Source of the DNA: Planctomycetaceae bacterium
GTDB taxonomy: Bacteria; Planctomycetota; Planctomycetia; Planctomycetales; Planctomycetaceae
Length of the DNA: 64,000 nucleotides
Direction: 5' to 3'
Assembly (NCBI GenBank): GCA_002726205.1
Contig: PBSL01000043.1
Span: forward strand, 1 to 64,000
Both the position numbers and the translations under genes were made by a program. Shown piece after piece: positions 1 to 64,000 of the stretch. Each line of letters opens with the position of its first letter. Position 1 is the stretch's first letter. The notes below the pieces were generated by a model, which was not told where the DNA came from, searched no databases, and worked only from the letters and a program-made list of their open reading frames with translations.

Positions 1-2
1 CC

Positions 3-377
3 ATGGCACACAAGAAGAAAACGCCCTCGGCCAAGAAGTCGGCCAAGAAGTCGGCCAAGAAGTCGACCAAGAAGTCGACCAAGAAGTCGGCCGGGAAATC
101 CACGCGATTGGGACGCCCGCGGATTCCCGGCACCGCCGAACTGGACATGTTCTTCAAGCGAGACTTTGAAGCACGGCAGATCTTTCAGTTCCTCGACGTG
201 GGGACGGTCAAAGAACTCGAGCAGTTCAGCCCCGAGGAGATCACCGACCGGATGATCACGCCGCTGGTTCAGGCGGTTGAACGCATTCGCAAGACACTGG
301 CTTTGGCCAACCGCCATCTTGACGGGGACGTGAAGTTCGCCGAACGGTTTCAGACGGAACTCTCTGGCGGAAAATAG
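3..377 (+). CDS. Lysine-rich hypothetical protein
   Basis: A 124-residue protein with two parts. Residues about 4-37 are almost pure Lys/Ser/Ala/Thr in a KKSAKKST-type repeat, encoded by a 12-bp DNA repeat. Residues about 38-124 look like a compact helical domain with no cysteines and no catalytic motif I recognise. Such histone-H1-like tails are common in planctomycete proteins and could bind nucleic acid, but that is inference. Only two bases lie upstream, so neither a ribosome site nor a longer start can be judged. The next gene, a secreted DUF1549 protein, starts about 110 bp downstream and need not be related. The reading frame looks real because the C-terminal part has a normal amphipathic composition. 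Confidence 0.7.
   Translation: MAHKKKTPSAKKSAKKSAKKSTKKSTKKSAGKSTRLGRPRIPGTAELDMFFKRDFEARQIFQFLDVGTVKELEQFSPEEITDRMITPLVQAVERIRKTLALANRHLDGDVKFAERFQTELSGGK
29..100 (+). repeat. 12-bp in-frame tandem repeat
   Basis: Six consecutive 12-bp units of the form ggccaagaagtc (two units have gaccaagaagtc, the last is degenerate). Each encodes four residues of a Lys/Ser-rich tail. The unit length keeps the frame whatever the copy number. Confidence 0.85.
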
Positions 378-486
378 CCGTTTCGCCAACCAGGCCCCGT
401 CGGTGGTCCGAATTGACCGTCGGCAACGATGACAGCTAGGCTGGGGTTGCACTGTCGGGACCGTTGTCTTCCGGGGCTGGTGTTTC

Positions 487-3456
487 ATGAGGATCTTCAC
501 ACGTTTCCTGCTGGTCGCGGTGCTGGTATCGCTGCTGAACCAGCCGGGAACCACGCTCGTCGCGGCGGCCCCGAAGGGGGGAGTTTTCGAGACCGACGTG
601 CTGCCGATCCTGCTCGCCCGCTGCGGTCGCTGCCATGCCAAGGGCCAGCGGAAAGGTCGACTGGACCTCGGCACGCTGGTCGGCGTTCGGCGGGGCAGCG
701 AATCGGGGGCGATCGTCGTGCCCGGAAAACCGGAGAAAAGCCCGCTGGTCGAGGCGTTGGTCGGAGGCGACATGCCCCCGGACGGAAAGAACCTTCCGAC
801 CAAGGCCGAGATCGCGAAGATCACGAGCTGGATCCGCGGAGGAGCCCGGACGCGTGCGGGCGGTTTCGACACGGGCACGCGGTGGTCCCAGGAAGACGTG
901 CTGCCGATCTTCTACACCCGCTGCGTCGTCTGCCACGGGTCGCGGGAAAAGAAAGGCGGCCTGGACCTTCGCACCCGCGCCTCGATCCTGAAGGGAGGCC
1001 AGTCCGGACCGGCCGTCGTCCCGGGCAAACCCGATCAGAGCCTGTTGGTGAAACGGATCCACGCCGTCGAAATGCCGCCGCCGAAGCTGCTTGTCGACTT
1101 CGGCATCCGGACGGTCGAGGCCGACGAATTGGACACGATCCGCAAGTGGATTGCCTCCGGGGCGCCCGGGGTGCCGGTAGTAGCCGACGTCGCCACTCGA
1201 AAAGACGATCCGCTGGTCAGCAACGCCGACCGGGCTTTCTGGTCCTTTCGCCCCCCGAGAAAACCTGCCGTTCCCAGCGTCGGCAACGCGTCGTCGGCCA
1301 GGCGGGTGGCCAACCCGATCGACGCCTTCCTGCTGCGGGCACTGGGTCGACGCTCGCTGGAGTTTGCTGCCGAGGCCGACCGCTTGACGCTGATCCGTCG
1401 AGTCGCCTTTGACCTGACCGGGCTGCCTCCGTCGTGGAACGACATCGAACGTTATCTCGGCGACGACCAGCCGGGCGGCTACCGGCGAATGGTCGACCGG
1501 TTCCTCGCCGACCGCCACTACGGGGAACGCTGGGGTCGCTACTGGCTGGACCTGGCCGGCTACGCCGACTCGGAGGGCAAACGCTCGGCAGACCCGATCC
1601 GGCCTCATGCCTGGCGATACCGCGATTACGTCATCCGCGCCTTCAACGCCGACAAGCCCTACGATCGCTTCCTGCTCGAACAGATCGCCGGTGACGAGCT
1701 GGCCGATTACGCCAACGCGAAGACGATCTCGCCGGAGTTGATGGACAACCTGGTTGCCACCGGATTCCTGAGGATGGCACCCGACGGCACCGGCAGCGAC
1801 ATCGTCAACACGGTCGTCGAACGGTTCGAGGTGGTCGTCGACGAGATCGATGTGCTGAGTTCGGCGGTGCTTGGCCTGACCATGAAATGTGCCCAGTGCC
1901 ACAGCCACAAATACGACCCGATCCCCCAGCGGGACTACTACCGCCTGGTGGCCGTCTTCCAGGGTGCCTACGACGTCTACGACTGGCTCAAGCCGTCGTT
2001 TGTCCCCGGCCAGACCAAGAGCAAGGCCGTGGGCCGTGTCCTGGCACAGCTCTCCGACGACGAGCAACGGCGGGGCCGCGCCGCGCGAACGGCCATCGAA
2101 AAGCGAATCGCCGACATCCAGCAGGAATTGCAGGATCGCCAGGCCAAGCTGTTGCGCGAGTACAGCGAATCACGGTTGGCCAGGTTGCCCGACGTGCTCC
2201 GCGACGACCTGCGGCAGATGCTCTCGGTGCCGACCGACAAGAGAACCGCGGTCCAGAAATACCTCGCCAGGAAATTCGAGAAGCAATTGACGCTGACGGT
2301 CAAGCAACTGAAAAAACGCGACGCGGCGTTCAAGAAGTTGGCTGACTCGACCAGCACCGAGATCAAGCAGTTGCAGGCCACGGTTCCGGCAGAACCGCGG
2401 ATCCGGGCGCTCTGGGATCGCGGCGAACCGTCACCGACGTGGCTGTTCCGCCGGGGCCAGTTCAACAAGCCCGGTCACCGGGTCGGTCCCGGTGTTCCCA
2501 GCGTCCTGACCGATGGCCGGACACCGTTCGAGTTCGAGCCACCCCGGCCGGGATCACGATCGACCGGACGGCGGCTGGCCCTGGCTCGCTGGCTGGTTGC
2601 CCCCGACCATCCGCTGACGGCCCGCGTGCTGGTCAACCGACTCTGGTTTCATCACTTTGGCCGGGGACTGGTCGAAACGCTCTCGAACTTCGGCAACACC
2701 GGCAGTCGACCATCCCATCCCGAACTGCTCGACTGGTTGGCGCGGACGTTGATCGAGAAGGACTGGAGCATCAAGGAGATGCACCGCTTGATGATGACCT
2801 CCTCGGCCTATCGTCAGCGGTCGACGAATCGGCCGGCCGCCGAGCAGTTGGATCCCGAGAACCGCCTGCTGTGGCGAATGCCGCTGAAGCGGATGGAAGC
2901 CGAGGTCATTCGCGACAGCATTCTCGCGGTCTCGGGAAGCCTCGACGACCGTCCCTTCGGCCCTCCCGATGCCGTCGATGTCCGGGCCGATGGGCTGGTC
3001 ACGTCACGTGTCGGACCGAAGGGCTGGCGACGATCGCTGTATGTTCAGCACCGCCGCAAGCACATGCCAACGATTCTCGAGACTTTCGACCTGCCGCAGA
3101 TGATCCCCAACTGTGTCGAGCGGCCCGATTCGACTGTCGCCGGTCAGGCCCTGCACCTGATGAACGACCCGATGATCCGCTCGTTGTCGGACGCGTTTGC
3201 CGAGCGGGTGCTCAAGGACGTCGGCACCGAATCCTACCAGCAGGTTGAACGCGTCTACCAGCTGGCACTGGGGCGTCAGCCGACAGCCCAGGAGCGACAA
3301 CTCGGCCAAGCCGCGCTGGTCGAACTGACCAGGCACTGGCGGACCAACGCGCCCAAAGGCGGCAAATCGGACCCCGGGATCCCGCCGGGTACGCGGGCAC
3401 TGGCCACCTACTGCCACACCGTACTCAACTCGGCTGCATTCCTGTTCATCGACTAG
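487..3456 (+). CDS. DUF1549/DUF1553 protein with two cytochrome-c-like domains
   Basis: A 989-residue exported protein of the planctomycete 'PSD1 and cytochrome C' type. A signal peptide covers about residues 1-27. Two cytochrome-c-like (PSCyt1-type) domains follow, with haem motifs CGRCH at 46-50 and CVVCH at 146-150. They are exactly 100 residues apart and share the pattern K-x-G-L/R-LDLRT...VVPGKP, so they look like a tandem duplication. The rest is DUF1549 (about 270-480, with a third CxxCH, CAQCH, at 468-472), a Lys/Arg-rich helical linker, and DUF1553 (about 690-985). The family's function is unknown. Periplasmic redox or sulfated-polymer processing has been proposed only from context. 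The DUF1501 gene 32 bp downstream is its usual partner. Confidence 0.93.
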
Positions 3457-3488
3457 CAACCTCGCTGGGACTTTTCCGGAATCCTGTC

Positions 3489-4958
3489 ATGACGCAACCA
3501 ACCCCCCGCCGCGAGTTCTTTCGCAGTGCCGCAGACGGGCTCTACGGTACGGCCCTGGCGTATTTGTTCGGCCGCGAGTTGTACGGCGGTTCGGGCCTGC
3601 TGGCCGACGACACCCAGCCGTCACCTCGCCGCCTGTTCGACCTCGCTCCCAAGCAACCTCACGAGCCGCCCCGGGCCAAGGCGATCATTCAGTTGTTCAT
3701 GCAGGGAGGGCCCAGCCAGGTCGACCTGTTCGATCCCAAGCCGACGCTGACCCGGCACCACGGCCAATCGGTCTTCAAGGAACTGGCCGCCGATGTTTCG
3801 AGCCCCCAGTCGGCCGGTGGCCTGATGCGCAGTCCCTGGTCCTTTGCACGTCACGGCGAGTCCGGGACCTGGGTCAGCGAGTTGTTGCCTCACACGGCCC
3901 GCCAGGTCGATCGGATCGCCGTCGTGCGATCGATGTACAACACGCACCCGAACCATGAACCGGCACTCTACAAGATCCAGTCCGGCAAGCTGCTGCCCGG
4001 CCTGCCGTCTTTCGGATCATGGGTCGCCTACGGGCTGGGATCGGAGAACCAGAGCCTGCCGGCCTACGTCGTTCTCGACGATCCCCAGTCTCGCCTGCCG
4101 GTCAACGAGATCCAGAACTGGCAGTCGGGTTACCTGCCACCGCTGTACCAGGGGACGAGGATGAGGCCAACCGGCACGCCGATTCTCAACCTGACTCCCG
4201 ACCAGGCGCGAAAGCGACCCGAACAGATCGTCGAGGTCAGCCGGAACCTGCTGGCACGCCTGGATCGGATCCACAAGAAGCAACGGCCCGGCCAGTTGCG
4301 ACTCGACGCAAGAATCGCCAGCTACGAGTTGGCCGCTCGAATGCAGATGACCGCCTCCGATGCACTCGACATCAAGCAGGAAACCAAGGCGACGCAGCAA
4401 CGTTACGGCATCGGTGATCCGACGACTGACAACTACGCCCGGCGCTGCATCATGGCCCGCCGGCTGGTTGAACGCGGTGTACGGATCGTCCAGATCTACA
4501 CACGGGGTCAGATGTGGGACAACCACAGCAACATCGGCAGTTCTCTGGTCAACGCCTGCAAGCACACCGACCAGCCGGTCGCCGCGCTGCTGGATGATCT
4601 CTCCGAACGGGGATTGCTCGACGATGTCCTGGTCGTCTGGGGAGGTGAGTTTGGCCGGCTCCCGATCGCGCAGCTCAAACCCGGAATGGACCTGAAGAAG
4701 GCCGGCCGTGACCACGGACCGGCCGGCTTCAGCCTCTGGATGGCCGGGGCGGGCATCCGCGGCGGCACCGTGTACGGCGCGACCGACGAGATCGGGTACA
4801 AGGCGGTCGAGAACCGTGTCAGCGTTGCCGACTGGCATGCCACGATGCTCCACGCGATGGGCATGCATCACGAGGGTCTCTTCTTCGACCGCCACGGTCT
4901 GCGCGAACGCCTGACCGGCGTCGAGGAAGTTCGTGTCGTCAAGGAACTGTTCAGCTAG
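3489..4958 (+). CDS. DUF1501 family protein (Tat-type leader)
   Basis: A 489-residue DUF1501 protein. The family has an alkaline-phosphatase/sulfatase-like fold and unknown substrate. The N-terminus PRREFFRSAADG resembles a twin-arginine leader. Typical DUF1501 landmarks are present: FMQGGPSQVDLFDPKP near residue 75, the WVAYGLGSEN segment, and a metal-site-like region with WDNHSN and GGEFGRLP, followed by a DHGP motif. The start is the ATG 32 bp after the DUF1549/DUF1553 stop, so the two are almost certainly co-transcribed. They probably act together outside the cytoplasm, although the Tat-like leader suggests it folds, possibly with metal, before export. The reaction is not known. Confidence 0.93.
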   Translation: MTQPTPRREFFRSAADGLYGTALAYLFGRELYGGSGLLADDTQPSPRRLFDLAPKQPHEPPRAKAIIQLFMQGGPSQVDLFDPKPTLTRHHGQSVFKELAADVSSPQSAGGLMRSPWSFARHGESGTWVSELLPHTARQVDRIAVVRSMYNTHPNHEPALYKIQSGKLLPGLPSFGSWVAYGLGSENQSLPAYVVLDDPQSRLPVNEIQNWQSGYLPPLYQGTRMRPTGTPILNLTPDQARKRPEQIVEVSRNLLARLDRIHKKQRPGQLRLDARIASYELAARMQMTASDALDIKQETKATQQRYGIGDPTTDNYARRCIMARRLVERGVRIVQIYTRGQMWDNHSNIGSSLVNACKHTDQPVAALLDDLSERGLLDDVLVVWGGEFGRLPIAQLKPGMDLKKAGRDHGPAGFSLWMAGAGIRGGTVYGATDEIGYKAVENRVSVADWHATMLHAMGMHHEGLFFDRHGLRERLTGVEEVRVVKELFS

Positions 4959-4977
4959 GGCAACCGCGACGGGATCG

Positions 4978-5712
4978 TTACCCGGATCGGCAAAGCGTGC
5001 TCAGCACGACCGCGGTGGCTACCGAGGCATTCAGCGAGGCAATCGCGCCTCGCGCTGACACGCGGCTGACAACGTCGCAGTGCTCCAGCGTCAGCCGCCT
5101 CAATCCCCGCTCTTCACTGCCAATCACGACGAGCCAGTTTCGCTCGTGGTCGACCTCGTCAAGATCCTGCGTCCCCCGCTCGCTGGTTCCCAGCACCCAC
5201 AACCCGGCATCGCGAGCCTGCTGGAGTGCTCGCGCGAGGTTGGAGACAATCGTGAACGGTACGTGTTCGAGCCCACCCGAGGCGACGTCGTAGGCGGTCC
5301 CCGAGAGCGGTGCCGACTGGTTCTTTGTGAGCAGGATGCCACGGACACCAAAGAACGCCGCCGTGCGGAAGATGGCGCCCACGTTGTGCGGGTCCTGCAG
5401 CCGATCCAGCGCCAACCAGATGCCACGGCCATCCTCATTAATCCCTGTCCACAACTCGGCCAGGCCGACCCCGGAACGTTCGCGAACAACGCCGACGGCC
5501 ACCTGCGACCTCCCGCCGTCCCGGCTCCGGTCCCGCCGTCCGCCGACCGGGCCACCCACGTGGACCGGGATCTTCAGGCCACCGGCCTTTGTGGCAACCT
5601 CTTCCCAGGCACCGCGTGGAGAACGTCCGCTGAGCCGGATTTCGGCCACGTCGCCGGGGCGGGTTTCGAGCACGGCCAGCAGGCTGTGCGGGTTCTTCAG
5701 TTCCAGGGTCAC
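4978..5712 (-). CDS. TrmH/SpoU family RNA 2'-O-methyltransferase
   Basis: A 244-residue SPOUT-class methyltransferase expected to methylate a ribose 2'-OH in rRNA or tRNA using S-adenosylmethionine. The three SpoU motifs are visible: NVGAIFRTA (motif 1), IGSEERGL (motif 2) and LNASVATAVVL (motif 3, which forms the trefoil knot). A short N-terminal substrate-binding region precedes them. It starts at a GTG that overlaps the upstream rlmB stop by four bases (GTGA), so the two are translationally coupled. It is clearly a paralogue of that neighbour. Which nucleotide it modifies cannot be read from the sequence. The closely related RlmB and TrmH assignments are both possible. Confidence 0.9.
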   Translation of the reverse strand: MTLELKNPHSLLAVLETRPGDVAEIRLSGRSPRGAWEEVATKAGGLKIPVHVGGPVGGRRDRSRDGGRSQVAVGVVRERSGVGLAELWTGINEDGRGIWLALDRLQDPHNVGAIFRTAAFFGVRGILLTKNQSAPLSGTAYDVASGGLEHVPFTIVSNLARALQQARDAGLWVLGTSERGTQDLDEVDHERNWLVVIGSEERGLRRLTLEHCDVVSRVSARGAIASLNASVATAVVLSTLCRSG

Positions 5713-6506
5713 GAACGGCTCTCCTGTTCCCGTCGCTGACGATCGACTTCGTAGAGCAGTACCCCGGTGGCCACTGCCACGTTGAGCGATTCGGTGTGCC
5801 CGGCCTGCTCGATACCGATCTTCCCGTCACAAACGGCCAGGACATCGTCCTCGACGCCGTGGCCCTCGTTTCCCACGACCAGCGCCGTCGATCCGACAAG
5901 ATCCTGTGTTCGCGCGGCAACCAGGTCATCAGCCATCGCCGCCACGACCTTGACCCCCTGTCGTCTCAGTTGCATCACCAGGGAAACCAGGTTGTCCGAT
6001 CGAGCGATTCGCACGTGGTTGACCGCTCCGGCCGAACTGCGGGCAACATGGCCGTTGACCGGTGCGTGGTTGCGGCCCGAGACGACCACGCCGTCGACAC
6101 CAAAGACTTCCGCGGCCCGCAGGATGCCACCCAGGTTGTGCGGATCCTGGACCGAATCCAACAGCAGCCACAAGGACGATGTTGAGGAAGTCTCCATCAG
6201 CGTCTCGAGATTCTCGAAGGGAAACAACCCGACGCGGGCCAGGTAACCCTGGTGTTCACTTGTGTGACAGCGTTGCCTGAGCGCGTCGCTGCCGGCGATC
6301 TGGACATCGATGCCCAGCGGTTCGGCCAACCGCTTGACCTCCGCCACCTCCCCGACTTCAACGCGATCGGCCAGCCACAGATCCCGGATCGGCCAGCGAC
6401 CGGCCCGAAGTGTCTCGACGACGACCCGGCGTCCCCAGATCCAGTCACCGGCACGGTTGCCGGGCCGTCGGCTGCTGCCCTTCCCGCTTGCGGATCGCTC
6501 TACCAT
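5709..6506 (-). CDS. rlmB: 23S rRNA 2'-O-methyltransferase RlmB-like
   Basis: A 265-residue enzyme of the RlmB type, which methylates a guanosine ribose (G2251 in E. coli numbering) in the 23S peptidyl-transferase region. An N-terminal substrate-binding domain ends in the CHTSEHQG segment characteristic of RlmB. The SpoU motifs NLGGILRAA, VGNEGHGV and LNVAVATGVLL follow. The open frame extends much further upstream through antisense aroA, so I chose the ATG at 6506, which places MVERSASGK before the domain. It overlaps a second SpoU gene at its 3' end and is divergent from aroA across 91 bp. RlmB itself is the best assignment, but tandem paralogy leaves the exact target open. Confidence 0.88.
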   Translation of the reverse strand: MVERSASGKGSSRRPGNRAGDWIWGRRVVVETLRAGRWPIRDLWLADRVEVGEVAEVKRLAEPLGIDVQIAGSDALRQRCHTSEHQGYLARVGLFPFENLETLMETSSTSSLWLLLDSVQDPHNLGGILRAAEVFGVDGVVVSGRNHAPVNGHVARSSAGAVNHVRIARSDNLVSLVMQLRRQGVKVVAAMADDLVAARTQDLVGSTALVVGNEGHGVEDDVLAVCDGKIGIEQAGHTESLNVAVATGVLLYEVDRQRREQESRS

Positions 6507-6597
6507 ACTGGATTCCCCGTTGTCCCTGCCGGCCCGTTTCCCGGGTCCGGGAGCCGTCCCGATTCTGGAATCTGTGTCCTGCCGCGGCAAGTCCCCC

Positions 6598-7896
6598 ATG
6601 CCTGACTTCCCAAAGTCCACCCCACGACCGATCGTACCGGTCACCAGTCCAGTCACCGGTTCGATCCGCCCACCCGGTTCCAAGAGCCTGACCAACCGGG
6701 CACTGGTTCTGGCAGCCCTGGCGCGGGGAGAATCACGGCTGACCGGGGTCCTGCAGAGCGTGGACACTCGTGTGATGATCGAAGCCCTGGCCACCCTGGG
6801 AATTTCGATCACCGAAAACACTTCGGGGCAGGCGCTCACGATCATCGGCTGCGAGGGCCTGCTGCCAAGTCCCGGAGCGGAATTGCACCTGGAGAACAGC
6901 GGGACCAGCATCCGTTTCCTCACCGCGATGGTCAGTCTCGGGAACGGCCGTTTTACTCTCGACGGCAACGCGCGGATGCAAGAGCGGCCGATCATCGATC
7001 TTGTCGATGCGCTGGCACAATTGGGTGTCGCAACCAAGTGTCCAGGCGGCACGGGATGCCCTCCCGTGCAGGTTGACGCCTCGGGCCTGGCCGGGGGCCG
7101 GGCCACGCTTGGCGGTTCGGTCTCGAGCCAGTATCTCAGCGCTCTCCTGATGGCCGCCGCGTGTGCTGCCGACCCCGTCACGCTTTGCGTTGACGGCCCG
7201 CTGGTCTCGCGACCCTACATCGACATGACGCTTGGACTGATGGCGCAACTTGGTGCCGATGTTCGCGAATCGCCGCCGGGGACCTTCATGGTCTCACCGA
7301 CCGGATACAAGGCCGCCGAGATCGCCATCGAACCGGACGCCTCGGCGGCAAGTTACTTCCTGGCCGCCGCCGCGGTGACCTCCGGGCGGGTGACGATCGA
7401 AGGCCTGCGGTACGACGCGTTGCAGGGTGATGTCGCTTTCGTCGATTGCCTGGTCAGGATGGGCTGCAAATTCGATGACTCACCACAAGGCCTCACCCTC
7501 ACCGGTGGCCCCCTGCAGGGCATCGACGTGGACATGAACGCGATCAGCGACACGGCGCAAACGCTGGCCGTTGTGGCCGCCTTTGCCGAGAGTCCCACTC
7601 GAATCCATGGCATCGCCCACGCCCGGCACAAGGAAACCGATCGCGTTTCGGCGATGGTCACCGAACTGAGAAAACTGGGTCTGGTGGTCGATGAACACGA
7701 GGACGGGCTGACCGTTCATCCCGGGCCCCTGCAACCTGGCGTGGTGGAAACCTACGACGATCACCGCATGGCGATGAGCTTCGCGGTGGCCGGGTTGAAA
7801 ACCGAGGGCCTGGCGATTGCCGATCCCGGCTGCACGTCCAAGACCTATCCGGATTTCTTCGAGGACCTGGACCATCTGTGCAGGGTCCACCAATGA
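6598..7896 (+). CDS. aroA: 3-phosphoshikimate 1-carboxyvinyltransferase (EPSP synthase)
   Basis: A 432-residue cytosolic enzyme of the shikimate pathway. It transfers enolpyruvyl from phosphoenolpyruvate to shikimate-3-phosphate on the way to chorismate. The N-terminal PPGSKSLTNRALVLAAL signature, the NSGTSIRFLTA segment and the later KETDRVSAM and YDDHRMAMSFAV motifs are all present, and the length is typical. The open frame begins earlier, but MPDFPKSTPRP at 6598 is the start consistent with the family. The next gene, rsmB, overlaps by ATGA, so aroA and rsmB form a coupled pair although they are unrelated in function. Confidence 0.95.
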   Translation: MPDFPKSTPRPIVPVTSPVTGSIRPPGSKSLTNRALVLAALARGESRLTGVLQSVDTRVMIEALATLGISITENTSGQALTIIGCEGLLPSPGAELHLENSGTSIRFLTAMVSLGNGRFTLDGNARMQERPIIDLVDALAQLGVATKCPGGTGCPPVQVDASGLAGGRATLGGSVSSQYLSALLMAAACAADPVTLCVDGPLVSRPYIDMTLGLMAQLGADVRESPPGTFMVSPTGYKAAEIAIEPDASAASYFLAAAAVTSGRVTIEGLRYDALQGDVAFVDCLVRMGCKFDDSPQGLTLTGGPLQGIDVDMNAISDTAQTLAVVAAFAESPTRIHGIAHARHKETDRVSAMVTELRKLGLVVDEHEDGLTVHPGPLQPGVVETYDDHRMAMSFAVAGLKTEGLAIADPGCTSKTYPDFFEDLDHLCRVHQ

Positions 7897-9263
7897 GTCC
7901 TTCTCCTCGCACGGCCCGACAGATCGCCTTTCGGGTGATCGAGCAATGGCGGGAGACGGGTCGATTCGCCGCCCCGCTGCTGGACTCCTGCTTCGAACAA
8001 CAACCGGATCTCGCCGCGGCCGACCGGCGGCTGGCCAGCGAGCTGACCTACGGCGTGATCCGCCGGCGAGCAACCCTGGGCGCCGTGATCCGACCTCAAC
8101 TGAAAAGACCCCGGCAGCAGGTCGAACCCCAACTGTGGACGCTGCTGGAACTGGGAGCTTACCAGTTGCTGTTTCTCTCGGCCGAGTCCCAGCACGCGGC
8201 GATTCACGAGACCGTCGAGTTGACTCGCTGGCTGAACAGGCCCCGCTGGACCGGATTCGCCAACGGCGTGCTGCGTTCCCTGCAACGGGATCTGACGGGA
8301 GAAACCGCGCCGGCTCCAGCGGCCGACGCGGTACCGCTGGCCGATGGATTTCTCAGGCTCGCTCGACCACTTCTTCCAGATCCCTCCGAGAACCCCTCGG
8401 AATACGTGGCCCAGGCCGGAAGCCTGCCGGGCTGGCTGGTCCGGCTCTGGTCACGACGAATTGGGTTCGAGGAACTGCTGCGGATGGCCGCCTGGTTCAA
8501 CTCGCCCGCGGCGACCTGGTTGCGGATCAACCCGTTGCGGGCAACCGCCGACCAGGTGACCGACGGGCTGGCCGCTTCGGGGGTCGAATCGACGATCGAG
8601 GCCGCCGGCTGCCAGGTGCGGTTGGCCGGAACAGCCCACGTGCCCTCGCTGCCCGGATTCATCGAGGGCTGGTTCACTGTCCAGGATCCCTCGGCGATGG
8701 CAGCAGCGCGGCTGCTGGATCCCCGACCGGGACAGAGCATCCTGGACCTGTGCGCCGCTCCGGGCACCAAGTCGACTCACCTGGCCGAACTGATGAACAA
8801 CGAGGGTTCGATCGCCGCCGCCGATTCACATCCCGGACGGATCGAAAGGATCGACGAGAGTGCCCGGCGACTGGGCCTGGCGATCATCGATCCGGTTCTG
8901 ATCGATTCAACCGGCAGCGATCTTCCGGCCGGTCCCTTCGACGGGGCCCTGGTCGACGCGCCCTGCTCCAACACCGGGGTGCTGGGCAAGCGACCCGAGG
9001 CGCGTTGGCGGATCGAGCAGGATGAACCCCGCAGACTGGCCGACCTGCAGTTGCGATTGCTGACGCAGGCCGCCGACCGTCTGAAACCCTCGGGCCGGCT
9101 GGTCTACTCGACCTGCAGCATCGAGCCGATCGAAAACGGAGAACTGATCGCCAGGTTCCTGGTCCAGCGACCTCGATTCACCGTCTGCGAGATCGTCGAC
9201 CACGTCCCCGGCCAACCCGGTGACGGCGGTTTCCAGGCCCTGCTGACCCGTCAGGATCAATGA
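7893..9263 (+). CDS. rsmB: 16S rRNA m5C967 methyltransferase RsmB
   Basis: A 456-residue RNA cytosine-C5 methyltransferase. The first 140 residues form a NusB-like RNA-binding domain (ARQIAFRVIEQW, ELTYGVIRRR). A Rossmann methyltransferase domain follows with the SAM motif LDLCAAPGTKS. Two catalytic cysteine motifs are visible: DAPCSNTG (proton-donor Cys region) and STCSIEPIENG (the other cysteine). This arrangement is that of RsmB/Fmu. The ATG lies within the aroA stop (ATGA), so translation is probably coupled. An in-frame ATG 15 bp upstream inside aroA is less likely. The nucleotide target is assigned by family resemblance only. Confidence 0.94.
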   Translation: MSPSPRTARQIAFRVIEQWRETGRFAAPLLDSCFEQQPDLAAADRRLASELTYGVIRRRATLGAVIRPQLKRPRQQVEPQLWTLLELGAYQLLFLSAESQHAAIHETVELTRWLNRPRWTGFANGVLRSLQRDLTGETAPAPAADAVPLADGFLRLARPLLPDPSENPSEYVAQAGSLPGWLVRLWSRRIGFEELLRMAAWFNSPAATWLRINPLRATADQVTDGLAASGVESTIEAAGCQVRLAGTAHVPSLPGFIEGWFTVQDPSAMAAARLLDPRPGQSILDLCAAPGTKSTHLAELMNNEGSIAAADSHPGRIERIDESARRLGLAIIDPVLIDSTGSDLPAGPFDGALVDAPCSNTGVLGKRPEARWRIEQDEPRRLADLQLRLLTQAADRLKPSGRLVYSTCSIEPIENGELIARFLVQRPRFTVCEIVDHVPGQPGDGGFQALLTRQDQ

Positions 9264-9307
9264 TCGTCGAGACCGTCCGGACCACGGTCCGGGAACTCGT
9301 TGATGGC

Positions 9308-9337
9308 TTGTCGCAGCGTCCACACGGCCGGTACACT
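9308..9337 (+). promoter_or_regulatory. Candidate sigma70-like promoter for the LRR gene
   Basis: TTGTCG and TACACT separated by 18 bp, about 50 bp before the LRR protein start. It lies partly beyond the rsmB stop. Matches are moderate, so this is a suggestion. Confidence 0.3.
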
Positions 9338-9385
9338 GAAGATCTCCCCGAGATGTCTCTCCCCAGCTCTCCAAGGAAACTCACC

Positions 9386-10318
9386 ATGCGCCGCCTCACC
9401 TGCCTGATCATCGTCGCCGCGATGCTGCTGGTTCTCGATGGCAACACCGCCACCGCCGCCGACAAGGTCTTTCCGGACGCGAAGCTCGAAGCCGTGATCA
9501 AGGCAATCCTGAAGAAGAAACAGGCCAAGACCGACAAGATCAACGAAGCGGACCTGAAGAACATCTTCTTCCTGGAGGCCCCCGGCAAGGGAATCACCAG
9601 CCTGTCCGGCCTGGAGAAGTGTCCCAACCTGGCACTGATCAACCTCTCGAAGAACACCATCGTCGACCTGAAACCGTTGGCCGGGCTGAAAAATGTCCAG
9701 TCGCTGGATCTCTCGGGCAACAAGATCGCCGATGTTGCTTCGCTGGCAAAACTCGAAAAGTTGCAGTACCTGCAGCTGGAAGGGAACCAGATCGCCAAAC
9801 TCGACGGGCTGGCAGGACTCAAGAAACTCTCGGCACTCTATCTCAGCAAGAACAAGGTCGCCTCGGTGGCCCCGCTCAAGGGCCTGGGCAAGCTCTCCAG
9901 CCTCTACCTCGACGGCAACCAGGTCGCCGACCTGTCTCCCCTGAAGGACCTCAAGTGGGTCGCCAACCTCGCCCTGCGAAACAACCAGGTCAAGGATCTC
10001 GGCCCGCTGGCGGGCATGACCGAACTGCGGTACACGTTCCTGGAAGGCAACAAGATCACCGACCTGGGTCCGCTGGTGACGATGGCTCAAAAAGACGCCA
10101 AGGGCGGTCGCCGATTCGCTCCCTACTGGCACCTCTACGTGGCCGGCAACCCGCTCTCCGGGACCGCCAAGACCGGCCAGGTCGCCGCCCTGAAAAAAGT
10201 GGGCGTGCGGGTTGATCCCAAGCCCAAAGCCAAGCCCAAAGCCAAGCCCAAAGCCAAGGCCAAAGCCAAGGCCAAAGCCAAGGCCAAAGCCAAGCCCAAG
10301 GCGGCCAAGAAGAAGTAG
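9386..10318 (+). CDS. Exported leucine-rich repeat protein with Lys/Ala tail
   Basis: A 310-residue protein. A signal peptide runs to about residue 23 (MRRLTCLIIVAAMLLVLDG then NTATAA). About eight leucine-rich repeats of the internalin-like LxxLxxLxxLxLxxNxI type follow (residues about 70-240). The C-terminal 30 residues are Lys/Pro/Ala-rich in a KPKA/KAKA repeat. The ATG is preceded by an AAGGA site. LRR arrays of this kind usually mediate protein binding; the partner is unknown. The basic tail could bind acidic polymers or peptidoglycan if it is really outside the cytoplasm. Antisense open frames here are artefacts of the repetitive composition. Confidence 0.88.
   Translation: MRRLTCLIIVAAMLLVLDGNTATAADKVFPDAKLEAVIKAILKKKQAKTDKINEADLKNIFFLEAPGKGITSLSGLEKCPNLALINLSKNTIVDLKPLAGLKNVQSLDLSGNKIADVASLAKLEKLQYLQLEGNQIAKLDGLAGLKKLSALYLSKNKVASVAPLKGLGKLSSLYLDGNQVADLSPLKDLKWVANLALRNNQVKDLGPLAGMTELRYTFLEGNKITDLGPLVTMAQKDAKGGRRFAPYWHLYVAGNPLSGTAKTGQVAALKKVGVRVDPKPKAKPKAKPKAKAKAKAKAKAKAKPKAAKKK
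10220..10303 (+). repeat. 12-bp in-frame tandem repeat in the LRR gene tail
   Basis: Seven units of 12 bp: three aagcccaaagcc, three aaggccaaagcc and one degenerate unit. They encode K-P/A-K-A repeats. The transition between the two unit types suggests stepwise expansion of each variant. Confidence 0.88.
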
Positions 10319-10337
10319 CACCGCCAGCGGGCAATCT

Positions 10338-11075
10338 TCAGGGAGAATCCGGCGGTCGCCAGGTCGACGCCGGAGTGGCCTGCGCGGCACAGACGGGCAC
10401 GACCTCGGTCAGGCTGATGCCCCCGGAAAAACAGACATCGACGTCGCTGCCAGGGTCGCGGGGTCGGTTGTAGTAATCGATGCCGTACATCACACCCTGC
10501 CCGGCCGGGTGGTAAGCCACCGGCAACGGGTGCGGATCGAGCGGGCAGGTGACCAGATCGGGTTCGTCGTCGACATCCCGCGGATCAGGAAAATTCACGT
10601 TGAAGTACCCTCCCGCGGGCGGCCTGCGGTCGACAAGTGTCTCGAGTGTCCGGCACAGCATCGGTTCCAGTGCCTGCCAGTCGAACGGCCCGTAGTGGTG
10701 GATGAACAACGACAGGGCAATCGCCGGAACGTGGAACAGCCCCGCTTCGCGTGTCGCGCCGACGGTTCCCGACATGTAGACATCGACACCGAGGTTGGCA
10801 CCGGCGTTGACGCCCGAGAGCACCCAGTCAACCTGCCGCCGTTGCTCAACGAGTCCGATGCGAACGCAATCGGCGGGCGTCCCGTTGACCGAAAAGCAAT
10901 CGGTGCCCCGCGATTCGATCGTCAGTGGTTTCTCGACGGTGACCCGATGGCTGCAGCCTGAAAGGGGCTGATCGGGAGCAATCACGGTCACCTCGCCCAG
11001 CCGAGCAGCCACCTTGGCCAGCAGTTCGATTCCCGGGGACCCGATTCCATCGTCGTTGGTCAGCAGAAATCTCAT
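10338..11075 (-). CDS. surE: 5'/3'-nucleotidase SurE
   Basis: A 245-residue metal-dependent nucleotidase that dephosphorylates nucleoside monophosphates. The diagnostic N-terminal LLTNDDGIGSPGI is present; its two Asp residues bind the metal. PDQPLSGCSH and SGVNAGANLG, which complete the active site, are also present. The start at 11075 gives MRFLLTNDDG, the standard SurE beginning; the longer open frame has no support. It is divergent from the ornithine-cyclodeaminase-family gene across about 90 bp. No pcm or nlpD neighbour is present, unlike in gammaproteobacteria. Confidence 0.94.
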   Translation of the reverse strand: MRFLLTNDDGIGSPGIELLAKVAARLGEVTVIAPDQPLSGCSHRVTVEKPLTIESRGTDCFSVNGTPADCVRIGLVEQRRQVDWVLSGVNAGANLGVDVYMSGTVGATREAGLFHVPAIALSLFIHHYGPFDWQALEPMLCRTLETLVDRRPPAGGYFNVNFPDPRDVDDEPDLVTCPLDPHPLPVAYHPAGQGVMYGIDYYNRPRDPGSDVDVCFSGGISLTEVVPVCAAQATPASTWRPPDSP

Positions 11076-11166
11076 GGCAAACAACTCGAACTGGCGGTGG
11101 CAAGTTTCAAGCGTAGAATCGACCCGGCCGAGTGTAACAACAGGTTCCGGCGAGGTGGAGTGGACG

Positions 11167-12111
11167 ATGGCGGTTCGAATCCTGACTGACGATGATGTCC
11201 AGCAACAGATGACGATGAACGAGGCGATCGAGGTGATGGCTCGCTCGTTTCGGCAGCACGCGACCGGGGCCCTGGTGGCACCGGCCCGGCTGGCCATCCC
11301 CCTGGACCTGGGCCAGTTGGTCTTTACCGCGGGGTCCGCGGCAGCGACCGATCAACTTCCCGGCCGGATCGGTTTTCGTGTCTACGATACGGCCCATTTC
11401 GGAAGCGACCACCGCGACGAACTGGTTGCCGTTTTCGACATCGCCGACGGATCACTCCAGGGAGTGGTGGTTGGCCAGGCACTGGGACCGTTGCGGACCG
11501 GGGCGATCGGTGGCGTGGCGATCGACACGCTGGCCCGCGCCGACGCCGCCTCGCTGGCACTGGTCGGTACCGGTGGCCAGGCACGAACCCAGTTGATTGC
11601 TGCCTGCGCCGTTCGCCGTTTCACGTCAATCCGGGCCTTCAGTCGCACCGAGGCGACGCGGGACACATTCTGTCGCGAGATGTCGGAACTCGTCGAGCTG
11701 GAGATCCAGCCGGCTGCAACGTCGCGTGAAGCGGTCGAATCTGCCGACGTGGTGATCTGTTCAACCGTCAGCCAAACACCGGTCCTGGAACGCGAGTGGA
11801 TCGCCCCGGGAACACACGTCCAGAATGTCGGACCAAAATTCCGGGACGACAGCGAACTGCCCGTCTCGCTCTACGAACAGGCCGAGGTACTGGTGACGGA
11901 TGCCCCGGCCCAGTTGGACGACTACGGGACGCGTTTCCTGGTAGCCAACACTCCGCACGCCGGACGAATCGTGCCGCTGGGTGAGGTGGTTGCCGGAAAA
12001 GTGCCCGGCCGCACCGCCGACGACCAGATCAGCCTGTTTTGTTCGCTGGGCCTGGCCGGCACCGAGGTGACGCTGGCCGACGAGTTGTTGAGACGTGTCC
12101 CGGCGACCTGA
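11167..12111 (+). CDS. Ornithine cyclodeaminase/mu-crystallin family protein
   Basis: A 314-residue NAD(P)-dependent enzyme of the ornithine cyclodeaminase/mu-crystallin fold. Members deaminate ornithine, dehydrogenate alanine or reduce cyclic ketimines. The hallmark LRTGAIGGVAIDTLAR (109-124) and the Rossmann motif VGTGGQAR (133-140) are clear. The usual active-site lysine position in the GxK segment near residue 71 reads Arg (IGFRVYD). That would be unusual for a true ornithine cyclodeaminase and argues for a different substrate. An AGGTGGAG site lies just upstream of the chosen ATG. It ends three bases from the convergent aldo/keto reductase gene. The substrate is not determinable. Confidence 0.88.
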   Translation: MAVRILTDDDVQQQMTMNEAIEVMARSFRQHATGALVAPARLAIPLDLGQLVFTAGSAAATDQLPGRIGFRVYDTAHFGSDHRDELVAVFDIADGSLQGVVVGQALGPLRTGAIGGVAIDTLARADAASLALVGTGGQARTQLIAACAVRRFTSIRAFSRTEATRDTFCREMSELVELEIQPAATSREAVESADVVICSTVSQTPVLEREWIAPGTHVQNVGPKFRDDSELPVSLYEQAEVLVTDAPAQLDDYGTRFLVANTPHAGRIVPLGEVVAGKVPGRTADDQISLFCSLGLAGTEVTLADELLRRVPAT

Positions 12112-12114
12112 GAA

Positions 12115-12891
12115 TCACCCTGATTCGGATCCCCCGAAGCAGTCAACCGCCGCGACATTCTCGGCCAGATGATCGGGATCGAGGCTGCCGACGATCAGGG
12201 AACTGACACCGGGATGATCGAGGACAAACCCGATGGCTTCGGTGGGTGGCAACCGGCCGGAAGCCAGCCCCTTCTTGACCACCACACCCAGTCCCCGCGC
12301 GTGGGCTTCGTCCATCACCTGTTCGTGAGACCGGTCATCCCGGTGGTACTCGACCATCAGCACGTCGGACCAGTCCAGGGCACGTCTTGTACCCGCGACC
12401 GTCTTCCCGGAAAATCCGATTGCCTTCACCAGTCCCTCGGCTTTCATTTCGACCAGTGTTTCGACCACGCCCGAGTCATCCTGTATCGCCAGGTCGTTGC
12501 CGTCGGAGTGGACGAAGACAAGATCGAGCACGTCGCGACTCAGTCGCCCGGCACTGCGGGCAACGCTGTCACGGGTGGCAGCGGCCGAAAAGTCAAACCG
12601 TGATCGACCGTCCTCGAATGTCTCACCGACCTTGGTCGACAGGACGAATTCTCCGGAACGCTCGCCCAGGATTGTGCCGATCAGATTTTCGCTGATGCCG
12701 TAGGCAGGAGCAGTGTCGATGTAGCTGATCCCCAGGTCGAGCACGTGGTCGAGCAGGCCTTTGACCTGGTCCTCGTCGGGCAACTCGTAGGACCGCGGGT
12801 ACTTGGTGCCCTGGTTTCGACCGATCTTGAAGGCGCCGAATGCCAGCGGTGTCACTTCCAGACCGGTCGCTCCCAACGCTCGGGTCCACAT
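12115..12891 (-). CDS. Aldo/keto reductase
   Basis: A 258-residue TIM-barrel oxidoreductase, short for the family (usually 280-330), using NAD(P)H to reduce aldehydes or ketones. The catalytic tetrad is complete: Asp59 and Tyr64 in SYIDTAPAY, Lys87 in STKVG and His128 in VFVHSDG. The C-terminal cofactor-binding stretch [16 protein letters not shown] is present. It begins three bases after the FAD oxidoreductase stop, so the two are in one operon. The natural substrate is unknown; the partner suggests a product of the FAD enzyme or of the same pathway. Confidence 0.92.
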
Positions 12892-12894
12892 GAC

Positions 12895-14148
12895 TCAGGC
12901 GGCCTTCCGTGACGTCGTCGACGCCAGCAGTGGCAACCAGTTGCCGACCAGGTCCCACGGCGGCCGGGCAACTTCGGGCCGCGGCCAATCCAGGGCGGCC
13001 AGATCCCGGCTCGGCCCGGTCGCCGTTGAGGCGGGACGAACCGGATCCAGCGAATCGAGTGCCGTACGGATTTCGTCGGCCAGGACCGGAGCCAGTGCCA
13101 ACTTGGTCGGCCAGGCCGAGAGTGTGTTTCCACTGACGAGGACCCGGGCCGATCCGGGCCGACGGCCACCCGCAGTCGCTGCCTCGGCCCGATCGACACG
13201 GTAGCTCGACGCCTCGAGCCCCGCCAACGCGAGTCCGGGCAGAATTTCGGCCAGTTCGGAGGCGGCGTGAGCGATCAGGGTCGCACGGTCCATCGCCACA
13301 CCGTCTTCAGCCACCTGCCCACCCAGCTGCCACACGGTGCGGCCCTGCGAATCGGTGGCCGACGTGATCGTCATTCGTGTACGGGCCCCGTCAACCTGGT
13401 GTCCGCACAGCCATGGCAGATCGCCGCGGACCACGACCATGTGCAGGGGCCGGCGTTGCATCGCGGCGGCGGAAAGCCCCAGCTGGTTGCGAAGCGAGGC
13501 ATTTCCGGCACCGGCAGTCAGGACCACTGCCCGGGGAACCAGCCGCAGGCCAGCCCCGGGAAGCCGGTCCCAGGGATGAGGAACCCACAGCGAGCGGACC
13601 ATCCCGGGACCAACCAGCGACCACTCGATCCGCTGCGGGTCGTACAGGAACAGTCGTTGCCGATGGCGAATTGCGAGTTGTTCGAGCAGGCTGGCGGTAT
13701 CGATGACCGGCTCATCCATCACGGCAACCGGCCCATCATGATCGGCCAGGAGCGGGGGACGCTCCTGGCGGAGCAATTTGCGGGGCGTGACCTCGAGACC
13801 GAGCCGGGCCCCGAGATAGCCCAGCCGCGATCCCAGCGAACGGCCGTGCCAGAGATAACAACCGGGGCTGTAGATCCTCACAGCCCGTAAGTCCGGTTCA
13901 CGACGGCCTTCCAGGCAATCACGCCACAGTGACGGCATTTGCCGGACACCGTGAGCCGAGGCGTTGGTCGTGCCGGCCAGCGAGTACTTCAGCCCCCCGT
14001 GGATGATGCCCTGGGCCGAGACAGTCTGCCCGGTCCCCAGCCGATTGGATTCCAGCAGCACCGCTTCGCGGCCACGGCGAACCAGTTCGTCGAGCAGCCA
14101 CATTCCGGCGATTCCACCGCCGAAGATCACGACATCCGGTTGCGACAT
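12895..14148 (-). CDS. FAD-dependent oxidoreductase (DAO/GlpA fold)
   Basis: A 417-residue flavoprotein. The N-terminal dinucleotide-binding motif VVIFGGGIAGMWLLDEL ends in an acidic residue (LLES) that binds the FAD ribose. SAQGIIHGGLKYSL follows, a pattern typical of the glycerol-3-phosphate dehydrogenase / D-amino-acid oxidase superfamily. A C-terminal SGNTLSAWPTKLALAP region would close the FAD site. No membrane segment or signal peptide is visible. It sits between the RidA-family gene (76 bp upstream) and the aldo/keto reductase (3 bp downstream) on the same strand. An amine or hydroxy-acid substrate is plausible but unproven. Confidence 0.88.
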   Translation of the reverse strand: MSQPDVVIFGGGIAGMWLLDELVRRGREAVLLESNRLGTGQTVSAQGIIHGGLKYSLAGTTNASAHGVRQMPSLWRDCLEGRREPDLRAVRIYSPGCYLWHGRSLGSRLGYLGARLGLEVTPRKLLRQERPPLLADHDGPVAVMDEPVIDTASLLEQLAIRHRQRLFLYDPQRIEWSLVGPGMVRSLWVPHPWDRLPGAGLRLVPRAVVLTAGAGNASLRNQLGLSAAAMQRRPLHMVVVRGDLPWLCGHQVDGARTRMTITSATDSQGRTVWQLGGQVAEDGVAMDRATLIAHAASELAEILPGLALAGLEASSYRVDRAEAATAGGRRPGSARVLVSGNTLSAWPTKLALAPVLADEIRTALDSLDPVRPASTATGPSRDLAALDWPRPEVARPPWDLVGNWLPLLASTTSRKAA

Positions 14149-14223
14149 ACCCAGGGTCCTCGCCGACGGACGATCTGCCCGTCGCGTACGTTCTTGTACT
14201 CGAGGATCACGACCGCGAAAAGA

Positions 14224-14685
14224 TCAGTCGCTGACCTGGACGATCACTTCGATCTCCACGGGGATGTTCCCCGGCAATGCCCCCATGCCCACGGCACTGC
14301 GTGCCGCCCGACCCTGCTCTCCGAAAACCTCGACCATCAGGTCACTGAACCCGTTGATCACTTTGGGCTGGGTACCGAAATCGGGAGTGCAGTTGACCAT
14401 CCCCAGGACCTTGACCAAACGGGTGACACGGTCGAGATTTCCCAGGTAGGACTTCAGGGTGGCCAGAATGGCCAGGCCAACGACCCGGGCCGCCTGGTTG
14501 GCATCCTCTTCCCCCATCTCCGATCCGACCTTGCCGGTTATCATCGTGCCGTCGACCTGGACGGGGCCATGCCCGGAGACGTAACACAGATCACCAACCT
14601 GGACGACCGGCTGGTAGGTTCCACCGGGGCTGGGTGGATCGGGCAGTTGCAGACCAAGTTCAGCGATTCTTGCTTCGGCACTCAT
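14224..14685 (-). CDS. RidA family (YjgF/YER057c/UK114) protein
   Basis: A 153-residue protein of the RidA superfamily, whose best known members hydrolyse reactive enamines/imines such as 2-aminoacrylate. VGDLCYVSGHGPVQ and the C-terminal GNIPVEIEVIVQV follow the family pattern. The canonical RidA active-site Arg (in the RxxV motif near position 105) is not obvious here: the corresponding stretch is RAARSAVGMGALP, which fits the longer Rid subfamily rather than RidA proper. The start at 14685 is supported by an AGGAG site. It is first in a minus-strand series with the FAD oxidoreductase and aldo/keto reductase. Confidence 0.88.
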   Translation of the reverse strand: MSAEARIAELGLQLPDPPSPGGTYQPVVQVGDLCYVSGHGPVQVDGTMITGKVGSEMGEEDANQAARVVGLAILATLKSYLGNLDRVTRLVKVLGMVNCTPDFGTQPKVINGFSDLMVEVFGEQGRAARSAVGMGALPGNIPVEIEVIVQVSD

Positions 14686-14786
14686 CGTGATCGTCTCCTG
14701 GAGAATTCCTCGGTGCATCAAGCAACAAAGCATACGGACTGGAATCGGTGCTGCCAAATCCGCGGGCCCGGTTGACGACTCACCGC

Positions 14787-14814
14787 TTGCACCAGCGGCA
14801 ACGGCTCATAGAAT
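14787..14814 (+). promoter_or_regulatory. Candidate sigma70-like promoter for floA
   Basis: TTGCAC, a 16-bp spacer, then TAGAAT. This puts the transcription start near 14821, about 28 bp before the floA ATG. It lies in the short divergent region with the RidA-family gene. Confidence 0.45.
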
Positions 14815-14848
14815 GGCAGTATCCCAGGTTTTCTTGTGAGTTCCTCCA

Positions 14849-15808
14849 ATGCTATTCGCTGCTGTCCCCGAAACCACGGACATCGTGATCTATGTCCTGA
14901 TTGGTTTTGCGGCGTTGTTGGGTCTGATCTTCTTCGGGATCTTCGTGCGGTACATTCCACTGTGGCTCTCGTCGGTCACGACCAAGGCCGGGATCGGTCC
15001 GTTGAAGCTGGTGATGATGTCACTGCGGAAGATCAGCCCGCAGGTGATTGTCCGCGCGAGGATCATGGCGGTCCAGGCCGGACTGACCGACGTGACGACG
15101 AACAACCTGGAAGCGCACTACCTGGCCGGCGGCAACGTGCTGCGGGTCGTGCAGTCCCTGATCGCCGCGACGCGAGCCCGGTTGGGCCTGAACTGGGACA
15201 CCGCCGCGGTCATCGATCTTGCCGGTCGCGATGTACTCGACGCGGTCAGGACCAGCGTCGATCCGAAGGTGATCGACTGTCCCGATCCATCACGACACGG
15301 ACGAGTGACGCTCGACGGCGTTGCCAAGAACGGCATCCAGCTCAAGGCCCGCGCCCGCGTGACGGTCCGCACGAATCTCTCGCAACTCGTCGGTGGAGCG
15401 ACCGAGGAAACCGTGATTGCCCGGGTGGGTGAAGGCATCGTCAGTGCAATCGGTTCCTCGGACTCGCACGAGCAGGTTCTCGAACAACCGATGCTGATCG
15501 CCCGCGCCGTTCTCGACAAGGGACTCGATTCACAGACCGCCTTCGAAATCGTCTCGATCGACATCGCCGACATCGACGTGGGTGAAAACGTCGGGGCCCG
15601 TCTCCAGGCTGACCAGGCCGAAGCCGACATGCGGGTCGCACGGGCCAAGGCCGAAGAACGGCGGGCACAGGCCGTGGCAGTCGAGCAGGAGATGAAGGCC
15701 AAGACAATCGAAAACCGCGCGGAAGTGGTGCTCGCGGAGGTCGAGGTGCCACGGGCGTTGGCCGGCGCGTTTAAACAAGGAAATCTCCGCGCCGAAGATT
15801 CGGCGTAA
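14849..15808 (+). CDS. floA: Flotillin-like protein FloA
   Basis: A 319-residue membrane-associated scaffold of the FloA (formerly YqfA/UPF0365) family. These organise functional membrane microdomains in bacteria. A hydrophobic hairpin or single membrane segment spans about residues 11-35. An SPFH-like domain follows ([11 protein letters not shown]..., [42 protein letters not shown]). The C-terminus has an Ala/Glu/Arg-rich coiled coil (about 225-300). The length is close to the Bacillus protein (about 330). No NfeD-like partner is adjacent, which is often the neighbour in other phyla. Confidence 0.95.
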
Positions 15809-15944
15809 CCGGCATCATCCGAAGACCCCCGGCAGCCCCCAAGCTGACGGGTCAAGGCGGTCGACAACAGTGAAGCAGCACCACTTGGTAGTCTTCGCCC
15901 ATTCGCGTGGGCGGTGTTTCAGCGAGACAGACAGGCGGCCCGGC

Positions 15945-16151
15945 ATGAGCAAGAACATAAACGTCGACCTGACCTCCGAACAACGTGAACTGCTGCTGCG
16001 CGGCCTGAATTTCCTCCGCAGCTCGGTCAAACTGAATATTGGCAGGGCACGCCCACCCGAAAGCGAACGCCACGCACAACTGCAAGCCATCGAATCGCTG
16101 AGCCAGCAACTCAGAGAAGGCGTCACAAGCCAGGCTTCGACCATCTCCTAG
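15945..16151 (+). CDS. Small hypothetical protein
   Basis: A 68-residue predicted cytosolic protein. I chose the ATG at 15945 ([13 protein letters not shown]) over the longer open frame from 15870 because the first 25 residues of the longer form look like non-coding translation. The sequence is two amphipathic helices with many Glu/Gln/Arg/Leu residues and a [14 protein letters not shown] segment. It has no cysteines and no membrane segment. It lies between floA and the OleA-like gene on the same strand. I do not recognise a family. The antisense open frame over the same region has a cysteine/tryptophan-rich, implausible composition. Confidence 0.6.
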
Positions 16152-16209
16152 CCTGCCTCACCCGTCCGCAGTTCCAGCGGACCTCCCGACTCCAACACCC
16201 TCGCCCGCC

Positions 16210-17256
16210 ATGCGGTTTCAGCACGTCTGCGTCGAGACCCTGTGCTACCGGCTGCCCGACGAGGTTGTGACGTCCGCAGCGCTCGAGCAGCGATTGGCCC
16301 CGGTCTATGAACGACTTGGCCTGCCCGCTGGCCGCCTCGAGTTGATGACCGGCATCCGCGAGCGACGGTTCTTTCCACCCGGCACCCGGCCTGGCCAGAT
16401 CAGTGCACTGACGGCCCGAGACGCTGTCCAGGCCAGCGGACTCGACCCGGCCCACTTCGGCCTGCTGGTCCATGGGTCGGTTTGCCGCGATCAGTTGGAA
16501 CCGGCCACCGCCAGCAGCGTCCATCACGCAACCGGCCTGCCGGCAGAGACACTGGTCCTGGACGTCAGCAACGCCTGCCTGGGACTGCTCAACGGCTGCC
16601 TGCTACTGGCGAACATGATCGAACTCGGACAGGTGTCGGCCGGGGTGATCGTGGGAACCGAAATCGGCCGGGGATTGGTCGAGGGAACGATCGAAACGCT
16701 TCTGGCCGACGGCTCGTTGACACGGCAGACGATCAAGCCCGCCTTTGCCTCCCTGACAATCGGCTCGGGGTCGGCAGCCATCGTTCTCTGCGACCGCCGG
16801 TTGTCCCGCACGGGTCACCGCTTGTTGGGCGGCAGCGTGCGGTCGGACACGGCGGCCTACCAGTTGTGTGCCGGGGGAATCGCTGTCGAAGACCACGGGG
16901 ACGACCGGCCGCGGATGACTACCGATTCCGAAGCGTTGTTGCACGCCGGCGTGGAACTGGCCGCGGCCACCTGGGAGCAGACCCGAAACGTGCTGGGCTG
17001 GGACAACGGTTCAGTCGACAAGAGCTTCACGCACCAGGTGGGCCGTGCCCATCGCAACCTGCTTTACGAACGACTCGGAATCGATCCAGGAAAGGACTTT
17101 GCGACGATCGAGTTCCTGGGCAATACCGGCGCCACGGCCCTGCCGATCGCCGCGGCCCTGGGTGCCGAACAAGGACATCTCGAGGCCGGTGACAAGGTCG
17201 CCTGGTTGGGGATCGGCAGCGGGCTCTCGTCGGTGATGCTCGGCATTGAATGGTAA
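16210..17256 (+). CDS. OleA-like thiolase (3-oxoacyl-ACP synthase III family)
   Basis: A 348-residue thiolase-fold condensing enzyme. FabH relatives extend fatty acids, whereas OleA joins two acyl-CoAs head to head to make long-chain beta-keto acids for olefins. Catalytic Cys123 (SNACLG), His275 (THQVG) and Asn305 (LGNTGA) are present. The segment [13 protein letters not shown] carries Glu97, 26 residues before the Cys. From memory this equals the Glu117-Cys143 spacing of Xanthomonas OleA, and FabH lacks this Glu. LGIGSGL near the C-terminus also fits OleA. No oleB, oleC or oleD is in this window. A FabH-type role remains possible. It ends 32 bp from the convergent LDH2 gene. Confidence 0.85.
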
Positions 17257-17288
17257 ACGCCAGGTCACCGTGGCGGTCTTCCCGGGAT

Positions 17289-18377
17289 TCACACCCCGGA
17301 TGACCGGGCATTTCCGCCGGTTGCCGATTCAGGAGGTTTGATTCCCAGCGAGTCAGCGGCCTCGCACAGAGAGGACCAGGTTCCGGCGTCGAGCGGGACA
17401 CCCTGTTCGAGCCGTTCGGCCATCGTGGCCGCGCTGCGATCCCCGGCCAACCGAATCGACTCGACATCGTCCCGCCGTTTCACCCCGCGAACAAACGCGA
17501 TCAACCGGTCGGCCTCGGCCTCGAAGTGCTCCTGGCCGGAAAAACGCTCGGGATCCCAGATGATCAACAGCACGTTGTTCGTCCCCGGCGCCCCGCTGGG
17601 GGCCGGGGGGCAATTGCCCCCGGACAGTCCTCCCACGAGGATATCCAGCAGCATCGCCAGTCCAAACCCCTTGTAACCTCCTGCCGGCAGGATCGTCCCC
17701 CGCGGATCGCTGAAACGGACGGCGGGATCAGTCGTTGGTCGTCCCTCGGCATCCAGCAACCACCCCTCCGGGCAGGACTCGCCGGACGTGTGCCGCACCA
17801 GGATCTTGCCGTTGGCGACGACACTGGTCGAGATATCCAGCACGAGTGGGTCGCCATCGGTCGGGACCCCGATCGCGATCGGATTGGTGCTGACGGTCGG
17901 CTCGACGCCACCCGGCGGTGCCACGCACTTGAGCACGCCATTGTCGTTGACCGTGACCAGGCCGGCACGTCCGGTCATCGCCACCGCCTCGGCCCATTCG
18001 CCCAGTCGGCCAACATGTCCACAACGCGAAAGCGTCCCACAGGCAACACCCAGGGCATCAACCTTCTCGACCAGGCGATCGATCAACCGGGTCATCTGCA
18101 CCATGCCAAAGCCAAAACCGGCATCGGCACAAAGCAGCGCCGCTGTTTCCGAGGTCACTTTCAACTCGACCCCGGCAAGCAATTCGCCCTTCTCGAGTTG
18201 AGGCAGGTAGCGGGGAATCCGCACGACCCCGTGTGAGTCGTGGCCACGGAGGTTGGATCCAACCAGGCTCGTCGCGACGATGTCGGCTTCCTCGACCGGC
18301 ACACCGGCAGCCTGGAAGATCGACGATCCAAACCGGATGAGTTGATCCGCGGGGATCTGCAGCGGTTCGATGGTCAT
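17289..18377 (-). CDS. LDH2-family malate/lactate/ureidoglycolate dehydrogenase
   Basis: A 362-residue NAD(P)-dependent 2-hydroxy-acid dehydrogenase of the LDH2/MDH2 fold, unrelated to classic Rossmann LDH. Family landmarks are visible: GSNLRGHDSHGVVRIPRY with the substrate-site Arg/His, CGHVGRLGEWAE, TVNDNG, PIAIGVPT and GGYKGFGLAMLLDIL. Cytosolic, with no signal. Its ATG overlaps the upstream hydrolase stop (ATGA), so it is translationally coupled to a secreted hydrolase. Possible substrates include malate, lactate, sulfolactate and ureidoglycolate; nothing here decides between them. Confidence 0.92.
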   Translation of the reverse strand: MTIEPLQIPADQLIRFGSSIFQAAGVPVEEADIVATSLVGSNLRGHDSHGVVRIPRYLPQLEKGELLAGVELKVTSETAALLCADAGFGFGMVQMTRLIDRLVEKVDALGVACGTLSRCGHVGRLGEWAEAVAMTGRAGLVTVNDNGVLKCVAPPGGVEPTVSTNPIAIGVPTDGDPLVLDISTSVVANGKILVRHTSGESCPEGWLLDAEGRPTTDPAVRFSDPRGTILPAGGYKGFGLAMLLDILVGGLSGGNCPPAPSGAPGTNNVLLIIWDPERFSGQEHFEAEADRLIAFVRGVKRRDDVESIRLAGDRSAATMAERLEQGVPLDAGTWSSLCEAADSLGIKPPESATGGNARSSGV

Positions 18378-20425
18378 CGGGACTTGTCTTTGGGAGAAGG
18401 CGTCCGCACCGGCGGTTTACCGGTCGAACCGGGCAATCGCCATCCCGAGTTGAACAACGCAGACCAGGCGATCGTCTCGTCATACCCCCCGGATTCCCGT
18501 CGACGAAATTTCTGGACCGCGATGTCCCCCAATCGTGGAAACAGCCACGAGTTGGAAGCCTTGAAGTCCTTGGCGTGGAAGGTGTGACCGGAGTTGATCA
18601 CGACGTAGCGACGCGGATTCAACGGGTTGGGATAAATCAGCGAAAGCCCGTGGTCTGCAGGAAGAAAAGTCCGTCCCGCCACCTTGATCGCCTCGCGTGT
18701 CCATTCCACCGGCAGTTTGCCCAGTACACGGGCGATGACCGCGTTGGAACCGGGGTCTCCGAAAAGCACCAGGTTGTTGTTGGCGATCATCTCGTCGTTG
18801 ACCGACCGGTCATCAACCACGCGGATTCGTCCGCGGAGCCACTTGTCGAACTCACGACCGAACCGTTCCAGCGTCCAGTTGGCCCAGTGGGCCTGGGCCT
18901 GCGACCAGGGCGTGCCGGTCCCGCGAACGCAGACGAACGGGCCCATGAACGCGTCGTCGATCGGCCCCTGGAGATCCCGTCGTTTGTTCTGGTCGAGGTT
19001 CTTCTGGAAATTCCTCGATTCGTCGTACCCGAGAACATCCCAGCTCTTTCCTCCCCGGGCATAGAAGACACCCGGCAACAACCCGTCGGCGGCCGTTGCC
19101 AGGCGGTGCCGAACCCCGTCAATCTCGACCTGGTCGGCCACATCACGGGCGATCTGCAGTACGGCCACGTTGCGGGTCTTGATCCGCAACGTGCCCTCGT
19201 CGTCTTTTCTTGCCTGGACGATCGCCGGTTTGTAGAGCTCGTCCATCTCCTCGACCGTCAACCACTCGCACTGGTTGTACTTGACTGTCCAGGTCACGAA
19301 GCGGACATCGGTACGACCGGGGTAGGGACGGCGTCCCTTCTTCGAATGCTGCTCGTGGAAAGCCATGAACTCCTTGAACGAATCGGGGTGGAAGCGGTGG
19401 CCTGTCTTGGGACCGACCAGCAGCTTGATCGGCACCCCCAGCCGCTTGGCCTGTTCCACCATCGTCGTGCTCGCCACGAGTTGCTTGTCGACCTCACCCC
19501 CGTAGGTACAAACCGGTACGTTGAACGCGTTGAGGGCATAAGGCACGACATCGTAGATCGCCAGCGTCTTGTGCTGGTGCTCGGGTCGTTGCCGGTCCTG
19601 GTTCTGGTACTTGTAGAAATCAACGAACCCCGCACCCGGTCCCACCGAACTCCAACGACTGGGATGATGCAGTCCGAGATGCCAGGCACCGGCACCGCCC
19701 ATCGAGAAACCCCACAGCGTGATCCGGCGATTGTCGATGCGGACCCGTCGCTCGACATCGGCGAGAGCTTCCAGAACGTCGGTTTCGCCGGCGTAGCGGT
19801 AGGCATTGTTCGTCCGACCAAAGACATCCAGTTGCAGGAATTTCTGACCGGGAGGCAACGCCTTGCCCTCGTGCAGGGCAATCAATCGCAATTCATTCAA
19901 CGTTGACCCTCGGCCGTGCAATTTCAGATGCAACGGCCAGCGCTTTCCCGAACGGGGGTTGATGCCGGCCGGCAGCGAGACCGCGTAGGGCTGAACCGAC
20001 CCGTCAACCTTCGAATAGTACCCGCGGATCGTGCTGCCGGTCCGCAGTACCCACGACGGCTTGCCAGCAGCCAACTCGCCGGCGCGGGCATTTCCGGTCT
20101 TCAGAGCAGCTTCGGCGTAACCGATCCAGGCCGAGGCTCCCTTGCCCGACCGTGGGGCATAGAACTCCTCGTGCCGCAGACACCACTCGACCGCCTTGGC
20201 GAACACGTCGACATCGGCGACCAACCGCAGGTCGATCGACTCGGACTGCTTGAGCCTGGCCACGCGTTCCTGCAGGGCCTGTTGTCCCTTGAGAAGCCGG
20301 GCAGCGACTTCTGCAGGTGGCGCCTGGGCCACGGCAGACGTGGCGAGCATGCTCGCCACTAGCCCTGCCAGTCCCGCGGCGGCCAGTACTCGAGGTTTAC
20401 CACGGCCCCGTTCCCGGTGAGCCAT
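18374..20425 (-). CDS. Secreted alpha/beta hydrolase (prolyl-oligopeptidase-like)
   Basis: A 683-residue exported protein. The signal peptide ends near residue 34 (TSAVAQA). A helical segment (about 36-120) precedes an alpha/beta-hydrolase domain with the oxyanion LKLHGRGS (168-174) and nucleophile GFSMGG (Ser241). A His-containing GHRFHPDSF segment could supply the catalytic His. The last 300 residues include a predicted beta-rich part and a LFGDPGSNAVIARVL segment often seen in planctomycete secreted esterases. The ATG at 20425 has a GAGGTG site. The substrate is unknown; a sugar or peptide ester is likely. The gene is coupled to the LDH2 gene downstream. Confidence 0.85.
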   Translation of the reverse strand: MAHRERGRGKPRVLAAAGLAGLVASMLATSAVAQAPPAEVAARLLKGQQALQERVARLKQSESIDLRLVADVDVFAKAVEWCLRHEEFYAPRSGKGASAWIGYAEAALKTGNARAGELAAGKPSWVLRTGSTIRGYYSKVDGSVQPYAVSLPAGINPRSGKRWPLHLKLHGRGSTLNELRLIALHEGKALPPGQKFLQLDVFGRTNNAYRYAGETDVLEALADVERRVRIDNRRITLWGFSMGGAGAWHLGLHHPSRWSSVGPGAGFVDFYKYQNQDRQRPEHQHKTLAIYDVVPYALNAFNVPVCTYGGEVDKQLVASTTMVEQAKRLGVPIKLLVGPKTGHRFHPDSFKEFMAFHEQHSKKGRRPYPGRTDVRFVTWTVKYNQCEWLTVEEMDELYKPAIVQARKDDEGTLRIKTRNVAVLQIARDVADQVEIDGVRHRLATAADGLLPGVFYARGGKSWDVLGYDESRNFQKNLDQNKRRDLQGPIDDAFMGPFVCVRGTGTPWSQAQAHWANWTLERFGREFDKWLRGRIRVVDDRSVNDEMIANNNLVLFGDPGSNAVIARVLGKLPVEWTREAIKVAGRTFLPADHGLSLIYPNPLNPRRYVVINSGHTFHAKDFKASNSWLFPRLGDIAVQKFRRRESGGYDETIAWSALFNSGWRLPGSTGKPPVRTPSPKDKSR

Positions 20426-20468
20426 CACGTCACCTCGCTCTCTCGACAGGGCGCAACAAAATCAGCGA

Positions 20469-20681
20469 TCAGGCCTCGCCGGCCGTCTCGGCCGACTCAA
20501 AACCACACTCACCGTGATTGCCATCGCAGAAGGGCTGGCTCGCCGACGCAGCACAACGGCACAAGGCATAGACCTCCTTGCCCTTCAAATCAAAGGCGTC
20601 ACCGTTGGCATCAACAAATCTGGCCGGTCCACTGACGACGAAAGGGCCATTGTTCTTCATCTGGATCCGTACGTCAGCCAT
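20469..20681 (-). CDS. CDGSH iron-sulfur domain protein
   Basis: A 70-residue protein binding a 2Fe-2S cluster with the 3Cys-1His ligand set. Cys41, Cys43, Cys52 and His56 lie in CRCAASASQPFCDGNH, an exact match to the CxCx2(S/T)x3PxCDGxH signature, with Asn in the variable place before His. No membrane anchor is present, unlike the mitochondrial mitoNEET type. The open frame begins further upstream, but MADVRIQ at 20681 is the natural start and has an AGGA site. The cellular role in bacteria (redox sensing or electron transfer) is not established. It is divergent from thyX. Confidence 0.92.
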   Translation of the reverse strand: MADVRIQMKNNGPFVVSGPARFVDANGDAFDLKGKEVYALCRCAASASQPFCDGNHGECGFESAETAGEA

Positions 20682-20874
20682 CGATTGGATATTCCTGTTC
20701 CGGACGGGGCGACCAATTGAACCTCGCGACAGGTTACTGGCCGCCTGAGGGAAACGCAAACCGTGGACGCGGTGACATGGTGGACTGGAAATGTCGTTGC
20801 TTCTTCACGACAATCCGCCTGCGTTGCGATTCCCCTCGAGGGAACGTCGGGGAGACAAATCGAAAAGGATGACG

Positions 20875-21813
<939 letters not shown>

Positions 21814-21850
21814 CCGAGTTCCATTCCCACACCAGGTTCCCCGGTTTCGG

Positions 21851-21879
21851 TTGGCCCCGCTCACCGCATGTGCTACGGT
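21851..21879 (+). promoter_or_regulatory. Candidate extended -10 promoter for rpsU
   Basis: TTGGCC, 17 bp, TACGGT preceded by TGC (extended -10 TGn). Located about 40 bp upstream of the bS21 start. Confidence 0.4.
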
Positions 21880-21920
21880 AAACGGTCCGGACGGCAGGCT
21901 GATTCGAAACGGAGAAACCC

Positions 21921-22106
21921 GTGGTCAAGTTGCGGCTTCGAGAGAACGAGCGGATCCAGGATGCGGTGAAACGTTTCCGCAAGCTGGTCGAACACGCCGG
22001 AATCAAGAAAGAAATGCGGCGTCGCGAGTACTACGAGAAGCCAAGCGACACGGCCCGTCGCGCCCGTCGCCGCGCCCAGCGCCGCGCCCGGATTGCCCAG
22101 AAGTAG
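21921..22106 (+). CDS. rpsU: 30S ribosomal protein bS21
   Basis: A 61-residue ribosomal protein of the small subunit, near the mRNA exit/anti-Shine-Dalgarno region. The sequence [20 protein letters not shown] and the [14 protein letters not shown] stretch are standard bS21; the C-terminal tail is Arg-rich. Start is GTG with a GGAGA site seven bases upstream. The gene stands alone: thyX is 107 bp upstream, and a convergent gene ends 21 bp downstream. The usual dnaG/rpoD partners of other phyla are absent. Confidence 0.96.
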
Positions 22107-22127
22107 CGGCTTTCGGCCACCGACGGC

Positions 22128-22490
22128 CTAGGCGTCGTCGTCCGCGTCCGGTTCGTCGCTGATCTCTTCCTTGATCGGCTGAATCCAGTAGAGCTTCTTG
22201 CTCTTGGCCTTCAACTGCTCGGTCTTCTTCTCGGCCTCTTTACGCTGATCGTAGGAGAACCGCGATTCTTCCTTCATGCTACTGCTGTAGACGCCCCAGA
22301 TCAGACGAAAGCGGGCAGGTTCCTTGGCTGCTCGTTTCTTGCGAGTGACCTTCTTCTTGGTCGCCGCCTTCTTAGTAGCCGCCTTCTTCTTGGTGGCCGC
22401 CTTCTTCTTGGTGGCCGTCTTTGCCTGCTTTTCAGCCGCCTCGACCTCGGCACGAGCCTTCTTGATGCTGACCGTCTTCTTCTTGCCCAT
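22128..22490 (-). CDS. Lys/Ala-rich histone H1-like hypothetical protein
   Basis: A 120-residue protein. Residues about 1-55 are a Lys/Ala/Thr-rich region (KKKAATKKKAATKK type repeats) resembling a histone H1 tail. Residues about 58-108 are a mixed alpha/beta patch with RFRLIWGVYSSSMKEESRF. The C-terminus is acidic (DEPDADDDA). Such a basic-plus-acidic layout suggests nucleic-acid or chromatin-like binding. I do not recognise the central domain. A GAGGAAGAG site lies upstream. The open frame on the opposite strand is the antisense of the repeat and is not a gene. Confidence 0.75.
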   Translation of the reverse strand: MGKKKTVSIKKARAEVEAAEKQAKTATKKKAATKKKAATKKAATKKKVTRKKRAAKEPARFRLIWGVYSSSMKEESRFSYDQRKEAEKKTEQLKAKSKKLYWIQPIKEEISDEPDADDDA

Positions 22491-22633
22491 CGGAGTTACT
22501 CTTCCTCACCTCAGATCGTCAACCGCGCTGCGAGCGGCCCGGGGGAACCTAGAATACCATCTTGGCTGAAATCGGACTACTCTCACGGGTCCGACAAACA
22601 CCGGTTTAGACAGCCTGTCCAGGAGCCTCGACC

Positions 22634-23761
22634 ATGAGCCGCCTCAAACATGCCAAGCCACGCGAAATCGGGATCGACGAGGATCGCCTCGAAACGGCTT
22701 TTTCACTCCTGCGACGCTGGACGACCGGTGACAATGCTCCCGTGCCAGGTGGAGCGATCGTTGTCGGCCGCCACGGACGGATCGTCCCACCGAGGTTTTT
22801 CGGACGACAGGGCCCGGAGGACGGTGCGGCAGACATCCGCGATGACAGCCTCTTTCTGCTCGCATCGATCTCCAAGCCGATCACTTACCTGGCCGGCATG
22901 CAGTTGGTCGAACGTGGTCTGCTGAACCTCTCGGATCCCGTCTCCCGCTACATCCCCGAGTTTTCCGCTCAGCACAAGGAAAACACGCTGGTTGAGCAGC
23001 TGTTCACCCATACCTCGGGAATGCCCGATATGCTGCCGGACAATGCCGAGTTGCGGCGCCGTCACGCCCCGCTGAAGACATTCATCGAAGGGGCGATCGC
23101 GGCGACGCCACTTTTTGCCCCGGGAACCGACTTCAAGTACCAGAGCATGGGCACGCTGGTCCTGGCCGAACTGGTGCAGCGACTGGCGGGCCGCCCGATC
23201 CGTGACGTGCTCCGGCACGAGTTGTTCGAACCCCTGGGACTAGACGACATTGCACTGGGATCGCGAGGCCTGGACCGTCGCCGCCTGGTCCGCGTGGAAA
23301 CACCCGAGTACCAGAAGGGCAGTGATTTTGGTTGGAACAGCCGGTACTGGCAGGAATTTGGCGCCCCCTGGGGCGGAGTCTTTGCGTCTCCGGAGAATCT
23401 TGCCGTACTCTGCCAATTGATGCTTGGTAACGGTGAGGTCGACGACGTACGGCTCCTGGCACCGGCAACAGTCCAGGCAATGACGGAGAATCGGTTGGCG
23501 ACAATGCCCGACATTCCCGGTCGGTTGGCCGCAACACGACCGTGGGGACTGGGCTGGAAGTTGAATCACCGGGGAACAACCGGCAGTTGGGGCGCGTCGC
23601 TGCCCGCGTCGGTCTTTGGCCACACCGGGGCGACGGGAACGATGTGCTGGATGGACCCAAAGCGGGACGCGTTCTGCATCCTGATGACCAGCGCGATCCG
23701 TTCACGCGCGCCCTGGCGTCTCGTGCACCTCTCCAACGCGGTTTCCGCCTCGATCCTGTAG
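22634..23761 (+). CDS. Serine beta-lactamase-fold hydrolase (class C/EstB type)
   Basis: A 375-residue penicillin-binding-protein-like serine hydrolase. Ser78-x-x-Lys81 (SISK) is the nucleophile pair. Tyr169 in YQS takes the place of the YxN motif, and HTG at 330-332 replaces the KTG box, as in many esterases and D-amino-peptidases of this fold. No signal peptide is visible (MSRLKHAKPREIGID), so it appears cytosolic. That argues against a resistance role and for an esterase or transesterase. The start at 22634 is preceded by an AGGAG site. It stands alone; the next gene is 226 bp away. Confidence 0.88.
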   Translation: MSRLKHAKPREIGIDEDRLETAFSLLRRWTTGDNAPVPGGAIVVGRHGRIVPPRFFGRQGPEDGAADIRDDSLFLLASISKPITYLAGMQLVERGLLNLSDPVSRYIPEFSAQHKENTLVEQLFTHTSGMPDMLPDNAELRRRHAPLKTFIEGAIAATPLFAPGTDFKYQSMGTLVLAELVQRLAGRPIRDVLRHELFEPLGLDDIALGSRGLDRRRLVRVETPEYQKGSDFGWNSRYWQEFGAPWGGVFASPENLAVLCQLMLGNGEVDDVRLLAPATVQAMTENRLATMPDIPGRLAATRPWGLGWKLNHRGTTGSWGASLPASVFGHTGATGTMCWMDPKRDAFCILMTSAIRSRAPWRLVHLSNAVSASIL

Positions 23762-23987
23762 ATCCCTCCCCTCGGACCCGATCGCCGGAAACCGGCCCCT
23801 TTGAACCATTCCAGCCGCCCGGGATCCGACCAGCGGCAGTTTCAGGGTGGTTTTTCCCCGGTGAGAGCAAATCGGCAGACGAAATAACCAGAAAAGTTTA
23901 TCCAATCGGAGTAACTCGTCCGATCAAAAGAACCAGCATCCGTGCCCGTGCGCGGGGTTTGCTCGTACACAACGAGGAGAGTGGTTC

Positions 23988-24995
23988 ATGCGACGGTTTC
24001 ACACATGGGCACTGCTGGCCGCCCTCTTGGCCGCCACACCTGGCACCGGTTCGGCGGGATTGCCGTCATTCCTGAAGCCACTGTTCGGAGACAAGTCCAC
24101 ACCGGCCAAGACTCCCGACAGGCCCCAGGACACGAAGGCCTACAACACGAAAATGGCCGAGGCCATCGCCTCGGCCCTGCGTGGAGCGGGTTTGACCGGA
24201 TACGACATCCAGATCCGCTTCCAGACCGGGATCGCTACGATCGGCGGCACGATTGCCGACGCAAACCAGAAGGCGAAGGTGGCCCGGGTGGTCGCGACCG
24301 TCGACGGTGTCAATTCGGTCGACAATCGCCTGGTGGTGGCTGCTCCGAAAATTGCGGCCGTCCAACCGCCCGCGGGCCGGCAGGCCGCACCCGCGGCCAA
24401 ATCGGGCGCCAAACTGGCCAACCAACAGATGGCCGAGACCATCGCAAAGGCTCTCTCCGCAGCACGACTGAGAAGTTTCGACATCGAGATTCGTTTCCGC
24501 AACGGGACGGCCCAGGTCGCCGGTACGGTCGATTCGCTGCAGGAACGGGCTTACGCCGAGCAGATCATCGCGGGTGTTCCCGGTGTCAAGAAGGTGGAAA
24601 ACCAGCTGGCGCTGGGTCGAAAACCCACGGGCCTTCAGCAGGCGGCCTACCAGCCGGCTGCACCGGTTCCGGGTGCGGGTCCCGCTCCGGCGATGCCGGC
24701 ACCACCCAGCTACGGTCATCCCGGCAGGCAGGCTTCGAACGTGGCCTACAACATGCCGAACATGCCCAACTACGCCTGGCCGAGCTACGCTGCTCACCCC
24801 AACTACGCGCAGGTTTCCTATCCCAAGGAATACAGCGCCAGTGCCTGGCCCTATATCGGACCGTTTTATCCCTATCCCCAGATTCCGATGGGGTGGCGGC
24901 AAGCTCAACTGGAATGGGATGACGGACGCTGGAACCTGAACTTCCGTCCACGGACGAGCAAGTGGTGGTGGTTCCTGAACCCGGAAAACTGGTAG
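23988..24995 (+). CDS. Exported protein with two BON domains
   Basis: A 335-residue exported protein. A signal peptide covers about residues 1-24. Two BON domains (about 50-117 and 143-208) follow, each with the ATIGGTIADANQKAKV / AQVAGTVDSLQERAYA type core; BON domains bind phospholipid or other envelope surfaces. The second half is Pro/Ala/Tyr/Asn-rich (NMPNMPNYAWPSYAAHPNY) and ends in a Trp-rich stretch (KWWWFLNPENW). The tail looks like a flexible surface-attachment region. A GAGGAG site precedes the ATG. A lipoprotein gene follows on the same strand. The role is unknown; outer-membrane maintenance is a guess from OsmY/DolP relatives. Confidence 0.85.
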   Translation: MRRFHTWALLAALLAATPGTGSAGLPSFLKPLFGDKSTPAKTPDRPQDTKAYNTKMAEAIASALRGAGLTGYDIQIRFQTGIATIGGTIADANQKAKVARVVATVDGVNSVDNRLVVAAPKIAAVQPPAGRQAAPAAKSGAKLANQQMAETIAKALSAARLRSFDIEIRFRNGTAQVAGTVDSLQERAYAEQIIAGVPGVKKVENQLALGRKPTGLQQAAYQPAAPVPGAGPAPAMPAPPSYGHPGRQASNVAYNMPNMPNYAWPSYAAHPNYAQVSYPKEYSASAWPYIGPFYPYPQIPMGWRQAQLEWDDGRWNLNFRPRTSKWWWFLNPENW

Positions 24996-25101
24996 GCAAA
25001 GTACCCACGTCAGTGATCGGCTGGCAGAGTCCGAAGGGGAGGAGCGGGGGCCACGACGCCACCCCGGGTTGACAACGAGACCCCGTGCAGGAAACGACGA
25101 C

Positions 25102-25677
25102 ATGACGCGGAACAGACGACTTGCCATGCTCCTGACGCTGGCCCTGGCCTGTTCGACGAGCAGTGGATGCATGATCTTCAACGGGGTCGTTGCGGTGATC
25201 ATCGACGGTTCCAAGTTCTTCGTGAGCACACCGTTGATCCCGGTCAGCCCGTATTACAGCGAACTGATCGAGAGCACCTACCACGAAGAGGAACGTTACG
25301 GGAAAGTCCCGGTTCTCGATCCCGTCGAGGGTGAAAACGCACCGCTGTACTGTCTCGATCCTCCCTCCGAAGACGAGGTGATGAGATCGCTGCCCGACCA
25401 GGCGTCTGGTGGCTTTGCCTTCCTGGCCGAAACGACGCGGAACAACGTCAAGATCGTGGTCGAGTTGATTGTCGATCGGGTTGACGAATGCCGGTTCTTT
25501 CCGATGGTCGGACCGGCCAAATTGCATCACTGCCACTACAAGTGCACGGTCTATTTCAACAAGACAATCCGCTCGCACTGGCCGGTTCCGTTCACGCACA
25601 CCGATGCGACCAAGGACGTCGTCTATGTCGACCACGATCACTTGATTCGCTGTGCCGGCCCGCCCACGCCCCGATGA
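25102..25677 (+). CDS. Putative lipoprotein of unknown function
   Basis: A 191-residue protein. A short leader ends in TSSGC (Cys23), a plausible lipobox for diacylglyceryl attachment. The mature part is Glu/Asp- and His-rich with four late cysteine or histidine residues (KLHHCHYKCTVYF), which could bind metal. The ATG at 25102 (MTRNRRLAM) was chosen because the earlier open frame would place the leader internally. I recognise no domain. It follows the BON-domain gene by about 100 bp on the same strand, which supports an envelope location. Confidence 0.7.
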   Translation: MTRNRRLAMLLTLALACSTSSGCMIFNGVVAVIIDGSKFFVSTPLIPVSPYYSELIESTYHEEERYGKVPVLDPVEGENAPLYCLDPPSEDEVMRSLPDQASGGFAFLAETTRNNVKIVVELIVDRVDECRFFPMVGPAKLHHCHYKCTVYFNKTIRSHWPVPFTHTDATKDVVYVDHDHLIRCAGPPTPR

Positions 25678-25761
25678 TCTGATGCCCCGGCGGGCGGGAT
25701 CACGACCGTTCACACGCCTTCCGTACCCGGTAGATGCGTTGCACTCGCGGTGGGCTTGTGC

Positions 25762-25791
25762 TTGCCCGGCAGGACGGGCCCCGGCTACGAT
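25762..25791 (+). promoter_or_regulatory. Candidate promoter for the TPR/ExbB operon
   Basis: TTGCCC, 18 bp, TACGAT, about 100 bp before the TPR protein start and within a 213-bp gene-free gap. Moderate match only. Confidence 0.3.
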
Positions 25792-25890
25792 GGTGGCCGG
25801 AACGAGCCGCGGGCACGACCGGGAGACTCTGGGCCACTCCCGACCGGCGGCGCAGGATTCGATCGGACCGCCCCGGCGAGCGATACGGCC

Positions 25891-28800
25891 ATGTCTCAGC
25901 GGACATTTCTCCCGACACTCTTGTTGCTGCTCCTGGCCGGCGGTGTTGTCTGTCCCTGGCCGGCAACCGCACAGGACACCGTCGCCACCAACGCCGTCTC
26001 CGACGACGACTATCGCCTGGGACTGGCGCACTACAAGCAGAAACGCTGGGGACTGGCCGTCGAGCATCTCCGCTCGTTCCTGAAGGCCCAGCCCCGTGAC
26101 AGCAAGGCCTCCTCGGCACGCCTGCTGCTGGGCGTATCGCTGACTCACCTGAAGAAATACCGCGAATCACGAACGGAGCTGAGCCAGTTCGTCAAGGATT
26201 TTCCCAGGGACCGGCAACGAGCCGAGGCCCTCTTTCGCATCGGTGAATGCAGCTATCTGCTGAAAGACCTGCCCCGGGCGATCACCGACCTGACCGCCTA
26301 CCTGAAAGCCGCACCCAAGCACAACCTCAGGAACTGGGGCCAGTTCTACCTCGCCGACGCCCTGTACCAGCGGAAGGACTACGCGGCGGCGGAAATACTG
26401 TTTCGCCGGTCATTGACCGAATTTCCCAAGGGACAACTGGCCGAGGAAAGCCGGTTCAAGTTGGCGTTGTGTTGTGAAAAGACCGGCAACGTGACCGCAG
26501 CGCGAAAACTCTACGTGGTTCTCTCCGGAAACAAGTCCTTCCCGTTCGCCGCCCGGTCACTGTCGCAATTGGGATCGCTGGAATTTGATGCCAAGCAGTT
26601 CGCCAAGGCGGCCGCAGTCTGGAACCAGCTCGCCCGACTGTTCCCCAAGAGTCCACTGGCGGACACTGCCCGCCTGAACGCCGGTTACGCACATTTTCAG
26701 CTTGGACAATTTCCCGAAGCGGTTGCCAGGTTCCAGGCCGCACGCAGCAGGGCCGACCAGGCCGCCGTTGCCGATTACTGGCGTGGAATCAGCCTGAAAT
26801 CACTGGACCGGACCGACGCGGCGATCGCCGCGTTTCGCCAGGCCGAGACCGGACGCCCCGACCCGGAGCTGGCACGTGACATCCAGTTCCAGTGGGCCGA
26901 TTCCGATTTCCGTGCCGGTCGCTACGAGGCGGCTGGCAAGCGGTTTCAGGAGATCGTGATCCGCTGGCCCCGACACGCCGGCGCTGCCCAGGGCCTGCTG
27001 TTTGCCACCGAATCGGTCTTGCAGGTGGCGACGCGAACCCAGGATGCAACGCTTCGCCGACGAAAACTCGACCAGGCCCAACAACTCGTCGATCGATTCT
27101 TGCGAGACTTCCGCAACTCCCCCCTCTTCTCGAAACACCAATTGCAGTCCGGTCGTCTGCAACTGGCTCGCGGGGATGACAAGAACCTCAAGGCCGCGAT
27201 CACCAGTTTTCGGGGAGTACTGGCCCGAGAGACCTCCGCAAAGTTACGAAACCAGGCCCGCTACCATTATGCCCGCGCTGCAAACGAACTGGGGGACGAC
27301 AAGCTCGTTCTGCAGACACTCTCACCACTGCTGGACTCGATCAACAAGTCGACTCGTCCCGGCGAGTTCGACGATGCCCTGGTGCTGGCGGCCTCGAGTT
27401 TTCTGGCCACCGGGAGTCCGAAACCGGCCGTGATAGCCGCCTCCAACTACCTCAAGAAACAACCCGAGGGCCGCTTTACCGCCGACGCGCTGGCGACATT
27501 GGCCGAGGCGTCTGAACAGCAGGACAACACGGCCGATGCTGACCAAACCCTGTCGCGGCTCGTCAAGGAATTCCCCGACGGCCCGCTGTACGGGCAGACC
27601 GTTCACCGCCTGGCCGAACGCGCCTACAAGGCCAAGAACTTCAAGCGGTCCGAGCAACTGTTCGGCACGCTCGTGGCCCTGGGCCCCCGGTCTTCGTTGC
27701 ACGCCGTGGGATTGTCGGGCCGGGGCTGGAGCCTCTTCGAAAACAAACGGTATACCGCGGCGGCCGAGGCGTTCGGAAAGGTCGTCGAACTGTACCCCAA
27801 GCACGACCTGGCGGCCGAAGCGGCGTACAAGTCAGCCGAGAGCTACGAGAAGGCCAAGAACTCCCCGAAGGCGGCCGCGGCCTTCCGCCTGGTGGCCCGA
27901 TCCTACGCGAAGAGTGCCTTTGCCTTTCTGGCCGCCCGCCGCAGTGCCCGCCTGCTGGCCAAGCAGAAAAAGACCGTCGAGGCCGACGCGGCATTCTCGG
28001 CATTGCTCGAGCAGTTTCCCAAAGCCAAGGACCGCGACACGCTGCTCTACGAGTGGGCCGTCCTGCATGCCGACGCCGGCGATTTCAAGAGCGCCGACGG
28101 CATTTACCGGCGGCTGATCAGCGAATCGCCCAAGAGTTCCTGGGCCGATGATGCCCGCTTCGCTCTCGCCGAAAGCGACCTGGTCGCCGGTCGACTTGAT
28201 GCCGCCGCCGAGAGCTTCAAGACACTCGCCGCCGATCGTACAAGCGACGACGGGATCCGAGAGGATGCACTGTTTCGACTGGTTGGAATCAACGCCGATC
28301 GCAACCTGTGGTCGAAAGTCCGCGAGTTTGGGCGCCAGTTGCGAACCCGATTTCCCCGCAGTCGCCATCACTGGGAGCTTCGCTTTCAACTGGGCCAGGC
28401 GGATTTGCACCTGGGCGAATTCGCATTGGCAAAGAAAGAGCTGACCGCTGTTCTCGGGCAGAGAACAAACGACGAGATCTTCAAAGCGGGCTGGTTTGAC
28501 GAGACCTGGGTTCTCCTGGCCGAATCACATTTGCGGCTGAAAGACTACGACGCGCTGGTCGCCACGGTGGCCGACTTCCGACGCGCACGCCCAAAATCCT
28601 CGGTCCTCCACAAGGCCGACGAGATCCTTGGCAGGGGACTCATCAAGAAACCCCGCCCGGACTTCGACAACGCACGGGCCGCGTTTCGACGGGTGATCAA
28701 CTCGACCAGCGGCCGCAAGACCCAAAGCGCCGCCCGCAGCCATCTGCAGTTGGCCGATTCGTTCTTCCTGCAGAAGAACTACCGTGAAGCCAAGAAGGAA

Positions 28801-28998
28801 TTTCTCGCCGTCCACATTCTCTACAAGTTCCCCAAGCTCCAGGCCCCGGCGCTCTTCCAGGCCGCAGCGTGTCAGGAAAAACTCAGGGAACCAGGCGAGG
28901 CGGTCAAGACACGCGAACTGTTGATCCGGCAGTTTCCCGACAGCCCGTTCGCAACCCGGGCGAAACAGCAGCTCCGACGGCGACCCACCACACCATGA
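25891..28998 (+). CDS. Large exported TPR protein
   Basis: A 1035-residue protein. A signal peptide spans about residues 1-26 ([18 protein letters not shown]). The rest is a near-continuous tetratricopeptide solenoid, with repeated AxxxF/YxxVVxxxPxxxLAxxAxYxxAES-type helices from about 35 to 1025. The pattern of 'KxFPxSxxAxxARxxLG' repeats is like the periplasmic TPR proteins CpoB/YbgF and BamD, which work with Tol-Pal or outer-membrane assembly. Its stop overlaps the ExbB/TolQ-type gene (ATGA), so the two are coupled and probably act together in the envelope. The start at 25891 is preferred over the upstream in-frame codons because of the signal peptide. Confidence 0.85.
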
Positions 28999-29870
28999 CC
29001 ATTCCGCTCGCAAGACGACGATACCGACTGCTGCGGCTGATCGCCGCCGCCCTGCTGGTGGTGCTGGTCATTTCGCTTGACCACTCCGTCGCTCTCGCCC
29101 AGGACAACGGGCAGGACAACGGGCAGGACAACGGGCAGGACGACGCGGTCCGACTGGCCGACGATGCGCCGCCGGGGATGCCGACCGATCCGGTCGGTAT
29201 CATGCGCAAACTCGGCTGGATGGGCTGGGTGTTCCTGGTTCCTTTTGTCGGAGCCACCCTGATTGCCCTGTGGTTCAGTGTCGAACGGCTGGTCGTACTC
29301 AAACGCAACCGGGTGATTCCCAAGCCGTTTGTCGAACGTTTTCTGGAACATCTCAGGCAGGGCAAACTCGACCGGGACACCGCCTTGAAGTTGTGTGAGC
29401 AAAGCGACAGCCCCGTTGCCGCGGTGTTTGCTCATGGCGTCCGCAAGTGGGGCAAATCGAGTGTCGAGGTCGAGCAGGCGATCATCGACGGTGGTGAGCG
29501 CCAGGTCAGTCAGCTGCGCGAGCACCTGAGAGTGCTCAACGGTGTTGCCACGGTCACCCCGCTGGTCGGACTGCTGGGCACGGTGATCGGGATGATCCAG
29601 TCCTTCAACGATCTTGCCACCGCCGGAGCGATGGGAAATGCCGAGCAACTGGCCGTCGGAATCGCGCTGGCATTGCTGACAACGGCCAGCGGCCTGATGA
29701 TCGCGATTCCCTCGCTGATCATGTACATGTTTCTCTCCGGCCGCGTCGATGTACTGGTGATGGAAATGGACCACCTCGCTCAAAGCGTGGTCCAGCTGAT
29801 TTCGGCCGAGGCCCTGGCCGAGCAGCCGCGGCGACGGAAGCGAACGGGCGAGTCAAAACAGGCCGTGTGA
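28995..29870 (+). CDS. MotA/TolQ/ExbB-type proton channel protein
   Basis: A 291-residue membrane protein. An N-terminal leader or membrane segment ([17 protein letters not shown]) precedes a QDNG repeat. The first channel helix ([23 protein letters not shown]) and a long cytoplasmic part come next. The conserved helices with [19 protein letters not shown] and [23 protein letters not shown] follow, the ExbB/TolQ signature. Such proteins form a pentamer around ExbD/TolR and use the proton gradient to drive envelope work. No ExbD/TolR gene follows; the next gene is FlgI-like. The C-terminus is Arg/Lys-rich. Translation is coupled to the TPR gene. Confidence 0.92.
29100..29135 (+). repeat. 12-bp in-frame tandem repeat (QDNG)
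   Basis: Three perfect copies of caggacaacggg, followed by a degenerate copy, encode a QDNG repeat just after the leader of the ExbB-type protein. Confidence 0.85.
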
Positions 29871-29872
29871 TG

Positions 29873-29892
29873 GGTCAAGAGTCATCTTGACC
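29873..29892 (+). other. Short inverted repeat
   Basis: GGTCAAG, six-base loop, CTTGACC: a perfect 7-bp stem beginning just after the ExbB-type stop codon. No T-run follows, so it is not a typical intrinsic terminator; it could be an operator or mRNA 3' structure. The remaining 160 bp before the next gene hold nothing I can assign. Confidence 0.3.
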
Positions 29893-30057
29893 GGTACCGG
29901 GGCGGAAACCTATCTTCCCGCCGCCTCGATATCTTCTCTCACTTCACACTCTCCCTGTCATCCAGCCACCTGCCGCGTTCACTCGCGTCGGGTCCGATCG
30001 CCCGGGAACCACGGCGGCTCCCAAACCCGGCGGTGCGCCAATGGAGTCTCTCGGATC

Positions 30058-32187
30058 ATGAACAGTTCCAGGTCCCGGCCACGCGTGTCCCGTTCCACGT
30101 GTTCCACCGCCCCCTTGTTGCTGCTCGGCATTGCCGTGACGCTGTTGATGGCAACCGGCGGTTGCCGCGCACTCGAGACATCTTCGATCTTCTCCTGGCC
30201 CGATTCCCTGAACTGGTCGAGCCGTTCGCAAAGTCCCTCGACGGGCTCGGGCACGGCCGATGTGGACGGTCCCACCCCGGTGACAGTCGGTGACTACGTC
30301 ACCATCAGCGGCCTGTCGATGATCACCCTGGAGGGCGTCGGCCTGATCACCGGACTGGAAGGTACCGGGGGCGATCCCCCACCCTCACCATTCCGGATGA
30401 CCCTGCTCAAGGACATGAAACGTCGTGGTGTCCGAAACCCCAAGGCCCTGCTGCGATCACCGAAGACGGCCATGGTGATCGTGCGGGCCTACCTGCCGCC
30501 ACTGGTCCGCAAGGGCGAGCGGTTTGATGTCGAGGTGCGACTTCCCTCGGGCACCGAAGCCACCAGCCTCAACGGTGGCTGGTTGATGGAAACCGATCTC
30601 ACCGAGAGGGCAATCGTCCCCGGCCAGGGTGTACTTACCGGACACATCTTCGCTCGTGCCCGGGGAAACGTCCTGATCTCGCACGGCGAGGGTGACAAGC
30701 AGGATCTCGCTGGCGTGTTGCGGCGAGGCCGGATCCCGGGAGGTGGTGTCTCACGTCGTGATCGCGATCTGAAGATCTCGCTGAGAAACCGGTTTCGCAG
30801 CGTTCGAATGTCCCGCCGCATTGCCCATCAAATTGGCGAACGGTTTTACTCTTACAACCGCCACGGAACTCGAGAACCACTGGCCGAGCCGAAGTCCGAC
30901 CGCACGATCGTGCTGAAGGTCCACCCCAAGTACCGCGACAACTTCCCACGTTACCTGCAGGTGATCCGCCAGATCGCGATGAAGGAAGATGGCGTGGCCC
31001 GCCAGGTCCGCATGCAGCAATTGGCCAGCCAGTTGGAAGTTAACGAGACAGCAGAGCGGGCGGCACTGGCACTCGAGTCGATCGGGCCTCGGGCGATTCC
31101 TTTCCTGAAGACCGGGCTCGAGAACGAGAACCTGGAAGTTCAATTCCACGCGGCCGTCGCACTGGCCTATCTCGACGACAATTCCGGATCCGGGGTGCTG
31201 GCTCGTACCGCCCGCAACGAACGGGCTTTCCGCGTGTTTTCACTCGCGGCCCTGGCCACGCTCGAAGACGCCCCGTCACAATTGCTCCTCCGCGAACTGC
31301 TCAGTCCCGTCCATGCCTGCGGAACGTCAACCTGCCAACACCGGGGACAAGTCGTCGACGGTGCCTGTCCGGATTGCCGCAAGGCAGGCCTGCTGAAACA
31401 GAGTTTCGAGTTGCAGTACGGAGCGTTCCGGGCCCTCTCGACCCGTGACCGGCTTGATCCGTCAATTCGCGGCGAGAACATCCAGGACCTGTTCACACTG
31501 CACGAGGTGGACGCCGGGGGACAACCCCTGATTCACCTGACACAACTCCAGCGTGCCGAGATCGTTCTTTTCGGCAAGGACCAGCAGTTCAGGACCCCGT
31601 TGGCCGTCCAGGCAGGAAACCACGTCTGGCTGAACGCCCAGTCGGGATCTCCGACGATCACCATCAGTCGTTACCAGGTCGGCCAGGCACCTCGAAAGAA
31701 GGTCGTTCCCACCCGGGTCGCCGATGTCATTCGCACGGCCGTGGAATTCGGAGCCACCTATCCCGACATCGTGCAGATGCTTGTCCAGGCCCAGCGACAA
31801 CACAACGTGCCCGGCCAGATCGCCATCGACACCATGCCACGGACCGGCCGGATCTACCTCCGTCCCGATCCCGACGACAACGACGACCGCCGCACACGGC
31901 TTGGCTCGACCGACCAGTCACCCAACCTCTTCCCCACCTTGATCACGCCAGGGCATCGCACCGGCGACACCACGCCTGACGAGCAGCCTGGCGAATCTGA
32001 GCGATCGCTGCAGGAAACTCCTGGAGAAGGCATCAAGGAGGCTGCCGATGAGGAAAACGAGGTGTCGCAGAAATCTCGAGACACTGGTGACGCGAGCCTG
32101 GCCGACCGACGGACGGCCAACAAGGAGAACCCGCCGGAGACCGGCACCGCTTCGCCCCTGTCGTTTCTGAAGTCGCTGTTCCGTTAA
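30058..32187 (+). CDS. FlgI (flagellar P-ring)-like protein with HEAT/Cys4 insert
   Basis: A 709-residue exported protein. The leader reaches about residue 36 (weak lipobox ATGGC). Residues about 75-310 match flagellar P-ring protein Flg[38 protein letters not shown] and [13 protein letters not shown], which parallel FlgI's 'GYGLVVGLDGTGD', 'YPPFARQGQTIDV' and 'KSLRGGTLLMTPL'. Residues about 325-410 resemble HEAT repeats. Cys421, 426, 437 and 440 could bind zinc. Residues 550-590 ([19 protein letters not shown]) match the FlgI C-terminus. So a helical insert splits a FlgI fold. The tail is acidic and hydrophilic. No flagellar rod, hook or other ring gene is in the window. Ten bases separate it from smc. 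Confidence 0.8.
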
Positions 32188-32197
32188 GGCGGCCCAG

Positions 32198-35100
32198 ATG
32201 CTCAAGTCGCTTGAACTCTTCGGCTTCAAGAGTTTCGTCGACCGTACGCGGTTCGACTTTGCTCCTGGTATCACCGGGATTGTCGGACCCAACGGCAGCG
32301 GCAAGAGCAACGTCGTCGATGCGATCAAGTGGATTCTCGGCGACCAAAGTCCCAAGAGCATGCGGGGCAAGGAGATGACGGATGTCATCTTCAACGGATC
32401 CCCGGGCCGCAAGTCCTCGGGATTCGCCGAGGCCACTCTCACTTTCGACAACACCAGCAAGATCTTGCCGATCGAGGCGGGCGAGATCCAGATCGGCCGA
32501 CGGATCTGGCAGAACGGTGACAGTGAATATCTGATCAATGGTGGAGCGTCGCGACTCAAGGACATTCGTGACCTGTTCCTGGGCACCGGCAGTTCAGCCT
32601 ACAGCATCATCGAACAGGGCCGGGTGGCTGCGATTCTGCAGTCCAACACGACTAACCGCCGGTTGGTGTTCGAGGAAGCGGCCGGAATCAGTCGCTACAA
32701 GTCGAGAAAAACCCAAGCCCTGCGAAAGCTCGAGCGGGTCGGGCAGAACCTGCTGAGACTGACCGACATTGTCGACGAGGTCGAGGCCCAGCTGACATCG
32801 ACCCGCAACCAGGCCCAGAAAGCGGCGAAGTACCGCGAGGTTACCGGAGAACTGAGACAGTGGTGGCTTGGCCTCGCTGCTGACGACCACCGCGAACACG
32901 CATCGCGACTCGAAGAACTCGACCGGATCGTCGACGATTTCCGAGACCAGCTGGTCGAACTCGAAGCGCTGAAACAGGCTTCCGAACGCGGTCTCGCCGA
33001 AATCGACAACGAGATCAACAGGGCCGAAGAACGAATCCGCGGAATCGAACGGTTGCGGAGTCACGATCGCGAGAAGATCGCAGCATTCGAGGCGACCGTC
33101 GGTCACCAGCGCAGCCGGGGCGAGGAACTCGACAGGGACTGTCTGCAGTTGATCGCCATCGTCTCGCGACTGCAGCACCGAAAACGCCAGGCCGTGGACC
33201 AGCAAGGCCACTCCCAGGTGGAACTCGACGAATTCGACGAGCAACTCACCTCAGCAATTGATCTCCGCCAGGCAGCACAACACGCGCTCGACCAGGTCAA
33301 CGAGCAACTCGAAGCCGACCGTTCCCGACTCGAGACGTTGCGACGTACCCAGCTGGAACAGGCCCGGATCGTCGCTTCCTGCAACGAGAAGGTCCAGGCT
33401 CTCAAATCGCGTCTGGGCGCGCTGGAAGTTGAGCAGACCGAAACCCGCGGGCAGCTTGAACGGCTCTCGAGCCAGGCCAGTACGTGTCAGCAGGAATACG
33501 AACAGCGGCAGACACGGGTGGCCGAGGCGACCCGTGACCTGGAAGCCGTTGATGATTCCGTAGCCCGGGCCCGGCAGGCTCGCGACCGACTGCTTGAACA
33601 GCAGGATGAATTCGTCAAGGAACTCTCGGCCACCCGTGAGCGCCGCAGTGCTCACCAGGCCCGTATCGCCGTCCTCGAAAAACTCGAACGTCGTCAGGAG
33701 GGCGTCGGGCTGGGTGTTCGTGAGATTCTCGACCGCGCCAAGACCTCGCAGCAGGCTCCCTGGAATCTCATCAGAGGAAGTGTCACCGATCTGATCCAGG
33801 TCGATCTGGAACACGCCCCACTGGTGGACGTGGCCCTGGGCGACGCCGCCCAGTGGATCGTCCTGGAAGAGATCGACCCGCTGGGAAAATACCTGCTCGA
33901 GCACTCCGGGAAACTTTCTGACCGCGTCGGTTTCCTGGCCGCCGACGCCCCCGTTTCATCGAACCAGGCAAGCGAGCGTGACCTGTCCGACCAGCCCGGC
34001 GTGGTGGGCCCGGTCGCCGCTGGGGTACAGACCGATCAGGGCAGCGAGTGGCTGATCGCCAGACTGCTCGACGATACGTGGGTCGTCAATTCGCTCGGTG
34101 ATGCCCTGCGGCTCGCCCGCGGCCCGGGACGTGGCGCCCGGTTCGTCACGCAACAGGGCGAGTTGATCGAGCGGGACGGAACGTTGCTGGCCGGACCGCT
34201 GTCGACCGAAGCTTCCCCGCTGTCTCGAAAAAGCGAACTACGGCGTCTGCGACAGGAACTCGCCGATCTGCAGAACCAGATCGAAACCAGCCAACTGCAA
34301 CTCGGAGACCTCGACGAATCGCTGGTTTCCTCCGAATGCGACCTGACCGCCGCCGACTCGCAGCGCGAGTCGATCCTCGACCGGCTCGTACGACTCAAGT
34401 CCGATGCCGAGGACCAGAGACGGGAACTGGAAGCGGTGATTCGCGAACGGGGGACAGTCGAGGACGAGCTGCAGCAGATCGACGAATCGCAACGTTGCAG
34501 CCGACAGGAACTGGACACCACCATCCAGGAGCACGACACGTCCGAACAGCGGCAACAACAACTGGGATCGCAGGCCGAGTCCATACAGGCCCGCCAGGAA
34601 GAACGGCGACGGCAACGAACTGAACAGGAGGATTCACTCGGTCAGACACGTCTCGAAGCGACCCGCCAGGAAGAACGCCGTGCCAACCTGCGTGACGTCT
34701 GCAAACATCGTCGATCCGAAGTCGAGCATCACGCCGAGCAGGCACTGGAGGCCTCTCGCCGGCTCACACACATCTCCTCCCAACAACAGGACATCGACCT
34801 CGAAATCCTCAATGTCAGTAGTCAACTCGCTGAACTGGCAATCACCGACGAACACCACGACCGCGAAATCGTTCAGCTCGTCACCATCCGCAACGAACTG
34901 CGGCAACAGCGGACCGAGTTGGCCGTCGAAGACAACCGGCTCAGCGAGGACGGGCAGAACCTGCGGCAGCAGCAACACGACGAAGAACTCAAGACAAGTG
35001 AAATCCGTGCCCAATTCGACTCGGTCGAGCAACGGCTACAGGACGAATACCAGCTCGGACTCGACGACCTTGTCGACTCCGACGCTTCGGCTTTTCAGCT

Positions 35101-36076
35101 TTATCTCGCCGAATTGCTCGTCCCCGACGAATCCGACGAACCCGGCGAGGACCAACTGGCCACAGACGAGCAGCAGATGGATGCGGCGTCGGGCAATCCG
35201 GAACATGAAGATGGCCCCGACGGTGCCAACGGGCTGGAAGCCGACCAGGAGCACGGGGACGACGGGAGAGATGGCGCCGGCAATTCGACAACCGGGAGCG
35301 CCGGAGAACCGGCAGCGGATGTCGACCCGGTCCGGTTGCAGCCCCCGCCGGGGGTCACGTTCCTGTCGGTCCGCGACCAGCTCGAGAATCGGGTCGCACG
35401 ACTGAGACGGAAATTGAAGTTGATGGGCAGCGTGAACACCGCCGCGTTGGAAAGCCTCGACGAATTCGAAACCCGCTTCGAACATCTCGAGAATCAGCGT
35501 CGCGACCTGGCCGAGGCCAAGGCAACCCTTGAAGAGATCGTGCAACGCATCAACGAGGAAAGCCAGCGGCTCTTTCATAAATCGTTCACAACGATCCAAG
35601 GCCATTTCAGGGAAATGTTCCGCAAGCTGTTTGGTGGTGGCGAAGGTGACATCATCCTGGAGGATCCCGACGATGTTCTCGACTGTTCGATCGAGATCGT
35701 CGCCCGACCACCGGGGAAGGAGCTTCGTAGCCTGTCACTGCTCTCGGGCGGCGAAAAGACACTGACGGCCGTGGCCCTGGTGATGGCGATCTTCAAGAGC
35801 AATCCAAGCCCCTTCTGCATCCTCGATGAAGTCGATGCCGCACTGGATGACGCCAACATCGGGCGATACACGACAATGCTCGGCGATTTCGATCAAACAA
35901 CGCAATTCATCATGATCACTCACCGCAAACCAACAATGACCATCGCCGACCTGATTTACGGTGTCACGATGGAGCAGCCGGGGATCTCGAAGAGAATCTC
36001 GGTGCGGTTCGAGGATGTGAATGAAGATGGGGACTTTACGTCGAATTCTCCGGATGGGGAGTCTGACGCCGCGTGA
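32198..36076 (+). CDS. smc: Chromosome segregation protein SMC
   Basis: A 1292-residue SMC ATPase that compacts and segregates chromosomes with ScpA/ScpB. Walker A (GPNGSGKSN, Lys36) is at the N-terminus. Long coiled coils (about 170-500 and 670-960, very Gln/Glu/Arg-rich) flank a hinge domain (about 500-660). The C-terminal signature [14 protein letters not shown] and Walker [15 protein letters not shown] close the head. It is longer than typical bacterial SMC (about 1150-1190). A low-complexity acidic stretch (about 976-1041, rich in Asp/Glu/Gly) sits in the second coiled coil before the GSVN motif. No scpA or scpB is adjacent. Confidence 0.96.
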
Positions 36077-36679
36077 GCGACGGCCTGTTGCCAGGTCCAG
36101 GATCGCCACGACGGGATGTGACGGCCGGGAAGATACTGCATCCCGTGCTAGTTGACCGCGTCGCAGCGGTTCGGATTGCCGCCGAAACGCGGGATTTCCC
36201 CACGTTCACGGCTGTCACCGAGCCAATGATCCTAAAGTCACTCGTACACTTAGGTCGAAACTAGTGATCAGACACGTGGAGACGGAGTGTACTGCCACAG
36301 GCGTTTTACTGGTTACACGGAAGTTACCGGCAGGATAGTCCGTTTCGGCGAGTTGTTTTCGATGGGGGGATAGAAGGACTTCGGGGGTGACCCACCCCGG
36401 AAGCAGGATGCTCTGGTCATCAACTCTCGGTCCCACCTCCCCGCATCGGTGGACACGACAAATTCGGAGGAGCGTTTCAAGGAGAGACCCAAACGGCCCG
36501 TTCTCACGGGTCCTTGCCGACTTCTCGGGTCGGCCAGGGATTCAGAGAACCAAGTCACCCAGCCTCGTGACAGGCTCATGCCTCCAGGATGCTGGTCGAC
36601 GGACCCAACGACATGGCGGGACGTGTTCCCGCGGGCTTGACGTTCCTCAGAGTTGAGATATTTCCGACTGGAGCCCGCA
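36077..36679. other. 603-bp gene-free region upstream of the HTH/receiver gene
   Basis: No open frame here has a convincing composition. Visible structures include GC-rich hairpins at 36384-36398 (GGGGTG, 3-base loop, CACCCC) and 36616-36632 (GCGGGA, 5-base loop, TCCCGC), and a GACCC/GGGTC pair near 36487-36510. I do not recognise a tRNA, SRP RNA, RNase P or riboswitch core. It may hold a long structured leader for the HTH/receiver gene, or a small RNA. Confidence 0.4.
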
Positions 36680-37252
36680 ATGAAAACAATCTTCACTACT
36701 GGACAGGTCGCCAAGATCTGCAAGGTAGCGCCCCGTACTGTCAGCAAGTGGTTCGACTCTGGCCGCTTGCGTGGTTACCGCATCCCCGGGTCGCAGGATC
36801 GACGGATCCCGCGAGAGCACCTGATTCGTTTCCTCAAGGAACACGGGATGCCGCTTGGAGAGCTCGAGGACGAGGCGATGGGCAAGGTTCTGCTCGTCGG
36901 TGTCGACTCGATGATCCAGACCGGCATCGTCGAAATCCTGGGCAGCGATGACTACAAGGTCGAGGCCGCGATGAGCGGTTTCGAGGCCGGCATCCAGGCA
37001 GAATCCCTGCATCCGGACTGTGTCATCGTCGACTTCGGAATGGGCCGACAGGACGCGTTGATGATCGCCCAGAACCTCCGCAGAAACGGTGAGTACAGCG
37101 AAACCGTCTTGGTCGCGCTGCTGACCGACGAGGACAACGCCAGCGGCTTTGATCGGACGATCTTCAACGAGACGTTCCGGAAGCCGTTTGACACGGCACT
37201 GCTCGCGGAACGCGTTCGCACGTTGATCAGTCGCAAGAAGCAACTGGTGTGA
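36680..37252 (+). CDS. HTH protein with C-terminal receiver-like domain
   Basis: A 190-residue regulator. Residues 1-55 are an excisionase/MerR-type helix-turn-helix (TTGQVAKICKVAPRTVSKWFD, then GYRIPGSQDRRIPREHLIRF). Residues 68-183 resemble a response-regulator receiver. Asp118 is at the phospho-acceptor place (CVIVDFG), Thr149 and Lys168 (FRKPF) are at the switch positions. The first-strand acidic pair is degenerate (LLVGVDS, only Asp76 remains), so phosphorylation is uncertain. The domain order (DNA-binding first) is the reverse of usual OmpR-type regulators. The ATG at 36680 was preferred over one 27 bp upstream. No kinase is adjacent. A strong terminator follows. Confidence 0.82.
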   Translation: MKTIFTTGQVAKICKVAPRTVSKWFDSGRLRGYRIPGSQDRRIPREHLIRFLKEHGMPLGELEDEAMGKVLLVGVDSMIQTGIVEILGSDDYKVEAAMSGFEAGIQAESLHPDCVIVDFGMGRQDALMIAQNLRRNGEYSETVLVALLTDEDNASGFDRTIFNETFRKPFDTALLAERVRTLISRKKQLV

Positions 37253-37366
37253 ATCGGACACTTGCTACCGGGTAGGGCTCCAAGGAAGAAACCCACACGG
37301 CTCCAGGGATGAATTGAACAGGCCAAAGGATCCCGGCCGTCCGAGAGAACGCGGTTTCAACCAAAG

Positions 37367-37406
37367 GGAATGCCCGGCCATGACGGCCGGGCATTCCTTT
37401 TTTTTT
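37367..37406 (+). terminator. Rho-independent terminator
   Basis: A perfect 13-bp stem (GGAATGCCCGGCC, five-base loop, GGCCGGGCATTCC) directly followed by nine T. It ends the HTH/receiver transcript and isolates it from the glycosyltransferase operon beginning at 37481. Confidence 0.95.
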
Positions 37407-37480
37407 GTGACGACACTTTCCCGTCTCAGCAACGTACAGTCCCATGTAGATCACCCGGCTTGTGGTTGCAGCCTTTCCCG

Positions 37481-39187
37481 ATGAACGATGTCCTCACCCC
37501 GCCGTCTCGCCGAACACGTCTGACCCTGGCGACACTGTCCCTGGTCGCCGGCCTGGCAGTGATCACCACACTCGACACGGCTGGCGATTATCCCCGGCTG
37601 GGCGAGGGACCGGGGTTGACCGTCGACGAGATGTTCAACGTCGGCGAGGGTTACCGGCTGGTCCGAGCCACCGCGATGTGGATGGCCGGCGAGTTTCACT
37701 GGCGTGAGGTCTTCGGTGAGCGAGACGACCTGGGCCCGGCGGCCCCTGCCGGTTACCACCTTGCCGACCACCCCCCGTTGGGTCGTTTCGCGCTGGGACT
37801 GGCACACGAGGCCGTCCTCGCCGTGGCGCCACCGCCTTCGAGAGGCCTGTCGCCTTTTGTGCCTACCGCGGCCCGTGTCGGCTCGGCACTGGCGTTTGCC
37901 TGGCTGGTCTACGTCGTCGGTCGTGCTGCAGCCGGCTGGTATGGGCACCTCGCCGGAGTCTCGGCGGCACTCGCGCTGGTGCTGATGCCGCGGCTCTTCG
38001 CCCACGCCCACCTGGCCTCCCTGGAAATGATGATCACGCTGGCCTACGCCGCTACCGTGATTTCGCTGGCAGAACGTTGGAGCCGACCCGGGGGACCTCG
38101 TTCACGCGATGCGCTGGTACCGGGCCTGCTGTTGGGGCTGGCACTGCTGACGAAGATCCAGGCCGTGCTGCTGGGTCCCCCGGTGGCCATCTGGGCACTC
38201 TGGCAGTGGCGGCACCACGCGTTGAAACCACTGGCGATCTGGGCAGCGGTGGGTGCACTCGTCTTCCTGGTCGGCTGGCCCTGGCTCTGGATCGATCCGC
38301 TCGATCACCTCACCGAGTACTTCGCCCGGACCACGCAGCGGGCCTCGTTGTCGGTCTGGTATCTCGGCATCAAGTCGCCCGACAACCAGGTCGCCTGGCA
38401 TTACCCGCTGGTGATGTTTGTCACAACAGTTCCGCTGGGCCTGCACATCCTGGCCACCTGCGGCTTGTGTTCTCGACGTTGGCGCTGGTGGAAAGATCCT
38501 CGCGCCGTGCTGCTGACCGCCTGCACGGGATTTCCGGTTCTGCTGTTTTCAGTCCCCGGCCTGTCGGTTTACGACGGTGTGCGTTTGTTCCTGGTCGTCT
38601 TCCCGTTGTGGGCGGTGCTGGTGGGCCGTGGCACGGTTGTCGCCTACGACTGGCTCTCGACAAAACTCTCCGCCGGCGCGGCAAGCGGGTTGCTGGCCGT
38701 GGTTTTCCTCGGCCAGGCCTGGGGACTGGTCATCATGCATCCCTGCGGGCTCGGGTTCTACAACCTCGCCGTCGGCGGTCCGGCCGGTGCCGAGCGGCTG
38801 GGGCTGGAGCCCACTTACTGGGGCGACAGCCTGACCCGCGGGTTCCTGGCGACGGTGGCCGAGCGGGTACCCGAGAACGAGACCATCGCGGTGTTTCCGT
38901 CGCTGCACCCGGTCCAGTGGACAGAACTGCTGCGGCATGCCCGCATCTGGGGTGAGAAGCCACCCCGCCTGGCTCTCTATGGCACACCGGCCGCCGCCGG
39001 CGCACGATTCATCATGATCTTCCGCCGCAAGGCGGATCTACCCGAAGAACTGCGGCAGAAACCGCCCGGAACACGCAGCGTGGCCGAGGTTCGCAGGGCC
39101 GGTGTCGTGCTCGCCGCACTTTATCAACAACGGATTCGGGCCGAAGAACTCCGCAATGACACCACGGACACCTATACTGACAACTAG
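37481..39187 (+). CDS. GT39-type membrane glycosyltransferase
   Basis: A 568-residue multi-spanning membrane protein of the GT39/PMT-like (ArnT) family. It transfers a sugar from a polyprenyl-phosphate donor to a protein or lipid acceptor on the outer face. The first loop has the catalytic-region acidic motif [15 protein letters not shown] and, later, [15 protein letters not shown], typical of the family. About ten membrane segments follow (for example [42 protein letters not shown]). The acceptor is unknown. The start at 37481 is the first ATG after the terminator. moaC starts 41 bp after its stop. Confidence 0.85.
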
Positions 39188-39228
39188 TTCGTTTCGGACA
39201 TTTCCTGGATTTCACACCCCTGGGCACC

Positions 39229-39726
39229 ATGACCGATCTCACGCATTTTGACGAATCCGGCGCCTCTCGCATGGTGGATGTCGGAGACAAGCCGGTCACG
39301 CGGCGACTCGCAGTCGCCGAAGCGACGGTACAAATGCAGCCGGAAACACTGGCGTTGATCCGTGACGGGGGGCTGGCCAAAGGCGACGTGTTCGAAGTCG
39401 CACGGCTGGCAGGAATCCAGGCCACCAAGCGGACCGCCGACCTGATCCCGTTGTGCCACACCCTGCCCCTGGACTCGGCCTCGGTCGACTTCGAGTACCT
39501 GGACAAGTCCCAGGTCCGCGTGGTTGCCCGTGTCGGGACCCAGGGACGAACCGGGGTAGAAATGGAAGCGCTGGTCGCGGCCACCACCGCGGCCCTGACG
39601 ATCTACGACATGTGCAAGTCGATGGATCGGGGCATGGAAATCGGCGAGGTACGGTTGCTCGAGAAGTCCGGGGGACGCAGCGGGCACTACGTCCACGAGC
39701 GGCTCGGTGAAGCGGGAGGAAAGTAG
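39229..39726 (+). CDS. moaC: Cyclic pyranopterin monophosphate synthase MoaC
   Basis: A 165-residue enzyme of molybdenum-cofactor synthesis. With MoaA it converts GTP via 3',8-cyclo-GTP to cyclic pyranopterin monophosphate. The conserved segments [44 protein letters not shown] and [14 protein letters not shown], including the active-site Lys, are all intact. No other moa/mog gene is in the window. It is in the same transcript as a glycosyltransferase and an ABC permease with no functional link. Its stop is directly followed by the GTG of the permease. Confidence 0.95.
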
Positions 39727-41430
39727 GTGCTGGCCGGACCGATTTTCAGCCGTGAGGCCGCGACGGCGCCGCGCCAATTGCGGCATTACCTGGTCCGTTC
39801 CGGATACGTGGCCGCGTTGTTCGTGTTGATGTACACCGCGGCCCAGGCCGTCTTCGGCTGGCAGCAGGTCCACAACGTCGGTGACGTCGCCCGTTTCGGG
39901 AGCCTGGTATTCCAGATCTTCTCGCTCGTACAACTCTCGCTCGTCCTTTTCTTCGCACTCCTGTTCTGCGCCAGCAGCGTGGCCCAGGAAAAGGACCGTC
40001 GCACACTCGTGTTGCTGCTGATGACCGACCTGAAATCCCACGAGCTGGTGCTCGGCAAGCTCTGCTCAAGCCTGCTGATCGTGTTGGTGCTGATCGGGAC
40101 ATCGGCCCCGGTGTTCTTCCTGGTTCATTTACTTGGTGGAGTTGCCTGGGAACAGGTCGCCTGGATGCTGGCCCTGTGCGTCGCCGTCGCATTTGCCGCC
40201 GCCGGTTGGGGCGGGCTGGTGGCCTTCTGGCGCGAAAAGACCTTTCAGACACTGGCGATCAGCGTCCTGGGCGTCGTCGGTTTTCTTGGTGTGGTCGAGG
40301 CATTGCGTACGGTGGCCGGCCTTTCCTGGGTGTCGACACTGAACCCGTACCGGGCACTGCTGGTGATCCTCGATCCGTTCGCCCGCAATGGAGGCGAGAT
40401 CGCTGGGCAGTCGGTCGCGGCACTGACGGCCCTCGGCGGAATCCTGATCATGCTGACGGTGTGGCGACTGCGGATCTGGAACCCGTCACGGACCAACTAC
40501 CTGCAGCCCGAGGAGTCAACCGACGAGGTTTCCGGGGTGTCCCGCGTTCGGCATCGACGGATCTGGAGCAACCCGGTTATCTGGCGCGAGATCCGGACAC
40601 GGGCCTATGGTCGCAGGGTCCAGGCAATCAAGGCAGCCTACCTGCTGCTGGCCGGTTTTGCCGTCTATCTCCTGACCGGGACCAGGCCCGGTGACGGCCT
40701 GCTGATGAACATGATCACGCCCGGGGGATTCGCATTTGCCGGGTTGTCGCTGCTGAGTCTCCTGCTGATCAACGCTCAGGCCGTCACGGCCCTGACCAAC
40801 GAACGCGACGGGAAAACGCTCGAACTGCTGATGGCCACTGACATTTCGGCCCGCGAGTTCATCTACGGCAAGCTGGGTGGAATCGCTTTCAACACCCGGG
40901 AGCTGATCGTCGTGCCCCTGGGACTGGTCGCCTGGCAGGCCACCCGCAACGTGCTGTTGTGGGAGGAATTCGTCTACGTGCTGGTCGGTTTCGCCACGCT
41001 GGTCTTCTTTGCCGCGATGCTCGGACTGCACTCGGGCCTCACGTTCGAGAGTTCCCGGGCCGCGATCGCCAACAGTCTGGGAACGCTGTTTTTCCTGTTC
41101 ATCGGCATCTTCATTTTCCTGATGCTCCTGGTGGAAACCAGTGGATCGTTCGCGTCACAACTGCTGAGTTTCATCGTCTTTATCGGCCTGGGAGGTATCG
41201 GGCTGTGGGCCTCCCTGACCCACAAGAACCCCTCGGCCGCACTGACCCTGGCGGCTGGTTGGCTGCCGTTTGTGACGTTCTACTGCATCACCGAATTTCT
41301 GCGGGGAGGAAGCCTCAGCGTGTGCCTGGCGATCGTGTCGATCTACGGATTCACGACACTGGCAATGCTCGTCCCCGCCGTCAGCACATTCGACGTGACG
41401 CTGGATCAACCGACCATCGGCAAGAGCTGA
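39727..41430 (+). CDS. ABC-2 type transport permease (two-module)
   Basis: A 567-residue integral membrane protein with about twelve predicted segments in two similar halves. Both halves have the ABC-2 permease pattern in which an E-K/R-D-x-x-T-L-x-L-L/M-x-T-D segment precedes a YGKL/GKL patch (VAQEKDRRTLVLLLMTDL at about 75-92; TNERDGKTLELLMATDI at about 357-373). This is the form of permeases for drug, polysaccharide or sodium export, but the ATPase partner is absent here. The start is GTG with a GGAGGAAAG site just upstream. Co-transcribed with moaC and CNNM genes. Confidence 0.85.
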   Translation: MLAGPIFSREAATAPRQLRHYLVRSGYVAALFVLMYTAAQAVFGWQQVHNVGDVARFGSLVFQIFSLVQLSLVLFFALLFCASSVAQEKDRRTLVLLLMTDLKSHELVLGKLCSSLLIVLVLIGTSAPVFFLVHLLGGVAWEQVAWMLALCVAVAFAAAGWGGLVAFWREKTFQTLAISVLGVVGFLGVVEALRTVAGLSWVSTLNPYRALLVILDPFARNGGEIAGQSVAALTALGGILIMLTVWRLRIWNPSRTNYLQPEESTDEVSGVSRVRHRRIWSNPVIWREIRTRAYGRRVQAIKAAYLLLAGFAVYLLTGTRPGDGLLMNMITPGGFAFAGLSLLSLLLINAQAVTALTNERDGKTLELLMATDISAREFIYGKLGGIAFNTRELIVVPLGLVAWQATRNVLLWEEFVYVLVGFATLVFFAAMLGLHSGLTFESSRAAIANSLGTLFFLFIGIFIFLMLLVETSGSFASQLLSFIVFIGLGGIGLWASLTHKNPSAALTLAAGWLPFVTFYCITEFLRGGSLSVCLAIVSIYGFTTLAMLVPAVSTFDVTLDQPTIGKS

Positions 41431-41451
41431 CACCAGTCAGGAAGGACAGCG

Positions 41452-42732
41452 GTGCAGGAAATCTGGTTGCCCGGCTGCCTGGCGATGACCGGACTGATTC
41501 TGGCCAGTGGTTTCTTTTCGTCGAGCGAAACGGCCCTGTTCTTCCTGTCCCGCGAGGACCTGCGCGCGTTCCGCGTCGGTCGCCGCCGACAGCAACTCGT
41601 CACCCGGTTGCTGGCCGATCCCGATCGCCTGTTGACGGCAGTGCTGTTCTGGAACCTGCTGATCAACCTGACGTTTTTCTCCGTCAGCATTGTCCTCGCC
41701 GGAAAGCTCTCCGAAGGCAATCCCGTCACGGCGGCAGCCTTTTCGCTGAGCAGCGTCGTCGTCATCATTCTCTTTGGCGAGGTCCTTCCCAAGAGCATCG
41801 CGGTCCTGTTCCGGCGACGCTTGGCCCTGTGGCTGGCCTGGCCCCTGACCATCGCTGTGCGGGTCTTCGACCCACTGGCACCGGCGTTCCTGGCCATCAC
41901 CAAGCTGCTTCACCGGGCCTTCTGGCCTCACGTGATCGACGAACCGACACTCGACGCCGAGGACCTGGAACAGGCGGTGGAGAATTCCGAGCGGACGACG
42001 GAGGTGATTCGCCAGGAACGACAAGTCCTGCACAACATCCTCGATCTCGGTGAAATCTCGGTCGAGGAAGTCATGCGACCGCGAGGAACCTGGACCACGG
42101 CAACGGTGCCGGTCCGTCTTTCAGACCTCGATGCGACGGCAATCGAAACCGGCTTCGTGGTCCTGAGCAATGGTGACGACGCCGTCGAGAAGGTCATCCC
42201 GCTTGACCACCGCTCGACCCTGACACAGGAACACCTTGAACAACTCAGCGAGGACGTGATCCCGGTTCCCTGGTGTGCCAACCTGGCATTCGTACTGCAG
42301 AGAATGCGCGAGACGTTTGCGGGTGTTGCGAGTGTGGTCAACGAGTACGGCGAGACGATCGGGGTTGTCACCTACGATGATATCCTGGACACGATTCTCT
42401 CACCGGAACCGAGCCGGGCCCGTCGGTTGTTGAGACGCGAACCGGTCCAGGATCTGGGGGACGGGAAGTACGAGGTCGAGGCCCTGACGACTCTGCGATA
42501 CCTGGCGAAACGACTCAATGTCGAATTCGAACCCGACCCCGAACGGCAAGTGACCGTCGGCGGCTTGTTGCAGGAACAACTCGAACGGATGCCGGTCGTG
42601 GGAGATGAGTGCATCTGGCAGGGCTACCGGATCCGGGTGATGGAAACCTCTGGACGCGGGCCTCGCAAGGTGGTCGTCGCGCCGCAGCAGGGCCTGACCG
42701 ACCCGGCGTCACCGGGAGGGTCACCGGCATGA
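41452..42732 (+). CDS. CNNM/CorC-family membrane protein (first of two)
   Basis: A 426-residue CNNM-type protein, a family implicated in divalent-cation (Mg2+/Co2+) transport. An N-terminal DUF21 membrane domain with SSSETALFFLSREDLRAF is followed by a cytosolic CBS pair (about 195-325, including EVMRPRGTWTT and NEYGETIGVVTYDDIL) and a C-terminal CorC-type domain. The start is GTG with a GGAAGG site. The stop overlaps the next CNNM gene. The two are paralogues and may form a hetero-oligomer. Confidence 0.9.
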   Translation: MQEIWLPGCLAMTGLILASGFFSSSETALFFLSREDLRAFRVGRRRQQLVTRLLADPDRLLTAVLFWNLLINLTFFSVSIVLAGKLSEGNPVTAAAFSLSSVVVIILFGEVLPKSIAVLFRRRLALWLAWPLTIAVRVFDPLAPAFLAITKLLHRAFWPHVIDEPTLDAEDLEQAVENSERTTEVIRQERQVLHNILDLGEISVEEVMRPRGTWTTATVPVRLSDLDATAIETGFVVLSNGDDAVEKVIPLDHRSTLTQEHLEQLSEDVIPVPWCANLAFVLQRMRETFAGVASVVNEYGETIGVVTYDDILDTILSPEPSRARRLLRREPVQDLGDGKYEVEALTTLRYLAKRLNVEFEPDPERQVTVGGLLQEQLERMPVVGDECIWQGYRIRVMETSGRGPRKVVVAPQQGLTDPASPGGSPA

Positions 42733-43712
42733 TGATCGTCACAGCGATCTTGATCTTCCTGGTCGGCCTCTGGCTCTCGGCCTTTTTCAGCGGCTCGGAA
42801 ACCGGGTTTTACCGGATCAGTTTCGTGCGACTGAGCATCGACGCGCACGCGGGGGACCGAACCGCCGAACGCATCCTGTGGTTCGCACGCCACCCAACCG
42901 CCTTCGTCGCCACCACTCTCGTCGGCAACAACCTTGCCAACTTTCTGACCACCCTCGGCATCTCGCTGGCCGTCACCGCGGCGGCAACATCCAACAGTAA
43001 CTCAGCGGGATGGACAATCGCCACCACGTTGTTCGTTTCGCCAATCGTATTCATCTTCGGTGAACTGATGCCCAAGAATCTCTTTCTCCGATCGCCACAA
43101 TACCGCCTGCTCCGCAATGCCTCGCTGTTTCGCTCGTTCTACTACCTGTTCGCCCCACTCAGTTTTCCCCTGATCCTGATCACCCGCTGGCTCGAACGCC
43201 TGGCTCCTCCCGACCAGCAATCCACCACGCTGGTCCTCGGCCGCAAGCGGCTCGTGCAGGTGCTTGCCGAAGGCCACGAGCAGGGCCTGCTCAGCGACAT
43301 CCAGGATCGACTGGTCAATGGCCTGCTCAACACGGCCGCCGATCCCGTCGATGCCAGCCTGGTGCTGCAGCACCGCGTGCTGGGATTGCCCGAAACCTCC
43401 TCCCGCGACGATCTGCTCGCACACGCACGCCGGTACGGACTGACCGAGGTCGCCATCCACAGGGACGGCCAGCCGGGCGAGTGGTTCGGCTGCCTGCGCG
43501 TGGTGGATCTGGCGATTCGCGACGAACCGCTCAACGGCTTGATCATCGAGTTGCCAATCGTGCCGTCGGACAGCAGCCGCCTGGAAGCACTGCTGATCCT
43601 CAACGAAGCCACCGCACCGCTGGGTGTCGTCAGCGGAGATGGCCAAACACGAGGACTGGTAAGCCGAAGACAACTGACCGAGCAACTGGTCCAACCGCAG
43701 GCTCCAGCATGA
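42729..43712 (+). CDS. CNNM/CorC-family membrane protein (second, short)
   Basis: A 327-residue CNNM-type protein: a DUF21 membrane domain (FSGSETGFYRISFVRLSID, GELMPKNLFL), then a CBS-like region. It lacks the C-terminal CorC domain seen in its upstream paralogue, and its CBS part looks reduced (for example LGVVSGDGQTRGLVSRRQL). It starts within the upstream stop codon (ATGA) and its own stop overlaps the next gene. It probably pairs with the first CNNM protein. Confidence 0.88.
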   Translation: MMIVTAILIFLVGLWLSAFFSGSETGFYRISFVRLSIDAHAGDRTAERILWFARHPTAFVATTLVGNNLANFLTTLGISLAVTAAATSNSNSAGWTIATTLFVSPIVFIFGELMPKNLFLRSPQYRLLRNASLFRSFYYLFAPLSFPLILITRWLERLAPPDQQSTTLVLGRKRLVQVLAEGHEQGLLSDIQDRLVNGLLNTAADPVDASLVLQHRVLGLPETSSRDDLLAHARRYGLTEVAIHRDGQPGEWFGCLRVVDLAIRDEPLNGLIIELPIVPSDSSRLEALLILNEATAPLGVVSGDGQTRGLVSRRQLTEQLVQPQAPA

Positions 43713-44425
43713 CCTCGGCCCGCCACTGTCCCCGGGGACACCCGGTGCCGACGGAACTCGAAAACTGCCCGGTCTGTGGAGAGACTCCAGCTGAAGAAAC
43801 CGCCCGCGCAGGTCACAGCTTGTGGGACGTGATGAAACAGGCGGACTCGAGCGGCGATCCGGACCAGGAAACCGTCGCACCCCCCGTCGGGGACAGAGAC
43901 GAACCTCTCGACGAACCCGACACGGTCGCTGATGAGCCTCGCCCACGCGGACTCTGGGAAGTCATGCAAAAATCATCGCCGACGGTCTCGCCGTTGAGCG
44001 AACCCATCGAACTTGATGATCTCGTCAAGTCCCATGCCGAATCCCCACCCGGTCCGGAAACCGACCAGGACATCGACGACGGGCAAGACGAGGAAACCGC
44101 GGAACCGAAGGGGCCCGACAAGGACGAAGACGGCAAGAACGACTGGGCCGGAAAGCCGGCTGATCGATCGAGACGTTGTCGGGCAAGCCTGATCCTGGGC
44201 GTGTTGGCAATGCTGCTGGCGGGTGTCGGCCTGCTGCCACCGGAATTCTGGACACGGCTGCCGGCACTGTTCGCCGGCCTGGCGGCTGTCTACACGGGCC
44301 TGGTGGGGATCGATGAAATCCGGTCGGCGTCCCGACCGGCCACCGGTCGCCTCGAAGCGATCTCCGGCATCGGTTTGGGCACGCTCGGGATGTTCCTCAC
44401 CCGGATCCTCGACGCCTTGCTCTAG
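43709..44425 (+). CDS. Zinc-ribbon protein with acidic linker and C-terminal membrane helices
   Basis: A 238-residue protein. The N-terminus has a four-ligand zinc-ribbon-like motif (CPRGH at 7-11 and CPVCG at 20-24). A long Asp/Glu/Pro-rich disordered region follows (about 30-145), containing two similar short blocks (HSLWDVMKQADSS and RGLWEVMQKSSPT). Two or three hydrophobic helices close the protein (about 160-236). Function unknown. It overlaps the second CNNM gene (ATGA), so it is likely a partner or regulator of those transporters. The duplicated LW-x-VMQ block may be a linear binding motif. Confidence 0.7.
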   Translation: MTSARHCPRGHPVPTELENCPVCGETPAEETARAGHSLWDVMKQADSSGDPDQETVAPPVGDRDEPLDEPDTVADEPRPRGLWEVMQKSSPTVSPLSEPIELDDLVKSHAESPPGPETDQDIDDGQDEETAEPKGPDKDEDGKNDWAGKPADRSRRCRASLILGVLAMLLAGVGLLPPEFWTRLPALFAGLAAVYTGLVGIDEIRSASRPATGRLEAISGIGLGTLGMFLTRILDALL

Positions 44426-44566
44426 ATTCTCGCCGAGGCGGTCTTGACCCGCTGACAGGGAATCAACTACAAGCCCGCCTCACTCGACGCGGTTGCCGCT
44501 TACGCCTCCGCGACCTCACTCAACAACTCCCCCCGTCACAACCTGGCCCGTGGTAGGAATGTGCCC

Positions 44567-45556
44567 ATGTCTTTCAACATGATCCGTCCGGTTTGCGCTT
44601 TCGCTTCGCTGTTGGTTCTCTTCGGTGGAGAGGCCCGGGCCCAGTTTCTGCCCGGTGCCGGTTCCTGTTACTGCCTGCAACCGGTCACCCAGACGTATTA
44701 CCAGACCATGCCCGTGACCGAGTACCGGCAGGTCGTGCAAACGGTGCGACGCCCGGTGGTCGAAACCAAGTATGTCGACCAGGCGGTGACCGAATATCGC
44801 CCCGTGACCGAGACCAAGACGGTCGACGTTCCAACCGTCAGCTACCAGGCGGTGACCAACTACCAAACCGTCCAGCGTCCGGCCGGACAATGGGTAACCC
44901 GCTTTCACTACACCTCACGAGTTTCACCCTGCCAGTACGACAGCCGGCCGGACATATTCGGCCTGATCAACCGCACCGCCTACGCCCTGCGGCAGGCGTT
45001 TACTCCCAGCGTGATTGCCAGCCGGGAGTACGTTGGTGGAGTGGTCACCCAGCAAGTGCCCGTCACGCAATCAGTTGCCGTCCCGGGCACCCGCCAGGTT
45101 TCCTACAACGTCACGCGAATGGTCGCGCAAACATCGACCCGCAAGGTCGCTGTGAACTCGGTTCGTTATGTCGACCAGCAGGTCACGATGTTGCGACCGG
45201 TGACGGTAATGAGAAACATCCCCGTCGGAACCCGCACCGTCTACTCCTATTCACCTTACCTGGCCGGCGGCACACGAACCGTGCTGCTGCCAACGCCGGG
45301 TACGATCAGCAGCCCCCGCAGTGCAACGAAGCCTCGTCGCTTTGACGCCGGCGAAGCCGAACCGTCCCGGTCGGCTACCGGGAGCGATGACAATCGTACG
45401 TCGTTGCAGACCACGCCTACCGGCGGAGTCACGGTTCAACGCCTGCCGTCGGCCGTGCTGGTCAACGGATGGCGTACCCGCCGAATTGCGTCGCGGACGA
45501 CCGCAACGGGACCGCAACTGGTTTTCCCCGGCGTCCGGGTCGCCGACAACCAGTAG
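44567..45556 (+). CDS. Secreted Val/Thr/Tyr-repeat hypothetical protein
   Basis: A 329-residue exported protein. The signal peptide (MIRPVCAFASLLVLFGGEARA) starts a few residues after the ATG chosen at 44567, where an AGGA lies nine bases upstream. A repeat-rich region dominated by Tyr/Val/Thr/Pro/Glu follows: units like PVTEYRQVVQTVRRPVVETK and YQAVTNYQTVQRP recur. A second basic/Tyr-rich part has similar repeats (TRKVAVNSVRYVDQQVTML). Repeat proteins of this type are common in planctomycete secretomes and may be structural envelope proteins, but the role is unknown. A terminator lies about 100 bp downstream. Confidence 0.72.
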   Translation: MSFNMIRPVCAFASLLVLFGGEARAQFLPGAGSCYCLQPVTQTYYQTMPVTEYRQVVQTVRRPVVETKYVDQAVTEYRPVTETKTVDVPTVSYQAVTNYQTVQRPAGQWVTRFHYTSRVSPCQYDSRPDIFGLINRTAYALRQAFTPSVIASREYVGGVVTQQVPVTQSVAVPGTRQVSYNVTRMVAQTSTRKVAVNSVRYVDQQVTMLRPVTVMRNIPVGTRTVYSYSPYLAGGTRTVLLPTPGTISSPRSATKPRRFDAGEAEPSRSATGSDDNRTSLQTTPTGGVTVQRLPSAVLVNGWRTRRIASRTTATGPQLVFPGVRVADNQ

Positions 45557-45653
45557 GCTCTTCCCAGTGCCTTGGCACTGCGTGCAGTACACGCTTCCCG
45601 GGATGTTCCCATTCCGGCTGGTGTGAAACCCTCGAGGGTTTGCGCCCCCCCGC

Positions 45654-45685
45654 GGCACCGGCATCATGCCGGTGCCCATTTTTTT
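45654..45685 (+). terminator. Rho-independent terminator
   Basis: A 9-bp stem (GGCACCGGC, five-base loop, GCCGGTGCC), two bases, then seven T. It terminates the plus-strand repeat-protein transcript between two convergent genes. On the other strand no T-run follows, so it is not bidirectional. Confidence 0.85.
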
Positions 45686-45718
45686 GGCAATCCGCAGAGG
45701 GAACAGAACCAACCCCCG

Positions 45719-47413
45719 CTAGCCGGCAGTCGGCGACTGTTTCTTCAGTTTCGCCCACTGATCCCGCAGCGTGACGGTACGGTTGAAAACCGGCCGGTCG
45801 GACGTGCTGTCATCATCGACGCAAAAATATCCGAGCCGCTCGAACTGGAACCGGTCTCCAACGTCGGTCTCTCCGAGCGAGCGTTCGAGACAGCATCCCT
45901 GGAGCGTCTCGAGCGATCCGGGGTTGAGGTGCCTGGTCCATTCCTCGTCGGCAGCAATCGTCGCCGGGTCCGACTCCAGGAACAGGTGATCGTACAACCG
46001 CACCTCCGCCGTCACGGCCTGTTCGGCTGAAACCCAGTGAATGGTCGACTTGACCTTGCGACCATCTGGTGCCGAACCACCACGTGTTTGGGGATCGTAG
46101 GTACACCTGAGTTCGATCACCTCGCCCGAGTCGTCCTTGACCACATCCCGGCACGTCACGAAGTAGGCGTAGCGGAAGCGGACTTCTCTTCCGGGTGCCA
46201 GGCGGTAGAACTTCTTGGGTGGATCCTCGAGAAAATCGTCCCGCTCGATGAACAGTTCTCGAGTAAACGGTACCGACCGGGTTCCGGCCGATTCGTCCTC
46301 GGGATTGTTGATCGCTTCGAGTTCCTCCATCTCTCCTTCCGGGTAGTTCTCGATCACCACCTTCAGAGGTTTCAACACGGCCATCCGTCGCTGGGACCGT
46401 CTGTTGAGATCATCGCGGAGGCAATGTTCCAACAGGGCAATCTCGGTGACCCCGTCGAACTTGGTCACGCCGATTCGACGACAGAACTCGCGAATCGCCT
46501 CGGGAGTGTATCCGCGTCGGCGCAGTCCGCGGATCGTCGGCATCCGCGGATCGTCCCAGCCCGACATCAGGCCGTCGTTGACCAGTTGCAGCAACCGCCG
46601 CTTGCTCATCACCGTGTGGGTCAGTCCCAGTCGAGCGAACTCGGTTTGCTCGGGAACATAGATCCCCAATTCACGGATGTACCAGTCATAGAGCCGTCGG
46701 TTGTTCTCGAACTCGAGGGTACAGATCGAATGGGTCACACCTTCGATCGAATCCGACTGGCCATGGGTGAAGTCATACATCGGGTACACGCACCAGTCGT
46801 CACCCTGCCGGTAGTGCTCGGCGTGACGGATCCGGTACATGATCGGATCGCGCATGATCAGGTGCTTTGATTCCATGTCGATCTTCGCCCTCAACACCTG
46901 CTCGCCATCGGCAAACTCACCAGCTCTCATCCTCGCAAACAGGTCCAGATTTTCCTCGACGGTCCGCTCACGGTACGGGCTGTCGATTCCCAGTTCCGTC
47001 AGCGTGCCTCGACCCTGCCGGATTTCCTCGATCGTCTGGCTGTCGACATAGGCCTTCCCGGCGGTGATCAGTTGCACGGCCCAGTCGTGCAACTGATCGA
47101 AATAGTCCGACGCGTAGCGAACCTCGCCGTGCCATTTGAATCCCAGCCAGTCGATATCATCCTGGATCGCCTGGACGAAATTGACGTCCTCCTTGGTCGG
47201 ATCGGTGTCGTCCATTCTCAGGTGGCACACCCCCCCGTATTCCTCGGCAATCCCGAAGTTCAGGCAGATTGACTTTGCGTGCCCGATATGGAGAAAACCG
47301 TTGGGCTCGGGAGGAAACCGCGTGACGACCCGGCCGTCAAACTTCCCCGACGCGTTGTCGGTTTCGACCTTCTGCCGCACAAAATCGACCGAGCCACTCT
47401 CCTGGTCGTTCAT
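45719..47413 (-). CDS. glnS: Glutaminyl-tRNA synthetase
   Basis: A 564-residue class I aminoacyl-tRNA synthetase charging tRNA-Gln. The HIGH box (FLHIGHAKS, His42-His45) and the KMSKS variant [10 protein letters not shown] are present, along with the PPEPNGF segment specific to GlnRS and the C-terminal beta-barrel anticodon domains. The length is typical. GlnS is patchy in bacteria outside gammaproteobacteria; its presence means Gln-tRNA can be made directly instead of by GatCAB. It follows gltX by 55 bp on the same strand. A tRNA-Gln gene sits about 8 kb away. Confidence 0.96.
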
Positions 47414-47468
47414 CGTCCCGTCCCCTGGTCAGGTCTTGGTATTCTCGAATCCGTCTTGAACCGGGTCG

Positions 47469-49067
47469 TCAGCTCGGATCGGCCACGGTCGCCGACCCGC
47501 CGATGCTCCCGCACAGCAACAGCGCCCGGTCGATCCGCGCCAGCACGCTCTCTGGTCCCAGCAGTTCCAGGCACTCGAACATCCCGATCCCCGACGACTT
47601 GCCGGTAACAGCCACCCGCACCGCGTGAATGATCTGCCCGATCTTCAGGTCCCGCTCCTCGACCCAGCCTTTCATCAGGATCTCGAGTTCCCCCGCATCG
47701 AACCGCTCGGCCGCCGCCAGGCACTCGCGGAACGCCGCGAGCAGTTCGGGAACACCTTCCTTCCGCAACCGTTTCTTGACCGCCCGCTCGTCGAACACCA
47801 TCACGTCATCGGCAACGAAGAACTCGTCGAATTCCAGCACGTCGCTGTAGACTTTCAGGCGTTCCCCCATCGCGACGACCAGGCGACCGACGAAATCCCG
47901 GACCGACGGATCAGCAACATCTTCAACCAGGCCCGCATCGCCCAGGTAGCCCAGGCACCGTTCGAGCCGTTCGTCGGCAGGACGTTGTGTCATCCAGTGA
48001 GCCTGCAGGCTGGCCAGCTTGTCGATGTCGAGACCGGCAGGACTCTTGACCACCCGTTCCAGCGTGAACGCCTCGGTGATCGTCTCCCTGGACATGATCT
48101 CGGTCCTGTCGTCGAGTGACCAACCCAGTCGCGCCAGCGCATTGAACACCGCCTCGGGCAGGTACCCCATCACGTCGTAGTACTCGACCATCACCGGATC
48201 CGGCCGCCCGTCGCCGCCGCGTCCTATCCGCGGCAACACCGCGTCAGCGGACTCGAACAGCCGGCGAAACTGCGGGTTGTTGCGGTACTTCTCGAGTTTC
48301 CTCTTGCTCAACTTCTCCTGGGTTCCCGGGGCAGCCACGTAGGGCACGTGGGCAAACGTCGGCAAGACATGGCCGAGCGCTTCGTGCAGCAGGACCTGCA
48401 CCGGTGTATTCGACAGGTGTTCTTCGGCACGGATGACGTGCGAAATCTCCATCCCGGCATCATCGACGACGGTGGCAAAATTGTAGAGCGGCGACCCGTC
48501 ACCACGCAGGATCACGGGATCGGGAATCAGCCCGCCGTCCCATTCGACGCGGCCCCTCACGACGTCGTCAATCACGACGCTTCGATCCCGGGGAACCAGG
48601 AAGCGGACGACGTGAGGCTGTCCTGCCTCGAGCCATTCGGCAATCCGGTCGTCGTCGATTTCCAGCGAACGTCTCGTCCCCAGGAACGTCCGCCCGTCCG
48701 CCTCGGCTTCGTCGCGCGCTGCCCGGATCTGCTCGGGCGTCTCGAAACACCGGTAGGCCTTGCCCTCGGCCAGCAACCGTTGCACCGCCTCGGTGTACAG
48801 GGCACCGCGTTGACTCTGGAAATACGGGCCACAAGTCCCCCCGACCTCGGGTCCCTCATCCCAGTCGAGTTCGAGCCAGCGGAAGGCGTCGAGAATCGGA
48901 GCCAGCGCCGACTCGACGTTCCGTTCCCGGTCGGTGTCATCGATCCTGAGAACGAACCGGCCCCCGTGGTGCCGGGCAAACAACCAGTTGAACAACGCCG
49001 TCCGCATGCCACCGATGTGCATGTAGCCGGTCGGGCTGGGTGCAAAACGGGTGCGGATCGCGGACAT
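47469..49067 (-). CDS. gltX: Glutamyl-tRNA synthetase
   Basis: A 532-residue class I synthetase charging tRNA-Glu. The HIGH-type box is MHIGG near residue 17-20 and the KMSKS loop is KLSKRKLEKY. FAPSPTGYMHIGGMRTALFNWL and LRIDDTDRERN are standard. The C-terminal half is the helical anticodon domain. Whether it is discriminating or also misacylates tRNA-Gln is not visible, but a dedicated GlnS follows. It is the first gene of the gltX-glnS pair. A large plus-strand open frame over this gene is an artefact. Confidence 0.96.
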   Translation of the reverse strand: MSAIRTRFAPSPTGYMHIGGMRTALFNWLFARHHGGRFVLRIDDTDRERNVESALAPILDAFRWLELDWDEGPEVGGTCGPYFQSQRGALYTEAVQRLLAEGKAYRCFETPEQIRAARDEAEADGRTFLGTRRSLEIDDDRIAEWLEAGQPHVVRFLVPRDRSVVIDDVVRGRVEWDGGLIPDPVILRGDGSPLYNFATVVDDAGMEISHVIRAEEHLSNTPVQVLLHEALGHVLPTFAHVPYVAAPGTQEKLSKRKLEKYRNNPQFRRLFESADAVLPRIGRGGDGRPDPVMVEYYDVMGYLPEAVFNALARLGWSLDDRTEIMSRETITEAFTLERVVKSPAGLDIDKLASLQAHWMTQRPADERLERCLGYLGDAGLVEDVADPSVRDFVGRLVVAMGERLKVYSDVLEFDEFFVADDVMVFDERAVKKRLRKEGVPELLAAFRECLAAAERFDAGELEILMKGWVEERDLKIGQIIHAVRVAVTGKSSGIGMFECLELLGPESVLARIDRALLLCGSIGGSATVADPS

Positions 49068-49124
49068 CGGCTGGTCTCGTGGATCGACGAAGCGATCGAT
49101 CTTAGGGCACCATTTGTGGGACGG

Positions 49125-49487
49125 TCAATCCGGCAACAACTCGATCGTCCAGAACTGATCCCCGGGCGAAAGCCTCAACCGGCACTGCCACCTGGTGCCT
49201 CGCACCTCGAGGATTCCCCCATCATCGACAAGCGATCTCACCGGTTCCACCGCGATCCAGTCCCCGGCATCCCAGCGGGTGACCGTCCCGCGATCCCCGC
49301 TGATCGGTCCCTCGTAGTCGAGATACTCGCGACGGTGATCCGGCAGTGGCTCGGCACGCCAACCGGTGCCTTCTCCCGGGTCATCCAGGATCCGCCAGGT
49401 CAACAACGGCGACCCTGCGTCGATTTCCAGCAGCAGGTCCCAGTGCTGGAAGGGGCGGTCGTGGGAGAGGATCACGAATCGGGACAC
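49125..49487 (-). CDS. Stand-alone LigD-type 3'-phosphoesterase domain
   Basis: A 120-residue protein matching the N-terminal phosphoesterase (PE) domain of LigD, which cleans 3' ends during end joining. His9 and His15 of HDRPFQHWD, Asp17 within it, and His51 and Tyr55 of HRREY correspond to the metal/phosphate ligands. The position of the conserved Arg two residues after the Asp is Leu (DLLLE). I chose the GTG at 49487 (VSRFVIL) since other family members begin here; an open frame runs 45 bp further to GTG at 49532. No LigD polymerase/ligase or Ku is in the window. It is divergent from glnA. Confidence 0.78.
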
Positions 49488-49622
49488 GAGGCGATCGGCC
49501 GGGAGCAGGAGAATGTGGAACACGATTTGCACACTTCAGACCACAGAAGTCAAGACCGTGCGAACCGCGAGACCACCAACCGCGAATCCTCGCTCCCCAT
49601 GCCCGATCTTCGGAACCGGCCC

Positions 49623-51032
49623 ATGACACCCCGCGAAGTTCTCGCCCTCTGCCGCGAACGCGAAATCCGGGCCGTTGACCTGCGGTTCATGGACTTTCCC
49701 GGCACGCAAAAGCACTTCACGATCCCCGTAGACGCCCTGACCGAAGAGACCTTCGAGGATGGGTTCGGGATCAATGGATCGAGCCTGCAGGGATGGCAGG
49801 CGATCAACGAGAGCGACATCCTGGTGGTGCCACAACCGGAAACCGCCTTTGTCGACCCGTTTCGAGACGGCACGCTGGCAATGACCGGAAATATCCAGGA
49901 TCCGATCACCCGCGAAGACTATGCCAAGGATCCGCGCAATGTTGCCCGAAAAGCCATCCACTACATGCAATCGGCCGGGCTGGCCGACGAGGCACGATTT
50001 GGTCCGCGAACCGAATTTTTCGTGTTCGACCGGGTCCGATTCGACCAGAATGAGCACGAGGCCTTCTACCACGTTGACAGTGCCGAGGGTCAGTGGAATC
50101 GGGGACACGAGAGGGAAGCGGGTGGCGGAAATTCGATCCGGCACCGCCAGGGCTACCTTGCCGTCCCTCCCACCGACACGTTGCAGGAACTTCGCAACGA
50201 GATCATGCTCGCCATGATCGAATGCGGCATCGGTACGATCGGACACCACCACGCGGTGGCCACCTCCGGGCAGTGCCAGTTCGATCTTGCCCCCGGTCCG
50301 CTGGTCACGATCGCCGACCACCTGGTCCGTACCCGTTACCTGGTCAAGAATGCCGTGGCCCAACGCGGCCGGACGGCGACCTTCATGCCCAAGCCACTCT
50401 GGAACGACAACGGTTCGGGATTGCACCTGAACCTCTCGCTCTGGAAAGACAACGAGCCGCTGTTCGCCGGATCCGGCTACGGGGGCCTCTCGCAGACGGC
50501 GATGCACGCCATGGGCGGAATCCTCAAGCACGCCGCGGCACTCTCGGCCTTCTGCTGCCCGTCGACGAACAGCTACAAGCGACTGGTCGCCGGCTTCGGT
50601 GCGCCGGTCAACCTCACCTACAGCTATCGCAACCGCTCGGCCGCAATCCGCATCCCCGTGCACGCGGTCCGTCCCGAGGACCGTCGATTCGAGTTCCGTT
50701 GTCCCGATGCCTCCGCCAACGCCTACCTCTCCCTGGCCGCCGTCCTGATGGCAGCACTCGACGGCATCCAGCACCAGCTCGATCCCGGGCCACCCCTCGA
50801 CAAGGATCTCTACGACCTGCAGCCCGAAGAACTCGGCGAGGTGCCCAAGATGCCCGGTTCACTGTCGGAGGCACTCGGGGCGTTGAGAAACGATCACGAG
50901 TTCCTGTTGCGGGGTGATGTCTTTACCGAGGACGTGGTCGACACGTGGATCTGGTACAAGACCGAACACGAGGTCAGCGCAATCCGCGAACGACCGCATC
51001 CGTTCGAATTCTCGATGTACTACGACGTGTAG
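49623..51032 (+). CDS. glnA: Glutamine synthetase type I
   Basis: A 469-residue dodecameric enzyme that joins ammonia to glutamate with ATP. VDLRFMDFPGTQKHFTIP, the GINGSSLQGWQ metal region, FGPRTEFFVFD, GHHHAVATSGQCQFD and NDNGSGLHLNLSLW are all typical. Tyr397 in DLYDLQPEE is the adenylylation site of GS I-beta, and with the ATG at 49623 it takes the standard number. That start, with a GGAA site seven bases upstream, is preferred over ATG at 49599. It stands alone, with no ntrBC or glnB beside it; control by adenylylation is expected from the conserved Tyr. Confidence 0.96.
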   Translation: MTPREVLALCREREIRAVDLRFMDFPGTQKHFTIPVDALTEETFEDGFGINGSSLQGWQAINESDILVVPQPETAFVDPFRDGTLAMTGNIQDPITREDYAKDPRNVARKAIHYMQSAGLADEARFGPRTEFFVFDRVRFDQNEHEAFYHVDSAEGQWNRGHEREAGGGNSIRHRQGYLAVPPTDTLQELRNEIMLAMIECGIGTIGHHHAVATSGQCQFDLAPGPLVTIADHLVRTRYLVKNAVAQRGRTATFMPKPLWNDNGSGLHLNLSLWKDNEPLFAGSGYGGLSQTAMHAMGGILKHAAALSAFCCPSTNSYKRLVAGFGAPVNLTYSYRNRSAAIRIPVHAVRPEDRRFEFRCPDASANAYLSLAAVLMAALDGIQHQLDPGPPLDKDLYDLQPEELGEVPKMPGSLSEALGALRNDHEFLLRGDVFTEDVVDTWIWYKTEHEVSAIRERPHPFEFSMYYDV

Positions 51033-51057
51033 GACCGCGTGCCGCCAGCAACCCGCC

Positions 51058-51738
51058 TCACTTCTTCTCGGCCGGTTTCTTCTTGGCAGCCGGCTTCAGA
51101 ACCCTGGCGGTCTTGATGAAGTCCATCCGGGGGAACTTGCGTTTCAGGTAGGCGTTGCCACTACTTTGGATCTGGCCCTGGCTGGGACTCTGTCCGTACT
51201 CGGCGTTGATCTTCTCGACCGTTGCCAGTCCCTTCACGACCTTCCCGAAGGGCGTGAAACCCATCTGATCGAGGAAGGCATTGTTCTTGAGGTTGATGAA
51301 CAACTGAGCAGTCCGCGTGTTCGCCCCGGCCGTCGCGTAGGTCACATAGCCCTTGAGATTGCTCTTGCCCACGAAGCGATCGTCCTTCAGGAAGGCCTTT
51401 CGCCACATCGCCTGGACCTTGGGGTCGCCGTTGATCCCGAATTGAACGACGAAGTTCGGTACCACACGGAAAAAACCACAGTCATCGTAGAAACGGCCGC
51501 TGACGGCCTCGTGGAATCGATCGGCACCGACGGGCGCCCACTTCCGCGTGACCTCGATCACGAAGTCCCCGCAGGTCGTCTTGAACTCGACCTGAAAGGT
51601 CTCGGGCCCCTTGGGCGGCGTCGGCTTGGGCGCCGCGACCGGCTCGGCCTTCTTGCCCTTGGCGGTTTTCTTCTCCTGTCCCCACACCACGCCGGTTGCC
51701 AGCGCGACGACCATCACCAACGTCAAGAACCTGTTCAT
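51058..51738 (-). CDS. Exported cyclophilin-type peptidyl-prolyl isomerase (soluble)
   Basis: A 226-residue protein. A signal peptide covers about residues 1-20 (FLTLVMVVALATGVVWG). A Lys/Pro-rich linker follows, then a cyclophilin domain (about 45-195) with the FFRVVPNFVVQFG version of the catalytic FHRVIPGFM segment (Arg kept) and LFINLKNNAFLD. A Lys/Ala/Pro tail ends the protein. Compared with classic cyclophilins it has a short insert (NGDPKVQAMWRKAFLKDD). It probably folds exported proteins. It is a paralogue of the next minus-strand gene, 70 bp upstream. Confidence 0.88.
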   Translation of the reverse strand: MNRFLTLVMVVALATGVVWGQEKKTAKGKKAEPVAAPKPTPPKGPETFQVEFKTTCGDFVIEVTRKWAPVGADRFHEAVSGRFYDDCGFFRVVPNFVVQFGINGDPKVQAMWRKAFLKDDRFVGKSNLKGYVTYATAGANTRTAQLFINLKNNAFLDQMGFTPFGKVVKGLATVEKINAEYGQSPSQGQIQSSGNAYLKRKFPRMDFIKTARVLKPAAKKKPAEKK

Positions 51739-51808
51739 GCCGATGTCCTTTCTCTCTTTCGCGTGTTTTCAATCGAGGCAAGAGCCAAACGGATCGCCTC
51801 TCCCGGGC

Positions 51809-52507
51809 CTAGCCATCCGCGGCCCGGGGCTTGTCTTCCGGAGCCGCTTCTTCGGTCTTCACCTTGGACGGCTTGGTGGTGTCGGAGATGATCGTGGCCG
51901 TCTTGATGTAATCAAGGTTCGGGAAGTCCTTGGCGAGGTAGGCGTTGCCCTCGGCCTGGATTCGCTGCTGCTGGGGCCGTTCGCGGTACTCGGCGGTGAT
52001 CTTGTCAACCACATCCATCCCTGAAACCACCTTGCCGAACGGTGAAAATCCCTGCCCATCAAGCGACGTGTTGCCGGAGAAATTGATGAAGAACTGGGTC
52101 GAGCGACTGTTGGGAGCACCGGTCTTGGCAAAAGTCACCATGCCCCGGCGGTTACTGCGGATCACCGGATCATCGGGAATCGTCTTGGTGTCCCACTTGG
52201 CGTGGACCTGGGGATCTCCGTTGATTCCAACCTGGGCCATGAAGTTCGGCAGCACCCGGAAGAAGCGACAGTCATCGTAGAAGTGTTCCTCGACCAGCTC
52301 GCGGAACCGGGCCGCTCCCTCGGGAGCCCAGTCCGGAGTCACCTCGATCACGATCTCACCTTTCGACGTGACCAGTTTGACCTGGAAGGTCTCGGGCAAG
52401 GGCCGCGGTGCCGCCGAGCGGACCGGAGGCGTGTCCTGGGGATCAGCCGCACATCCTGCCAACATCGTCAGCCCAACCATCACCGTCCACGCAATGTGTC
52501 TCATCAT
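51809..52507 (-). CDS. Lipoprotein cyclophilin-type peptidyl-prolyl isomerase
   Basis: A 232-residue cyclophilin with a lipoprotein-type leader (MVGLTMLAGC, Cys20). The isomerase domain (about 40-195) carries FFRVLPNFMAQVG with the catalytic Arg, and FFINFSGNTSLDGQG. The C-terminus is acidic/basic and unstructured. The start ATG at 52507 has a GAGGG just upstream; a second ATG immediately after is possible. With its neighbour it forms a tandem duplicate: one membrane-anchored and one soluble. Its substrate proteins are unknown. Confidence 0.88.
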   Translation of the reverse strand: MMRHIAWTVMVGLTMLAGCAADPQDTPPVRSAAPRPLPETFQVKLVTSKGEIVIEVTPDWAPEGAARFRELVEEHFYDDCRFFRVLPNFMAQVGINGDPQVHAKWDTKTIPDDPVIRSNRRGMVTFAKTGAPNSRSTQFFINFSGNTSLDGQGFSPFGKVVSGMDVVDKITAEYRERPQQQRIQAEGNAYLAKDFPNLDYIKTATIISDTTKPSKVKTEEAAPEDKPRAADG

Positions 52508-52604
52508 CAATCCCTCGTGTCCTGATTCCACTCCGGCCGCATCTCGAAACAGGCCTTCAGTTCATCGGGCCCGATACCATTATTAGTCCAGCCCGGTCGA
52601 CGGT

Positions 52605-53504
52605 TCAATCGACCACCCGTGTTCCTTCGACCGCCGTCCGGGCCATAAACAGTTCCGAGAGCCGTTGCGTCATCGCGCCGGTTCCCGAGCCGATCGCGCG
52701 GCCATCGACCTCGATCACCGCGGCCAGTTCACCCATCGTCCCGGAACAGAACATCTCGTCGGCCCGGTAAACATCCGTCAGCGACAAATCGGTTTCACTG
52801 CAGGCGATCCCGTTGTCGCGGCACAGTTCCAGTACCGTCTCGCGGGTGATCCCCTCGGGACAGGCCACCGCCCGGCTGGTCAGCACCGTCTCACCGGCGA
52901 CCAGAAAGACGTGCGTCGCATTCGTCTCGGCCACGAACCCGTGGCAGTCGAGCATCAAGGCGTCGTCGGCTCCCGCTGCATTCGACTCGATCTTGGCCAG
53001 GATCGACTGCACCAGGTTGTTGCTGTGGATCTTCGGGTCCAGGCAATCGGGGGGAAACCGACGGACACTGCTGGTGATCAACCTCACGCCCGCCTTGTCG
53101 TAAACGGGAGGCTTGTGCTCGGCCAACACGATCAGTGTCGGCCCCGCCTGGTTCAGCCGGGGGTCCATACCCGAGGTGATCTTCAGGCCGCGGGAAAGCG
53201 TCAGGCGGATGTGAACACCGTCCCGCATCGAGTTCGCCTCGAGCGTCCGAGCGATCTCGGCGGTGATCTCCTCGTGGCTGGGGATCGACTCGAAGGCCAG
53301 CGCCAGCGCCGAACTGCGGAGCCGGTCGAGGTGTTCGCTGAGCTTGAAAATACGGCCCTCGTAGAGCCGCAGGCCTTCCCACACCCCGTCGCCACCCTGG
53401 ACCAGGGAATCGAAGGGACTGATTCCCGCATCGTCGCGGTGGATCATCTGACCGTTGATGTTGATCAACAGGTCGCGATTGTTTTCGTTGAACTTCTGCA
53501 GCAT
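52605..53504 (-). CDS. Class IV aminotransferase (BCAT/DAAT-like)
   Basis: A 299-residue PLP enzyme of fold type IV, like branched-chain or D-amino-acid aminotransferases and 4-amino-4-deoxychorismate lyase. Lys158 (LDPKIHSNN) is the Schiff-base lysine and Glu193 (VAETNATHVF) is the PLP-N1 carboxylate. An N-terminal SPFDSLVQGGDGVWEGLRLY segment precedes them. Start ATG at 53504. It begins four bases after the sulfotransferase-like gene, and pfkB lies further upstream. Plant branched-chain-aminotransferase-like proteins appear to fuse a P-loop domain to this fold, as recalled. The substrate is unassigned; the branched-chain reaction is only one option. Confidence 0.88.
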   Translation of the reverse strand: MLQKFNENNRDLLININGQMIHRDDAGISPFDSLVQGGDGVWEGLRLYEGRIFKLSEHLDRLRSSALALAFESIPSHEEITAEIARTLEANSMRDGVHIRLTLSRGLKITSGMDPRLNQAGPTLIVLAEHKPPVYDKAGVRLITSSVRRFPPDCLDPKIHSNNLVQSILAKIESNAAGADDALMLDCHGFVAETNATHVFLVAGETVLTSRAVACPEGITRETVLELCRDNGIACSETDLSLTDVYRADEMFCSGTMGELAAVIEVDGRAIGSGTGAMTQRLSELFMARTAVEGTRVVD

Positions 53505-53508
53505 GTTT

Positions 53509-54252
53509 CTACACCAGCCGATCGGCGTACAAACGGTCATAGCACGCCTGGCACTCGGCAAGCAAACCGGAGAGCGATTCGGGAACGCGGTCGGGCTTGG
53601 GACGATAGCCGCGGAACCCGGTGGATCGTTCAACCTGGTCGTACCAATGGGCTCCCCAGACACCGTCGCTGTCACGGCGCCCGGGAGACCAGGACAGCAT
53701 CGCGGCGGTGAATTCCACCCCGACCGCCTCACACAACAATTCCAGCATCCGGCCGGGATCTTCGAGCACGTCCCGGGAATCGACAATCGGTGGCGGGGCG
53801 CCGGTCCGTTCCAGCACCCGCTCGTACACCTCGACCAGTTGAGGAATTCCCAGGTCCTCCATCTCGGGAATGTCGTTCTTGACGATGTAGGAAGTGATCA
53901 TCTCCTGCGGATCGCGGATCAGCAGGCAATTGGTCAGCCGGTCGATCCAGTCGCGACCCATCTCCGGCAGCAGGTGGTGCGCCATGTGCTTCTGAAAGAA
54001 GACACCTGCCCCGACCGGTTCGCCCCCGGTCAACCACTCGACCGCCTGCTCCCAATCGGTCTCGCCGGCCGCGATCACCTCCGAAGCCATCGGGTGATCC
54101 TTTCCGGTGATGGCAAGAAAATGCGAGTACAACGGTTCATCGACAACCACCGTGTCGGGCCGGTTCTCCCAGGCCCGCATCATGGCGGTCGAAATATTGC
54201 GGGGCCCGGACCACATGGCAACGCGGATCAGGCTGTCGGAGTTGGAATTCAT
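53509..54252 (-). CDS. Sulfotransferase-like P-loop protein
   Basis: A 247-residue protein of the sulfotransferase fold. A 5'-phosphosulfate-binding-like loop is near the N-terminus (MWSGPRNISTAMM). A region resembling the 3'-phosphate site, LLIRDPQEMITSY, with an Arg/Ser pair, comes later. This would use PAPS to sulfate a small molecule. The ATG at 54252 was chosen over the extended frame from 54288. It overlaps neither neighbour but sits 13 bases after pfkB and 4 bases before the aminotransferase. The acceptor is not known; a P-loop kinase activity is another option. Confidence 0.8.
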   Translation of the reverse strand: MNSNSDSLIRVAMWSGPRNISTAMMRAWENRPDTVVVDEPLYSHFLAITGKDHPMASEVIAAGETDWEQAVEWLTGGEPVGAGVFFQKHMAHHLLPEMGRDWIDRLTNCLLIRDPQEMITSYIVKNDIPEMEDLGIPQLVEVYERVLERTGAPPPIVDSRDVLEDPGRMLELLCEAVGVEFTAAMLSWSPGRRDSDGVWGAHWYDQVERSTGFRGYRPKPDRVPESLSGLLAECQACYDRLYADRLV

Positions 54253-54265
54253 CGCCGGGTCCGTC

Positions 54266-55201
54266 TCATGAAGCACACCAGGGACCATTCCCGATCAACG
54301 CGGGGAGGCGATCCGAGAGATCGGGCATGCCCCCGGGGCGCGAGGCCACCAGGGCACCGACCTGGTTGGCCAACCCGGCCGACTCGGCCAGTGGCCAACC
54401 CACCCATTGCGCCCAGATCATCGCCGCGGTGAAGGCATCGCCGGCCCCGACGGTATCGGCAACCTCGACGGCGATCCCCTCGCACTCGACCAGTTCGTCA
54501 CCGCCACGCAGCAGGCAGCCGTCGGCACCGCGGGTGATCCAGACGCCATCGAGCCGGTAGCGGTCCTGGAGATGAGCGGCGATCTCGGCCGGGCCGGCTC
54601 CGATCCAGTCGAGACCCTCGGCGAGCACCCCGAGTTCCTCGTCGTTGAGCTTCACGATGTCGGCACGGTCGAGCGATGACTCGACGGTGGCCAGCTCCCA
54701 GGAGGCCTTCCGCAGGTTGATGTCGTAGACCTTCAACGCCCCTTCGGGCATCGCGTCCAGGCAGGCATTGATGGTCGCTCGTGACGTTGGCCTTCTCTGG
54801 GCAATCGTCCCGAAACAGACTGCAGCCACCCCGGGAAACAGGCCCGCCAGCGGCCCGGTCCACTCCAGAAAATCCCAGGCGACCGGTTCATGGATCGTGT
54901 AGTCCGGCTGGCCATCGGCGGTCGTCGTGATGCTGACGGTGCTGGTGGCCTGCTCGGCGTCTCGCTGGACGAAATCCGAATCGAGCCCCTGGCTGTCCAG
55001 GAACTCCACCAGTTCGTCTCCCAGCGAGTCCACTCCGACCCGCGAAACGACCAGGCCGCGGGCTCCCATCTGGGCGGCGTGCCAGGCGAAGTTCGCTGGT
55101 GCACCACCGGGTCTGCGCTGATCAGGAAATACGTCCCAGAGCAATTCCCCGAGGCCGACAATAATCGGCCTGCCCGGTGGGCCATCGATCGCCGTCGTCA
55201 C
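54266..55201 (-). CDS. PfkB family carbohydrate kinase
   Basis: A 311-residue ribokinase-fold kinase, probably for fructose or a similar sugar. The N-terminal GELLWDVFPDQRRPGGAPAN and the C-terminal catalytic DTVGAGDAFTAAM motif with its Asp are clear. KLNDEELGVL is the central PfkB box. The start is GTG at 55201. It is the first gene of a tight minus-strand operon with the sulfotransferase-like protein and the aminotransferase. The tRNA-Gln gene lies 66 bp upstream on the same strand. Confidence 0.92.
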   Translation of the reverse strand: MTTAIDGPPGRPIIVGLGELLWDVFPDQRRPGGAPANFAWHAAQMGARGLVVSRVGVDSLGDELVEFLDSQGLDSDFVQRDAEQATSTVSITTTADGQPDYTIHEPVAWDFLEWTGPLAGLFPGVAAVCFGTIAQRRPTSRATINACLDAMPEGALKVYDINLRKASWELATVESSLDRADIVKLNDEELGVLAEGLDWIGAGPAEIAAHLQDRYRLDGVWITRGADGCLLRGGDELVECEGIAVEVADTVGAGDAFTAAMIWAQWVGWPLAESAGLANQVGALVASRPGGMPDLSDRLPALIGNGPWCAS

Positions 55202-55267
55202 GATTGACCACCACTTCTCCGTTGCCCCCGCCCATCACCGGGAACCAGGCGGGAACGGGCTTCGAAA

Positions 55268-55339
55268 TAACCCGGCCAGGACTCGAACCTGGAACGGCAG
55301 GACCAAAACCTGCTGTGTTACCGATTACACCACCGGGTT
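55268..55339 (-). tRNA. trnQ: tRNA-Gln(UUG)
   Basis: A 72-nt tRNA read by eye. The acceptor stem AACCCGG/CCGGGTT is 7 bp. The D arm has GTGT/ACAC with an 8-base loop. The anticodon stem GCAGG/CCTGC has loop TTTTGGT, giving anticodon TTG. The T arm is CCAGG/CCTGG around TTCGAGT. The discriminator is A; no CCA is encoded. It sits 66 bp upstream of pfkB on the same strand. Confidence 0.93.
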
Positions 55340-55448
55340 GAGGTTCCGCGAGGAGTCTATTCTGCCAACGATCCGGAGACAAGACATGGCCCGGGCAGCA
55401 GCGGTCACCGGTCCCAACAGCAACGCCGGCCTGACCGGGGACAAGCCA

Positions 55449-56765
55449 CTAGTCGTTTCGCAGCTTCAGGTCCTGTTCGGCGAGCTTGCCGCGAATTTCA
55501 TTGAGAGACGTGACACCGAAGTTCTTGCTCGACAGCAATTCGTCGGGCGTCCGGCGGACGAGTTCTCCAAGCTGGGTGATACCCAGGCGGGCCATGCACT
55601 TGCGGGCCCGGACGGACAGATTCAGATCGGCAACGGGCTTCTCCATCATCGACCGTTCTTCGGGCGAGAGGTCGGAGGGAGCAAAGGTCGGTTCGAGGTC
55701 GAGATCCTTGCTGATGTTCTGGCCGATCGAAAGACCGTGCATTGTCAGAAGTTCGCGGATTTCCACCAGCGACGTTTCACCGAAGTTCTTTCCCCCAAGC
55801 AGTTCCATCTCGGTGACCTCGGTCAGGTCACCAAGCGACTCCACGCCGATACTCTCCAGGCAATTGCGGCTGCGGACGGTCAACTCGAAGTCAGTGACCG
55901 GCCGGCTCAGCAACTTCTGCATCCGGAGTTCTTCCTTGGCCACATCCTCGTCGTAATACATGTCGGAGGTGGCTTCGATGTCCTTGAGATACAGCAGGGC
56001 CTGGCCGTGATTGGGGTCAGTCTCGAGCACGCGGCGGAAGCAGAATTCCGCGGCAGAGTAGTTTTCGTTGTCTTCGTAGAGCAGGCCGAGGTTGAGGATG
56101 GCGCCGAGGAACTGGGGCGGCTTCGACAGCGACCGTTCGTAGAGCCGGATGGCCTCGTCGTCGTTGCCGTGCCGGGCATTTTCCAGGGCCAGGTTGAACA
56201 GGGCCCGGCTGTGATGCGGATCCATGTCGATCGCCCGTTCGAACGACTCGATGGCGGCGACGGTGTTGCACTGGTCGGCGAGAATACAGCCCATCTGGTA
56301 GGAGTACTCCGCCCGCGAGGTTGCTCCCGACGGCAGATCCTTGATCGCCTTTTCCGCTTCTTCCAGTTGTCCACCGCAACGAATCGCGCCCACTCTCCTC
56401 AGCGAGCAATCGATCTCATCGAAACCGGATCTGCCGGCCTCGGCAAATCGTTCGGCGGCCTCGTCGAAGCGTTTCAGGGCCGAGAGTGCGCAGGCGTCGT
56501 AGAAGATCCCCGGACCGTCGCCGGTGACCGCTCCCAGCAACTGGTGAGCATCGTCGTGACGACCGAGCAGGCAGAGGCCGATCCCGGCCCGAATTCTTGC
56601 TGATTCGCTGCCAGACGATTCAAGAGACAGCGTTTCGACCTCCTGTCGAACCTCGGTGATCTGCGAACTCGCCAGCGCGGCACCGAGACGATCGATTTCA
56701 TCAACGCCAAACGACGGGCTCGTTCGCAGCAGTCCACGAACGTCGATAGATTCAGCCAGTTGCAC
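55449..56765 (-). CDS. TPR protein with two C-terminal RNAP alpha-CTD domains
   Basis: A 438-residue protein. Residues about 60-265 are TPR-like helices (YSYQMGCILADQCNTVAAIE, ALFNLALENARHGNDDEAIR). Two copies of the RNA-polymerase alpha C-terminal domain follow. The first has LTVRSRNCLESIGVESLGDL with NFGETSLVEI. The second has LSVRARKCMARLGITQLGEL with NFGVTSLNEI. Both resemble E. coli alpha-CTD (LTVRSANCLK, NLGKKSLTEI), a module that binds UP-element DNA and activators. The GTG at 56765 has a GGAG site eight bases upstream. Divergent from the second DUF1549 gene. Its role in transcription is an inference. Confidence 0.85.
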   Translation of the reverse strand: MQLAESIDVRGLLRTSPSFGVDEIDRLGAALASSQITEVRQEVETLSLESSGSESARIRAGIGLCLLGRHDDAHQLLGAVTGDGPGIFYDACALSALKRFDEAAERFAEAGRSGFDEIDCSLRRVGAIRCGGQLEEAEKAIKDLPSGATSRAEYSYQMGCILADQCNTVAAIESFERAIDMDPHHSRALFNLALENARHGNDDEAIRLYERSLSKPPQFLGAILNLGLLYEDNENYSAAEFCFRRVLETDPNHGQALLYLKDIEATSDMYYDEDVAKEELRMQKLLSRPVTDFELTVRSRNCLESIGVESLGDLTEVTEMELLGGKNFGETSLVEIRELLTMHGLSIGQNISKDLDLEPTFAPSDLSPEERSMMEKPVADLNLSVRARKCMARLGITQLGELVRRTPDELLSSKNFGVTSLNEIRGKLAEQDLKLRND

Positions 56766-56836
56766 TTTAATTGCTCCACGGGGAGTGACGGGCAGCAAGA
56801 ATTCCGCAACACGGCGGCGCCGCCGATCCGGCTCAG

Positions 56837-56864
56837 TCAGTATAATGACCTGTCGGCGTCTTGC
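56837..56864 (-). promoter_or_regulatory. Sigma70-like promoter for the TPR-alphaCTD gene
   Basis: On the minus strand TTGCAA, a 16-bp spacer, TATACT. Transcription would begin near 56830, about 65 bases before the GTG start. The -10 overlaps a TATAAT on the plus strand (56839-56844), which could serve the divergent DUF1549 gene. Confidence 0.6.
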
Positions 56865-56925
56865 AACACGACGACGAATCGACCGTCTGCCAACACCACA
56901 ACCTTTCTCACCACGACCTCCCGCC

Positions 56926-59133
56926 ATGTCCACCATGGTCCCCTGCCCGACGGCCTCCCGGTCCCGTCACGCCACGGCGTTCACGGTGGCGCTGCTGCTG
57001 TCACTGCCGGCATCTCTCTGGGCAACCGAACCAACCTGGTGGGCCTTCCGGCCCCTGCAACGCCCGGCCGTCCCGCTGATTGACGGTCCTGCATCAAGTG
57101 ATGTCCTGACACCGATCGACGCATTCCTGCTCGAATCGCTCGGGGCCGACCAGCAACGGTTTTCCCCACTGGCATCTCGCCGCACCCGCTTGCGGCGGGC
57201 GGCACTCGATTTGCTGGGGCTGCCGCCGTCGGAGTCCCTGCGGAACTGGGCCGGGACGTCATCACGGGGGACCGCGTGGCACCTGGTCGTCGATCGACTG
57301 CTCGCCGATCCTCACTACGGTGAAACCTGGGGACGGAACTGGCTGGACCTGGTCCGTTACGCCGAAACCGACGGGTTCAAGACCGACGCGGTTCGACCCC
57401 GGGCCTACTTCTACCGCGACTACGTCATCCGGGCCTTCAACGAAGATCGACCCTACGACCGCTTCGTCCAGGAACAACTTGCCGGAGACGAGCTGTTTCC
57501 CGAGGATCGGCAAGCGATCATCGCCACCGGTTTCAACAGGATGTGGCCCGACGAAAGCAACGCGTCAAACATCCTGCTTGCCCGCCAGGACGCTCTCAAC
57601 GACCTGACGGCCAACGTCGGCAACGTGTTCCTCGGGCTGTCGATAGGCTGTGCCCAGTGTCATGACCACAAGTTCGACCCGATTCCCCAGGCCGACTTCT
57701 ACCGGTTGCAGGCCTACTTCGCCGGGATCGTGCTGACCGGGTCGGTGCCGATCGGGTCGCCCGGGGAACTCCGCGTCTACCAGCAACAGATGGCCCGCTG
57801 GTTGTCGCAAACGCGCCCCCTGCGAGAGCAGCTCAGAAAACTCGAACAGCCGGCCCGCGAAAAGGCCTTCCGGCTCAAACGGCTGAAGTTCCCTCGATCC
57901 GTGCTCGACGCCGTCGACACTCCGGCCGAGGAACGATCGACCCGTCAGCACCAGCTCGCGTTCTGGACCGAACGGCAGCTGCCTGTGGATGAAAAGAAAC
58001 TGCTGGCCCAACTCGACGAGGCACAGCAGCGACGTCGATCGCAGCTGAAGCAGCAACTGGCCCTGTTGGCCGCGAGCCGGCCGAAGCCACCGCAGCAACT
58101 CGAGGCAATGGCGACCCTGGAAGCCCCCTCGGGACCACCTCCGACCTACGTCCTCGCCGGTGGCAACCACGAGGTCCCACTCAACGAGGTTTCGCCCGGC
58201 CCGCTGTCGGTCCTGGCCGACACGACAGCGGTCCCCGTGACGGCAACCGTGCCACGACCGGGAAGTTCCGGCCGTCGCGCCGCCCTGGCGCGCTGGTTGA
58301 CGTCACCCGATCACCCGCTGGTTGCCCGCGTGATGGTCAACCGGATCTGGCAGGGACATTTCGGCACGGGGCTGGTCGAAAACACCAACGACCTTGGTCG
58401 GCAGACGGCCCCGCCCCGTCATCCACGGTTGCTCGACTGGCTGGCCTCGGAGTTCATCAGCAGTGGCTGGAGCATCAAGCACATGCACCGGCTGATCATG
58501 ACATCGCATGCCTACCTGCAGTCCGGCCGGCAACGGCAGGAACAAGACGCCATCGACCCCCGGCCCTACTCGTACTTTCCCCGGCGGCGATTGACATCCG
58601 AACGAATCCGTGACGCGATGCTGGCCGCCTCCGGACAACTCGACACCCGCATGTTCGGCCAGCCCGTCCGACCGCCCCTGCCTCCCAAGTTCGGTACCCG
58701 TTACACCTGGAAGGAAAGCCCGACGGCCGGCCAGCGTTCTCGACGCAGCATCTACATCCACGCCAAGCGGAACCTGCCCTACCCGCTGCTGAAAGTCTTC
58801 GACCAGCCCGACATGCACGAAAGTTGTGCGTGCCGTGCTGAAACGACCGTAGCGCCCCAGGCGCTGATGCTCCTCAACAGCGAACTCGTGCTGCATTTCG
58901 CCGGGGGCGTGGCCGATCGTATCCGGAGCGGATCCGGGTCATCGGATCCGACGACCGCCGTTCGCCGGGCCTGGCAACTGGTACTGGGCCGATTGCCCGC
59001 AGCCGGCGAGCTCAACGACGCGGTAACTTTTCTGACTGACCAGGGCCGGCTGGAGGCAGGATCAGCCGACCGGGCGCTGCTGGACCTGTGTCACGTGCTG
59101 CTCAACACCAACGAGTTCCTCTACATCGACTGA
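56926..59133 (+). CDS. DUF1549/DUF1553 protein without N-terminal cytochrome domain
   Basis: A 735-residue exported protein. The leader ends near residue 27. DUF1549 (about 45-255) contains CAQCHDHKFDPIP with CxxCH at 242-246. A helical linker with many Arg/Gln/Glu follows. DUF1553 (about 440-730) ends in LHFAGGVADRIRSG and LNTNEFLYID. Unlike the first such gene, it begins directly with DUF1549 and lacks the pair of cytochrome-c-like domains, so only one CxxCH remains. The start at 56926 (MSTMVP) could alternatively be the ATG nine bases on. The DUF1501 partner begins eight bases after its stop. Confidence 0.92.
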   Translation: MSTMVPCPTASRSRHATAFTVALLLSLPASLWATEPTWWAFRPLQRPAVPLIDGPASSDVLTPIDAFLLESLGADQQRFSPLASRRTRLRRAALDLLGLPPSESLRNWAGTSSRGTAWHLVVDRLLADPHYGETWGRNWLDLVRYAETDGFKTDAVRPRAYFYRDYVIRAFNEDRPYDRFVQEQLAGDELFPEDRQAIIATGFNRMWPDESNASNILLARQDALNDLTANVGNVFLGLSIGCAQCHDHKFDPIPQADFYRLQAYFAGIVLTGSVPIGSPGELRVYQQQMARWLSQTRPLREQLRKLEQPAREKAFRLKRLKFPRSVLDAVDTPAEERSTRQHQLAFWTERQLPVDEKKLLAQLDEAQQRRRSQLKQQLALLAASRPKPPQQLEAMATLEAPSGPPPTYVLAGGNHEVPLNEVSPGPLSVLADTTAVPVTATVPRPGSSGRRAALARWLTSPDHPLVARVMVNRIWQGHFGTGLVENTNDLGRQTAPPRHPRLLDWLASEFISSGWSIKHMHRLIMTSHAYLQSGRQRQEQDAIDPRPYSYFPRRRLTSERIRDAMLAASGQLDTRMFGQPVRPPLPPKFGTRYTWKESPTAGQRSRRSIYIHAKRNLPYPLLKVFDQPDMHESCACRAETTVAPQALMLLNSELVLHFAGGVADRIRSGSGSSDPTTAVRRAWQLVLGRLPAAGELNDAVTFLTDQGRLEAGSADRALLDLCHVLLNTNEFLYID

Positions 59134-59141
59134 ACGGAACC

Positions 59142-60578
59142 ATGCCTCGACCCGACCAACCTGCCGCGGTGGCGACACACCACGAACCGGCCGCTTCGCG
59201 TCGTGATTTTCTGGCGCGGTCCGGGGGAGGATTCGGTGCCCTGGCCCTGCAGGCTCTGCTGGCGGCCGAGGCTGACGGAGCCGAATCGATGGCGGCCCGA
59301 CCGTCGCACGTGGCCGAGCAGGCCCGTAGCGTCATCTTCCTGTTCATGGACGGTGGCCCCAGCCACATCGACACGTTCGATCCCAAGCCCGAGGTCAATC
59401 GGCTTGCCGGCCAGGCGTTGCCGGATTCGATCGAACGGGTCCTGACCCCGATGGGAGTCTCTGACAACCCCCTGCTGTCCAGCCGGCGAACCTGGCGCCG
59501 CTACGGCGAGAGTGGCCTGCCGGTTTCAAACTGGTACCCACACGTCGCCGGCCATGCCGACAAGTTGTGCGTGATCCGGTCCTGCCACGCCGACGGGCTC
59601 AACCATGTCGGCAGTGTCTGCCAGATGAACACCGGGAGCATCCTGGCAGGCCGCCCCAGCCTGGGGGCCTGGGTCGCCTACGGCCTGGGCAGTGAAAGCC
59701 AGAACCTGCCCGGGTTCGTGGTGCTGCTGGACAATGACCGCGAGCCTCCCGGCGGGACGCGGGTCTGGGGAACCGGTTTCATGCCAGCGACCTACCAGGG
59801 CACCCGCTTCCGCCAGGACGGCTCTCCGATCCTGTATCTCACCCCGCCCGAATCGGTGAGCGACAAGCGGCAACGGCGGAAACTCGACTTCCTCGCCCGA
59901 CTCAACCGCCACCACCTGGCCAGCCGTGCCGGCGACGATGAACTCGAGGCCCGCATCGCCGCCTACGAGCTCGCCTACCGCATGCAGTCGCACGCGCCCG
60001 AGGCCGTCGATATCAAACAGGAAACGGCCGCCACCCGGACCCTGTACGGACTCGACGACAAGACCACCGCCGCCTTCGGTCGCAACTGCCTGCTGGCTCG
60101 CCGACTCGTGGAACGGGGCGTCCGCTTCATCCAGCTGTATTCGGGATCCGGCAGCAAATGGGATGCTCACTCCAAGATCGAGCAGAACCACACCCTGCAC
60201 TGCCGCGAGTCCGATGTGCCGATCGCCGGACTGCTGACCGATCTCGAGCAAAGAGGATTGCTCGAGGAAACCCTGGTCATCTGGGGTGGCGAATTCGGGA
60301 GAACGCCGATGTCGGAGAAGGGTGACGGCCGTGACCACAATCCCTACGGGTTCACGATGTGGATGGCCGGTGCGGGTGTGCGAGGTGGCCACGTGGTGGG
60401 AGCAACCGACGATTTCGGGATGCATGCTGTCGAGGATCGGGCCCACGTGCACGACCTGCACGGCACGATCCTGCACCTGGCCGGACTCGACCACCAACGC
60501 CTGGTCTACACCGTGCAGGGACGTCCCGAACGGGCCACGCTCAACGAGGGCCGGGTGATCCGGGGCGTCCTGGCCTGA
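59142..60578 (+). CDS. DUF1501 family protein (Tat-type leader)
   Basis: A 478-residue DUF1501 protein. The twin-arginine-type leader SRRDFLARSGGGFGALALQ suggests Tat export. FMDGGPSHIDTFDPKPEV and GEFGRTPMSEKGDGRDHNP are standard for the family; the latter carries the candidate metal residues. It is clearly a paralogue of the gene at 3489, though the DHxP region differs. It is co-transcribed with the preceding DUF1549 gene. It ends 13 bp from the convergent Ig/DUF1549 gene. The reaction is unknown. Confidence 0.93.
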   Translation: MPRPDQPAAVATHHEPAASRRDFLARSGGGFGALALQALLAAEADGAESMAARPSHVAEQARSVIFLFMDGGPSHIDTFDPKPEVNRLAGQALPDSIERVLTPMGVSDNPLLSSRRTWRRYGESGLPVSNWYPHVAGHADKLCVIRSCHADGLNHVGSVCQMNTGSILAGRPSLGAWVAYGLGSESQNLPGFVVLLDNDREPPGGTRVWGTGFMPATYQGTRFRQDGSPILYLTPPESVSDKRQRRKLDFLARLNRHHLASRAGDDELEARIAAYELAYRMQSHAPEAVDIKQETAATRTLYGLDDKTTAAFGRNCLLARRLVERGVRFIQLYSGSGSKWDAHSKIEQNHTLHCRESDVPIAGLLTDLEQRGLLEETLVIWGGEFGRTPMSEKGDGRDHNPYGFTMWMAGAGVRGGHVVGATDDFGMHAVEDRAHVHDLHGTILHLAGLDHQRLVYTVQGRPERATLNEGRVIRGVLA

Positions 60579-60591
60579 ATGTCCGCCGCGG

Positions 60592-63066
60592 CTAGTGCCG
60601 CAGCAGGAACTCGTTGGAATTGATCAGCGCGTGCTGAATGTCGCGGAAGCCCTCGGCCCGGTCCTTGAAGCTCGCCACGTGCCCGGAGGACAGTTTGGCT
60701 TCCTTCGCCGTCGGCCGCCGTGACAACGTCGCCAGGAACAGCGTCTCGATGATCTCCGCCGAAGGACGATTTGCCGCCAGCAATCGACCCAGCCGACCCG
60801 TGGGAGCATCGAACCGGTTCAGGATGTCGGCGTTGTTGATCAGGTGCACGACCTGGTTGAGCGTCGGGGCCGTCTCGCGGGCACAATCGCAACGGACGTC
60901 CCGGATCGGCTTGGTGAAGGACTTGAGGAAGTTGTGATCAACGGCCCCCTCGGCCAATTGCACGGCACGGGTTCCCAGCGGGTAACCCGGAAACTTCTCG
61001 GGAACACCGGTGGCCATCGAGATCGAATCCAGAATCTGTTCGGCGGTCAGCATCTGGACCCGCGCGGCGGTGACGTAACGACGGGGATCGGCGGCGTGGC
61101 GGGACTGCTTGACCGACCGCCCCGCCAGACGATAGGCCTGCGAGATGGTGATCGAACGAATCACCGGCTTGAAACGATGGCCCTGTCTGGCGAATTCCGA
61201 CGCGAGGGCATCGAGCAACTTGGAATTCGACGGTGGGTTGCTCGCGCGAAAATCATCCACCGGCTCGACGATCCCCCGGCCGAAAATGTTCGACCAGATC
61301 CGGTTGACCGTCGATCGGGCGAACCAGCGATTGTCGGGACGAGCCAGCCAATCGGCCAGCTGGACCCGGACATCCCCACCGGTGACCTGCTTGGCCTCCT
61401 GCCCGAACGCCGTCGGCTTCATCACCTCACCGGTCGCCGCGTGCTTGACCTGGCCGTCCCGTCCCACGTAGACGGTTTCGCGGTCGAGGCCGAAGACGCG
61501 GCCCTTGAGTTTCACACGAGCGAAGAAGGCGGCCAGCCCGTAATAGTCGTCCTGGGTAATCGACTCGTAGGGATGGTTGTGACACTTGGCACACTGAATC
61601 CGCACGCCCAGGAACAGCTGCGCCATGGACTCGGCGGCCTCCTCGGGTGTTCGGGAAATGCGGAAGAAGTTCGCCGCGGGATTCTCGATCGTGTTTCCCA
61701 CGCTGGTCAACGTCTCGCGAGCCAGATCGGAAAACGAACGATCCTCGTCGAAAAACCGTACGAGGAACCGGTGCAGCTTGTGAACGCCTCGCTCGGTGAT
61801 CAACTCGCGGTTGCCTCGCATGATGTCGGCCCACTTCATCGCCCAGAACTCGGCGAACTCCCGTCGTTGCAACAGGCCATCGACAAGCTTGATGTGCTTC
61901 TGTGGATCCTTCGAATCCAGGTACGCCCGCGCCTCCTCGACGGTCGGCAACATGCCGAGGACGTCCAGGTAGACACGCCGGATGTAGACACCGTCGGAGG
62001 CCGTCGGTGCCGCCTTCAACTGCAACTGCCGTTGCTTGGAGAACACGAACCGGTCCACGTAGTTTTCCTCGGCCCGCTTCTCGGCGGTGAACGCCGGGTC
62101 CAGGCGAACATAGGTCAGGCGGACGCTGACCATCTCCCCGAGGTATCTCGACAGCACGGCCACCTCGGCCGTCTGCTGAAACTCGACCAGTCCGTCATCG
62201 CTGACCGACGAGGCCTCCGGATCACTGGTGGTGAAAACCGTCAGGTGCGTCACGTCGCGAACCGAGCCGTCGGCAAAATGGGCACGGGCAAGCAGTTGCA
62301 GTTGCGGCGACGATGTGTGCAGGGACCGTGTCCCCGGCAGGATCTCCAGTCGAGCCACCGTCCCGGGCTTGTCACCGACACGGGTTCCCTCGACGATCCA
62401 CTGCCTCAGCACGCCGTAGGCCGGTTCGGTGCCCCGGAACCGTCGTCCGCCCACGTGCGGCAGACGGTTGATGGCCTTCGTCAGTATCAGGCTCTCGTCA
62501 GGATTGCTCGGACTGGTTCGCCGCCCGAAGATCTCACGGGTCAGTGTCATCGCGTCCAGTTCCGGCTTGTACCCCCGCAGGCTCAGGCGGAAACCGTTTT
62601 TCCCCTGCGGCGAACCGTGGCAGGCTCCCTGGTTGCAGCCGCCCCGCGACAGCGCGGCCATCACCTCGGTGTGAAAATCCACCGGATGGGGCCGGCCGAA
62701 GTCCCTGACCTGCACCGTGACCGACTGTGTCCGCTCGCCAACGGTCACCTGCACGCGACTTTGCCCGTCGCCTCGCGGCGCAAGCCGACCATCGCCGGTC
62801 ACGGCCACGACGGCAGGATTCTCGACCCGGTAGGCAGCAACTCGAGAGAGATCTCCGATCCGCTCGTCCGGATAACGACCCAGGACCGACAGGCGGGCCC
62901 TCGCGCGACGCCCCACCAGGTCGATCTTGGCCGGTTGCACTTCCAACGACGCCGGTGCCACCACCACCGTCTTTTCCTCGGCCGAAACCCGCCCGGCAAC
63001 CATCGCCAGGACCAGGCCAATTCCACAGAGCATCCGCAGGCCATTCTCGACGTGCCTGTTTGTCAT
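60592..63066 (-). CDS. Ig-like DUF1549/DUF1553 protein
   Basis: An 824-residue exported protein. The leader ends near residue 29. An Ig-like (BIG2-type) beta-sandwich (about 38-120) is followed by a degenerate cytochrome-like segment with GGCNQGACHGSPQGKNGF. Here the CxxCH spacing is Cx4CH (144-150). A further beta domain follows, then DUF1549 (about 365-510, IQCAKCHNHPYES) and DUF1553 (about 560-820). The start at 63066 has an AGGAGAG site. It is the third such protein in the window and the most divergent. The partial secreted gene 72 bp upstream is likely in the same operon. Confidence 0.9.
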   Translation of the reverse strand: MTNRHVENGLRMLCGIGLVLAMVAGRVSAEEKTVVVAPASLEVQPAKIDLVGRRARARLSVLGRYPDERIGDLSRVAAYRVENPAVVAVTGDGRLAPRGDGQSRVQVTVGERTQSVTVQVRDFGRPHPVDFHTEVMAALSRGGCNQGACHGSPQGKNGFRLSLRGYKPELDAMTLTREIFGRRTSPSNPDESLILTKAINRLPHVGGRRFRGTEPAYGVLRQWIVEGTRVGDKPGTVARLEILPGTRSLHTSSPQLQLLARAHFADGSVRDVTHLTVFTTSDPEASSVSDDGLVEFQQTAEVAVLSRYLGEMVSVRLTYVRLDPAFTAEKRAEENYVDRFVFSKQRQLQLKAAPTASDGVYIRRVYLDVLGMLPTVEEARAYLDSKDPQKHIKLVDGLLQRREFAEFWAMKWADIMRGNRELITERGVHKLHRFLVRFFDEDRSFSDLARETLTSVGNTIENPAANFFRISRTPEEAAESMAQLFLGVRIQCAKCHNHPYESITQDDYYGLAAFFARVKLKGRVFGLDRETVYVGRDGQVKHAATGEVMKPTAFGQEAKQVTGGDVRVQLADWLARPDNRWFARSTVNRIWSNIFGRGIVEPVDDFRASNPPSNSKLLDALASEFARQGHRFKPVIRSITISQAYRLAGRSVKQSRHAADPRRYVTAARVQMLTAEQILDSISMATGVPEKFPGYPLGTRAVQLAEGAVDHNFLKSFTKPIRDVRCDCARETAPTLNQVVHLINNADILNRFDAPTGRLGRLLAANRPSAEIIETLFLATLSRRPTAKEAKLSSGHVASFKDRAEGFRDIQHALINSNEFLLRH

Positions 63067-63138
63067 CTCAGCGTCTCTCCTGTTGGCCATCACGTGTCGG
63101 CCGGGTTGTGTTCCGTTCCGATGCAATCCGGGATACCG

Positions 63139-64000
63139 TCACTTCTTCGCCGCCGTCACCACGACCTCGAAACCTTCGCCACCGGCCGACTCCTGGAACC
63201 GTTCGACACGGGCGATCCCCGAAAGCGACACCTTGTAGGTCCCGGGTTTCAGATCCGCCGCCGCCTTCAGCTTGATCTCGATCTCCTCGACGCCCTCGGG
63301 CACCGTCACCGTGCCGGGCATCTCCAGTCCCTTGACCTGGCCGATCGAGAGCATGACCGGGCCGTCGAAGGGGGCCAACCGGTTCGGTCGGAGCTTGACC
63401 CCGATCGCCGATCCCGCGGCCAGGCTGACCTGCTTGCGAACCGGACCCGGTCGAAAGGCAATCACGATTTCCAGGTCGAACGTCCTCGTCAGCGACAACT
63501 CGCGACCGTCCTGCACCACGGTTCCCGTCAGCGCCACGCGTTGCCGCTGTGTCTTGGTATTCACATATGACTGAAATTTCCCGGTGGCTACCGGTTTTTT
63601 GACGGTCGCCTCGTCGAACTCCGAGGAAACGCGGGGCTTGCGGAGGCGATCCTGTTCGAGTTCGCCGCCGCGGGCAACGAACCGGATCGGACTCTCAAAT
63701 CCCGCCACGCGGGTGGTTTTGACCTGGAAGCTCGTCGTCTGGTACCGCGGCAGGGTGACCAGCGGCTTGACGACTTCGAAGTCAAACGGCGAGGCGGGCA
63801 ACACGAGCAGAGCGATCCGCTCGGTCAGGCTCGGCGGCAACCGCCTCTGATCCTCGCGGAGTTCAAATGGCTCGCCGTGCGGTCCCTGGCCGGTCGGAAC
63901 CCGATCGATCAGGGGGCGCGTCGAGGCCAGCGCCGTGATCTCGGCATTCGACTTCAAGACCGCCTGGACCTGCAGCGTGTAGAAACCCGCTGGAGTCGAG
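63139..64000 (-). CDS. Secreted beta-sandwich protein, 5' end outside window
   Basis: The C-terminal part of a larger protein; 287 codons are visible and the frame stays open to the window edge (upstream residues read STPAGFYTLQVQAVLKSN). The composition is Val/Thr/Pro-rich with repeated extended strands, consistent with several Ig/FN3-like or PPC-type domains; it ends in EVVVTAAKK. It lies just upstream of an Ig/DUF1549 gene, which often has such a neighbour. The TTG at 63957 is not a real start. Function unknown. Confidence 0.7.
   Translation of the reverse strand, partial: STPAGFYTLQVQAVLKSNAEITALASTRPLIDRVPTGQGPHGEPFELREDQRRLPPSLTERIALLVLPASPFDFEVVKPLVTLPRYQTTSFQVKTTRVAGFESPIRFVARGGELEQDRLRKPRVSSEFDEATVKKPVATGKFQSYVNTKTQRQRVALTGTVVQDGRELSLTRTFDLEIVIAFRPGPVRKQVSLAAGSAIGVKLRPNRLAPFDGPVMLSIGQVKGLEMPGTVTVPEGVEEIEIKLKAAADLKPGTYKVSLSGIARVERFQESAGGEGFEVVVTAAKK

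Follow-up and report, generated by a model that had tools for sequence, protein, structure and literature searches.

Gene content of the locus

The window, by which we mean the whole 64-kb stretch of planctomycete DNA analyzed here, carries a gene for an OleA-like condensing enzyme that is preceded by a gene for a flotillin-like protein and by a small open reading frame (ORF) lying between the two (Table 1). All three run in one direction over window positions 14849-17256. The small ORF gave tblastn matches in 13 of 25 floA-oleA gaps, and its longer, 93 amino acid frame had no Pfam match. A floA gene precedes oleA in the same orientation in 10 of the 11 same-family relatives having the PDS kind of gene set described below (all but G152) and in 17 of 80 named loci, these being the best 80 of 570 relatives. 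One guess would be that flotillin domains serve in placing the hydrocarbon discussed below. The genes downstream of oleA (Ldh_2 and S9/esterase) run in the opposite direction, and no match to them adjoined oleA at the same-family loci compared. A promoter and terminator scan of positions 14700-17400 returned no more terminator-like sites than were found in shuffled sequences, and one promoter-like site, which lies on the other strand. Elsewhere in the window, positions 9260-10318 appear by eye to encode a leucine-rich repeat-like protein whose long tail is rich in lysine, proline and alanine.

Table 1. Features of the oleA locus and of the ketosynthase and desaturase-like cluster in the same genome
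Feature	Location	Strand	Description
floA, flotillin-like	window 14849..15808	+	PF12127, 430 bits; conserved upstream neighbor of oleA; part of the locus, pathway membership putative
small ORF between floA and oleA	window 15945..16151	+	68 aa; conserved in relatives; possibly co-transcribed
oleA	window 16210..17256	+	348 aa, ATG start; Glu97 (general base), Cys123 (nucleophile), His275, Asn305
KS, ACP, PDS2, PDS1, FabZ cluster	contig C8, L146 5386-10210		type II system with two phytoene-desaturase-like flavoproteins

Identity of the OleA protein

The protein matched the NCBIfam OleA model NF006720 (also PRK09258) from end to end with 412.4 bits against a curated cut-off of 285, while its score to the FabH model TIGR00747 was 64.5 bits, below the cut-off of 292.1; these scores place the OleA assignment above chance. 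In a sequence search of the PDB, Xanthomonas OleA chains were found at E values of 1e-53 to 1e-51 and the best FabH chain at 1.4e-13. An AlphaFold model built from 35 aligned proteins (pLDDT 93.8) was used for a Foldseek search, and the first 28 matches, ahead of any other protein, were all Xanthomonas chains, 27 of which are titled OleA while the remaining one, 3fk5, was titled FabH by its depositors. The match to Xanthomonas campestris OleA (PDB 3row, 5vxh, 6b2r and others) extends over the full length with approximately 34% identity and a TM-score of 0.93, and the Glu, Cys, His and Asn residues are common to both.

The earlier note on this DNA had described the product as an OleA-like thiolase, relying on a glutamate 26 residues before the catalytic cysteine, as in OleA and not in FabH, and on a spacing of 30 residues between His275 and Asn305. 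The description was borne out by the searches above, by the aligned residues and by the tree given below. Glu97, which is followed by Pro98, falls in the same column as the glutamate of 3fk5, where the spacing to the cysteine is likewise 26 (97/123) and which corresponds to Glu117 in the X. campestris numbering; the residue there is Cys in the FabH of this genome (spacing 24), Phe in that of E. coli (spacing 25) and Leu in a DarB-like synthase that this genome also encodes. Each of Glu97, Cys123, His275 and Asn305 was identical in 144 of 144 aligned relatives, in the OleA columns. The figure of 30 for the His-Asn spacing is itself correct, but both FabH proteins tested also have 30, and we dropped it as an OleA marker. 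Thus the glutamate separates the protein from FabH and the His-Asn spacing does not. The DarB/StlD-like ketosynthase mentioned here (L040 3827-5776, minus strand, contig C42) occupies a 649 amino acid frame, scored 402 bits to PRK06816 against a cut-off of 450, and is the third PF08541 match of the genome; it is perhaps a dialkylresorcinol-type enzyme with an extra C-terminal part.

An OleA tree was produced from 52 of the 87 OleA-containing genomes of the phylum (the window's own included), 10 named loci, Xanthomonas OleA and two FabH proteins; the other phylum sequences were outside the set retrieved, near-duplicates of family f18, partial (G005) or split between frames (G171). At the locus of the last of these (L265) the OleA match is split across two frames and adjoins oleBCD and PfaA, while in another genome (G003, L264) two OleA-like frames lie side by side, a stop breaking the second of them. 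The two FabH sequences split off with an SH-aLRT value of 100, and the placement inside FabH that the earlier note had named as evidence against OleA was not seen. That the protein is a divergent FabH, starting fatty acid synthesis from acetyl-CoA and malonyl-ACP, is suggested by the common fold and Cys-His-Asn triad and by the name that NCBIfam gives to the NF006720 family, 3-oxoacyl-ACP synthase III. We regard this as extremely improbable and rejected it on the TIGR00747 score and the tree, as Glu97 is present, both the tree and Foldseek put the protein with OleA, and a separate FabH is found on contig C12 (120.8 bits, PF08541). By sequence, tree and fold, the protein is nearer to OleA than to FabH. 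Hydrolysis of p-nitrophenyl esters has been reported for OleA and, in the cited passages, not for FabH (PMC7064751).

Partner genes of the probable olefin pathway

Of the profiles searched against the 64-kb window, only OleA and FloA were matched; those for OleB, OleC and OleD had no match, in agreement with the earlier note. This absence holds for the window only, since the search for oleBCD across the genome that the note had recommended located all three on other contigs. OleB gave a single strong match on contig C64 (352 bits, the next best being 86) and retains the HDWGG motif. OleC was found on contig C1 (637.8 bits; cut-off 478) as the sole match in the genome over that cut-off, and has the TSGSTG motif; the Xanthomonas- and Shewanella-type OleC models matched this protein below their curated cut-offs (549 of 900 and 480 of 850). 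An OleD-like reductase with a YxxxK motif overlaps the end of oleC by 4 bases, and its two best NCBIfam models are both OleD models, which it matches below their cut-offs (351 and 320 bits, the cut-off being 580 for each). The ole genes of this genome are therefore not clustered, with oleA on contig C44, oleB on C64, and oleC and oleD on C1. Because relatives assembled as one contig are also dispersed, this is not an effect of the assembly; in G048, for example, oleA lies at 0.03 Mb, oleB at 4.36 Mb and oleC with oleD at 4.83 Mb. These results support the scattered olefin pathway that the earlier note had raised.

The note had also considered another ketone or a beta-keto acid as the end product, which the presence of all four ole genes makes less likely. 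A related possibility is that OleA, OleC and OleD end at a beta-lactone or ketone without forming an olefin, OleB being unrelated. Those three enzymes are common to beta-lactone pathways according to the cited passages of PMC7064751, and oleB does stand apart on its own contig. However, a clear single OleB was found in 15 of the 16 genomes searched, the exception being a genome without OleA and OleC over the cut-off, and many relatives have OleB and OleA side by side, so that we consider this outcome improbable.

In two relatives of the same class (G121 and G205) oleD and oleC adjoin the ketosynthase and desaturase-like cluster described in the next section, and in G121 oleA adjoins it too. 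The family thus seems to show an ole cluster that has come apart, although the direction of this change is our inference. In another one-contig genome (G024; L041, L150, L151, L152) KS, PDS2 and PDS1 are themselves scattered, at 6.29, 5.89 and 4.88 Mb, besides oleA, oleB and oleC.

A ketosynthase and desaturase-like cluster on contig C8

The gene neighborhoods of oleA in other members of the phylum were of two kinds. In the first, a PfaA-like polyketide synthase lies directly upstream of oleABCD; the second contains a row of genes for KS, ACP, PDS2, PDS1, FabG, FabZ and FabI, where PDS1 and PDS2 are our labels for two phytoene-desaturase-like flavoproteins. The window's genome is of the second kind, with its cluster on contig C8 (Table 1), and contained no match to the PfaA-type model TIGR02813 at an E value of 1e-100. 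The C8 ketosynthase scored 690 bits (the next best being 238) and retains the ACAAG cysteine and the HATAT and GHAMGA histidines; PDS1 scored 742 bits, and the ACP has a DSM motif. Profile searches of the PDB matched PDS1 to distant carotenoid desaturases only (best 4dgk, E value 5e-14) and the ketosynthase to ordinary FabF. In this genome neither the C8 cluster nor any of oleB, oleC and oleD is near oleA; OleA is physically linked to such a cluster in Desulfogranum japonicum, where the gene order is KS-ACP-PDS2-PDS1-FabG-FabZ-FabI-OleA-OleB-OleC, and also at five further loci (L060, L050, L058, L269 and L271).

Clusters of the C8 type resemble those that have been considered in connection with ladderanes and with the polyunsaturated hydrocarbons of Desulfotalea. 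Likened by gene kind and name, the FASII clusters of Kuenenia stuttgartiensis and Desulfotalea psychrophila have in common with ours a FabF-type KS, an ACP, FabZ and two phytoene-desaturase-like proteins (PMC2649909, cited passages). D. psychrophila is described there as having C31:8 and C31:9 hydrocarbons, no Pfa, and a FASII cluster with phytoene-dehydrogenase-like genes that is syntenic with that of Kuenenia, and such hydrocarbons are said to be found in members of the Planctomycetes; in contrast to the clusters reported here, in which OleA is a partner, that paper does not mention OleA. The Kuenenia proteins related by name to PDS1 and PDS2 showed no phytoene desaturation, as stated in an excerpt of PMC4790861. 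We found no link between OleA and the phytoene-desaturase cluster in the open-licence literature searched, and a 2010 survey of OleA, which is outside that scope, may contain it.

Co-occurrence of OleA with PDS1 or PfaA

We scored 246 genomes of Planctomycetota for OleA over its cut-off, for PDS1, and for PfaA at an E value of 1e-100 or better, and found OleA in 87, PDS1 in 51 and PfaA in 46. All 51 genomes with PDS1 also had OleA. Of the 36 OleA genomes that lacked PDS1, 35 had PfaA; the exception (G003) has a divergent OleA and neither partner. One or the other partner was therefore present in 86 of the 87 OleA genomes. Three genomes had both, two with weak PfaA matches (G121, 370 bits; G205, 343 bits) and one with 647 bits (G196). 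Eight genomes had a PfaA match but no OleA over the cut-off (G049, G065, G079, G106, G122, G123, G153 and G203), and the idea that PfaA is a partner of OleA alone was rejected on that account. The sole same-family genome without PDS1 (G216) has PfaA with oleABCD, and a further genome without PDS1 (G167) is also without OleA over the cut-off. The association of OleA with PDS1 had a Fisher p value of 1.7e-29 over genomes and of 1e-5 by family (9 of 9 PDS1 families being among the 27 OleA families of 86, as tallied by hand), both statistics ignoring shared ancestry.

A similar pattern was seen in the order of Desulfogranum, where the presence or absence of the two genes agreed in 138 of 146 genomes: 97 had both OleA and PDS1, 41 had neither, 4 had only PDS1 and 4 had only OleA. 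In 40 of the 94 two-gene genomes for which contig distances were obtained (of 97), OleA and PDS1 lay 10 kb or less apart on one contig. Among the 80 named loci, 50 were checked for PDS1, which was present in the genomes of 46, including Nitrospinota, Desulfobulbaceae, Chloroflexota and Lentisphaerota, and missing from 4.

The OleA tree also sorts by partner. Twenty-nine sequences, which either were of the Pfa kind or had no visible partner in their vicinity, formed one group with an SH-aLRT value of 100; for 7 of the 8 tree sequences with no nearby partner, PfaA was matched at another place in the genome, and for G003 it was not matched at all. The window's OleA lies outside this group, among the PDS kind, in a nine-member family clade (SH-aLRT 100). 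It is distant from Xanthomonas OleA, which is on a separate, long branch that falls among the PDS kind with unsure placement.

An alternative account would be that the same scattered ole pathway is fed saturated or monounsaturated chains by the housekeeping FAS II, giving olefins like those of Xanthomonas or Micrococcus, while the C8 cluster makes something else. All of the ole genes are in the genome, the oleA gene and the C8 cluster are not physically linked there, and OleA of the Xanthomonas-type producers uses chains of the core FAS II, according to the cited passages of PMC6463001. We nevertheless find this account unlikely, given that two phyla show the co-occurrence of OleA and PDS1, that the two genes adjoin each other in several genomes, and that nearly every OleA genome of the phylum sample has PDS1 or PfaA.

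Proposed pathway

We propose that this oleA probably belongs to a complete but dispersed oleABCD pathway whose chains are made polyunsaturated by the C8 type II system and which yields a polyunsaturated hydrocarbon, C31:9 for example. In homologues, OleA joins acyl thioesters, OleD reduces, OleC makes a beta-lactone and OleB decarboxylates (cited passages of PMC7158056 and PMC6463001), and this established chemistry is extended to the window's organism by sequence. OleA would join two fatty acyl thioesters head to head, the first chain being carried by Cys123 and Glu97 acting as general base for the second. OleD would then reduce the beta-keto acid, OleC would close the beta-lactone and OleB would remove CO2 to leave a long internal olefin. 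The KS, ACP, two phytoene-desaturase-like flavoproteins and FabZ of the C8 system would supply polyunsaturated acyl-ACP to OleA, a task that falls to the Pfa synthase in other bacteria. This acyl source, and with it the nature of the product, we infer from the associations above, and it is an addition to the pathway suggested in the earlier note.

The nearest parallel is the Pfa-linked OleABCD of Shewanella, for which the model in the cited part of PMC6463001 has the 31:9 product formed from 16:4 chains that OleA takes off the ACP domains of Pfa; the common element, presumed in the present case, is a dedicated source of polyunsaturated chains for OleA. Where the Shewanella system has Pfa, this genome has the KS-ACP-PDS2-PDS1-FabZ cluster. 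That Pfa-like clusters could be the source of olefins in planctomycetes was a suggestion of Shulse and Allen (PMC3098273, cited passages). Compared with X. campestris OleA, the window's gene is set apart from oleBCD in its genome and its acyl chains are likely to be different. The OleA is thus ordinary as an enzyme and unusual in its setting.

More broadly, we put forward, as a proposition that could equally well prove right or wrong, that the KS-ACP-PDS2-PDS1-FabZ cluster is an oxygen-independent type II counterpart of Pfa which in several phyla serves mainly to produce the polyunsaturated acyl-ACP that OleA uses, that Pfa and PDS have substituted for one another as OleA's partner, and that the ladderane clusters of anammox bacteria may be a branch that lost OleA and gained cyclization. 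If true, this would join the C31:9-type hydrocarbons of Desulfotalea and planctomycetes, made without Pfa, to the role of phytoene-desaturase-like enzymes in ladderane-type clusters. Should the PDS enzymes indeed provide OleA with polyunsaturated acyl-ACP, culturable planctomycetes and sulfate reducers would offer a way to test the desaturation half of the proposed ladderane route with a simple hydrocarbon read-out. As a separate observation, two contigs titled Candidatus Kuenenia stuttgartiensis (L165 and L168) encode OleA proteins 66 to 69% identical to that of the window, and these may be mislabeled planctomycete bins.
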